Positions 1-36,703 of a stretch of DNA of 36,703 nt are shown here, in pieces. This DNA comes from Bacteroidota bacterium (GTDB lineage: Bacteria; Bacteroidota; Bacteroidia; B-17B0; Aurantibacillaceae): the NCBI GenBank assembly GCA_016194985.1, contig JACQAK010000159.1, positions 1-36,703 on the forward strand, read 5' to 3'. The notes below the pieces were generated by a model. That model was not told where the DNA came from, searched no databases, and saw only the letters and a list, made by a program, of their open reading frames with translations. The position numbers and the translations under genes were made by a program. Numbering within the stretch: position 1 is the first letter of the stretch; each line of letters opens with the position of its first letter.

Positions 1-192
1 AATAACCTTAGTTCCCATTTTATATGAACCTTGAATGTAAAATTTTGGAGTAAGGAATTTTGCATGAGATTTAAAATGTTCACGAATTCTTGTCTCTAAA
101 GCTTTACGAGAGGCTATAAGTTTTTTCTTTTTAGCTGAGCTCAACGAAATTTCTTTTTCGAACTGCAAGAATTGATTATGTGTGTTTCCCAT
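1..192 (-). CDS. CD-NTase (CBASS cyclic oligonucleotide synthase), N-terminal part, runs off the left edge
   Basis: The ATG at 192 opens a frame that stays open to the window edge, giving 64 residues. The segment has the layout of DncV-like nucleotidyltransferases: an N-terminal helix with FLQFEKEISLS, a basic KKKKLIASRKAL stretch, and then the nucleotide-binding GSYKMGT at residues 55-61 after a short strand. The metal-binding acidic pair would lie beyond the edge and cannot be checked. Enzymes of this family make a cyclic di- or trinucleotide when phage is sensed and so switch on a nearby effector. The gene follows the patatin gene with an 11-base gap, the classic effector-cyclase order of CBASS, so it probably makes the signal for that phospholipase. 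Family placement rests on motif recognition of a fragment; a related non-cyclase nucleotidyltransferase is the main alternative. Confidence 0.75.
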   Translation of the reverse strand, partial: MGNTHNQFLQFEKEISLSSAKKKKLIASRKALETRIREHFKSHAKFLTPKFYIQGSYKMGTKVI

Positions 193-203
193 TGTATTGT
201 AAA

Positions 204-1271
204 TTATTTAGATTCTAAATACCTATTTCCATCTCCAAAAAGATTAATAATCTGAGTAGCATTGTTTTGAAATTCTATATTGGCTTTTTCTGCTAATTTC
301 TCAAGCTTTTTTTTATCAGTTTCATCCATTTCGATATTGCAACTTTCATCTAATTGCGTATCAATTCTAATATATTCGAAATTGTCTGGCTCTCTTTTGT
401 CAATGCCATTTTTTAAAATGCTAATTAAATTCTGTACCTGCTGGGTTTGTCCTTGCATAAAAAGATCGATTAATCTTTTCTTACCATCTTCAAGCATCCA
501 ATAACGAATACCATACTTAACACGATGGTTCTTTTTTTTATCAATTCCCGCATCGCAAAAACGCTGATGACCTGTTCCAATTGATAGAACAGAAATGTCT
601 TTCAGTTGAAGATTAAAAGCTTTCTGAGCCTCAATAATACCATTTAGAGTAGGGTTATTGGCAAATACACCACCATCAACTTTGTTTTGAAAAGGTTTCT
701 CTAAACCATTTAAATCAATATATTTATCGGAGTAGGGGTCAAAGTATGTTGGAGCGGCAGATGTTGCTAATGCAGCTTGATATGCAGGAATATGATAATC
801 TCTTACGAAAGCATCGTGATATTTACTTTTTAAAACAGATGGTCGTCCTTCCATTAAATCGTAAATAGGAATAGCCACATGAGTTTTACAATGTTTTAAT
901 CTTGGATCTTCACCATCTTCTCCATTGTGATAAGATTTATATTTGTTTCTAATAAGCGTTTCAAGTTCATCTCTTTGATGAGCTGAATATTTGATTCGTT
1001 TTAGAAAGCCTTTTTTACTTCCAAATATCTTGTCAGCATTATTTAAATATAATTCATAAATCTCTTTTGCCGGAATACCCAACGCAAGTGCAACAGCCAT
1101 TATTCCACCAGTAGAGGTGCCGCAAATTAAATCAAAGTTTTGGTATACCTGCCATTTTTCAACACCCTTAGCTTTTAATTCAGCTTCATAGTTAGCTAAT
1201 ACCATAGCAGGAAAAACTCCTCTGATACCTCCACCATCTATTGATAATATTTTGAAAGGTTTATTTTCCAT
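204..1271 (-). CDS. Patatin-like phospholipase, CapV-type CBASS effector
   Basis: The protein (355 residues from the ATG at 1271) has every hallmark of bacterial patatins: oxyanion loop DGGGIRG at 12-18, nucleophile elbow GTSTGG at 51-56 with Ser53, and DGG at 199-201 supplying the catalytic Asp199. There is no signal peptide or membrane segment, as expected for a cytosolic enzyme that attacks the inner membrane from within. CapV phospholipases are activated by a cyclic dinucleotide and degrade phospholipids, killing the infected cell. An upstream in-frame start at 1319 would add 16 unrelated residues inside the preceding gene; I chose 1271 because DGGGIRG then falls 11 residues from the N terminus, as usual. 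The start overlaps the previous gene by 11 bases, suggesting translational coupling, and a CD-NTase follows. The nucleotide it senses cannot be told from sequence. Confidence 0.88.
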   Translation of the reverse strand: MENKPFKILSIDGGGIRGVFPAMVLANYEAELKAKGVEKWQVYQNFDLICGTSTGGIMAVALALGIPAKEIYELYLNNADKIFGSKKGFLKRIKYSAHQRDELETLIRNKYKSYHNGEDGEDPRLKHCKTHVAIPIYDLMEGRPSVLKSKYHDAFVRDYHIPAYQAALATSAAPTYFDPYSDKYIDLNGLEKPFQNKVDGGVFANNPTLNGIIEAQKAFNLQLKDISVLSIGTGHQRFCDAGIDKKKNHRVKYGIRYWMLEDGKKRLIDLFMQGQTQQVQNLISILKNGIDKREPDNFEYIRIDTQLDESCNIEMDETDKKKLEKLAEKANIEFQNNATQIINLFGDGNRYLESK

Positions 1272-1773
1272 CCTTTTTAATTTTATCAAATGAAATATTA
1301 AAGTTAGCCGACACACCACTTAGTATTCCATCTTCCATTAATTTATCCAAATCACCATTATTGCTAGAGGGCATCCTTGAAAAAGAAATACTTGCTGTAA
1401 CTCCAGAAGCATCTAGTGCATTTTTTATATGTTCAGGTATTGCAGTAGTTCTTCCTTCATAATCACCGTGATGAAGTATACCGCCAAATATCTCGTCTGT
1501 TCCCTTGTCTCTTATGTATACGAATGCATGCTCATCAATAACTTTATTTTTCTCGTCTGGTCTGTAACCTATAACTCCATAAAAATCATACGATGTGCTT
1601 GCAGAAGCAACCACTAAAGCTGAATTAAACTTTTTTGAAAGTCCATTTTGCTGAATGAAATCAGGTAATTCGTGAACTTGCTTAAATTGATAAGTATTAA
1701 GTGGAATATAGTTGTTCCAATCTGTAGAATCGTAATCACTTTTAAAATCTATAAAATTATTTTTCTCTGCCAT
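1261..1773 (-). CDS. Unrecognised 170-residue protein between HsdS and the CapV-like effector
   Basis: I do not recognise this protein. It is soluble, without signal peptide or membrane segments, and rather acidic at its N terminus (DFKSDYDSTDW). A central part (about residues 51-101) looks like beta strands, with SALVVASAST, YGVIGYRPDE and EHAFVYIRDKGTDEIFGGIL, followed by an HHGDYEGR motif (101-108). The ATG is one base past the stop of hsdS and the stop overlaps the start of the patatin gene by 11 bases, so it is translated from the same message as both. That tight link to the effector suggests a partner, chaperone or regulator of the CBASS module, but this is inference from position only. 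Coding is well supported by the coupling and by full use of the interval. Confidence 0.8.
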   Translation of the reverse strand: MAEKNNFIDFKSDYDSTDWNNYIPLNTYQFKQVHELPDFIQQNGLSKKFNSALVVASASTSYDFYGVIGYRPDEKNKVIDEHAFVYIRDKGTDEIFGGILHHGDYEGRTTAIPEHIKNALDASGVTASISFSRMPSSNNGDLDKLMEDGILSGVSANFNISFDKIKKDGK

Positions 1774-1774
1774 T

Positions 1775-3034
1775 TTATTTAATTTTTAATCTTTTTTTGC
1801 CAGTTAACAATTGCTGCATCAAGCCTTTTTTTTGTTCTTTTAAATAATTCAATTTGTTTTGAAGTAATTCTATTTCCTTATCAACAAATAAGAAAAAATT
1901 AGATATTGCATTTTGTTCTTTAATAGAGGGTACAGGAACTTTTATTTTTGAAAACTCATCCCATCTTAGTCCACCTCTTCTGTCAATCGAACCTTCCATG
2001 CGCTTTTTATATTCATGGATATAAAGTTGTGATTTTAAAACTCTATATAAATAAACGTCATCTATATTTTCGTCTGTTTTAAAAACAGTATACATAGGGC
2101 TTATTAATGCTAAATCCATTTTCGACTGATAGCCAATACTGCCTTCTTCAATATGGTTTGTGGCATAAGCAAAATGAAATTTTGGTACAACTTTATACGT
2201 TGTTAAATCATCTGAATATATCTTACGTCCAAAATATTCAAGCGAAGGAACGAGTCCATCGTATTTAGTACAAGAAAGTACTACTAAATCTTTATCTTCT
2301 TTATTCTTAATAGAGATTTCTTTTGCAAATGAGTGAATGTTTTTCATTACCAACTTTTCTCTCTCAAAACCTTTTAATCTTTTTTTGCCAGTAAGTAATT
2401 GTTGCATCAACCAATTTTTGCGTTGCTCTTTTTGGAAAATTAGTTTATTAATTATATCTACACAGCTTTCCCAATGACTTATTGCTTTTGAAATAGCAAT
2501 TTGCTCTTGATGAGAAGGAAGGATAAATTTGATGGTGTCTAAATCTCTACCATAAATAGCAGCTACACTTGTAGTCCCTGTCGCTATACTTTTTAATTGA
2601 TTTAAAGCATAATTTGAGTTAAATGCATAATTCATGAAATAATTTGATACGACAAACGCTTCATCAAATTTCATTCTCATTAGGTTTGAATTATAAACAG
2701 CTAGCGGCAACTCATTTTTCCAAATAGCCACTTTACCAACCAAATCAAGAGTGTTACGAGTATTAAACAACAAATCACCTTCTTTCAATACATCCTCTTC
2801 ATTGTATATGCAATCCTCTGGCAGATATTGGATTTTGTCTAACTTGATAACACCTCTATCAATATTTCCCATTTTCATTACTGGAATTCCTTCATTTGCT
2901 TCCGCATTTTCATAATTTCCACCAAGCCTCCCTTCTAGGATAATGTCCTTAAATTTTCTAACCTCCCAATCAATTGGAATCAAGCCAAGAGGAGAAGATT
3001 TGTAGCAAGTTGTTGTATTGTTATTTTTTGTCAT
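1775..3034 (-). CDS. hsdS: Type I restriction-modification specificity subunit HsdS (two TRDs)
   Basis: HsdS gives the type I enzyme its DNA target: each of its two target-recognition domains reads half of a split site, and conserved helices set the spacing and bind HsdM. Here TRD1 spans roughly residues 10-190 (opening with LGLIPIDWEVRKFKD) and TRD2 about 215-390. Each half ends in a coiled helix closing with the same LMQQLLTGKKRLK sequence, seen also as a DNA repeat (1784-1804 and 2372-2392). I prefer the ATG at 3034 (419 residues) over 3076, because it overlaps the E2 gene by just 14 bases and removes a non-homologous 14-residue leader. It is oddly placed: its partner hsdM lies more than 5 kb upstream with toxin-like and CBASS genes in between. 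Length and domain order are normal, so it should be functional. Confidence 0.9.
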   Translation of the reverse strand: MTKNNNTTTCYKSSPLGLIPIDWEVRKFKDIILEGRLGGNYENAEANEGIPVMKMGNIDRGVIKLDKIQYLPEDCIYNEEDVLKEGDLLFNTRNTLDLVGKVAIWKNELPLAVYNSNLMRMKFDEAFVVSNYFMNYAFNSNYALNQLKSIATGTTSVAAIYGRDLDTIKFILPSHQEQIAISKAISHWESCVDIINKLIFQKEQRKNWLMQQLLTGKKRLKGFEREKLVMKNIHSFAKEISIKNKEDKDLVVLSCTKYDGLVPSLEYFGRKIYSDDLTTYKVVPKFHFAYATNHIEEGSIGYQSKMDLALISPMYTVFKTDENIDDVYLYRVLKSQLYIHEYKKRMEGSIDRRGGLRWDEFSKIKVPVPSIKEQNAISNFFLFVDKEIELLQNKLNYLKEQKKGLMQQLLTGKKRLKIK

Positions 3035-3470
3035 TCGATTCTTCTTTTTTACTAGAGTTATGTATTCCGCCACCATGCCATTCTCCTGTTCCTAGCCAAA
3101 TTTCGTAATGGTATAGCCATTCAAATGTCCATGGAATAACAGTTGCAGTAAGTAACATTGTTTTATCCCACTCTTTATATTTAGGATAATACAAACAAAG
3201 ACGCTGTTTTTTTTGATCGTAACAATGCGGTAATCCTTGTTTTCCTTCTGCTAATAATAATGGTTTAGGATCGACAACATATACTTTGGGTGATTCTGTA
3301 AGATGGTAAACTAATTTAACTTTATAAGTATCACCTAAAGGTGATGGTGTAATAGAGTGTATCCATGTTAATTCACAATCACGCAGCAACGTAACCTTTG
3401 TTTCAGGAAACATTTTTTTTATGTTCATTGCTTGTATTGCAATTGGTAAGGTCTTAATCTTCGGTACCAT
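3021..3470 (-). CDS. E2-like ubiquitin-conjugating-fold protein of CBASS (short type II style)
   Basis: This 149-residue protein has the marks of bacterial E2-like proteins found beside CD-NTases: a His (His82) shortly before a catalytic Cys in RLCLYYP (Cys92), and a C-terminal aromatic block WLYHYEIWLGTGEWHGGG at 118-135 that I associate with this CBASS family. In E2-only CBASS, the E2 forms a thioester with the C terminus of its cyclase and thereby controls cyclase activity. No E1 or JAB peptidase gene follows, so this matches the short version of type II. The ATG at 3470 overlaps the upstream cyclase by 17 bases, which fits a stoichiometric pair. The last ten residues are charged and probably disordered. 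Assignment is by motif and neighbour; a structure prediction would settle the fold. Confidence 0.75.
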   Translation of the reverse strand: MVPKIKTLPIAIQAMNIKKMFPETKVTLLRDCELTWIHSITPSPLGDTYKVKLVYHLTESPKVYVVDPKPLLLAEGKQGLPHCYDQKKQRLCLYYPKYKEWDKTMLLTATVIPWTFEWLYHYEIWLGTGEWHGGGIHNSSKKEESNDKK

Positions 3471-4680
3471 AAAAGTTATGTGGTTTAATTGGATTTGCCG
3501 CTCCTGTCATAATACCTAATTTTGTATCAAAACGATTATTACCATTTTCAGTCAGTAATTTAGCGTCTTTGCCTAGATTAGAGAATGCTTTTGTTACCTC
3601 AGTTTTACCAAATGAGTTTGATAAACTTTCCATAATTCGGTGGCTACCTGTTAACCCCGTTACATTATTAATATCAACTTTAACTTGACGCAACCAGTTA
3701 TAAAAATTTTCTTGTCGTTTAGGATTCTCTTCCCATTTATCGGCAAAGTTCTCTTGTTCATTTACTGGATTTGCAATCCATTTAATAGTTTTGTTTGTTT
3801 TAGTTGATTTGCGTTCTTCAATATAGTTTGGCATCTTATCAATTACATTGACAAGAGCTTCAATGATATTAACTTCCTTATTATAAGCTTTTGCAGCTAA
3901 TGTTGTTATAATGATTGAAATTGGTTTGTCATCATCACCATTAAACATCATATCTCTATGACGTTTTAAAATTTGAACAACACGTTGGAGCGGAAATTTG
4001 TTTTTTTGAAATTTAGGAACAGGTTGAATCGCTTCACTCATCATTCTCACTTCATGAACACTGGTTTTGCATCTATTTTGAAACCATATTGCATATCCAA
4101 AAGGATTACTTTTCATCCATTCAAGTAAATTTGTTGAAGTTTTGTATATAGAGGATGTGTTATCTGTGATGCGAATTCCCAATGACTGTGTATCTTCATA
4201 ATTAGTTGCAGAAAAAGCTTTTTCAAGTATAGTTTTATATCCTTCTGCCACAACAGATGGTAAAATATCTAAATGAAATTTCGCAGTTTCGGCATATTGT
4301 AACGTCCAACATCTTCTACCGTCAGGCTTCACGAGTAGTTTGTCAAGTGTGCCATTTGCTTTTAGCCTATCACCAACCAAATGTTTTAAATTAAATTGGG
4401 TAAGACCTGGTCTTATCTTTTCAAGCTTACATACTAGATCTATATCTAATTCATCCTCTTCGTGAATAGGCTTAATCATAGTTTGTAATAAAAAAGATCC
4501 CTGTGGCAAAATCTCAGGGCTATATTGTGCTATAGGTGAATCATCTTTTGAAAGCCATTCAGCAACAAATTGATAGCTTTTAACGGCAGCTTCATATTGA
4601 GTTTCTGTTACATCAAGCGTTTTGCCTAATTCTTCAAGTATATCACTAAATTGTTTTTTTTGTTCTACAGATAAATTCAT
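3454..4680 (-). CDS. CD-NTase / DncV-OAS-like nucleotidyltransferase, partner of the E2-like protein
   Basis: The 408-residue protein has the nucleotidyltransferase core of CD-NTases: GSF at 61-63 on the loop holding the nucleotide phosphates, the metal-binding pair Asp79 and Asp81 in DELDIDLV, and a third carboxylate Asp138 in FHLDIL. A helical C-terminal lobe of the OAS/DncV type follows. Such enzymes make cyclic oligonucleotide alarm signals in CBASS. The directly overlapping E2-like gene supports CBASS over a tRNA- or antibiotic-modifying role. It is the second cyclase of this operon, distinct from the one at the left edge, and has no effector of its own next to it. Its C terminus reads FYGTED, without the terminal glycine expected for simple E2 conjugation. 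The ATG at 4680 lies 11 bases after the fic stop. Confidence 0.8.
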   Translation of the reverse strand: MNLSVEQKKQFSDILEELGKTLDVTETQYEAAVKSYQFVAEWLSKDDSPIAQYSPEILPQGSFLLQTMIKPIHEEDELDIDLVCKLEKIRPGLTQFNLKHLVGDRLKANGTLDKLLVKPDGRRCWTLQYAETAKFHLDILPSVVAEGYKTILEKAFSATNYEDTQSLGIRITDNTSSIYKTSTNLLEWMKSNPFGYAIWFQNRCKTSVHEVRMMSEAIQPVPKFQKNKFPLQRVVQILKRHRDMMFNGDDDKPISIIITTLAAKAYNKEVNIIEALVNVIDKMPNYIEERKSTKTNKTIKWIANPVNEQENFADKWEENPKRQENFYNWLRQVKVDINNVTGLTGSHRIMESLSNSFGKTEVTKAFSNLGKDAKLLTENGNNRFDTKLGIMTGAANPIKPHNFYGTED

Positions 4681-4691
4681 GTTCCTATATA

Positions 4692-6053
4692 TTAATTTAA
4701 TTCTTTTCCTGTTCTGTGTTTATATGTTTCTTTAATTCTACCCAAAGCAAACATTGCTAGTTCTTCTGATATAGAATCAATTTCCGTTTCCGTTAAATTT
4801 TGGCTGTATAGCTTTTTAATTTCTGTTAGTTCATTTCGGGAATTATTTTTTTCATTGATATAATAGTGATAATCATCAAAATCTAATCTAAAATCAACTC
4901 GTTCACTAAAGGCACCTGCTCCTTCGCCTAAAAAACCTTCCCATCTAAAATTGACAGTAGTATAACTAAAATTTATATTTGGTATCGCAAATGTGTCATC
5001 TAGTAGTTCCAGATAAGCTTTTTCTACTTTAGTTGTTCTTCCTGTACTTTCTCTATAAACAACTGCTTCAAAATCAGTAAACAATACACTAAGTTTACTT
5101 AATTTATTAAACACTTTCGAGAATAGGGGAGTTAATGATTCTTTGTAAATGCTATAAATAACTTCAGGAGAGCGTTTAACTACATTTGCTTTTTTGTTTT
5201 TTATTAGCAATTCTATTTGACTGAGTTCCTTTTCAAAGTCACCTAATTCAGATATACTTTCTCCTTTGGCACCTTTAATATAAATTTCAAGACTCCAAAC
5301 TAATTGTTCAGCTATGTATGTGATAAAGGCTTCAGAATCTCCCGCATCTGCTTCATGCAAAGCTTGCAAGTATTTGTTTTTCTCCTTAGATTTTATAACA
5401 ACAGCAGGCAAGTTATTTTTAAGTAACACATAATTCATTAGCAAACGAGACACTCTTCCGTTTCCATCATCAAATGGATGAATACGAACGAATTTATAAT
5501 GAAGCATTGCTGCAAGTGTAACGGGATGAAGTTTATTTTCTTCTGTTCTGTACCATTCCATTAATTCGTTCATTAAAATGGGTGTTTCAGATGGAGAAGC
5601 GTATTCAAACAATTCTCCATTTTGCAAACGAACAGAATTTGGATATTCTTTATAGTTACCTACTTTTATTTCTCTTCTTGTATTTTGCCCATCATGTGTA
5701 ATAGCTTCTTTCCAAAAAGGGCGAACTAAAATAGTTTCATTTAAATTTTTAATTGCCTGCTCAGTTAAAGGTCTTTCTGTTTCATTAGCCCATTCGTTTA
5801 TCATTTTGTAAGCCACATCATGCGCCTTCATTTCTTCATACTCACGCATTTGATGACCACCTTTTGTATTATCAAACATTAAAAGCAATTCCGTTTCATT
5901 ATAGGTAAGCGTATTCCCTTCCAAATGGTTGGAATTGAAATTAAACTCCAAGCGGAATTTTTTATCAAGCTTTTGCTGATATTCCGCTTTAATTGGCTTT
6001 AATTTATTTAAAGCAATTACCAGTTCGTCTACCTTATCTAATGAAGATTGCAT
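4692..6053 (-). CDS. Fic family protein (putative AMP transferase) with built-in inhibitory motif
   Basis: Fic proteins transfer AMP or a related group from a nucleotide to a hydroxyl of a target protein. The catalytic HPFDDGNGRVSR is intact at residues 192-203, including the active His193 relative to the loop and both glycines. An N-terminal helix carries SNHLEG (41-46), matching the [S/T]xxxE[G/N] inhibitory motif, so the enzyme should hold itself inactive until displaced (class II arrangement). The remaining C-terminal 200 residues have no domain I can name. The length of 453 is somewhat above the usual 350-400. The gene starts 13 bases after the nucleotidyltransferase gene and precedes the CD-NTase by 11, so it belongs to the same transcript. 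Its target is unknown; Fic genes are frequent within type I restriction loci, which suggests a defence or back-up toxin role. Confidence 0.88.
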   Translation of the reverse strand: MQSSLDKVDELVIALNKLKPIKAEYQQKLDKKFRLEFNFNSNHLEGNTLTYNETELLLMFDNTKGGHQMREYEEMKAHDVAYKMINEWANETERPLTEQAIKNLNETILVRPFWKEAITHDGQNTRREIKVGNYKEYPNSVRLQNGELFEYASPSETPILMNELMEWYRTEENKLHPVTLAAMLHYKFVRIHPFDDGNGRVSRLLMNYVLLKNNLPAVVIKSKEKNKYLQALHEADAGDSEAFITYIAEQLVWSLEIYIKGAKGESISELGDFEKELSQIELLIKNKKANVVKRSPEVIYSIYKESLTPLFSKVFNKLSKLSVLFTDFEAVVYRESTGRTTKVEKAYLELLDDTFAIPNINFSYTTVNFRWEGFLGEGAGAFSERVDFRLDFDDYHYYINEKNNSRNELTEIKKLYSQNLTETEIDSISEELAMFALGRIKETYKHRTGKELN

Positions 6054-6066
6054 TATTATTGTCTTT

Positions 6067-6834
6067 TTACTTTAGTAGAAAACTTTTTTTAATTTGTTCT
6101 AAAACTTTTTCCGGTTCTATTGCTCCGAATCCCATTTCTTTAAAGATTGCTTTATCGGGCAAATCACCAGCAATAGCATTTACAAAGCCTTGTAACTGTT
6201 CTTTAATGCTCTCGGGCAATTCAAACACATCATTTTCGGCTAGCATAACTGCTAAGCGAAATACATCACCCTTATGTTTTCGGAGTTGTTTGCTATCTTC
6301 TTTACTACCATTAGCTATACGCTCTGCAATTTCCAAATATGCTTTTGCTTTCAAGCATATCAAGGCTTCGGTATTAGCTCTATGTAATCCATTTTCCAAT
6401 ACACTTTGTTTTAGCATATAATGATAGAAATCCTCATTTAACAAAATGGCGGATAAGCTACTTAAATCATCATCTACTGGAATAGGAGTTAAGTGCGCTT
6501 GTTCGTCAAAATCAATTAAATCGGGGTTTCTTGCGAATAGCTCTATTTGAAATGGAAATTCTACATTTTCAGGTTTCATAAAACGGTAGTATTTACGTTC
6601 ATCTTCGCTTTTTTCCTTACGCTCGTAATTTCCATCTTGTATAAATTGCCAAAATTGTTTTACAAAATCAGCGTTCAAAGCCTCTACTACCAAAATTATA
6701 TCTATGTCCTTAGTAGCACGAGGTATGAAACCCGCTTCATCAATAATCATATCGCAAGCAGTACCACCAATTATTACATAATTATCAGGGTATGCTTCAA
6801 AGTATTTCTTAAATATATCTAATCCTCTTACCAT
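6067..6834 (-). CDS. AbiEii-like nucleotidyltransferase, possible toxin of a toxin-antitoxin-like pair
   Basis: The 255-residue protein has a minimal nucleotidyltransferase core: IIGGTA with Gly23-Gly24, the acidic pair Asp43 and Asp45 in TKDIDIIL, and a probable third acid Glu98 in FQIELFAR. A helical C-terminal part with LKAKAYLEIAERI and KHKGDVFRL resembles the region following the core in AbiEii/AbiGii-type toxins. In AbiE systems such an enzyme modifies tRNA or another target and is held in check by a winged-helix partner encoded just upstream; here the upstream winged-helix gene overlaps this one by 7 bases. The assignment as a toxin is by analogy; it might instead be a harmless nucleotidyltransferase or one that modifies its neighbour's target. 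Confidence 0.7.
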   Translation of the reverse strand: MVRGLDIFKKYFEAYPDNYVIIGGTACDMIIDEAGFIPRATKDIDIILVVEALNADFVKQFWQFIQDGNYERKEKSEDERKYYRFMKPENVEFPFQIELFARNPDLIDFDEQAHLTPIPVDDDLSSLSAILLNEDFYHYMLKQSVLENGLHRANTEALICLKAKAYLEIAERIANGSKEDSKQLRKHKGDVFRLAVMLAENDVFELPESIKEQLQGFVNAIAGDLPDKAIFKEMGFGAIEPEKVLEQIKKSFLLK

Positions 6835-7832
6835 ATTGTTTTATCTATTATTTGTTCAAGAGCCATTTCAATTCGCTCATCATGATTATCTTTAAGACTT
6901 AGGTATAAAGAAAGAGGATCTACAACTGAACTGTCAGGTAATGCCATTTCATTTAGTAATTCAGGATTGTATTTCCATACTTCTAAGCAGTAACGACCTT
7001 CATGATTATTAGTGTTTACTAAACCATTTTTTCTTTGTAATTCGTAAAAATCGTTTTTATCAATGGCATAAAATTCCTGACGGCTAGGGTTCATATCACT
7101 ATATTCAGGAAGCGCAGACGCATTAGAGTGTAGCATAAAATAGCCAGAAGGTTTTTCATCTACATACACTTGTTTTAATACCGGATTAATCAATAAATTT
7201 CTGTTCAAAGTCTCGTGCCATAATTGATGTCGGTCTAAATTAAAGCGGATGAATTTTTCTTTATCTCCGATTACGTCAATCAGTTCATGTTGTTTTAAAT
7301 TTTCAGCGGCACGTGTAATTGCCATAGGATTAGTTTTTAATAAAACAGCTAACTCTTTAAATGTTTTTTGCTCTAATAATTTATTCTGATTTCTATCAAG
7401 AATATGTAATAAGAAAATTTGTTGTGCGGTTGGCGTTAGAGTTTTAGTTTCTTTTTTTACTGCTTTACCATATTCTTTCAGATCGATAAAAAATTCAGGT
7501 ATGTACAATTGCTTATCGGGTAAAATAAATGCTACTCTTCTTTCAATAAGGCGTTTTCTATTATACGCCTCCATTTTACTGAAAACTGCAATTATTGGTA
7601 AATTGAAAGTAGTTTTTGCTTGTTCAAAATGTTTCTCAATTTGCGCAACTCCAAAATCGTTTGCATTTTTCAATTCAGCTAATAAGCAAGTTCTGCCTGC
7701 GAGTATCGCTTTGTGCCATCTATAACCCTCTCTTAAGTACATAGGGAGTTTATTCAGCATAGAATTATCTAATGGCTGAATCTCTAATTCAATTCCAAGA
7801 ACACTTTTTATGTATGCTGTTAACTTTTTCAT
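6828..7832 (-). CDS. Winged-helix transcriptional regulator, likely antitoxin-like partner
   Basis: The middle of this 334-residue protein (about 133-198: LTPTAQQIFLLHIL, then FKELAVLLKTNPMAITRAAENLKQHELI) is a MarR-like winged helix in which the second helix-turn-helix segment would read DNA. The N-terminal 125 residues look like a small alpha/beta domain of restriction-nuclease-like pattern (LLAELKN, IIAVFSK, VAFILPDKQLY), and the C-terminal part is unassigned. It overlaps the nucleotidyltransferase gene by 7 bases, the usual regulator/antitoxin-first order. A perfect inverted repeat and a good promoter lie directly upstream (7856-7915), which points to self-repression. Because no promoter is evident after it, this protein may control the entire downstream run including both CBASS cyclases. 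Function is inferred from fold and position. Confidence 0.72.
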   Translation of the reverse strand: MKKLTAYIKSVLGIELEIQPLDNSMLNKLPMYLREGYRWHKAILAGRTCLLAELKNANDFGVAQIEKHFEQAKTTFNLPIIAVFSKMEAYNRKRLIERRVAFILPDKQLYIPEFFIDLKEYGKAVKKETKTLTPTAQQIFLLHILDRNQNKLLEQKTFKELAVLLKTNPMAITRAAENLKQHELIDVIGDKEKFIRFNLDRHQLWHETLNRNLLINPVLKQVYVDEKPSGYFMLHSNASALPEYSDMNPSRQEFYAIDKNDFYELQRKNGLVNTNNHEGRYCLEVWKYNPELLNEMALPDSSVVDPLSLYLSLKDNHDERIEMALEQIIDKTIW

Positions 7833-7855
7833 ATTTCAATCAATATCATTAATAA

Positions 7856-7886
7856 TGCACAATAACATTAGCTATGTTATTGTGCA
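7856..7886. promoter_or_regulatory. Perfect 13-bp inverted repeat, probable operator for the winged-helix regulator
   Basis: TGCACAATAACAT (7856-7868) is repeated as its exact reverse complement at 7874-7886 with a 5-base spacer (tagct). It overlaps the -7 element of the minus-strand promoter at 7885-7892 and would cover the transcription start, so a bound protein would block initiation. It lies 24 bases before the start codon of the winged-helix gene, the natural candidate to bind it. As RNA the same sequence could also form a strong hairpin in the leader. Confidence 0.75.
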
Positions 7887-7915
7887 AATTTAGTGTTATC
7901 TTACTGATTTTCAAA
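7885..7915 (-). promoter_or_regulatory. Bacteroidota-type promoter for the regulator-toxin-CBASS genes
   Basis: On the minus strand TTTG (7915-7912) is followed after exactly 19 bases by TAAATTTG (7892-7885). This fits the phylum's -33 TTTG / -7 TAnnTTTG promoter consensus with normal spacing. The -33 element overlaps the stop codon of the metallophosphoesterase gene. Predicted start of transcription is near 7880, inside the inverted repeat, about 48 bases before the ATG. Confidence 0.7.
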
Positions 7916-8669
7916 ATAAAATGGTCTTTTTAGTGTTAAATAATAAATGTTCGTTATTTTGGACATAACCTAACTGATTAGTAATCAAATTAGTGCTTCC
8001 TAGTTTAAAATCAGGGGTATTTTGGTGATGATGCCCGTATATCCAATAATTAATATTTGATGTTTCAATCATATCAAAAAGTTCAACCGCAAATGCATCA
8101 CTCAACATGCTTCCTTTGTATTGTTCCGGATAATTCATAAATGTTGGAACATGATGCGAGACAACTATTAAATTTTCGGAGGTATTGCCAAGTAATTCTT
8201 GCTTGATAAAAGAAAGACTTTCTTCATGTAACTGATTAAAATGATTAGATGAAAAACGATTGCCGTTAAACTTAATCACTTGAAAATCGCTCATTCCTCT
8301 TTCTATTTGCCACTGATGCTCAAGGCTGATTTTTGACCAAAGAATAGAGAAAATCAAATTAGTATTTCCATGCTTAATAGATATATTATTTACTAAGAAT
8401 ACATTATCTCTAATTTGTTCATTAAGTATACCGCTCCTTTTTGCGGCATCATAATAATAGTACTCATGATTACCCGGTAACCAATAGGTTGTTTTAAAAT
8501 TATCGGAAACATAATCAAAGAAATCATTATGCTTATCCATTATAGCAAATGGTACAATATCTCCAGCCAACAATAAAACATCGCCCTTTGGTAATAAAGG
8601 GTTTGCTTTAAGGAATTCCTTGTTTTGAGGAAATTCTAGATGAAGATCTGATGCATATTGTAATACCAT
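7911..8669 (-). CDS. Metallophosphoesterase of calcineurin-like fold
   Basis: All motifs of the two-metal phosphoesterase family are present in order in 252 residues: SDLH (7-10), GD (36-37), GNHE (66-69), a later VVSHHVPT and the closing YGHHHQN. These proteins hydrolyse phosphate mono- or diesters; the substrate cannot be read from sequence. There is no signal peptide. The gene begins one base after the hsdM stop, so the two are co-translated, and its stop overlaps the next promoter. A cytosolic phosphodiesterase between restriction and cyclic-nucleotide genes invites the idea that it degrades signal nucleotides or DNA ends, but nothing in the sequence proves that. Confidence 0.85.
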   Translation of the reverse strand: MVLQYASDLHLEFPQNKEFLKANPLLPKGDVLLLAGDIVPFAIMDKHNDFFDYVSDNFKTTYWLPGNHEYYYYDAAKRSGILNEQIRDNVFLVNNISIKHGNTNLIFSILWSKISLEHQWQIERGMSDFQVIKFNGNRFSSNHFNQLHEESLSFIKQELLGNTSENLIVVSHHVPTFMNYPEQYKGSMLSDAFAVELFDMIETSNINYWIYGHHHQNTPDFKLGSTNLITNQLGYVQNNEHLLFNTKKTILF

Positions 8670-8670
8670 T

Positions 8671-10233
8671 TTAAGCTCCTAATTCTTTTAAATATTTATC
8701 CATTTCTGTTTGAACTTTCTTAAGTTCTGTTTCTAGTTTCACAATTTCTTTTTGAACTGCTTTAATGTCTACTTCAGCTTCTTCCTCAAACGTATCAACA
8801 TAGCGTGGTATATTTAAGTTAAACTCATTTTCTGCTATCTCTTCAAAAGTTGCAACGTAACTGTATTTTTCTTCTATTACTCCAGGAGCTAATTCGCCTT
8901 TATTAAATTTGCGATAAGTATCAACTATCTTTTCTATATCAGCATTGCGTAGCTTGTTTTGGTTTTTCCCACTTTCGTATTGTTGGCTAGCATCAATAAA
9001 TAATACATTTTTGTTTTTCCCTTTTCCACGGTTAAATATTAATATAGCAGCAGGAATACCAGTACCAAAAAATAAATTAGCAGGCAATCCAATTACTGCT
9101 TCTAAAATATTTTCTTCAATTGTTTTTTGTCTAATTTTTCCTTCACTACTTCCACGAAATAAAACACCGTGCGGAATAACAACACCCACTTTTCCTTTTC
9201 CTTCATAGGTTGTTTCAATCATGTGAGAGATAAATGCCCAATCACCTTTACTCTTTGGTGGAATACCTCTCCAAAAACGATTGTATTTATCTGTTTCAGG
9301 ATCAAAACTTTTTGCTGTTTTATTTTCCTCCTTGTCATCTACTTTTCCCCATTTATCAAGTGAAAATGGAGGGTTTGCCACAACAGTATCAAACTTCATC
9401 AAGGCATCACCTTCTTTTAATTTAGGATTACGAATGGTATCTCCCCAACGAATAATAGCATTATCGAAACCATGTAAAAACATATTCATAACTGCTAATG
9501 CCCACGTGCTACCATTTGCCTCTTGTCCGTATAAAGAGAAATTATCAGAACCAACTTCCTTTCCGGCTTTTATTAATAATGAACCTGAACCGCAAGTTGG
9601 ATCAGAAATCCTTGCTCCGGGTTTACTTTTAGTTAACTTAGCTAATAAGGTTGAAACTTCGCTAGGAGTATAGAACTCACCTGCTTTTTTACCTGCATCA
9701 CTAGCAAAATTTGAGATTAGGTATTCATAAGCATCTCCAATAATATCATTCTTTTCTAAATGAGAAGGAGTTAAATCTAGAGTACTAAAGTCTATTAATA
9801 AATTTTTTAAACGAGTATTTTTATCCTTTGCATCACCTAAGTTACTGCTATTAAAACTGATGTTACGGAAAATGCCACTTCCGTCTTCGCTACTTAATTT
9901 CTCACGATTTGCTTCTTCTAAATCCGTTAAAGCAATGTCAATCAATTCACCAAGATTACTTTCGTTACGGTGTTCGTATAAATACTCGAAAGTACTGTTT
10001 TCAGGAACCACAAAGCGTTCTAAACTCATAGCTCTTGCTGCGCGTTCCTTATCTCCTTTGTATTTTTCAAGATGTTTTTGATAAATATCTCTATGTACAT
10101 CACTTACATATTTTAAAAATAACATAGTTAAAATGTAATCTTTGTATTGACTTGGATCGATGATGCCACGGAATGTATCGCAAGCTTTCCAAACGATTTG
10201 GTTAATGTCTTTTTGAGTGATTTTATTTGCCAT
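8671..10233 (-). CDS. hsdM: Type I restriction-modification DNA methyltransferase subunit HsdM
   Basis: HsdM transfers methyl groups from S-adenosylmethionine to adenine N6 within the site picked by HsdS. The 520-residue protein has the N-terminal helical HsdM domain (about 5-150), GEFYTP (185-190), the SAM-binding DPTCGSGSLL (211-220) and the catalytic NPPF (287-290). A C-terminal coiled coil (about 485-517) should dock to HsdS helices. All residues needed for catalysis are present and the length is typical. It follows the half-HsdS gene by 8 bases and runs into the metallophosphoesterase gene. The full HsdS lies far downstream at 1775-3034, and no HsdR appears in the window. Confidence 0.95.
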   Translation of the reverse strand: MANKITQKDINQIVWKACDTFRGIIDPSQYKDYILTMLFLKYVSDVHRDIYQKHLEKYKGDKERAARAMSLERFVVPENSTFEYLYEHRNESNLGELIDIALTDLEEANREKLSSEDGSGIFRNISFNSSNLGDAKDKNTRLKNLLIDFSTLDLTPSHLEKNDIIGDAYEYLISNFASDAGKKAGEFYTPSEVSTLLAKLTKSKPGARISDPTCGSGSLLIKAGKEVGSDNFSLYGQEANGSTWALAVMNMFLHGFDNAIIRWGDTIRNPKLKEGDALMKFDTVVANPPFSLDKWGKVDDKEENKTAKSFDPETDKYNRFWRGIPPKSKGDWAFISHMIETTYEGKGKVGVVIPHGVLFRGSSEGKIRQKTIEENILEAVIGLPANLFFGTGIPAAILIFNRGKGKNKNVLFIDASQQYESGKNQNKLRNADIEKIVDTYRKFNKGELAPGVIEEKYSYVATFEEIAENEFNLNIPRYVDTFEEEAEVDIKAVQKEIVKLETELKKVQTEMDKYLKELGA

Positions 10234-10241
10234 TTTATTTT

Positions 10242-10808
10242 TTAGTTTAATGAGGTTAGTAATAATTGTTGAACATATTGTTCTTTTAAATCAGCTAATT
10301 GTTTTTGAATACTTTGTTCTAATTTTTTTAATGCGTTTATTTTTAAGATTGAATTTTGTTTATCAATATTAGGAATAAGTAATTCCATTTCTGATAAAGT
10401 AACTTTAGATATTGATTGAACAGCAGAACCAATTGAATTAGTTTTTAGCCATAACTGAGTGTTTGGATGATTAATATACCATGATAGAAATTCAGACGAT
10501 ATCTTTTTTTTGCAATCAGGTTTAATGCGGATAACCATAAACGTGGATGAAGCAACACATAAGCCATTTCTTTCTTCGTAAACAGTAGCGAAATTTTTAT
10601 TGCCTTTAGCTGCAATTAAAATATCTCCATGTTGAAGAAGATGTCTCTCTGTTTGATTTGTTAATTGAAGGTCAGGAATTAATGAAGTATTTAGTTGACC
10701 ATTTTCATTAAAATGTTTACCTTGTAAGTATACAATACTTCCAAAGGAATCAGGCTTTACATAGATTCCTGACTGGATAGATGCGATATTTTGTAGTGTC
10801 GTTTTCAA
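10242..10808 (-). CDS. Single-TRD half specificity subunit of type I restriction (HsdS-like)
   Basis: This 189-residue protein is one target-recognition domain plus one helical arm: it starts LKTTLQNIASIQSGIYV, has the IVYLQGKHF and LQHGDILIAAKG strands of an HsdS TRD, and ends in a coiled helix (LEQSIQKQLADLKEQYVQQLL). Full HsdS proteins contain two such units; halves can work as homodimers reading a symmetric split site. I start it at the TTG at 10808, not at the further upstream TTG (10844), because a TATATTTG promoter element lies between them and the HsdS-like part begins right here. It is the first gene of the operon, 8 bases before hsdM. With the complete hsdS downstream, the methyltransferase could have two specificities. 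It may also be a remnant left by recombination. Confidence 0.75.
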   Translation of the reverse strand: MKTTLQNIASIQSGIYVKPDSFGSIVYLQGKHFNENGQLNTSLIPDLQLTNQTERHLLQHGDILIAAKGNKNFATVYEERNGLCVASSTFMVIRIKPDCKKKISSEFLSWYINHPNTQLWLKTNSIGSAVQSISKVTLSEMELLIPNIDKQNSILKINALKKLEQSIQKQLADLKEQYVQQLLLTSLN

Positions 10809-10830
10809 TTTATTTCGAGTAATTCGTCTA

Positions 10831-10838
10831 CAAATATA
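10831..10838 (-). promoter_or_regulatory. -7 promoter element ahead of the half-HsdS/hsdM genes
   Basis: TATATTTG on the minus strand matches TAnnTTTG and is placed so that transcription would begin around 10825, some 17 bases before the chosen TTG start. I see no clear -33 element, so the call depends on the -7 match alone. Confidence 0.45.
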
Positions 10839-10945
10839 CTTCAAATCTGAATAGAAAGATATTTAATTTTGAGTACACGGATTACAAATTTTATCTTTTT
10901 AATCTAAAACATTGAAATACAGTAATATAAAATTTTAAACAAATA

Positions 10946-12073
10946 ATGAACAATGTAAACTTTAAACGAAAAGATCTTTATGATCTTATTTGGTCAACTC
11001 CCGTAACATCAATTTTAAAAAAGTATGTACTTTCTTATACAGAGTTTAAGAAAATTTGTACTCAAATGGATATTCCCTTGCCTAAAGCAGGGCATTGGGA
11101 AAAACTAAAAGCAGGAAAAGAAATTGAATTTTTTGAATTACCTATAGATTATAAAGGAGCAGATGAAATTTCGTTAACACTAAGAGAAGAGGGGGATGAT
11201 AGCTTAAAAGGAAAGTTATCTCCTGAAGAAGTTTTAAGAGATGAAATTGAAAGTGATCCATCACTTGATATTGTTGTGCCGGATAAACTTACAAAGCCGC
11301 ATAAACTAATAGTTGAAACTAAAACGGCACATTTCAACAATGAAAACCGTTTTAGCAAAAATTTCACAGGTTATTTAAGGAGTCCATTAAGTATTTCTGC
11401 AACCAAGGATAATTACAATAGAGCTTTAAGAATAATGGATACGTTTATTAAAGCAATGGAGCAACGAGGACATCTATTTCAACTAACGAATGAATCAGTT
11501 CAAGTTGTAATTTATGGGGAAGAATTTTCAATTGCCATTAGAGAAAAAAACAAAAGAATTCCAAAACCTAAAACTAATAGCTGGCAAGAATATGATTATA
11601 TCCCATCAGGAATATTAGTCTTTTCATTAAGAATTAGTTATCATAATATTGAGTGGGCAGACGGAAGACAACCATTAGAAAATCAAGTGTCAAAAATTAT
11701 TGCTAAGCTTGAAATGAAAGGTGCAGAAGAAAGAGCGGATACATTAAGAAGAGAAAAAGAAAGGGAAATAAGAGACGAACAAAACCGCATAAAGAAGATT
11801 AAAGAAGAAGAAATAGAACAGGAATTAGTGAAATTCAAACAGCTTAAACTAAAGGCGGAACGTTGGCAGGAAGCTTGCCAAATTCGGGCGTATTTGGTGG
11901 ATATAGAAGCAAAAGCAACCAAAGAGCAATTGATTACCGAAGACCTCACAGAATGGCTAAAGTGGGCACACAAAAAGGTGGATTGGTATGATCCGAATAT
12001 TGAAGCAAAAGATCCATTAATGGAGGGGGTGGATAAGGTAAATTTAACCTTTAAAAAATCCAGTTATTACTAG
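10946..12073 (+). CDS. Defence-associated protein with N-terminal helix-turn-helix-like YDLIW domain and coiled coil
   Basis: The first 60 residues (RKDLYDLIWSTPVTSILKKY, then ICTQMDIPLPKAGHWEKLKAGK) match a motif common in uncharacterised bacterial proteins, usually read as RxxLYxxVWxxP...IPxPxxGxWxKxxAG, which looks like a small DNA-binding helix-turn-helix unit. A middle alpha/beta portion follows (about 130-250), then a long charged coiled coil (about 260-310) and a short C-terminal part. No catalytic motif is visible and there is no signal peptide. It is divergent from the restriction operon across a 137-base gap and convergent with the nuclease gene, sharing the CTAG in which both stop codons lie. 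It may be a regulator or a defence component, and I am not able to say more about its role. Confidence 0.8.
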   Translation: MNNVNFKRKDLYDLIWSTPVTSILKKYVLSYTEFKKICTQMDIPLPKAGHWEKLKAGKEIEFFELPIDYKGADEISLTLREEGDDSLKGKLSPEEVLRDEIESDPSLDIVVPDKLTKPHKLIVETKTAHFNNENRFSKNFTGYLRSPLSISATKDNYNRALRIMDTFIKAMEQRGHLFQLTNESVQVVIYGEEFSIAIREKNKRIPKPKTNSWQEYDYIPSGILVFSLRISYHNIEWADGRQPLENQVSKIIAKLEMKGAEERADTLRREKEREIRDEQNRIKKIKEEEIEQELVKFKQLKLKAERWQEACQIRAYLVDIEAKATKEQLITEDLTEWLKWAHKKVDWYDPNIEAKDPLMEGVDKVNLTFKKSSYY

Positions 12074-13485
12074 TCCTTTTCTAAAATAGCTGTTATTTCC
12101 CTAAAGTGAATTTTATAGAACTCGTGAAATTTAATTAACTCCTCTGTTAGTCTTGTTAGTCGTATCAAATCATCGGCATCGGGGTAAAAAATACTCTTTT
12201 TAATATGGCCTTTACATTCTTCCAGGGAACTGAACGAATCTGTTTTATCTATGTAGCCGTAGCCAACATAATGGCCATTCTCGATAACAATAAGGCTCCG
12301 TTCGTTAGTGGTTTTACCATGATCTACTAGAGCAAAATGCTGGTCTTTAAAGATAATGCTGTCTATTATTTCCTGAGCTCTTTTATTATAACTCAGGATC
12401 TCTTCTTCTTCAGCGCAAATGCCTTTGCACTTTTTTATCTTATGGTTAAAGCAGATGGCTTCGTCGCTGGTTAAATGGCAGTAGCGCAAACATAGTTCAT
12501 ACTCCTCAAGCCATTTTTCTAACCGTTCGCGTGCTGTTGAATAATTTACAAAGGACACTAAGGGGTTCTCAGATCCCTCATAATCTATTATCTTAAAATT
12601 AATAATTCCTTTATCATCCTTAAACCAATCGATGGTGTGAGTAAACAAATCGGCTTTGCGCATTCGGTTATACTTGGGCTTGTGCTTTTTTATTTCTTCG
12701 GCTTCGTGCAATAAGGCTACTAATTCGCTCCCGGTTTCTACAAAATCAACATTGTACAGATCATTGAGCATTTTCTTGCTCTTGTGTTCCTTGCTATTGA
12801 AATGACTCATTGCCCGGTTATACATATTCACGCTTTTGCCGATGTATATAATTTCCTGTTCTTTGTTGAGGAAGTAATACACGCCGCAGGTTTCGGGTAA
12901 TTTATTTAAGATGTATTGTTTGATCTTATCAATACGTCTGGTCATTAATTCTTCTACACCCTGATTTTTGTATTGCGGGTGCATGCTTTTGAGTTCGAGC
13001 AAGCGGTCAAATAATTTAACGGTGGCATCCACATCTCCTTCTGCCCGGTGTCTGTTCTCTACATCAATACCAATGCTTTCACATAATTTCCCGAGGCTGT
13101 AGGATAATTTTCCGGGCATGAGTTTGCGGCTTAATCGCACGGTGCATAGGGTTTCCCGTTTGTACTTATATCCTAATCCTGCAAACTCGTCTTTAATAAA
13201 GCCATAATCAAACCCAACATTGTGAGCCACAAAGATCTTCCCTTCGGTAAGTTCTATTATTTTTTTAGCCACTTCATGAAACTTGGGGGCATTGGCTACC
13301 ATCTCGTTGGAAATACCGGAAAGACTAATGAAATAGGGACTGATATAACACTCGGGATTAATGAGTGTAGTAAATTTTTCCACTACCTGCAAGCCATCAT
13401 GTATGGCAATGCAAATTTCAGTAATACGTCCTCGTTTGTATTCGTATTTACCGCCGCAGGTTTCTATATCAATAATGGCAAACAT
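12070..13485 (-). CDS. Two-domain nuclease: DnaQ-like 3'-5' exonuclease fused to a UvrC-type GIY-YIG endonuclease
   Basis: Residues 1-165 are a DEDDh exonuclease: DIET (Asp6, Glu8), Asp93 in HNVGFDYGF, and His146 with Asp151 in HRAEGDVD. Residues 199-280 are a GIY-YIG domain (GVYYF at 201-205, YIGKS at 214-218, Asn223-Arg224), the fold that in UvrC and Cho cuts DNA beside a lesion. Residues 340-380 contain a cluster of cysteines (CLRYCHL, CFNHKIKKCKGIC) found in this family. Such DnaQ-Cho fusions are widespread in Bacteroidota and probably act in nucleotide excision or DNA repair; the precise substrate is unproven. All catalytic residues I can place are intact. The start codon sits at the edge of a 24-bp palindrome. 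It is probably a core gene bordering the defence island. Confidence 0.92.
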   Translation of the reverse strand: MFAIIDIETCGGKYEYKRGRITEICIAIHDGLQVVEKFTTLINPECYISPYFISLSGISNEMVANAPKFHEVAKKIIELTEGKIFVAHNVGFDYGFIKDEFAGLGYKYKRETLCTVRLSRKLMPGKLSYSLGKLCESIGIDVENRHRAEGDVDATVKLFDRLLELKSMHPQYKNQGVEELMTRRIDKIKQYILNKLPETCGVYYFLNKEQEIIYIGKSVNMYNRAMSHFNSKEHKSKKMLNDLYNVDFVETGSELVALLHEAEEIKKHKPKYNRMRKADLFTHTIDWFKDDKGIINFKIIDYEGSENPLVSFVNYSTARERLEKWLEEYELCLRYCHLTSDEAICFNHKIKKCKGICAEEEEILSYNKRAQEIIDSIIFKDQHFALVDHGKTTNERSLIVIENGHYVGYGYIDKTDSFSSLEECKGHIKKSIFYPDADDLIRLTRLTEELIKFHEFYKIHFREITAILEKD

Positions 13486-13506
13486 CCATTACAAATGTAA
13501 TGGATG
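13483..13506. repeat. 24-bp perfect palindrome covering the nuclease start codon
   Basis: CATCCATTACA (13483-13493) is followed after two bases by its exact reverse complement (13496-13506). The minus-strand start codon of the nuclease gene is the last three bases of the palindrome. The minus strand also reads TACATTTG across the centre (13499-13492), a match to the -7 element TAnnTTTG, though no -33 element is seen. It could be an operator, or a hairpin hiding the start codon. Confidence 0.7.
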
Positions 13507-13522
13507 CAGTTGTATGTGTTTG

Positions 13523-13553
13523 CTATAGATTGTAGCATTTTACAATACTATAG
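13523..13553. terminator. Imperfect inverted repeat in the gap between the DUF1801 and nuclease genes
   Basis: CTATAG and TTGTA on the left (13523-13534) pair with TACAA and CTATAG on the right (13541-13553), with one small bulge and a 6-base loop. It lies after the DUF1801 stop in the minus direction and upstream of the nuclease gene, so it may end the former transcript. It is AT-rich and weak, so the call is tentative. Confidence 0.35.
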
Positions 13554-13613
13554 TAAAAAGTTGATTTCAAAATTATTAGACGAATGTTTTGTATTAAATA
13601 ATGCTTATAACTA

Positions 13614-14039
13614 TCAGGTCTGAGCCTCAAACCCATATATGATAGCATCTTCAAGTATGTTGATGTTTATATCCTTTAGCGCTTTAAACTTAATGCAATA
13701 TCCGGTTATGCTTGCTTTACCTATTTTGCTGCTATATGTTTTGGCTAAGTAGGTCTTATCATTGATGCCAAGGATATAGACAGAGATGCCTGTTTTGTTG
13801 GCACTGATACCAATTTGATAAAACTCTCTGGTTTTTCCATCCGCATATGTTATAGTGTAATGTCCATATCCTATATTAGGATTAGAAACAACTTTGTTCT
13901 CTTCGTTTTTACCATCCAGAAACCATAATTGACAAGCCGGCATTATTTTCAGAATGAGGTGATGCAAGGTTTGCATATCATTCCGTTTTGGTTCGGGTTG
14001 ATCGTTAATATATTCTTTGATTTGTTCTTGTATATTCAT
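13614..14039 (-). CDS. DUF1801 family protein
   Basis: This 141-residue protein has the layout of DUF1801 (YdhG-like) proteins: N-terminal helices with MQTLHHLILKIMPACQLWFLDGKNE, a beta-rich middle with GYGHYTITYADGKTREFYQIGISANKTGISVY broken into strands, and a closing LKDININILEDAIIYGFE helix. The biochemical role of the family is not established; members resemble iron chaperone frataxin-like folds. There is no signal peptide. It stands alone, with gaps of 128 and 184 bases to its neighbours, so it is probably monocistronic. Recognition is by pattern of the conserved helix and strand order. Confidence 0.72.
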   Translation of the reverse strand: MNIQEQIKEYINDQPEPKRNDMQTLHHLILKIMPACQLWFLDGKNEENKVVSNPNIGYGHYTITYADGKTREFYQIGISANKTGISVYILGINDKTYLAKTYSSKIGKASITGYCIKFKALKDININILEDAIIYGFEAQT

Positions 14040-14223
14040 ATAAATGACAGATTGTTTTTGTCTGTATTATACATTTATTATTAATGGTTCGTTTTGAAAA
14101 CTAATGTGTTGATTAATCGTGACTTCTCAACGTTTAAATAAAGATATAAGGTTTCTATGGATATGCAAAATGAAAGTAAGCTTCTAGAAACAACCTTGAA
14201 CTTGGATCCCAATTACATGGCTT
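14040..14223. other. 184-base intergenic stretch without a recognisable gene
   Basis: The only structure I see is a small ACAGA/TCTGT inverted repeat (about 14046-14065) near the DUF1801 start. No RNA gene, promoter of the TAnnTTTG type or open frame of note is visible. Confidence 0.4.
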
Positions 14224-14646
14224 TTAATAGGAAAATAAATGCTTATAGCTGTTTCTATAAATAAAAATCAGAAGACATGTATTTACAAATAGAATTAAAC
14301 TTAAAATTTTCGTTACGATAGTGATATCGAAACAAAAGTTTATAATTACTATTTGTGAAATAATGAATAGATAAAAAAGAAGTGCAATTTTTCTGGTAAA
14401 AGGAATGATAAGTGCAATAGCCACAATGATTTGACTTAGCGCAATAGTTTTTGCATAGGTTGGAGAAATTGAATGATAAAGCCACATAAAATTTACGGGT
14501 TTTAGATCTTTTAATAATGTGTGTTGAAATCTATATGAAGTTGTCGGGAGCGATAATTGATAACCTAGTAATTTTGCAAATCCATATAGCGTGAAAACGA
14601 TTGAATTTAAAAAGATTAAAACATATGTGGATAGTTTTTTTATCAT
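14224..14646 (-). CDS. Small four-helix membrane protein, DoxX-like
   Basis: The 140 residues form four hydrophobic segments at about 8-29, 66-82, 87-106 and 108-130, with a short soluble loop after the first. The FTLYGFAKLLGYQL stretch in the first segment resembles the start of DoxX-like proteins, a family of four-helix inner-membrane proteins of unclear role often linked to redox or thiol metabolism. The charge pattern (KK at the N terminus) supports the N terminus inside. No partner gene is close. An overlapping minus-strand frame at 14255-14485 is a shadow. The family call is tentative, but the membrane topology is clear. Confidence 0.7.
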   Translation of the reverse strand: MIKKLSTYVLIFLNSIVFTLYGFAKLLGYQLSLPTTSYRFQHTLLKDLKPVNFMWLYHSISPTYAKTIALSQIIVAIALIIPFTRKIALLFYLFIISQIVIINFCFDITIVTKILSLILFVNTCLLIFIYRNSYKHLFSY

Positions 14647-14752
14647 AATTCAAGATACTGGAGATGCATAAAAATAATTTATTCTATCAAATAATCGGTA
14701 TTGCCAGTAATTTTCCTTAGAATTTAAATCCTATAACTATCATTTATTTAGC

Positions 14753-15778
14753 CTATGCATTTACCAAAGGCGCTACGCGTTGTCCAATCAACTCAATGGA
14801 TTGTATCAGTTTTTGGTGCGATAAGGAGGCATTATCCATTTGAAACGTAAATCGGGAAATACCACCTAGCGCTTCGCTGTGTCTTAGTATTTTTTCGGCT
14901 ACTTCTTCGGGGCCTCCAACCAGTAAGGCTCCCTTCGGTCCGTTTTGTGCGTCAAAATGATTTCTAGTCACCGGAGGCCAGCCGCGTTCTTTACCAATTC
15001 TGGTAAAGGTTTCGGCATAGCCCGGATAAAAATCATCAATGGCTTCTTCTTTGTTGTTGCTCACATAGCCTAAGGAATGCAATCCTACCTTTAATTGATC
15101 GGGAGAGTGCCCGGCTCTTTTGCCTGCTTCTCTGTATAGATCTACTAAAGGTCTAAAGCGATGTGTTTCTCCGCCAATGACGGCTACCATTAAGGGAAGG
15201 CCAAGGGTTCCGGCCCTTACAAAGGATTCGGGCGTTCCACCAACACCTAACCAAATTGGAAAAGGGCTTTGTAACGGACGAGGATAAATAGCCTGATTGT
15301 TTAATGCCGGTCTGAACTTGCCCGACCAGGTAACGGTTTCGTGATCGCGAATGGTTAAAAGAAGGTCCAGTTTTTCAGAAAACAAAGCATCGTAATCGTG
15401 CAAATTGAAACCAAACAAGGGAAAGGCTTCTGTAAAGGAACCACGACCCACCACCATTTCGGCGCGGCCTTTCGAGATAAGATCAAGGGTTGCGAAATTT
15501 TGAAATACCCTAACAGGGTCGGCCGCACTTAGCACGGTTACCGCACTGGTTAAGCGAATGCGACTAGTACGGGCTGCTGCAGCTGCCAGAATCATGGTAG
15601 GAGCAGAGTCTAAAAATTCTTTGCGGTGATGTTCGCCAATACCAAATAGATCTAGCCCGGCTTTATCGGCACATTCTATGCGTTGTAGCAATTGCTCCAG
15701 AGCGTCCATGCTTTTAGCAGCGGTATTTGTATCATGGCCAACTGATGCGGCGGCAAAACTATCGATTCCTATTTCCAT
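14753..15778 (-). CDS. LLM-class flavin-dependent oxidoreductase (bacterial luciferase-like)
   Basis: This 341-residue protein belongs to the luciferase-like monooxygenases, TIM-barrel enzymes that use reduced flavin and oxygen. Typical features are GLDLFGIGEHHRKEFLDSAP (about 40-60), IRLTSAVTVLSAADPVRVFQ, GRAEMVVGRGSF, and PIWLGVGGTPES before the flavin site. Its substrate is unknown. The gene stands alone on the minus strand. Its base composition is visibly richer in GC than its neighbours (around half G+C against about a third), and it prefers codons unlike theirs, which suggests transfer or a constrained, highly expressed gene. The ATG at 15778 gives the normal family length. Confidence 0.92.
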   Translation of the reverse strand: MEIGIDSFAAASVGHDTNTAAKSMDALEQLLQRIECADKAGLDLFGIGEHHRKEFLDSAPTMILAAAAARTSRIRLTSAVTVLSAADPVRVFQNFATLDLISKGRAEMVVGRGSFTEAFPLFGFNLHDYDALFSEKLDLLLTIRDHETVTWSGKFRPALNNQAIYPRPLQSPFPIWLGVGGTPESFVRAGTLGLPLMVAVIGGETHRFRPLVDLYREAGKRAGHSPDQLKVGLHSLGYVSNNKEEAIDDFYPGYAETFTRIGKERGWPPVTRNHFDAQNGPKGALLVGGPEEVAEKILRHSEALGGISRFTFQMDNASLSHQKLIQSIELIGQRVAPLVNA

Positions 15779-15795
15779 ATTCTTTTTTTCTTACA

Positions 15796-15803
15796 CAAAG
15801 GTA
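15796..15803 (-). promoter_or_regulatory. Probable -7 promoter element for the flavin oxidoreductase gene
   Basis: TACCTTTG on the minus strand matches TAnnTTTG and ends 18 bases before the ATG, giving a short leader. The -33 region is not convincing, so the evidence is the -7 match and position. Confidence 0.4.
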
Positions 15804-15899
15804 TTCAATTTGCTTTCTAAAAGATAGCGCTATACAAAAGGATAGTGTGATTGGAAAAAGAATTCTTTTGATATTTATAAATCCACTGAGCCTGAATTC

Positions 15900-16337
15900 T
15901 TAATGATTATCCCCGCCAAAGTAGGTTTGCTCAATAATATCGGCATTGGTAGCAATATCCCAAACAACTTCATTTAAAATGGCTTCGCTGGTTAATTCTA
16001 CAGGCTGTATGGCGTGTACTACCACTGTTTCGCAGGGAGAACCATCCATACGTTTATCGGTTGTAATAATAACCGAGCAATAAGTGCAATAGCTGCTTTC
16101 CTTCATTAATTGATACAGATTCAAATTAAGGTTGTATTCTCCGCAGCGGCTGTTGAAATAAAAGGCATCCTTGCCCATGTAGCGTTCTTTGATCAGCCAG
16201 GCATATACGTATTGGTATCTGAAAGAGCCGTCTTTTTGTTTCATGGCCACATCTATTCTAAATACTCCCGGCGAGGTTTCGTCTAATTTATATTTCCAGC
16301 GTTCGCAAATATTGGTTAAAGCAATTTTTAAATCCAT
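15900..16337 (-). CDS. Unrecognised 145-residue soluble protein
   Basis: I do not recognise a family. From the ATG at 16337 the protein begins MDLKIALTNICERWKYKLDE and continues as alternating strands and helices, including an acidic C-terminal region. A pair of cysteines (SSYCTYCSV) might bind metal, but they lie in a predicted strand. The overall pattern (helix, strands VFRIDVAMK and YQYVYAWLI, helix NLYQLMKES, strands, helix) recalls small chaperone-like or YbjN-like alpha/beta folds, which I offer only as a suggestion. An upstream start at 16406 would add 23 hydrophobic residues that look like non-coding translation, so I prefer 16337. The stop-side neighbour is the flavin oxidoreductase, 121 bases away. 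Confidence 0.65.
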   Translation of the reverse strand: MDLKIALTNICERWKYKLDETSPGVFRIDVAMKQKDGSFRYQYVYAWLIKERYMGKDAFYFNSRCGEYNLNLNLYQLMKESSYCTYCSVIITTDKRMDGSPCETVVVHAIQPVELTSEAILNEVVWDIATNADIIEQTYFGGDNH

Positions 16338-16433
16338 TAGTTTTTGGGTTTGGGTTAATGAAATAAGAGCTAGTCTAAAATAGTAAAAAAAGATGTTATT
16401 AAACAAATAAAGTCAATATCTTTAGGGTTTTGT

Positions 16434-16452
16434 AGGTTAATACATGTAACCT
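16434..16452. promoter_or_regulatory. Inverted repeat upstream of the polysaccharide export genes
   Basis: AGGTTA (16434-16439) and TAACCT (16447-16452) flank a 7-base centre in the gap between the divergent unknown gene and the ABC permease gene. It lies about 22 bases ahead of the permease start and may be an operator. No clear -33/-7 promoter pair was found here; TACATTTA at 16459-16466 is the closest. Confidence 0.35.
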
Positions 16453-16473
16453 GCTTTATACATTTACAGAACA

Positions 16474-17310
16474 TTGCAAAACAAGGATAAAATAATTATT
16501 GACTCTACGTTAAGCTCGTTTTTTTCGTTAAAAGACGTGCTTAAATACAGGAGCTTACTGAACAATTTAGCCCGCCGCGATTTTTTGGTGCGCTACAAGC
16601 AGGCTTTTGCGGGTATCATGTGGGCACTTATAAAGCCATTGATCAGTATTTTGGTATTTGGCTATATTTCCAGTAAGATCAGTAATACGGGTAATACGGC
16701 TACTAATTTTGTGTATGTGGCTTCGGCTATGCTTTTGTGGCAATTGTTTTCCAATGTGTTTAATGACGTGAGTAATTCTATTATTGGTAACGCCAATCTG
16801 TTTTCCAAGGTTTATTTTCCAAAGATCATTATTCCCTTAAGTACCATTTTGGTATGTCTGGTAGATTTTCTGATTTCTTTGATTATATTGATTGCCTTAT
16901 TTATTATTGCCGGGCAAACCATTCACTGGCATATTATACTGGCCCCATTGTTTATTTTGCTTACGGTAATTAATGGCTTTGGGATAGGATTGTATTTTGC
17001 TACCATTAATGTTAAATACCGCGACGTAAAATTTATTGTTCCGGTAATATTACAATTTGGGATGTATGTTACCCCGGTTATTTTTAGCACGCAATATTAT
17101 TTAGATAGATTACCGGAATGGTTACATTGGTTGTTTTGTTTGAATCCTATGGTAGGCGCCATTGATGGCTTTAAATATGCTCTGTTTGGCGGTGAAGCCA
17201 TTTATAACATCAATTATTTTATTCTGTCGGTAGGAGTTTCATTTTTATTCCTTTTTATTGGAGTGAAGTATTTTTATAAGTTCGAACGTAGTTTTGTGGA
17301 TTATATTTAA
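16474..17310 (+). CDS. ABC-2 type polysaccharide export permease (Wzm/TagG family)
   Basis: The 278-residue protein has the form of polysaccharide-exporting permeases: an amphipathic N-terminal part with NNLARRDFLVRYKQAFAGIMW followed by six hydrophobic segments (from about residue 48 to 262), and the loop YFATINVKYRDVKFIVP typical of this family. It forms the membrane channel through which a lipid-linked glycan crosses the inner membrane, powered by the ATPase encoded next. It starts with TTG at 16474; the only other in-frame option is ATT, and the first stop upstream is at 16447, so TTG is the best choice. Its stop shares one base with the ATPase start (TAATG), a mark of tight coupling. It opens the polysaccharide locus. 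Confidence 0.92.
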   Translation: MQNKDKIIIDSTLSSFFSLKDVLKYRSLLNNLARRDFLVRYKQAFAGIMWALIKPLISILVFGYISSKISNTGNTATNFVYVASAMLLWQLFSNVFNDVSNSIIGNANLFSKVYFPKIIIPLSTILVCLVDFLISLIILIALFIIAGQTIHWHIILAPLFILLTVINGFGIGLYFATINVKYRDVKFIVPVILQFGMYVTPVIFSTQYYLDRLPEWLHWLFCLNPMVGAIDGFKYALFGGEAIYNINYFILSVGVSFLFLFIGVKYFYKFERSFVDYI

Positions 17311-18542
17311 TGGGTAATAACAGTATCATAAAAGTAGAAGGATTAAGTAAACATTATTTGCTTAATAAACAATCGACCTTAAAAAGCGATACCTTATATG
17401 GTAATGTGATTAATGGCTTAAAAAATTTAAAAAACATCACTCAGAAAAGACAAACAGAAGATTTTTGGGCCTTACAGGATGTTAGTTTTGAGATTCAGCA
17501 AGGCGATCGGGTAGGAGTTATTGGTAGAAATGGAGCTGGAAAATCGACCTTATTGAAAATCTTATCCCGTATTACCCCTCCAACAAAAGGACGAGTAGAA
17601 ATAAACGGCAGACTGGCTTCATTATTGGAAGTGGGAACGGGGTTTCATGGAGATCTATCAGGTAGAGAAAATATTTATTTAAATGGCTCAATATTAGGAA
17701 TGTCGAAAGCAGATATTGACCGAAAATTTGATGAAATTGTCAGTTTCTCTGAAATAGAAGCATTTATAGATACTCCAGTGAAACGATACAGTAGTGGAAT
17801 GTATGTGAGACTGGCTTTTTCGGTAGCGGCACATCTAGAACAGGAGATCTTGATCCTGGATGAAGTACTGGCTGTTGGAGACTCTATTTTTCAAAAAAAA
17901 TGTATCGATAAATTAAATTCTGTCTCAAAAGAGGGCCGAACAGTTTTATTTGTATCTCATAATTTTGCGGCTATCGAATCGTTGTGCAATACAGCTATCC
18001 TATTAGAAAAAGGCAGGTTAGTGGCACAGGGAAGTGTGATGGATGTGTTTAATAATTACAATAGTAATTATAAAATGAGTTCACGAACATTTAATCTGCT
18101 TGAACTGGATCGTACCGAACATGCCCGTCAGTTATTATTCAGTAAAATTGTTTTTGATGAAATGCCGATTCGTTTTGGTTCGTCATTGAATTTTTACGTT
18201 CAGTTCAAATCAGTTTTAAATAAAAAGTTTAAAGGTATTGATATCGGAATAAATATCTGCAATCAGAATTATCAAACCATTTATCATGTTAGTAACAGGT
18301 TTATTAATTCGATATTTGACCATGATGATGATGATCAGAAATACAGATTTGAAATAGAGAATAATTTAAAGCCCGGCGATTATTTTTTAATACTCTTTTT
18401 GCGGGCCGACGAAATGATTCAGGATGTTTTAATGTATAGTATTAGCTTTGAAATACTGGATGGCAATCCTTATGGCTTTGAAGATTCCTCGCAGTTGCAG
18501 GGAGCCGTTCTTCCTAAATTTAAACTAGAGTTGCTTAAATGA
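17310..18542 (+). CDS. Polysaccharide export ABC ATPase with C-terminal substrate-binding domain (Wzt family)
   Basis: Walker A GRNGAGKST (72-80), signature YSSGMYVRL (160-168), Walker B LILDE (181-185) and the switch histidine in VSHN (215-218) are all present. The N-terminal 50 residues and the GRLASLLEVGTGF region are typical of O-antigen exporters. Residues from about 255 to 410 form an extra beta-rich domain, as in Wzt proteins that recognise the capped non-reducing end of the glycan before export; its divergence usually tracks the exported glycan. This supports ABC-dependent export of a capped polymer, and the methyltransferase encoded downstream could provide such a cap. The gene overlaps the next by 4 bases (ATGA). 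Confidence 0.93.
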   Translation: MGNNSIIKVEGLSKHYLLNKQSTLKSDTLYGNVINGLKNLKNITQKRQTEDFWALQDVSFEIQQGDRVGVIGRNGAGKSTLLKILSRITPPTKGRVEINGRLASLLEVGTGFHGDLSGRENIYLNGSILGMSKADIDRKFDEIVSFSEIEAFIDTPVKRYSSGMYVRLAFSVAAHLEQEILILDEVLAVGDSIFQKKCIDKLNSVSKEGRTVLFVSHNFAAIESLCNTAILLEKGRLVAQGSVMDVFNNYNSNYKMSSRTFNLLELDRTEHARQLLFSKIVFDEMPIRFGSSLNFYVQFKSVLNKKFKGIDIGINICNQNYQTIYHVSNRFINSIFDHDDDDQKYRFEIENNLKPGDYFLILFLRADEMIQDVLMYSISFEILDGNPYGFEDSSQLQGAVLPKFKLELLK

Positions 18543-19390
18543 GTACAACACCGGCAATTTTAATGGTAGTATTTAACCGTCCGGAATTAACCAGACAGGT
18601 ATTTGATGCTGTGCGACACTCTAAACCCGCCAAACTTTATATTGCTGCTGATGGTGCAAGAAAGCATGTGGCAGAAGATGCTCTTAAATGTGAAAAGACG
18701 AGAGCTATTTTTGCGGAAATAGACTGGAAGTGTGAAGTGAAGACGTTATTCAGAGAAGAAAATTTGGGTTGTGGCAGAGCTGTGAGCGGTGCTATTTCCT
18801 GGTTTTTTGATCATGAGGAAGAAGGAATCATTTTGGAAGATGACTGCGTGCCGAATCCATCCTTTTTTTCGTATTGTCAAACCTTGCTTGATTTTCATCG
18901 CCATCATCATCAGGTAATGCATATTGGAGGCACCAATTTACAATTTGGAAAAAAATATGGTCCCGCTTCGTATTATTATAGTTCTATTCCACATGTGTGG
19001 GGATGGGCCAGTTGGCGCAGAGCCTGGAAAAACTATGATTTTAATTTATCAGATCTGAATTTTTTTCTCAATAATCATCAAATAGAAAAATATGTGGGCA
19101 AAGGTAAAATCCATGATTTTTGGTTTGATATTTTTTGTAAAATGAATCAAAAGAAAATTGATACCTGGGATTATCAATGGCAGTATGCTATTTGGAATAA
19201 TAACGGCGTTGCTGTTATCCCTCAGATAAATTTGATCAAAAATATTGGTTTTGGCGTGGATGCTACTCATACAACAGAAGCGCATCCTTATGCTGATATG
19301 GAAACCTTCGAAATGTCCGAAATTATTCATCCTCAAACGATATCAATTAATAAAGATGCGGATAAAGCCTTTTTTAGTTTCAATCAATAA
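18539..19390 (+). CDS. Glycosyltransferase, nucleotide-diphospho-sugar transferase fold (HlpA-like)
   Basis: The 283-residue protein opens with the Rossmann-like AILMVVFNRPELTRQVFDAV and has LYIAADGAR and a LEDDC motif (99-103) whose acidic residues bind the metal and sugar nucleotide. The conserved HVWGWASWRRAW in the middle is the mark of a subgroup often labelled hemolytic protein HlpA-like. It should transfer one sugar to the growing lipid-linked glycan in the cytoplasm; donor and acceptor cannot be deduced. It has no membrane segment. It overlaps the ATPase gene by 4 bases and precedes the methyltransferase gene by a few bases, so it is part of the operon. Confidence 0.82.
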   Translation: MSTTPAILMVVFNRPELTRQVFDAVRHSKPAKLYIAADGARKHVAEDALKCEKTRAIFAEIDWKCEVKTLFREENLGCGRAVSGAISWFFDHEEEGIILEDDCVPNPSFFSYCQTLLDFHRHHHQVMHIGGTNLQFGKKYGPASYYYSSIPHVWGWASWRRAWKNYDFNLSDLNFFLNNHQIEKYVGKGKIHDFWFDIFCKMNQKKIDTWDYQWQYAIWNNNGVAVIPQINLIKNIGFGVDATHTTEAHPYADMETFEMSEIIHPQTISINKDADKAFFSFNQ

Positions 19391-19395
19391 TATTC

Positions 19396-20211
19396 ATGAC
19401 TTGTAAAATTTGTAACTCACCTACCAAACAATTATTTGAAAAAATAATTTTAAATAAGTACAAAACATTTTATCATAAATGTACGTCATGTGATTTTATT
19501 CAAACGGATGAACCTGTTTGGATTGAAGAGGCCTATAGTAATGTGATCACTTCCACGGATATAGGACTGCTTAATAGAAATATATATCTGGTAAAGGAAA
19601 CAAAAATAATTATTGATGCCTGTTTCCCTGAAGCAAAAGTCATGTTGGATTATGCGGGAGGATATGGAGTATATGTGAGATTGATGAGAGACGAAGGATA
19701 TAACTTTTACAGACAGGATGCCTATTGTGAAAATATTTTCGCAAAAACATTTGATATAGAAACAATAAAGGATACACGGTTTGATATTGTAACAGCCTTT
19801 GAAGTTTTAGAGCATTTTGTGAATCCTTTGCAGGAAATTGAAAAAGTGCTGTCTTATGCCGAAACAGCCATTTTTTCAACAGTATTGATCCCTGAAAATG
19901 ATAACGATTTGCCAAATTGGTGGTATTTGGCCACAGAAACAGGTCAACACGTTGCTTTTTACAGTGAAAAATCAATGAATTATATTGCTAAGAAGTACCA
20001 TAAAAATTACTACTGTCGTAATGGGAACTTGCATGTTTTTACATCTGCTAAATTAAATGCGGATCAATTGAAAGAAGGTTTTACAATAAAAAAAGCATCA
20101 TTCTTAGAAAGGTTGTCTAATAAATTACTAAAAGTAAATACAGGTAGCAAAAGAGTGTCGTTATTGGAGAGTGATTATAATTCGATCAGGAAGTCACTGA
20201 GTAAACAATAA
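19396..20211 (+). CDS. SAM-dependent methyltransferase with N-terminal zinc-ribbon
   Basis: Two CxxC pairs (Cys3, Cys6 and Cys29, Cys32) form a likely zinc ribbon, followed by a class I methyltransferase: motif I LDYAGGYGVY (84-93) for SAM binding, and FEVLEHF (135-141) in the position of motif IV. A C-terminal YHKNYYCRNGNLHVF segment is shared with sugar-modifying methyltransferases of polysaccharide clusters. Known relatives methylate sugars, often on C or O positions of the nucleotide-activated or terminal residue. With the Wzt-type ATPase carrying an extra domain, a role in capping the chain is attractive but unproven. The gene lies 5 bases after the preceding glycosyltransferase gene. 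Confidence 0.85.
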   Translation: MTCKICNSPTKQLFEKIILNKYKTFYHKCTSCDFIQTDEPVWIEEAYSNVITSTDIGLLNRNIYLVKETKIIIDACFPEAKVMLDYAGGYGVYVRLMRDEGYNFYRQDAYCENIFAKTFDIETIKDTRFDIVTAFEVLEHFVNPLQEIEKVLSYAETAIFSTVLIPENDNDLPNWWYLATETGQHVAFYSEKSMNYIAKKYHKNYYCRNGNLHVFTSAKLNADQLKEGFTIKKASFLERLSNKLLKVNTGSKRVSLLESDYNSIRKSLSKQ

Positions 20212-20224
20212 AAACAGTAGTTAT

Positions 20225-21340
20225 ATGCATATCGCTTATGATAGTCAAATATTTAGAATGCAACAACATGGTGGCATTTCAAAATATTTTGTTAAGCTTA
20301 TCGAGGCATTGAAAAAAATAGAAACTTCTATTGAAATAACTACTGTTGCCGGAATTACTCCCAACGAACATCTATTGGAGTCTGATATCACATTTTCGGG
20401 AACCTCATTTAATTGCTTAAAGCGACAATTAATGGTCAATAGATTTTATGATTTTTCAGAAACATATAACACCTTTATTGAAAAGAAAGCCTTATCAGAT
20501 CCAACTATAGATGTCATTCATCAAACGTATAACGGGTATGAATTATATCTTCCGAAAAATGTGAAAACAGTTATTACTATTCATGATCTTATTTACGAAA
20601 AATATCCTCATGATTTTTCTGATACAGATGATTATTTATGGAGGAAGAAAAAATCTATAAATGCGGCTGATCATATCATTTGTGTTTCGAAAAACACTCA
20701 GTCGGATTTAATAAAATATTATCAGGTCGATATACATAAAACGACAGTAGTTCACCACGGTGTGGATGATTTTGAATCTCAGACAAAGAGGATGATCAAA
20801 GAAGATTATATTTTGTTTGTTGGAAAGCGCGAAGGATATAAGAATTTTGGTAAAGTCTTAAGGGCCTATGCGTTGTCCTCTTTTAAAAACCAGGCCAAAT
20901 TGATCTGTTTTGGAAGTCATGCATTCAATGAGGAGGAATTAAAGCTGATGTCAGAACTTCAAATTTCAGACAGGGTGAGCTATCACAAAGGTAGCGATGC
21001 GGATTTGATTAATTTATACCAGTATGCTACTTTTTTTGTTTACCCAAGCATATATGAAGGATTTGGGCTACCTGTTTTAGAGGCGATGGCTAATAATTGC
21101 CCGGTTATTTGTTCAGATAGCAGTAGTTTGCCGGAGGTTACAAATAATAGCGCACTAGCTATTGATTGTGAAAACAGCGAAGAATTACAGAAGGCCATGG
21201 ATAAATTATTTAAGGATAGGGAACTTAGAGATAATTTAGTTAAATTAGGGAAACAAAATGTTAAACAATTTACCTGGCAAGCCACAGCATTAAAAACGTT
21301 GAAGGTTTATCAAAATCTAGTGAAAACAAATAATGGATAA
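20225..21340 (+). CDS. Family 4 glycosyltransferase (GT-B fold)
   Basis: The 371-residue protein shows GT-B architecture: an N-terminal HGGISKYFVKLIEAL motif where acceptors are met, a second domain with ILFVGKREGYKNF (about 196-208), and the EGFGLPVLE motif (278-286) whose two glutamates hold the donor nucleotide sugar. It is a retaining transferase of family GT4; the sugar is not predictable. It has no membrane segment, so it likely acts peripherally at the inner membrane. It is 13 bases after the methyltransferase gene and overlaps the next gene by 8. Confidence 0.9.
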   Translation: MHIAYDSQIFRMQQHGGISKYFVKLIEALKKIETSIEITTVAGITPNEHLLESDITFSGTSFNCLKRQLMVNRFYDFSETYNTFIEKKALSDPTIDVIHQTYNGYELYLPKNVKTVITIHDLIYEKYPHDFSDTDDYLWRKKKSINAADHIICVSKNTQSDLIKYYQVDIHKTTVVHHGVDDFESQTKRMIKEDYILFVGKREGYKNFGKVLRAYALSSFKNQAKLICFGSHAFNEEELKLMSELQISDRVSYHKGSDADLINLYQYATFFVYPSIYEGFGLPVLEAMANNCPVICSDSSSLPEVTNNSALAIDCENSEELQKAMDKLFKDRELRDNLVKLGKQNVKQFTWQATALKTLKVYQNLVKTNNG

Positions 21341-22238
21341 TATAAAAGCGAATGAGGTCCCGGTTGTTTTTATTCATTTTGGTGATATACCGGAGTATCT
21401 TGTTAATGCAATAACGCAGGCCGCTTCTTTTGGTAATAAAGTATATTTAGTAACAAATAATTCTTCTCTCATAAATGATGCGGAATTAATTGATAGTACG
21501 AAAATAAATACGGATGAATCTCTTTTTAAATCCTATTACAAACACATGAGTTCAAATTCTTATCAGTTTGAATACATCTGTATGTACAGATGGTATATTT
21601 TGAAGAATTTTATGAAGGAGTATAATATAGATAGAGTATTATATTTAGATTCGGATGTCTATTTATATGCTCATACATCCCATATAGCAGCTAACTATCC
21701 GGTTTTTGATTTCGCATTTAATGTGCCGGAAGATCAGGATAATTGCTATTGGGCTGGTTCGGCTTGTTGTTCGATATGGACAAGTGACGCCATTACAAGG
21801 TTTTGCGAAAAAATAACGTCTTACTATACAACAGATGCAATTGAAACCCTTTCTCAGAAATGGAAATACCATACTGATCATCATATTTTGGGAGGCATTT
21901 GCGATATGACCTTTTTATATTTTTTTTCAAAAGAAAGTGGTTTTTTTAATTTAGGAAAAGTGTATAATGGCTATAGTTTTGATTTTAATAATGCTAGTTC
22001 TGCTAATCTGGTTAATAATGAGTACAGATTTAAACAAGGGACTATATTTCAAATACCAACAAAAGATATTAGCTTTAAGGATGGAATGCCATACGGGGTT
22101 AATTTAATGACCGGGAAAAGCGTCTGTTTTTATGCCCTAACAGAATATGCTAAATTATTGGCCTTGTCAAAAAGACAAAGTTTATTAACGAAACTAAAAT
22201 ATATTGGTTATAACTTTAAAGCAAAACTATTTAATTAA
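21333..22238 (+). CDS. GT-A type glycosyltransferase with DSD motif (GT8-like)
   Basis: The 301-residue protein begins with a Rossmann-like part (VPVVFIHFGDIPEYLVNAI) and has YLDSDVYLY (104-112), a DxD motif in the place and context seen in GT8-like and related enzymes that bind a nucleotide sugar through a metal. A later HTDHHILGGICDMT carries a His/Asp set common near the acceptor site. Sugar specificity is unknown. The family is assigned by motif context, and another GT-A family is possible. It overlaps the preceding GT4 gene by 8 bases and is followed by a TTG-starting gene after 8 bases. Confidence 0.72.
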   Translation: MDNIKANEVPVVFIHFGDIPEYLVNAITQAASFGNKVYLVTNNSSLINDAELIDSTKINTDESLFKSYYKHMSSNSYQFEYICMYRWYILKNFMKEYNIDRVLYLDSDVYLYAHTSHIAANYPVFDFAFNVPEDQDNCYWAGSACCSIWTSDAITRFCEKITSYYTTDAIETLSQKWKYHTDHHILGGICDMTFLYFFSKESGFFNLGKVYNGYSFDFNNASSANLVNNEYRFKQGTIFQIPTKDISFKDGMPYGVNLMTGKSVCFYALTEYAKLLALSKRQSLLTKLKYIGYNFKAKLFN

Positions 22239-22246
22239 AACATCCA

Positions 22247-23017
22247 TTGGCTAAATTATCCATCATAACCATTAATTATAATAACAGTGTAGGTCTTCAA
22301 AAAACCATTAACAGTGTTATTTCTCAAACCTTTCAGGATTTTGAGTTTATTGTGATCGATGGAAATTCATCGGATAGCAGCGTGGATGTTATTAAACAAT
22401 ACCACCGGATTAATGAATGGGTAAGCGAAAAAGATAATGGTATTTACGATGCCCAAAACAAAGGCATTTTAAAAGCTACCGGAGACTATTTGTTGTTTTT
22501 GAATAGCGGAGATATATTAGCTAATAATAATGTTCTGCAAAATGTAAGCCCTGTTCTGTCTGGAGGTAAATCATTTTATTACGGTAATTTAATTTTAGAA
22601 AAAAATTCTGTTAAAGAGAAACATATTGCTCCAATAACTCTTGACATCGATTTTATGCTAAATAGTACGTTTTGGCATCCCTGTGTGTTTATTAAGGCTG
22701 AATTATTTAAAGTCTTTGGCTTGTATAATACCTCTTTTAAAATAGCCGGCGATTATGAATTCTTTATTCGTTGTTTATTGAAGCCTAACATAACCACAGA
22801 GTATATAAACGAATTTATTACAGAGTTTGATGGGAATGGCATTAGTAATGATGCCGGTCAAAATGAACTTCAATTGCAGGAACGCGAAAAGGCATGGAAA
22901 TTGAATATTTCGGAGGTAGTATACGATAGCTTGAAAAAACAAAATGCGTTTTCACGAAGTAAATACGCATCATTTATCAATTCACTTCAAAAGATAAGAG
23001 GAAAGCAAAATTTTTAA
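22247..23017 (+). CDS. Family 2 glycosyltransferase
   Basis: This 256-residue GT2 enzyme has the standard start KLSIITINYNNSVGLQKTINSV, DFEFIVIDGNSSD with Asp38 near the nucleotide, and NSGD (86-89) in the DxD position. The length is typical of short single-domain GT2 proteins that elongate cell-surface glycans. It opens with TTG at 22247, chosen because the characteristic first beta strand begins two residues later and no ATG is near. Its stop shares a base with the next start (TAATG). Confidence 0.9.
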   Translation: MAKLSIITINYNNSVGLQKTINSVISQTFQDFEFIVIDGNSSDSSVDVIKQYHRINEWVSEKDNGIYDAQNKGILKATGDYLLFLNSGDILANNNVLQNVSPVLSGGKSFYYGNLILEKNSVKEKHIAPITLDIDFMLNSTFWHPCVFIKAELFKVFGLYNTSFKIAGDYEFFIRCLLKPNITTEYINEFITEFDGNGISNDAGQNELQLQEREKAWKLNISEVVYDSLKKQNAFSRSKYASFINSLQKIRGKQNF

Positions 23018-23799
23018 TGGCTCAGGATCATCCTATAAAAGAATTTTTGTTTGTTGTCAAAAAACAGCTTGTTAAATCGTTCTCCAAAACCAGACGTTCG
23101 CTCAAGAGAACGATGTTCAGGAAACAGATCATCACTCCCGAAAACTGCTTTGTTGTGCCCATTATTATTAATAACAGAAACCGTTATACCTTTTTGAAAT
23201 TAATGGTAGAACAGTTATCCTCTTTCGGATATAAGCATATTTATATTTTGGATAATGACAGTTCCTATCCTCCGTTATTGGAATACTATAAAACGGTGAA
23301 CGCCAAAGTTATTTTTTTGAAACAAAATGTTGGATACCGTGCCTTATGGGAAACCAGGATATTTGAGCAATTTAAGAATCAATACTATGTGTATTCGGAT
23401 CCCGATATTTTGCTACAGCACGATTGTCCTAAAGATTTCGTGTATCAATTGTACGTAAAGCTTAATAAGTATTCAGGAAAAGAAAAAGCAGGCGTAGCGT
23501 TGAAAATAGATGATCTGCCTGATTTTTATCAGCATAAGCAGGAGGCGATTAAAAATGAATTGGTTTATTGGACTAAACAATTAGAGGAAGATGTATATGA
23601 TGCGCCGGTCGATACAACACTCGCTTTATACAAACCTTTGGCCTTTGGTAATGCCGAAGAGTGCGAGGCTATCAGAGTAGGAGGAAGGCTGGCCGCACAG
23701 CATTTAACATGGTATTTAGATTCCAATCATCTGTCGGAAGAAGAAGTGTATTATAAAAGTTCTATTAAACAAAATACTTCTGTATATAGCGTCAAATGA
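23017..23799 (+). CDS. GT-A type glycosyltransferase with SDPD motif
   Basis: The 260-residue protein has a basic N-terminal tail (KTRRSLKRTMFRK) that could touch the membrane, then a GT-A core with FVVPIIINNRNRYTFLKLM, HIYILDNDSSYPPLLEYY and YSDPDILL (126-133), in which SDPD occupies the DxD position. It resembles small transferases found in Bacteroidota polysaccharide clusters and may belong to GT2 or a relative. The donor is unknown. It overlaps the neighbours by one base at the start and 4 bases (ATGA) at the end, so is firmly in the operon. Confidence 0.75.
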   Translation: MAQDHPIKEFLFVVKKQLVKSFSKTRRSLKRTMFRKQIITPENCFVVPIIINNRNRYTFLKLMVEQLSSFGYKHIYILDNDSSYPPLLEYYKTVNAKVIFLKQNVGYRALWETRIFEQFKNQYYVYSDPDILLQHDCPKDFVYQLYVKLNKYSGKEKAGVALKIDDLPDFYQHKQEAIKNELVYWTKQLEEDVYDAPVDTTLALYKPLAFGNAEECEAIRVGGRLAAQHLTWYLDSNHLSEEEVYYKSSIKQNTSVYSVK

Positions 23800-24740
23800 A
23801 AAAAGCCGTCTCTATATGCATACCAACTTATAAACAAACCGAATACTTGAAAAAGTGTTTGGAATCGATCATAACTCAGGATTTTAAAGATTATGAATTG
23901 ATTATCTCGGATGATACACCGGATGATTCGATTGAACAATTTCTGAAAACTGTATTAAAAGATAAGCCATATTTCTACACCAGAAACCAACCCTCATTGG
24001 GAATGCCGGAAAACTGGAATTCCGCTATCCAAAAAGCAGAAGGAAAATACATCAAGATCATGCATCATGATGATCTTTTTACTCAAACCAATAGTTTGAG
24101 ATTAATGGTAGACGAAATAGAAAAACAGAAGGCTTCTTTTTTGTTTTGCCAAACCGATGTATGGCATGTCAAAACAGGGATCCATCATATTCATAAAATA
24201 TCCGGAAAGCAATTTTCGATTCTCAAAAAGAAGCCGGAGTTTCTCTTTTTTAAGAATATGATCGGAGCTCCGTCAACCACACTTTATGTTAATAACAAAG
24301 CGTTCAGTTACGACCGAAAGTTCAAATGGTTAGTGGATATTGATTTTTATATGCAGTATTTGTTTCATGCACAAAAGATCGGGTATCTTCCTTTGCCATT
24401 GATTTCGACAGCGCACGATACCGAAGGGCAGGTAACGGGTTCTGTGATTGATGATAAGGAATTGCAGATCAGAGAACATGTTTTGTTATTTAATAAGATC
24501 AAAAAACATACACGTAACGATGCAGGATTTGCTTCATTTTTTGATTATCTGTTCTTTAAATACAGGATTCAATCTTATTCAGAACTCGAAAAGATAGTGC
24601 CTGATGCCAATGAACATAAATCATTTTTTATGTTGGTGATTGAAGGGCTGTCTAAGAATCGTGGATGGAAAGACTTTAAAAAGCGTTTATTTGAAAGCCG
24701 GTACAATAATTATATATTTAAATTTGAACAATTTATATGA
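23796..24740 (+). CDS. Family 2 glycosyltransferase
   Basis: The 314-residue protein starts with SICIPTYKQTEYLKKCLESI, has ELIISDDTPDDS with Asp39 and Asp40, and HHDD (90-93) as the metal-binding motif, all characteristic of GT2. The C-terminal portion (GAPSTTLYVNNKAF, VDIDFYMQYLF) is also standard, containing the acceptor-side aspartates. It should add one sugar to the lipid-linked chain. It is joined to both neighbours by 4-base overlaps. Confidence 0.9.
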   Translation: MKKAVSICIPTYKQTEYLKKCLESIITQDFKDYELIISDDTPDDSIEQFLKTVLKDKPYFYTRNQPSLGMPENWNSAIQKAEGKYIKIMHHDDLFTQTNSLRLMVDEIEKQKASFLFCQTDVWHVKTGIHHIHKISGKQFSILKKKPEFLFFKNMIGAPSTTLYVNNKAFSYDRKFKWLVDIDFYMQYLFHAQKIGYLPLPLISTAHDTEGQVTGSVIDDKELQIREHVLLFNKIKKHTRNDAGFASFFDYLFFKYRIQSYSELEKIVPDANEHKSFFMLVIEGLSKNRGWKDFKKRLFESRYNNYIFKFEQFI

Positions 24741-25621
24741 TCATTGTAAAACTCATAGGTGGTTTGGGAAACCAGATGTTTCAGTATGCAGCCGGGCGAC
24801 ACTTAGCTCATTTGCATCAAACAGACCTGTTAGTTGATACTTCTTTTTTAGAGAAGAACCCGAATGGGGCTTATACAAAGCGTGAGTTAGAGTTATCGGT
24901 GTTTCATACAGATCTGAAGATTGCTTCGACAGAGGATATTAAGAAATTTAATATAGAAGGTTCTTCCAAATATTCGCGAGCTTTGCAACGTCATTTGCCT
25001 ATTTTATTTACGAATTTATATGCTGCCGAAAGCGGTATTCAGTATCAGAAAGAGTTTTTAAATTACCCTAAAAACACTTATCTGGATGGGTTCTGGCAAA
25101 GCGAAAGATATTTTAAACCGATAGAAACTGTTCTGCTAAAAGAGTTTACTCCTAAAGAACCAGTGAATACAAACAATGAGCAATGGTTAAGTAAAATCAA
25201 TTCATGCAACTCTGTTTCTTTGCATATCAGGCGGGGGGATTATGTGTCAAGCAAGAATGCTCAGGAACATCATGGTAATCTGGGACTCGACTATTATACA
25301 AAAGCGTTGAACATATTGAAAGAAAAGAACTCATCTATCGAAATTTTTGTGTTTTCTGATGATCTCGATTGGTGCAGAGCTAATTTGAAGTTGAATGATC
25401 CTGCTCACTTTGTAGATGCCAATCAAAAACAAAACTTTCATTTGGATATGTATTTGATGAGTCATTGTAAACACAATATTATTGCAAACAGTAGCTTTAG
25501 CTGGTGGGCAGCATGGCTCAATCAACATGTCTCAAAAACAGTGATTGCCCCGGCTAATTGGTTTACTAATAAGTCCTTAACTACCAACGATTTAATTCCA
25601 TCATCATGGATCATCGCCTAG
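24737..25621 (+). CDS. Family 11 glycosyltransferase, alpha-1,2-fucosyltransferase-like
   Basis: The 294-residue protein matches GT11: GGLGNQMFQYAAG at 8-20 and the donor-binding HIRRGDYV at 163-170, followed by FVFSDDLDWC and the C-terminal NSSFSWWAAWLN. Known members transfer L-fucose from GDP-fucose in alpha-1,2 linkage to galactose or a similar sugar; some use other donors. It suggests that the exported glycan contains fucose or a fucose-like deoxysugar at a branch or end. No GDP-fucose synthesis genes lie in the window, so these must be elsewhere. Start and stop overlap the neighbours by 4 and 16 bases. Confidence 0.92.
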   Translation: MIIVKLIGGLGNQMFQYAAGRHLAHLHQTDLLVDTSFLEKNPNGAYTKRELELSVFHTDLKIASTEDIKKFNIEGSSKYSRALQRHLPILFTNLYAAESGIQYQKEFLNYPKNTYLDGFWQSERYFKPIETVLLKEFTPKEPVNTNNEQWLSKINSCNSVSLHIRRGDYVSSKNAQEHHGNLGLDYYTKALNILKEKNSSIEIFVFSDDLDWCRANLKLNDPAHFVDANQKQNFHLDMYLMSHCKHNIIANSSFSWWAAWLNQHVSKTVIAPANWFTNKSLTTNDLIPSSWIIA

Positions 25622-26637
25622 ATCACATATCACCTTTGGTATCTGTTGTGATGTCGGTTTACAACGGAGAGAGCTATTTGCGTGACGCGATAGACAGTGT
25701 TTTGCAGCAAAGTTTTACTGATTTTGAGTTTATTATTATCAATGATGGATCAAAGGATAATAGCCTGTCGATTATACGATCATACGATGATCAACGAATG
25801 GTTTTAGTGGATAATGATGGCAACAAAGGCCTGATCTATTCATTAAACAAAGGGATCGAGTTATCCAAAGGGAAATACATTGCCCGTATGGATGCTGATG
25901 ATCTGTGTTTACCGGAGCGGTTTAAAAAACAAGTTGATTTTTTAGAATCACATCCAACTATCGGCGTTGTGGGCTGTGACTATATTTCTTTTAATAACGC
26001 TCAATCCACAACAGTTACATCGATATATAAAAGTAATGAGATCAAATCATTTCTCTTATTTACTGCCACCATGTGTCATCCAACATTAATGCTTCGAAAA
26101 CAGGTGTTAATGGATCATCATTTATCATATTCCGAAAACGCCAAACATGTAGAGGATTATGATCTTTGGACAAGAATGGCGCTACATACTGATTTTTGTA
26201 ATTTGAATCAGGTCTTATTTAAATACAGAGACCATGCACAGCAGGTTAGTCGCCAATACCGTGATATTCAATTGAAGAACAGTAATAATGTTCAGGAAAG
26301 CTATTTGAAAAATTTAGGCTTTGTGTATACTGAACAGGAGTTGAGTACTCATTTTTTAATAGCTTCAAATGCCCGCATACAAGCAAAAGAAAATGTCATC
26401 CAGATCGAAAAATGGTTACTGTCATTAATTGATCAAAACATTACTAAAAAAATCATTGCAGAAGCCGAGTTCAAATCAGTGATCCATAAAATGTGGTTGG
26501 ATTGTTGCGGAAATACAAGCCTTGGATTATGGGCTTACAGGTATTACCAAACATCTTTATTGAGAAAACGAACAATGGTCACTAATTCGTTTAATGCTAA
26601 ATTACTGGCAAAGTCCGTTATTCGTTGGATAAGGTAG
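25606..26637 (+). CDS. Family 2 glycosyltransferase
   Basis: The 343-residue GT2 has VSVVMSVYNGESYLRDAIDSVL, EFIIINDGSKD (41-51) and MDADD (95-99), plus HVEDYDLWTRMA in the acceptor region. These are strong family matches. The final 60 residues form an extra helical tail that may bind the membrane. Its start lies 16 bases inside the fucosyltransferase gene. It is the last gene of this run before a pair of palindromes and the inverted glycosyltransferase gene. Confidence 0.9.
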   Translation: MDHRLDHISPLVSVVMSVYNGESYLRDAIDSVLQQSFTDFEFIIINDGSKDNSLSIIRSYDDQRMVLVDNDGNKGLIYSLNKGIELSKGKYIARMDADDLCLPERFKKQVDFLESHPTIGVVGCDYISFNNAQSTTVTSIYKSNEIKSFLLFTATMCHPTLMLRKQVLMDHHLSYSENAKHVEDYDLWTRMALHTDFCNLNQVLFKYRDHAQQVSRQYRDIQLKNSNNVQESYLKNLGFVYTEQELSTHFLIASNARIQAKENVIQIEKWLLSLIDQNITKKIIAEAEFKSVIHKMWLDCCGNTSLGLWAYRYYQTSLLRKRTMVTNSFNAKLLAKSVIRWIR

Positions 26638-26680
26638 TTTTTTATGCAAATTCCTGTCTGTTACTTTATCGATAAACATT

Positions 26681-26697
26681 CGACCCTGAAGGGGTCG
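26681..26697. terminator. Palindrome 1 of a pair in the convergent gap (GGGGTCG type)
   Basis: CGACCC and GGGTCG enclose a five-base loop (tgaag). It lies 44 bases beyond the end of the plus-strand GT2 gene and before the stop of the convergent minus-strand GT4, so it could end transcription from either side. The GC-rich stem stands out in AT-rich surroundings. A related copy is at 26733-26749. Confidence 0.55.
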
Positions 26698-26732
26698 TAC
26701 TTGAAAAGAAACTAATTTTACCTATTGATATA

Positions 26733-26749
26733 CCACCCCTTCGGGGTCG
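26733..26749. terminator. Palindrome 2 of the pair (GGGGTCG type)
   Basis: ACCCC (26735-26739), loop ttc and GGGGT (26743-26747) form a perfect hairpin, flanked by bases like those of the first copy. The two copies lie 35 bases apart between convergent genes, consistent with a two-sided terminator or a small interspersed palindromic repeat of this genome. Confidence 0.55.
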
Positions 26750-26777
26750 AACAATATATTCAGGAAATAATGGAAAA

Positions 26778-27938
26778 TTATGAAGTTTGTATAATCGAAC
26801 TTATGATACGTCTCAAGCCTTCGCGATAAGCATCCCAATTCAATGTTTTATCGAACTCTTCGCGGCTGCTTTTCTTTAATTGATTGAATTTTTCTTTGTC
26901 ATTAAACACAGCTGCAATGATCGTCGCATAACTCAATCCGGTATCTTCATAAGCAACCAAATACCCGTTTTTAGCTACAGTTAAATGTCCGGCAACACCG
27001 CCTGTATCAGCTACAATCGAAGGTAATCCAAAGGCACTGGCTTCACAGATCACAATTGGTGTGCAATCAAAACGGGTAGGTAATATTAAAAAATCATGAT
27101 TCATAAAAACAGAATACAATTGCTGCATCCCGTCATTAGAATTTTTATCGATAAACGGAATAACTTTTAATTTTGGATGGGTAATGTTTTCGGGCGGTGT
27201 GCAGCCACAAATCGTTAATTCGGCATTTACTCCCATTTTTAATAATTCCAAAAAACAGTTGTAGGCAATATCGCCGCCTTTGCTTTCCCAATAAACTCCA
27301 ATAAATAATAATTTACAGCTATCTGCAGTGTCTTTATTTTCGATGTCTTTCTTGTCAGGAAGTAATTCCATATTCGCACCAAAAGGCAATACCTCTACTT
27401 TTGTATTCGGAAATCTGTAATCCTCAATCAGTGATTTGGCGGCCCACTCAGAAGAAACAATGAGTTTACTGCAGTGACTTAAAGCTAAACGCTCAATGCG
27501 TCTGGTTTCTCTTTCCGAAAAAGTCATTAAACCTGTTAAAGCTTTATGGTAATTCAACGATAAATTGATCGTGCTGTCGGATATATAAATAATAGGAATA
27601 GTTGTTTTAATAAAGGCTAATTCGCAGGTAGCGGCAGGTGCAATAATCACATCATAATGCGCTGAGTTTAACTTTTTATTGAAATAGTTACCATAAGCTT
27701 TGGCTAATAAATAGCTATGTCTGTAATTGTAACGTTTCTTAAAGATCAACTGAGACAAGCCCGTCACGACCTTGCCGATCATGGTTGCCAATTTTGGCTC
27801 ATAGGGACCAAGAATGGTTACATCAGCGGGAAGTTTCTTTAAACTACTATATATACTGTAATGTGTACCCGACCATACTTTTTTATTAGTAGGGTCATTA
27901 CTGGATAAATAGGCTATTTTGAGAGGTTTATCGGGCAT
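26778..27938 (-). CDS. Family 4 glycosyltransferase, encoded against the direction of the locus
   Basis: The 386-residue protein has GT-B features: WSGTHYSIYSSLKKL near the N terminus, LLFIGVYWESKGGDIAYN starting the donor domain, and CEASAFGLPSIVADTGG near residue 330 with the donor-binding glutamate. It may be a retaining transferase adding a sugar to the same glycan. It is the only minus-strand gene in the 20-kb locus, flanked by palindromes on its 3' side and divergent from the next GT2 across about 66 bases, so it has its own transcript. Inversion or insertion of a separate module are both possible. Confidence 0.88.
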   Translation of the reverse strand: MPDKPLKIAYLSSNDPTNKKVWSGTHYSIYSSLKKLPADVTILGPYEPKLATMIGKVVTGLSQLIFKKRYNYRHSYLLAKAYGNYFNKKLNSAHYDVIIAPAATCELAFIKTTIPIIYISDSTINLSLNYHKALTGLMTFSERETRRIERLALSHCSKLIVSSEWAAKSLIEDYRFPNTKVEVLPFGANMELLPDKKDIENKDTADSCKLLFIGVYWESKGGDIAYNCFLELLKMGVNAELTICGCTPPENITHPKLKVIPFIDKNSNDGMQQLYSVFMNHDFLILPTRFDCTPIVICEASAFGLPSIVADTGGVAGHLTVAKNGYLVAYEDTGLSYATIIAAVFNDKEKFNQLKKSSREEFDKTLNWDAYREGLRRIISSIIQTS

Positions 27939-27990
27939 TGTTGAAGGATTAAATATACAAATAATATTATCCTAAATAATAGCATTTGGT

Positions 27991-27998
27991 TATATTTG
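27991..27998 (+). promoter_or_regulatory. -7 promoter element for the second part of the polysaccharide locus
   Basis: TATATTTG matches TAnnTTTG in the divergent gap and ends 6 bases before the ATG at 28005. If used, transcription begins at or next to the start codon, giving a nearly leaderless message. No -33 element is evident, so this is tentative. Confidence 0.4.
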
Positions 27999-28004
27999 TT
28001 ACGG

Positions 28005-28946
28005 ATGAGTTCCGACAGCAACATAACGCTAAGCGTGGTCATTGTGAGTTACAATGTCAGGCAATATGTATTAGAGGCGATTGCTTCTGTTTATCAATAT
28101 GTTTCATTACCCACACAAATTATTGTGGCAGATAATTATTCCAAGGATGGCACAGTAGAAGCAATTAAAACACAATTTCCGGAAGTTACCATCATAGAAA
28201 ACAAAGACAATGTCGGTTTTTCGGCCGCCAACAATCAATGCTTCGAACGTTGTACAGGAAAGTATATCGTCATGCTGAATCCGGATGCCTTGTTCATCGA
28301 TACATCATTTCAAAAGATGTTGGATTATTTAGCAAACACAAAAGAGTCTGATTCTGTTTTAATTGGACCTAAACTCATTAATACGGATAATTCCACTCAG
28401 GTATCCTGTTGGAAATTTCCTTCCCCTGTTCAACATTTATTGGAATTATTTTTTCTGAATACCTTGATTGATACTACCATGTATCAACACCGTGAGTTGG
28501 AAAAAGAAACACCGGTTGATTTTTTATCAGGAGCATGTGTTTTAATGAAGCGATCTACTTTATTGAAATTGAAAGGGTTAGATGTAAATTTATTCTGGAT
28601 GGATGATGTGGATCTTGGCAAGCGAAATATGCTTATCGGAGGAAAAAACATCTATTTCCCTTTAACAACCGTAAAACATCATATTGGTCAGTCATCCAAG
28701 AAGAATCAGACTATTGTGATCTCAAACCAGATTATCAGTAAACTGAAATTCTATAAAAAGCATCATCAGTTATTCTATTTCTATAGTTCGGTTCCTCTTT
28801 TCTTTTTGCAGATCTTGTCACGAATTCCTTTATTTTTTGTTTTAGGAATTATACGACCGGTCTATTTTTCAAAAGCCAAAGCTTACGTCTATACATTATC
28901 AAAGTTTTTTAGTTATTTAGTATCAGGAAACCAAAACCCCATGTAA
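28005..28946 (+). CDS. Family 2 glycosyltransferase with C-terminal membrane segment (rhamnosyltransferase-like)
   Basis: GT2 marks are LSVVIVSYNVRQYVLEAI, VADNYSKDGT (41-50) and LNPDA (91-95), plus DFLSGACVLMKRSTL and WMDDVDLGKR, typical of the WbbL-like rhamnosyltransferase subgroup. A hydrophobic stretch near the C terminus (about 260-285) probably ties it to the inner membrane. I use the ATG at 28005 (313 residues) in place of the TTG at 27996 because the -7-like element overlaps the latter. It begins a second run of co-directed genes and its stop shares a base with the next start. Confidence 0.88.
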   Translation: MSSDSNITLSVVIVSYNVRQYVLEAIASVYQYVSLPTQIIVADNYSKDGTVEAIKTQFPEVTIIENKDNVGFSAANNQCFERCTGKYIVMLNPDALFIDTSFQKMLDYLANTKESDSVLIGPKLINTDNSTQVSCWKFPSPVQHLLELFFLNTLIDTTMYQHRELEKETPVDFLSGACVLMKRSTLLKLKGLDVNLFWMDDVDLGKRNMLIGGKNIYFPLTTVKHHIGQSSKKNQTIVISNQIISKLKFYKKHHQLFYFYSSVPLFFLQILSRIPLFFVLGIIRPVYFSKAKAYVYTLSKFFSYLVSGNQNPM

Positions 28947-30037
28947 TGCGAATTTTATTACTATCCGATACCTATTCTGAACATACCGAAAAGTGGGCAT
29001 TAGGCCTGGCATCCAATGGCATAGAAGTGGGGTTGTTTAGTTTTAATATAGCTTCCTATCCGTGGCATCAAAATCAAAAAAATATTACTGTTTTATTTGA
29101 ACCAACGGAAAAATTAGATACTTCCGGGAAGTTAGCCTATTTGAAATTTGTGAACCCTTTAAAGAAGGCTATTATTCAATTTAAACCTGATGTTGTTCAT
29201 GCGCATTATGCCACAAGTTACGGATTGATTGGTGCTCTCAGCGGTTTTCATCCCTATGTGATTTCAGCCTGGGGAACGGATGTAATGAAGTTTCCTCAAA
29301 AGAATTTTATCAATAAATCCATTTTAAAATATAATTTACGAAAAGCAGATGCTATTTGCGCTACCTCCAATACCATTAAGGAATTTTTAAAACCTGTTAC
29401 GGATAAAATCGTGAAGGTTATTCCTTTTGGTGTGGATTTGACAACATTTTATAAAAAAGAAGTGAAGTCCTTATTTGATGCCAATACCTTTGTTGTAGGA
29501 AGTATCAAGCCTTTGGAGCCATTATATAATACCGATGTACTAATCAAAGCGTTTGCAGGTTTGAAGAAAAAGCATAACGATAAAGCTTTGAAGCTATTGA
29601 TCATTGGAGAGGGTTCTCAAATGGACGCTTTGAAACATTTAGCGACTGAACATGGAATCGATCAAGAAGTAACCTTTACCGGACGTATTGCTTTTTCGGA
29701 AGTCTCCAATTATTTCAATATGCTGGATGTCTTGGTTAACATCAGTGATTATGAAAGTTTTGGTGTATCGGTTATTGAAGCCATGGCCTGTGAAAAGCCG
29801 GTGATTGCTACCAATACTGGAGGCTTAAAAGAAATCATAGAAAATAGTACCTTTGGAAGCTTGGTAGAAGTTGGTCATGTGCAACAAACAGCAGATGAAA
29901 TAGAAAAATATTTGCTGGATGAATCGTTAAAAGAAACAGTAGGGAAGGATGCCAGAGCAAAAGTGATGGAAAAATATAACTGGACAAATAATATACAACA
30001 GATGATTGACGTTTATAGTCAATTAATAAAAGCATAA
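28946..30037 (+). CDS. Family 4 glycosyltransferase
   Basis: The 363-residue GT-B protein has RILLLSDTYSEHTEKWALGL at its start, VVHAHYATSYGLIG and VISAWGTDV in the acceptor domain, and SDYESFGVSVIEAMACEKPVI with the donor glutamates. These are standard GT4 features. The sugar is unknown. It overlaps the preceding gene by one base and ends one base before the first FemAB-like gene, so it belongs to the same message. Confidence 0.9.
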   Translation: MRILLLSDTYSEHTEKWALGLASNGIEVGLFSFNIASYPWHQNQKNITVLFEPTEKLDTSGKLAYLKFVNPLKKAIIQFKPDVVHAHYATSYGLIGALSGFHPYVISAWGTDVMKFPQKNFINKSILKYNLRKADAICATSNTIKEFLKPVTDKIVKVIPFGVDLTTFYKKEVKSLFDANTFVVGSIKPLEPLYNTDVLIKAFAGLKKKHNDKALKLLIIGEGSQMDALKHLATEHGIDQEVTFTGRIAFSEVSNYFNMLDVLVNISDYESFGVSVIEAMACEKPVIATNTGGLKEIIENSTFGSLVEVGHVQQTADEIEKYLLDESLKETVGKDARAKVMEKYNWTNNIQQMIDVYSQLIKA

Positions 30038-30038
30038 A

Positions 30039-31001
30039 ATGATTTTAAAACGGATGGATAACCTGGATGTGTTTTGCGAGAAAGCAGAACCCTCTATTGG
30101 CGTATTTGCCAGTAAAAAATGGTTATCAGTATACGGAGATGCTTTAACGCTTATTGGTATTTATAAAGACGAGCACCAGTTAATTGGTGGGTTTTATTTT
30201 TTGAATACGAAAAAATACGGGTTCACTTTTTTGAAATTGCCGCCCTATACGCCACATTGCGGCTTATTTTTTATCTCAGATAGTAAGAATCATTCATCCA
30301 TTAATAATTTCTCAAAAGAGATCATGAATGACGTCTGTGATTTTTTTACGGCTCAGAAAAGTGCTTTAACCGTATTGGCTTTTCCTTCTGCTATTATTGA
30401 CTTTCAGCCGTTCATCTGGAATAAATACAAGGTCATTCCTAATTATACGTATCGCATTAATTTGGAAAGAACATTGGAAGATATTAGATCCAATTTTGAT
30501 TCCAAGAACAGAAATGTGATCAATAAAGCCATTAAGGAAGAAGTGTTTGTTACTGAAAACACATTGAGTAAAGAAGAGTTGTATCACTTCTTTATCAATT
30601 CATTGAATACAACAGATGCCAATATCTATGAAACAGAATTAAAAAATATATTTCATAAATTCTCCGATGAAACCAATTCTTTCTCTGTATCAGCCTACAA
30701 AGGCAAGGAATTATTGGGAAATGTATTTTGCATATTTGATAAAAACACCTGTTATTATTTATTAGGAGGCGTTGATAAAACATCAGGTGTGCAGGGCGTT
30801 AATAACTTATTGGTTCAAAAAAGCATTGAAAAAGCCCAAAGCTTGGGCTGTAAAACTTTTGATTTTGAAGGCTCCATGCTTAAAGGTGTCGAGAAATTCT
30901 TCAGAAGCTTCGGGCCTGAATTAGTGCCTTATTTCACCGTGAATAAGGCAAGTTTGCCCCTGGAACTATTATTGAAATTTAAAAAGCGGGAACTGTTTTA
31001 A
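30039..31001 (+). CDS. FemAB/GNAT-like acyl- or aminoacyltransferase, first of a tandem pair
   Basis: This 320-residue protein fits the FemAB-type two-lobe GNAT group used in polysaccharide clusters: KLPPYTPHCGLFF, NVINKAIKEEVFV, a second lobe with VSAYKGKELLGNVF, CYYLLGGVD and FDFEGSMLKGVEKFFRSFG. The latter sequence is the typical end of the acceptor lobe. FemAB proteins add amino acids to peptidoglycan; relatives in glycan loci are thought to acylate or aminoacylate amino sugars. The following gene is of the same kind and begins at the very next base. The true substrate is not known. Confidence 0.78.
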   Translation: MILKRMDNLDVFCEKAEPSIGVFASKKWLSVYGDALTLIGIYKDEHQLIGGFYFLNTKKYGFTFLKLPPYTPHCGLFFISDSKNHSSINNFSKEIMNDVCDFFTAQKSALTVLAFPSAIIDFQPFIWNKYKVIPNYTYRINLERTLEDIRSNFDSKNRNVINKAIKEEVFVTENTLSKEELYHFFINSLNTTDANIYETELKNIFHKFSDETNSFSVSAYKGKELLGNVFCIFDKNTCYYLLGGVDKTSGVQGVNNLLVQKSIEKAQSLGCKTFDFEGSMLKGVEKFFRSFGPELVPYFTVNKASLPLELLLKFKKRELF

Positions 31002-31907
31002 ATGAATCAATTGCAATACATCAAGCATCAGGATATTGATTTTGCCAAATGGGATAAAACCGTTTTACATTCTCAGATTCCTTTTGTATTTGCACAATCG
31101 TTTTATTTGAATGCCACCTGTCCTCATTGGGACGCATTAATTATCGGTGACTACGAAACCATATTTCCGGTTACTTATAAAACAAAATTCGGTTATCGCT
31201 ATTTGCCTCAACCGCCTTTCACCTCACAATTAGGTGCATACGGCAACCTTAGTTTGGCAGCAGAACAATTGTTTTATAACTACATTTTAGACCATTTTAA
31301 ATTGATTGATATAGAATTAAACATAACCAATCAATGGCGATCGGAGTTTATGAATCCTAAAAACACCTATACGCTTAATTATTCCGAAGACTATAAATTC
31401 AATCAAAATACCAAACGCAATATCGCTAAGGCAAAGGAAAACGGTTTTGTGGTTGAGCAAGTAGCCAATCAGGATATCATTGGTTTATCTCAACACTACT
31501 TAAATCCCTTTTTAGAAAATGAGGTCCATTTAAGTAAGTGTACAGTAGGAGTATTGGATGATTTACTCAAAAATGCGATTCTTAATGGTTCTTTATATAC
31601 ATTTCAGGTGTTGGATAAAAACCGGACAATAAAAGCCTTGGGGCATTTTATCAGTAATGGGAAACACACATTATATTTAAAAGGAACCAATTTTGATAAG
31701 GCTGATAATTCAGGAAGCATGCACATCTTAATGAAACATGCCATTGAGTATTTTTCCGACAAATCTACCATTTTCGATTTTGGAGGCGGCTCCAAACAGG
31801 GATTAGCCAATTTTTATATGGGTTTGGGCGGTCAGGCTATGACTTATAGCTTTTTACAAGTTAATAAACTACCCCGGTTAATTAAAATCCTTAAAAACAA
31901 AAAGTAA
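31002..31907 (+). CDS. FemAB/GNAT-like transferase, second of a tandem pair
   Basis: The 301-residue protein shares the layout of its upstream neighbour: RYLPQPPFTSQLGAYG in the first lobe, FNQNTKRNIAKAKENGFVV in the linker, and HTLYLKGTNF and FDFGGGSKQGLANFYMGLGG in the second. The two have clearly diverged, so they may modify different positions or work together. No signal peptide is present. It starts at the base after the previous stop, and 31 bases separate it from the deacetylase-like gene. Substrate unknown. Confidence 0.78.
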   Translation: MNQLQYIKHQDIDFAKWDKTVLHSQIPFVFAQSFYLNATCPHWDALIIGDYETIFPVTYKTKFGYRYLPQPPFTSQLGAYGNLSLAAEQLFYNYILDHFKLIDIELNITNQWRSEFMNPKNTYTLNYSEDYKFNQNTKRNIAKAKENGFVVEQVANQDIIGLSQHYLNPFLENEVHLSKCTVGVLDDLLKNAILNGSLYTFQVLDKNRTIKALGHFISNGKHTLYLKGTNFDKADNSGSMHILMKHAIEYFSDKSTIFDFGGGSKQGLANFYMGLGGQAMTYSFLQVNKLPRLIKILKNKK

Positions 31908-31938
31908 ACCCCTCTTTTTTGTTATTTTTAGGCTGAAA

Positions 31939-32754
31939 ATGAAGGCTATTGTTTCTCACGACATCGACCATTTAACTCTGACAGAACATTATCTGAAAGA
32001 TTTGATTGTGCCTAAATATTTTGTGAGAAGCTATATTGAATTATTCTCAGGTAAAATCTCTATTGCTGAATTATTGCATCGCTATGGAGATGTGTTTACC
32101 AACCAATGGCAACATATTGAAGCTTTGCATGAATTCAATGTGAAGCATAAGGTTCCTACAACTTATTTTATAGGTGTAAACAATGGGGTAGGCTTGTCCT
32201 ATTCTCAAAAACAATCGGCTTTGTGGATTCAAAAAATGTTGCAAATGGGTTGTGATGTTGGTATACATGGCATTGAATTCGAAAACTTTGAAAAAATAAA
32301 TGCAGAATATGCTTTGTTTAAAGACATCTCAAAGCAAGCTTCTTTTGGAACACGCATGCATTATATCCGAACAAATGATCAGACGCTTGCTAATATGGCA
32401 AAAGCAGGTTATGCCTTTGATAGCAGTGAAATGGGCTACAAAGCACCTTATAAAATTGGTGCGATGTGGGAATTCCCTTTTCAGATCATGGATGGTTATA
32501 TCATTCAAAAACCAAAGCAGTGGCAGAGTAAGAACTTTTTTCAAAGTTGTGAGGAAACCAAAAAAATAATCGATAAAGTCGTTGACTTGAATTTACCGTA
32601 TCTAGGAATTGATTTTCATGACCGTTATTTTTCGGCTTCGCACAAAACCTGGAAAGACTGGTATATGTGGCTGATTGAATATCTGATCAGTCAAAAAATT
32701 GAATTTGTTAATTTTAAAACGGCAATAAAAGAATTAGAAAATAAATTAGAATAA
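31939..32754 (+). CDS. Polysaccharide-deacetylase-like (NodB/CE4-fold) protein
   Basis: The 271-residue protein begins IVSHDIDH with Asp8 and Asp10 in the place of the NodB catalytic/metal aspartates, and has GCDVGIHGIEFEN with His110, resembling the metal-binding HSxxH motif. The second histidine of that motif is replaced (Phe114), and LGIDFHDRYF near residue 225 may supply another ligand. Such proteins remove N-acetyl groups from sugars; the altered motif leaves activity uncertain. In Bacteroidota this type is commonly next to FemAB-like genes, as here, which suggests a deacetylate-then-acylate pathway. No signal peptide is seen, so it would act in the cytoplasm. Confidence 0.75.
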   Translation: MKAIVSHDIDHLTLTEHYLKDLIVPKYFVRSYIELFSGKISIAELLHRYGDVFTNQWQHIEALHEFNVKHKVPTTYFIGVNNGVGLSYSQKQSALWIQKMLQMGCDVGIHGIEFENFEKINAEYALFKDISKQASFGTRMHYIRTNDQTLANMAKAGYAFDSSEMGYKAPYKIGAMWEFPFQIMDGYIIQKPKQWQSKNFFQSCEETKKIIDKVVDLNLPYLGIDFHDRYFSASHKTWKDWYMWLIEYLISQKIEFVNFKTAIKELENKLE

Positions 32755-32764
32755 CATTGAATCT

Positions 32765-32792
32765 GTCAGTTCGAGCGTAGTCGAGAACCGAA
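32765..32792. repeat. Short interspersed repeat of the TTCGAG...TCGAGAAC type
   Basis: TTCGAG at 32770-32775 and TCGAGAAC at 32781-32788 form an imperfect inverted pair around gcgtag, in the gap before the WbuB-like gene. A sequence of this form is common between genes in Bacteroidota. It may be a small palindromic repeat with no product. Only this copy is seen in the window. Confidence 0.45.
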
Positions 32793-32817
32793 GTTAAACA
32801 AACAACTAACAAGAAAC

Positions 32818-34050
32818 TTGAAACTTTTAATCCTCACCCAATATTTTCCACCTGAAGTAGGTGCCCCTCAAAACAGATTGTTTGAGCTGGCAGTGCGTTT
32901 GAAAAGAATAGGAGTGGATGTATCGGTGTTGACGGCTATGCCCAATTATCCTCAAATGAAAATTTATGACGGATACGAAGGCAAAGACTATATGTATGAG
33001 GAAATAGAAGGGATTCCTGTTCACAGAGCGTCTATTTATTTACCCAAAAGTAAATCCATTATTCAGAGGTTATTGAATTATTTTTCCTTTGTGTATTCTT
33101 CGGCGCAGGTTGGTAAACAAAAAATTGGCGATGTGGATGTGATTCTGTGTGAATCCCCGCCTTTGTTTTTGGGTTATTCTGCCTTGTATTTAAAACGAAA
33201 GAAGAAAGCAAAGCTGATCTTTAATGTATCCGATCTATGGCCCGAAAGTGCTGAAAAATTAGGCGTGGTCACAAATAAGCAAATGCTGAAGCTGGCCTAT
33301 AATCTGGAAGCTAAATTATATCGTCAATCGGTTTTGGTAACGGGGCAAACACAGGGCATTTGTAAAAGTATTAATGAACGCTTTCCGGAAGTAAAAACAT
33401 ATTGGTTACCAAACGGGGTAGATGTATCCTACTACAATCCATCAACCGTAAGTGGCAACTGGAGAAAAGACCATGGATTTAATGATACGGATGTATTGTT
33501 CTTATATGCCGGAATCATTGGATTAGCACAAGGTCTGGAAATTATTTTATCGGCTGCAGAAAAAGTAAAAAACAATCCCTTTATTAAATTTATTTTATTG
33601 GGTAGCGGACCGGAAAAAGAAAAGCTCCAATCTATTCAAAAAGACAAGCAACTCAGCAATGTTTATTTTTTTGATGCGGTTTCTAAAACACAGATGCCAG
33701 CTATTGTTCAGGCAAGCGATGTGTCTGTTATTCCTTTGCGTAAACTGGAATTATTTTTAGGCGCTATTCCTTCCAAAATATTTGAAAATCTGGCCATGGA
33801 AAAGCCTGTGATACTAGCTGTTGATGGTGAAGCCCGCGAGTTGTTTGTGAATCAGGGAAAATGTGCCTTGTATTCTGAACCGGAGAATGTAGAGGATCTG
33901 GTGAAGAATGTCTTATTACTGGCGAATGATCCTTCTTTAAGAAAACAATTGGGAGAAAAGGGAAGGACTTATGTGGAACAAAGTTTTAACAGAAATACCA
34001 TTGCTCAAAATTTTCATCAGGAACTCATAAAGTATGTTGGCAAAAATTAA
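32818..34050 (+). CDS. Family 4 glycosyltransferase, WbuB-like
   Basis: The start LLILTQYFPPEVGAPQNRLF followed by VSVLTAMPNYPQMKIYDGY is the signature of WbuB-type transferases of O-antigen and colanic-acid-like clusters. The second domain has FLYAGIIGLAQGLEIIL (about 222-238) and IPSKIFENLAMEKPVIL with the donor glutamate near 325. It transfers a sugar, often a 6-deoxy or aminosugar, to a lipid-linked acceptor. It starts with TTG at 32818, chosen since the conserved first strand begins right there. It overlaps the ligase gene by 17 bases. Confidence in the family is high; its substrate is unknown. Confidence 0.9.
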   Translation: MKLLILTQYFPPEVGAPQNRLFELAVRLKRIGVDVSVLTAMPNYPQMKIYDGYEGKDYMYEEIEGIPVHRASIYLPKSKSIIQRLLNYFSFVYSSAQVGKQKIGDVDVILCESPPLFLGYSALYLKRKKKAKLIFNVSDLWPESAEKLGVVTNKQMLKLAYNLEAKLYRQSVLVTGQTQGICKSINERFPEVKTYWLPNGVDVSYYNPSTVSGNWRKDHGFNDTDVLFLYAGIIGLAQGLEIILSAAEKVKNNPFIKFILLGSGPEKEKLQSIQKDKQLSNVYFFDAVSKTQMPAIVQASDVSVIPLRKLELFLGAIPSKIFENLAMEKPVILAVDGEARELFVNQGKCALYSEPENVEDLVKNVLLLANDPSLRKQLGEKGRTYVEQSFNRNTIAQNFHQELIKYVGKN

Positions 34051-35269
34051 ACAGACATATCTTCAATGGGGCTATAATTTACCCTTGCTGATTGCATTCT
34101 TTTTGCCATTCGGAATTAATTATGCCATCTTTATTTTGGTATGGGCTATTGGCTTTTTTGCCTTTGATGATGTGAAAAATGGGTTGGTGCGTGTATTTAA
34201 AAACAAATGGGCTTATGTATTGTTGGGTTTCTTTTTAATTCATGCTCTGGGTTATTTTTTCTCGGTAGATAAGCCGGCTGCTTTAAACGCTATTGAAATT
34301 AAACTGAGTTTTCTGGCATTTCCCATTCTGTTGTTTGCCTCTCGTTATAACGATATGCAGGTAAAGAAGGTGATCATTTCCTTTGTGTCGGGATGTGTAA
34401 TGGTATCTATGATTGATATATTCAGAGCATGTTATTTGTATTTCTTTCAGGATTTCAATGCCTTTTTTTATTCGGAGTTTAGCTATTTTATGCATCCCAG
34501 TTATTTTGCCATGTACCTCATTTTTGCTCAATTAATGGTCGTGTTGTTTTATCCGAAATGGTTGGCAGAGCTCTCGAATCTTAATATTAAAATGGGATTT
34601 ATGTCGGTTGTATTTCTCACGACTATTTTTTTGTGTTCCTCTAAAATGGGTTTAATTACTGCCTTTTTGCTGCTACCCTTCACTTTTTGTGTGATATTGT
34701 ATCATCAGGGCTATAAAAAAATCATAGCAGGCTTAGTGATTGGATTGATCATTGCAATTGCAGCTGCCTATAAATTATTTCCAACTCCTTTCGAACGAAT
34801 GAAGATGGCATTTAAAGTAACCTCTTCTTCGCAAACCATTGATAAAACAGATGCCGAAAGCACGGCTGTGCGTATTTTGATCTGGAAAGAATCTGTTAAA
34901 CTCATCAAAGAAAACATTGTATTTGGTACTACCGCCGGTGATGCTAATGATAAATTGTTGGAAGCTTACGAGCGGGAAGGGTTGACAGGAGCATTGCGGA
35001 AAAAATTAAACGCCCATAATCAGTTCCTTCAAACCTTTATTGGTACAGGCATCATTGGTTTTGTTCTATTGCTATGTATGACAATTGGCGCACTGATCTA
35101 TGGTTTTATTCAAAAGAACTATATCTTCTGTTTGTTTAGCATATTGATCATATTTAATTTTCTGGTCGAATCAATGCTTCAGGCTCAGGCAGGATTTATT
35201 TTCTTTGCCTTTTTCTTTTGTATCTTAACACAGTATAATTTAGATAAATTTTCAAGTAAGAATTCATAA
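34034..35269 (+). CDS. O-antigen ligase/polymerase-like membrane protein (Wzy_C family)
   Basis: The 411 residues hold about eleven hydrophobic segments and one large periplasmic loop (roughly 240-330) with LNAHNQFLQTFIGTGIIGFV, the conserved His-Asn motif of O-antigen ligases. WaaL-type enzymes move the finished glycan from undecaprenyl carrier to lipid A core or another acceptor in the periplasm; Wzy polymerases look alike. Because the locus has an ABC exporter (which does not need Wzy), a ligase role is the better guess. The gene starts 17 bases before the end of the preceding one, and is followed by the aminotransferase gene after 28 bases. Confidence 0.85.
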   Translation: MLAKIKQTYLQWGYNLPLLIAFFLPFGINYAIFILVWAIGFFAFDDVKNGLVRVFKNKWAYVLLGFFLIHALGYFFSVDKPAALNAIEIKLSFLAFPILLFASRYNDMQVKKVIISFVSGCVMVSMIDIFRACYLYFFQDFNAFFYSEFSYFMHPSYFAMYLIFAQLMVVLFYPKWLAELSNLNIKMGFMSVVFLTTIFLCSSKMGLITAFLLLPFTFCVILYHQGYKKIIAGLVIGLIIAIAAAYKLFPTPFERMKMAFKVTSSSQTIDKTDAESTAVRILIWKESVKLIKENIVFGTTAGDANDKLLEAYEREGLTGALRKKLNAHNQFLQTFIGTGIIGFVLLLCMTIGALIYGFIQKNYIFCLFSILIIFNFLVESMLQAQAGFIFFAFFFCILTQYNLDKFSSKNS

Positions 35270-35297
35270 CTTATCTCTTATAACATAGCTAAACAAG

Positions 35298-36509
35298 ATG
35301 ATCCCATTCTCACCACCCCGTATAGATGATAAAATTATCAATGAAGTAACCGCTGCGTTAAAATCCGGTTGGATCACAACTGGTCCTCGTACCAAGGATT
35401 TTGAGAAAAAACTAACGGCTTATTGTGGTAATAAATCAACTTTATGTTTAAACTCAGCCACAGCCGGTTTGGAAATTATGTTGCGTTGGTTTGGAGTCAA
35501 AGAAGGCGATGAAGTGATCTTACCTGCCTATACCTATTCAGCAACCGCCAATGTCGTGATTCATTGTGGAGCAAAACCGGTATTTGTAGATGTGAATGCA
35601 GATGATTTTAATATCAACGTATCAAATATCGAGAAAGCCATTAATGAAAGAACCAAGGTTATTATGCCGGTTGATTTTGCAGGCTTTCCCTGTGATTATG
35701 ATGAGATCAATGCCTTAGTTGTAAAACATAAATCAGTATTCAAACCCAATTCAAAGAATCAGGAATTACTGGGAAGAATCATGATTTTATCAGATTCAGC
35801 CCATTCTTTTGGCGCTGATTACAAAGGTAAAAAATGCGGTGCTTTAACAGACGTATCTGTGTTTTCGTTTCATGCAGTGAAAAATTTAACCACCGCAGAA
35901 GGCGGTTCTATTGCTCTGAATTTTCCTGCTCCTTTTGATAATGAAGAGATTTATAAATACCTCTGTGTATTAACATTGCATGGGCAAAACAAAGATGCTC
36001 TGGCTAAAACCCAAAAAGGCAACTGGAAATATGACATCATTGAAGCGGGTTATAAATGTAATATGACGGATATGGCTGCAGCCATTGGTTTGGTGGAATT
36101 AGAACGTTATGATGATGATACTCAAATCAAACGCAAACAGATTTTTGACACTTATCAGGAGGCATTTTCAAAAGACGATCGCTTTCAAACTCCTGTCTAT
36201 CGTACGGATTCAAAAGTGGGCTGTTATCATTTGTATCCCTTGCGAATTAAAGGAATTACAGAGCAACAGCGCGATGCTATAATGAAAGAAATCTTTGATT
36301 GTGATGTGTCGGTAAATGTTCATTTCATTCCGGTTCCGGCCATGACTTATTACAAGAACCTGGGGTATGATATAAAAAACTACCCTACTACTTATGATAA
36401 TTTTAGCAGGGAGATTTCTTTACCTGTATTTTATGATTTAAGCCCAGAACAAACTCAAACGGTCATTAAAGCCGTCATTAGTTCTGTAAATAAGGTTTTA
36501 GAAAATTAA
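35298..36509 (+). CDS. DegT/DnrJ/EryC1/StrS family PLP-dependent sugar aminotransferase
   Basis: The 403-residue protein begins MIPFSPPRIDDKIINEVTAAL with GWITTGPRTKDFE, standard for the family, and carries the PLP lysine Lys195 in SFHAVKNLTTAEGG and the ring-binding Asp166 in SDSAHSFGAD. These enzymes convert a keto-sugar nucleotide to an amino sugar, giving a building block for the glycan. A stretch around residues 140-158 is a small insertion relative to the shortest members, also seen in other Bacteroidota enzymes. It is the only clear sugar-nucleotide enzyme in the locus, so the other precursors come from elsewhere in the genome. The glycan probably contains an amino sugar, consistent with FemAB-like partners. 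Confidence 0.92.
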   Translation: MIPFSPPRIDDKIINEVTAALKSGWITTGPRTKDFEKKLTAYCGNKSTLCLNSATAGLEIMLRWFGVKEGDEVILPAYTYSATANVVIHCGAKPVFVDVNADDFNINVSNIEKAINERTKVIMPVDFAGFPCDYDEINALVVKHKSVFKPNSKNQELLGRIMILSDSAHSFGADYKGKKCGALTDVSVFSFHAVKNLTTAEGGSIALNFPAPFDNEEIYKYLCVLTLHGQNKDALAKTQKGNWKYDIIEAGYKCNMTDMAAAIGLVELERYDDDTQIKRKQIFDTYQEAFSKDDRFQTPVYRTDSKVGCYHLYPLRIKGITEQQRDAIMKEIFDCDVSVNVHFIPVPAMTYYKNLGYDIKNYPTTYDNFSREISLPVFYDLSPEQTQTVIKAVISSVNKVLEN

Positions 36510-36515
36510 TAATTA

Positions 36516-36611
36516 GGGCGTGTCGGCGCAAAGATACAGCGCCGTCGGGCTGACCCGCTGCAATCTTTTGCAAGAGACAGGCAAAAGGATTTCCGCTCGC
36601 ATCCCTCACGC
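36516..36611. repeat. GC-rich structured repeat of Bacteroidota type, after the polysaccharide locus
   Basis: This 96-base block contrasts with its AT-rich surroundings. It has GCGTG (36518-36522) pairing with CACGC (36607-36611) at its ends, a hairpin CGGCGC/GCGCCG (36524-36529 with 36539-36544), and a second stem ATCTTTTGC/GCAAAAGGAT (36563-36571 with 36581-36590), giving a cloverleaf-like layout. The wording GGATTTCCGCTCGC...ATCCCTCACGC near its end is one I know from intergenic repeats of this phylum. It may be a REP-like element or double as a terminator for the locus. Confidence 0.6.
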
Positions 36612-36703
36612 AATCTATATTCAAATTTGTATATTCGTAATCAATTCATATTATCTTGCTAAAGCGCTTATTCGACATACTGGCCTCATTCATCGGAATT
36701 CTC
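36612..36703. other. AT-rich end of window without a recognisable gene
   Basis: Following the structured repeat, the remaining bases hold no open frame, promoter element or RNA gene that I can identify. They may precede a gene beyond the edge. Confidence 0.4.

Follow-up and report, generated by a model that had tools for sequence, protein, structure and literature searches.

A dispersed three-armed repeat of Bacteroidia whose long arm matches the Rfam family Flavo-1

Results and discussion

A 96-base GC-rich block at the end of a Bacteroidota contig (JACQAK010000159.1, assembly GCA_016194985.1; the window analysed is the whole stretch of 36,703 nucleotides) is one copy of a dispersed repeat that pairs into a three-way junction, varies patchily in copy number between related genomes, and contains, and in its own genome accounts for most of, the Rfam family Flavo-1 (RF01705). 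On balance, we lean towards reading the block as a singleton of a REPIN/MITE-like DNA element found in Bacteroidia, which is non-coding and non-autonomous and acts as a folded strand.

The window copy and its fold

The block begins 6 bases past the stop codon that closes the contig's last ORF, judged by eye to encode a putative DegT-type sugar aminotransferase, and 92 bases remain between its end and the end of the contig, which is also the end of the window (Table 1). The copy is a singleton, with no partner in those 92 downstream bases. Its ends had been named correctly in an earlier note made on this DNA from the letters alone, since other copies, when those of the own genome are aligned, share the limits GGGCG...CACGC; the note was also right that the block is richer in GC than its surroundings (0.60, against 0.23-0.47 for 100-base windows across positions 35000-36499). 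R1, a covariance model made from 21 copies of the own genome, scores the window copy at 97.6 bits and returns the same limits, although not independently, because the window copy was among the 21. No role for the copy in the polysaccharide locus is apparent, and insertion is likely to be tolerated where it sits, downstream of the contig's last ORF. Carriage by phages or plasmids was set aside, as blastn of positions 36500-36640 gave no match in either collection, a weak negative from one diverged query.

Structurally, comparative pairing gives a closing stem (P1), a hairpin (P2) and a long kinked arm (P3), that is, a three-way junction in place of the cloverleaf that the note had proposed, and the cloverleaf or tRNA-like reading was rejected on this ground. 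The outer GCGTG/CACGC pairing and the internal stems that it described do exist. Across copies, the P1 pairs alternate between GC, TA, AT and CG together with their partners, P2 has changes on both sides in 6 of 6 pairs, and P3 is made of stems separated by small internal loops, with a variable tip. RNAalifold, run on a MAFFT alignment of the 21 copies (window copy included) that was not fitted to the model (A1), returned the same structure and added two pairs, at columns 41-119 and 42-118, that were absent from the model input.

Two larger alignments were fitted to R1 and lean towards its structure for that reason. The first (A2) has 126 rows, which are the R1 matches that 86 loci fetched from the own genome gave at E<=0.01. 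One row (L037:1-62) is a truncated duplicate of the copy in L069; all 126 enter the pair counts below, and 125 unique copies were used for spacing. The second (A3) has 87 rows, the total of R1 matches in 78 of 80 loci from named genomes, taken among at least 119 exact-pattern stretches; its variation is under-sampled because the collecting pattern fixes most 3' strands of P1 and P3. Covariation was 0.371 in A2, versus 0.138 for shuffled rows and at most 0.074 with the partners slid, and 0.154 in A3, versus 0.049 and at most 0.033, respectively. Standard pairs fill 97.2% of cells in both, with both-side changes in 22 of 24 pairs (A2) and 13 of 24 (A3); of the two pairs that lie inside the GGG/CCC stem, the second, for example, is TA 56, GC 47 and AT 8 times in the own genome (n=126), and AT 41, TA 31 and GC 10 times in the named genomes (n=87). 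The stems alter their sequence and remain paired, which is the compensatory change that the earlier note had suggested looking for, and the covariation lies far above the controls. Folding of the single sequence was mixed relative to shuffles (plus strand, z=0.04 as RNA and z=-2.47 as DNA; minus strand, z=-2.33 as RNA and z=-3.13 as DNA), and the comparative evidence is decisive for the structure.

Table 1 Features of the window copy and its surroundings (positions in the window).
Feature	Position	Strand	Pairing, basis or remark
Upstream ORF, 403 aa	35298..36509	+	6 bases between stop codon and unit
Whole repeat unit (single three-way-junction unit, singleton)	36516..36611	- (strand inferred to fold)	BLAST and covariance model
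P1 closing stem, 5' side, GCGTG	36518..36522	+ letters	pairs with 36607-36611
P2 hairpin, CGGCGC/GCGCCG	36524..36544		36524-36529 with 36539-36544; sequence differs widely among copies
Match to RF01705 Flavo-1	36539..36620	-	36.3 bits, E 1.9e-6; permissive threshold
P3 long kinked arm	36547..36605	-	Flavo-1 core, variable tip
P3 GGG/CCC	36547-36549		with 36603-36605
P3 conserved C.T mismatch		C.T on +, G.A on -	between GGG/CCC and the T-A/G-C pairs
P3 pairs T-A and G-C	36551-36552		with 36600-36601
P3 step GC/GC	36557-36558		with 36595-36596; RY/RY across copies
P3 AATC/GATT	36562-36565		with 36588-36591
P3 TTTT/AAAA	36566-36569		with 36583-36586
P1 closing stem, 3' side, CACGC	36607..36611	+ letters	pairs with 36518-36522

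Relation to Flavo-1

At gathering thresholds, Rfam returned nothing in the window, where the copy falls below the curated 42 bits for Flavo-1; the repeat as a set does reach the family. In the own genome there are 89 Flavo-1 matches, 63 of them above threshold, and R1 copies enclose 61 of these 63 as well as 25 of the 26 weaker ones, while in the two best-scoring loci (C231, C172) the P3 arm has different ends and R1 does not match. Counts of Flavo-1 and R1 rise together across 20 genomes of the genus (Spearman 0.99), and in seven Flavo-1 alignments of other repeat copies the order of stems and loops on the minus strand of P3 is that of Flavo-1. The arm and the Rfam family have the same stems and the same GNA-type internal loops on the same strand, and differ in that the 76-position Rfam model is without P1, P2 and the doublet arrangement described below, and in that Rfam files RF01705 as an sRNA gene. 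Flavo-1 was catalogued in 2010 by Weinberg et al. as an orphan RNA candidate, and the founding table, as excerpted, gives it as probably RNA, not cis-regulatory, and from Bacteroidetes (PMC2864571); this family bears out the earlier note, which stated that comparable blocks, their function unsettled, occur in Bacteroidota. Among the partial texts of the open-licence literature searched, we found no description of Flavo-1 as a repeat or a doublet.

Copy number and distribution

Counting copies, as the earlier note proposed, gave 47 BLAST matches of the block in its own genome (4.23 Mb), itself included, and 115 matches by R1 at E<=1e-3. A single copy with no stem conservation would, according to that note, have spoken against an element; the genome holds repeat copies with covarying stems. 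In R1 searches at most 150 candidates were scored per genome, and at most 10 in the survey of the class. Within the genus, copy number runs from 0 to 115 per genome (20 genomes, own included), and across the class R1 matched in 152 of 396 genomes and 71 of 198 genera, most of the matching genomes listed having few copies (at most 10 scored). Named carriers include Flavobacterium, Epilithonimonas, Chryseobacterium, Lutibacter, Mariniflexile and Pedobacter, and metagenome-assembled carriers are labelled Flavisolibacter, Ferruginibacter and Cyclobacteriaceae. The unit was also seen in L156 (CALPUN020000052.1), titled as a Bifidobacterium breve MAG, which is probably a misbinned Bacteroidota contig.

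Tail-to-tail doublets

In the own genome, neighbouring copies separated by less than 120 nt are tail-to-tail in 35 cases, head-to-head in one and tandem in none, and the sole head-to-head pair lies between two adjacent doublets. With one additional tail-to-tail pair (126-nt spacer), there are 36 doublets with spacers below 130 nt, holding 72 of 125 copies; their spacers measure 25-27 nt in 6 and 43-53 nt in 28, placing 34 within 25-53 nt. Helical phasing of these spacers (27 versus 48 nt) was dropped as an idea, as genome G013 also has 19-nt spacers. Variants of P1 are matched within the unit: within doublets, 27 of 35 variant units match their own 3' strand exactly, as do 47 of 66 among all copies, and the same P1 occurs in both units of only 1 of 24 doublets with a variant P1. 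Since variant P1 stems are matched inside the unit and not across the doublet, the units therefore fold alone; left and right P1 are identical in 13 of 36 doublets against 10.6 expected, which is about chance.

Doublets were also found in G003, G013, G011, G004 and G001 of the genus, and some G011 copies stand in tandem mosaics. Beyond the genus they are rare (2 among the 87 matches in 78 of the 80 named loci, and none among 45 copies of the single-contig genomes G290, G160 and G404); doublets seem confined to the genus and near it, and singletons dominate elsewhere. With respect to neighbouring genes, gaps between convergent genes hold 13 of 31 classifiable doublets (5 of the 36 fall within an ORF call or at an edge and were left out), compared with 6 of 60 element-free intergenic regions (p=7.7e-4), which is what one would expect if insertions are tolerated at a distance from promoters.

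A second type of unit was observed, in which a P3 arm GGCACTCGCTTTTTTATTTG...CAAATAAAAAGAGCTCAAACAATGCC replaces the Flavo-1 tip and which stands tail-to-tail with a unit of the first type, at 26-27 nt spacing in L017, L022, L039, L042 and L060 and at 45-53 nt in L009, L011, L028 and L037.

Orthologous sites

The intergenic region at asnS, compared in 11 of 20 genomes, holds a doublet in G000, G003 and G013. G004 has one unit there, which starts exactly at GCGTG, and no unit is present in G005, G016, G017, G006 and G019; in G002 another insert with an ORF is present and no unit was seen, and for G007 the view covers the first 150 bases. G003 and G013 have this doublet in common at 91% identity. 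The arms differ in G000 at the same site, and have therefore been exchanged, or the site has been refilled. Where G003 and G013 were compared further (flanks 90-97% identical), at one site a single unit corresponds to a doublet whose arms are unrelated, and at another a doublet corresponds to its left unit only. Sites common to named species, recognised by eye (L131/L159, L146/L166 and L170/L197), show that part of the set is vertically inherited. The mobile non-coding element that the earlier note had inferred gains from the strong variation in copy number between sister species and from presence or absence at orthologous sites, and is not proven by them: no exact empty site, target-site duplication or transposition event was obtained in the sites compared, and transposition of the repeat is what we infer. 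Separately, G005 carries at asnS, where others have the doublet, an unrelated palindromic insert, GCGAACGAAGTGAAGCAATCTC...GAGATTGCTTCGGGC (L242), which suggests that this intergenic region is a hot spot for palindromic repeats.

Nested palindromes and MITE-like flanks

A perfect 16-base palindrome, TCCGCCAGCTGGCGGA, occurs at P2, at the P3 foot or at the P3 tip, depending on the copy (L009, L019, L031, L034, L039, L045, L081, L092 and others), as a nested exchangeable module. In the own genome, a MITE with the terminal inverted repeat (TIR) AATAATGTAGGTTTATTTT is found at 69 sites (<=3 mismatches), compared with 18 for a control pattern, examples being L268-L274 (C58:6076-6189, C224:1900-1989, C16:8217-8310); some of its copies hold a three-armed doublet and others are reduced to a remnant, GGGCG...CGCCC, as if a deletion had merged both units into a single palindrome. 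The likeness of our repeat to MITEs is that a subset of doublets sits between such TIRs; it differs in that most doublets are without them and that no autonomous parent was seen in the regions examined. Flanks to the left and right of the 36 doublets are hardly more similar to each other than cross-pairs are (17.8 versus 16.5), and no target-site duplication was recognised by eye.

These observations bear on the alternative that the units are selfish or neutral palindromes. Template switching and gene conversion between copies would then keep them perfect with no dedicated transposition, and they would spread either through rare illegitimate events or as passengers of the TIR MITE. We consider this alternative fairly unlikely, even though the few wobble intermediates, the differing arms at one orthologous site, the palindrome nested in several arms and the doublets inside the MITE would all suit it. 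Correction of palindromes leaves the conserved unpaired loops and the position of a G.A mismatch unexplained; in addition, TIR-like flanks occur in a minority of doublets, and the tail-to-tail spacing would still need a reason.

DNA or RNA, and which strand

That conserved mismatch, which is C.T on the plus strand and G.A when read from the minus strand, persists in 116 of 126 own-genome rows and 85 of 87 named-genome rows, and the other internal loops, judged by eye in the alignments, often have G-N-A opposite G-N-A on the minus strand. Such loops would suit RNA as well as DNA, and an unlikely alternative is that Flavo-1 is a genuine structured RNA, an sRNA or a cis-regulatory element, read from the minus strand and multiplied by selection for regulatory sites. 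In its favour, besides the Rfam listing and the G.A-rich loops, low-copy singletons are the usual form outside the genus, wobble pairs of the minus-strand type exceed those of the plus-strand type in the named genomes (19 versus 4, p=0.003), though not in the own genome (34 versus 38), and, in the excerpted text of a transcriptome study, several transcribed 5' regions coincide with Flavo-1 hits (PMC9723704).

Against it stands the near purity of the Watson-Crick pairing. Only 53 of 4132 P1 and P3 cells are G.U-type on the minus strand (42 of the plus-strand type), compared with 46 G.U pairs among the 481 helix cells of 23 tRNAs from the loci that were fetched, so that minus-strand wobbles are about sevenfold rarer than in tRNAs (p=2e-20; a rough yardstick, because ARAGORN accepts regular tRNA helices only). 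Nor is there a consistent orientation to transcription: in gaps between codirectional genes, the folded strand is the gene strand in 16 and the opposite one in 29 cases in the named genomes (45 of 87 units, p=0.07), and the same in 18 and opposite in 9 cases among own-genome singletons (27 of 53, p=0.12), so that neither set is significant and the two lean in opposite directions, gene contexts being taken from simple ORF calls (>=100 aa) and not from annotation. Furthermore, the same transcriptome study reports, as excerpted, Flavo-1 hits that are indistinctly sense or antisense and in many cases outside transcribed regions (PMC9723704), a doublet would put its two RNAs on opposite strands, and copy number ranges from 0 to 115 between sister species. 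The rarity of wobbles and the lack of consistent transcriptional orientation therefore favour a role at the level of DNA, and of the structured RNA that the earlier note had offered as one possibility, the identity of the long arm with Flavo-1 speaks for it and these two results against it. Replication-strand bias was also considered, and in the 3 sampled of 9 single-contig genomes searched GC skew was too flat to place origins.

The note's other suggestion, a terminator, is not supported. A scan for a GC-rich hairpin followed by a T run gave no intrinsic terminator within the block, and what follows the outer ends of doublets is usually A and not T. One terminator-like site was seen in L026, inside one unit of its doublet (shuffle mean 0.7).

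Comparison with REP systems and the mobilising enzyme

In way of working, the repeat resembles the REP, BIME and REPIN systems with RAYT (PMC3116915, PMC2817692, PMC3733652, PMC6006769), which are likewise extragenic palindromic units with inverted doublets at preferred spacing, mosaics and strongly varying copy number. It differs in its size and shape, about 96 nt and three-armed here versus a 20-40 nt hairpin for REP, and in that no flanking RAYT was found. Inverted doublets at preferred spacing characterise the own genome but neither the named loci, with 2 doublets, nor G290, G160 and G404, with none; no cognate RAYT flanked by the unit was found, and no constant unpaired tetranucleotide of the GTAG/CGTC foot kind could be seen by eye in the printed units. 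CGTC REPs, which form dimers and have no associated transposase gene, offer a parallel, but they have 8-9 bp stems and 4-5 nt loops and are mostly head-to-head (PMC3733652, as excerpted). Because a RAYT was not found and doublets are mostly a feature of the genus, we group the repeat with REPIN/MITE-like elements by way of working and not by membership.

Y1 (HUH) transposases neither track nor flank the repeat. A single Y1_Tnp gene, of IS200-like type (NCBIfam transpos_IS200), is present in the own genome; Y1_Tnp occurs in 5 of 10 genus genomes with >=20 copies versus 7 of 10 with fewer, and its count does not follow copy number (Spearman 0.10). High-copy genomes without it are G003 and G008, which are incomplete, and G007, G011 and G018, which are 93-99% complete, G011 (99%) having 71 copies. 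At the 24 Y1_Tnp loci of the genus there was no R1 match. Because the excerpted PMC6006769 reports a Bacteroidetes subclass of TnpA-REP flanked by atypical structures, the class was searched with a protein assigned by motif to subclass 2.6, which matched in 183 of 392 genomes; R1 matched weakly (34.8 bits) in 1 of the 30 subclass-2.6-like loci delivered, and an Rfam scan of 15 of these 30 gave no Flavo-1. A resident RAYT or IS200 as the driver was therefore rejected, as neither counts nor flanks fit. Searching for an autonomous parent between inverted copies, we scored 20 regions (15 in G011, 2 in G004, 2 in G001 and 1 in G018); six were viewed and one (L326) was checked for ORFs >=80 aa, and no transposase was recognised by eye.

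Other repeats were seen beside such genes. At L047:1230-1938 (C57, ~77477-78185), the own Y1_Tnp gene follows some five arrayed copies of another palindrome, AAGCCCGCAGGGCTTGAACATG, apparently a REP-type repeat belonging to that gene, and in L346, L361 and L364, from other Bacteroidia, TnpA-REP-like genes (NHIH...YIHNNP type) are flanked by short hairpins of their own, e.g. GCGGATTTGCAATCCG, distinct from the three-armed unit.

That the unit is a REPIN proper, recognised and mobilised by a resident RAYT (TnpA-REP, Y1 HUH), is accordingly quite improbable: its doublets, intergenic location and copy number are REPIN-like, but half of the high-copy genomes lack the gene, nearly all loci of such genes lack the unit, and the single one in the own genome adjoins a different array.

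Proposed mechanism and implications

Under the reading that we favour, a dispersed DNA element, the active form would be one folded DNA strand, the minus strand, exposed when the DNA is single-stranded and bearing the internal loops with their G.A mismatches, and a structure-specific enzyme supplied in trans would recognise the kinked P3 arm and the closing stem. The doublet would be the form that multiplied in the genus, REPIN-like; singletons would be the common and probably older form elsewhere, and may here also be half-deleted doublets. Going further, and only tentatively, we posit that Flavo-1, instead of being a gene for an RNA, might serve as the recognition arm in a REP element of a novel type. 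That element would be a unit of Bacteroidia DNA shaped as a three-way junction; it would have multiplied in this genus as tail-to-tail doublets through a structure-specific single-strand enzyme other than a Y1-RAYT, and its copies could swap whole arms with one another.

Flavo-1 has been listed for 16 years among bacterial sRNA candidates, and a small-RNA survey, as excerpted, ranks it among the abundant families (PMC9029176); if Flavo-1 is a mobile DNA structure, those abundance counts mean something else. The orphan family gains a concrete, testable identity, the copies of the repeat form a natural series for the study of recognition and pairing upkeep of folded DNA strands, and the repeat points to a further mobilising enzyme in Bacteroidia.
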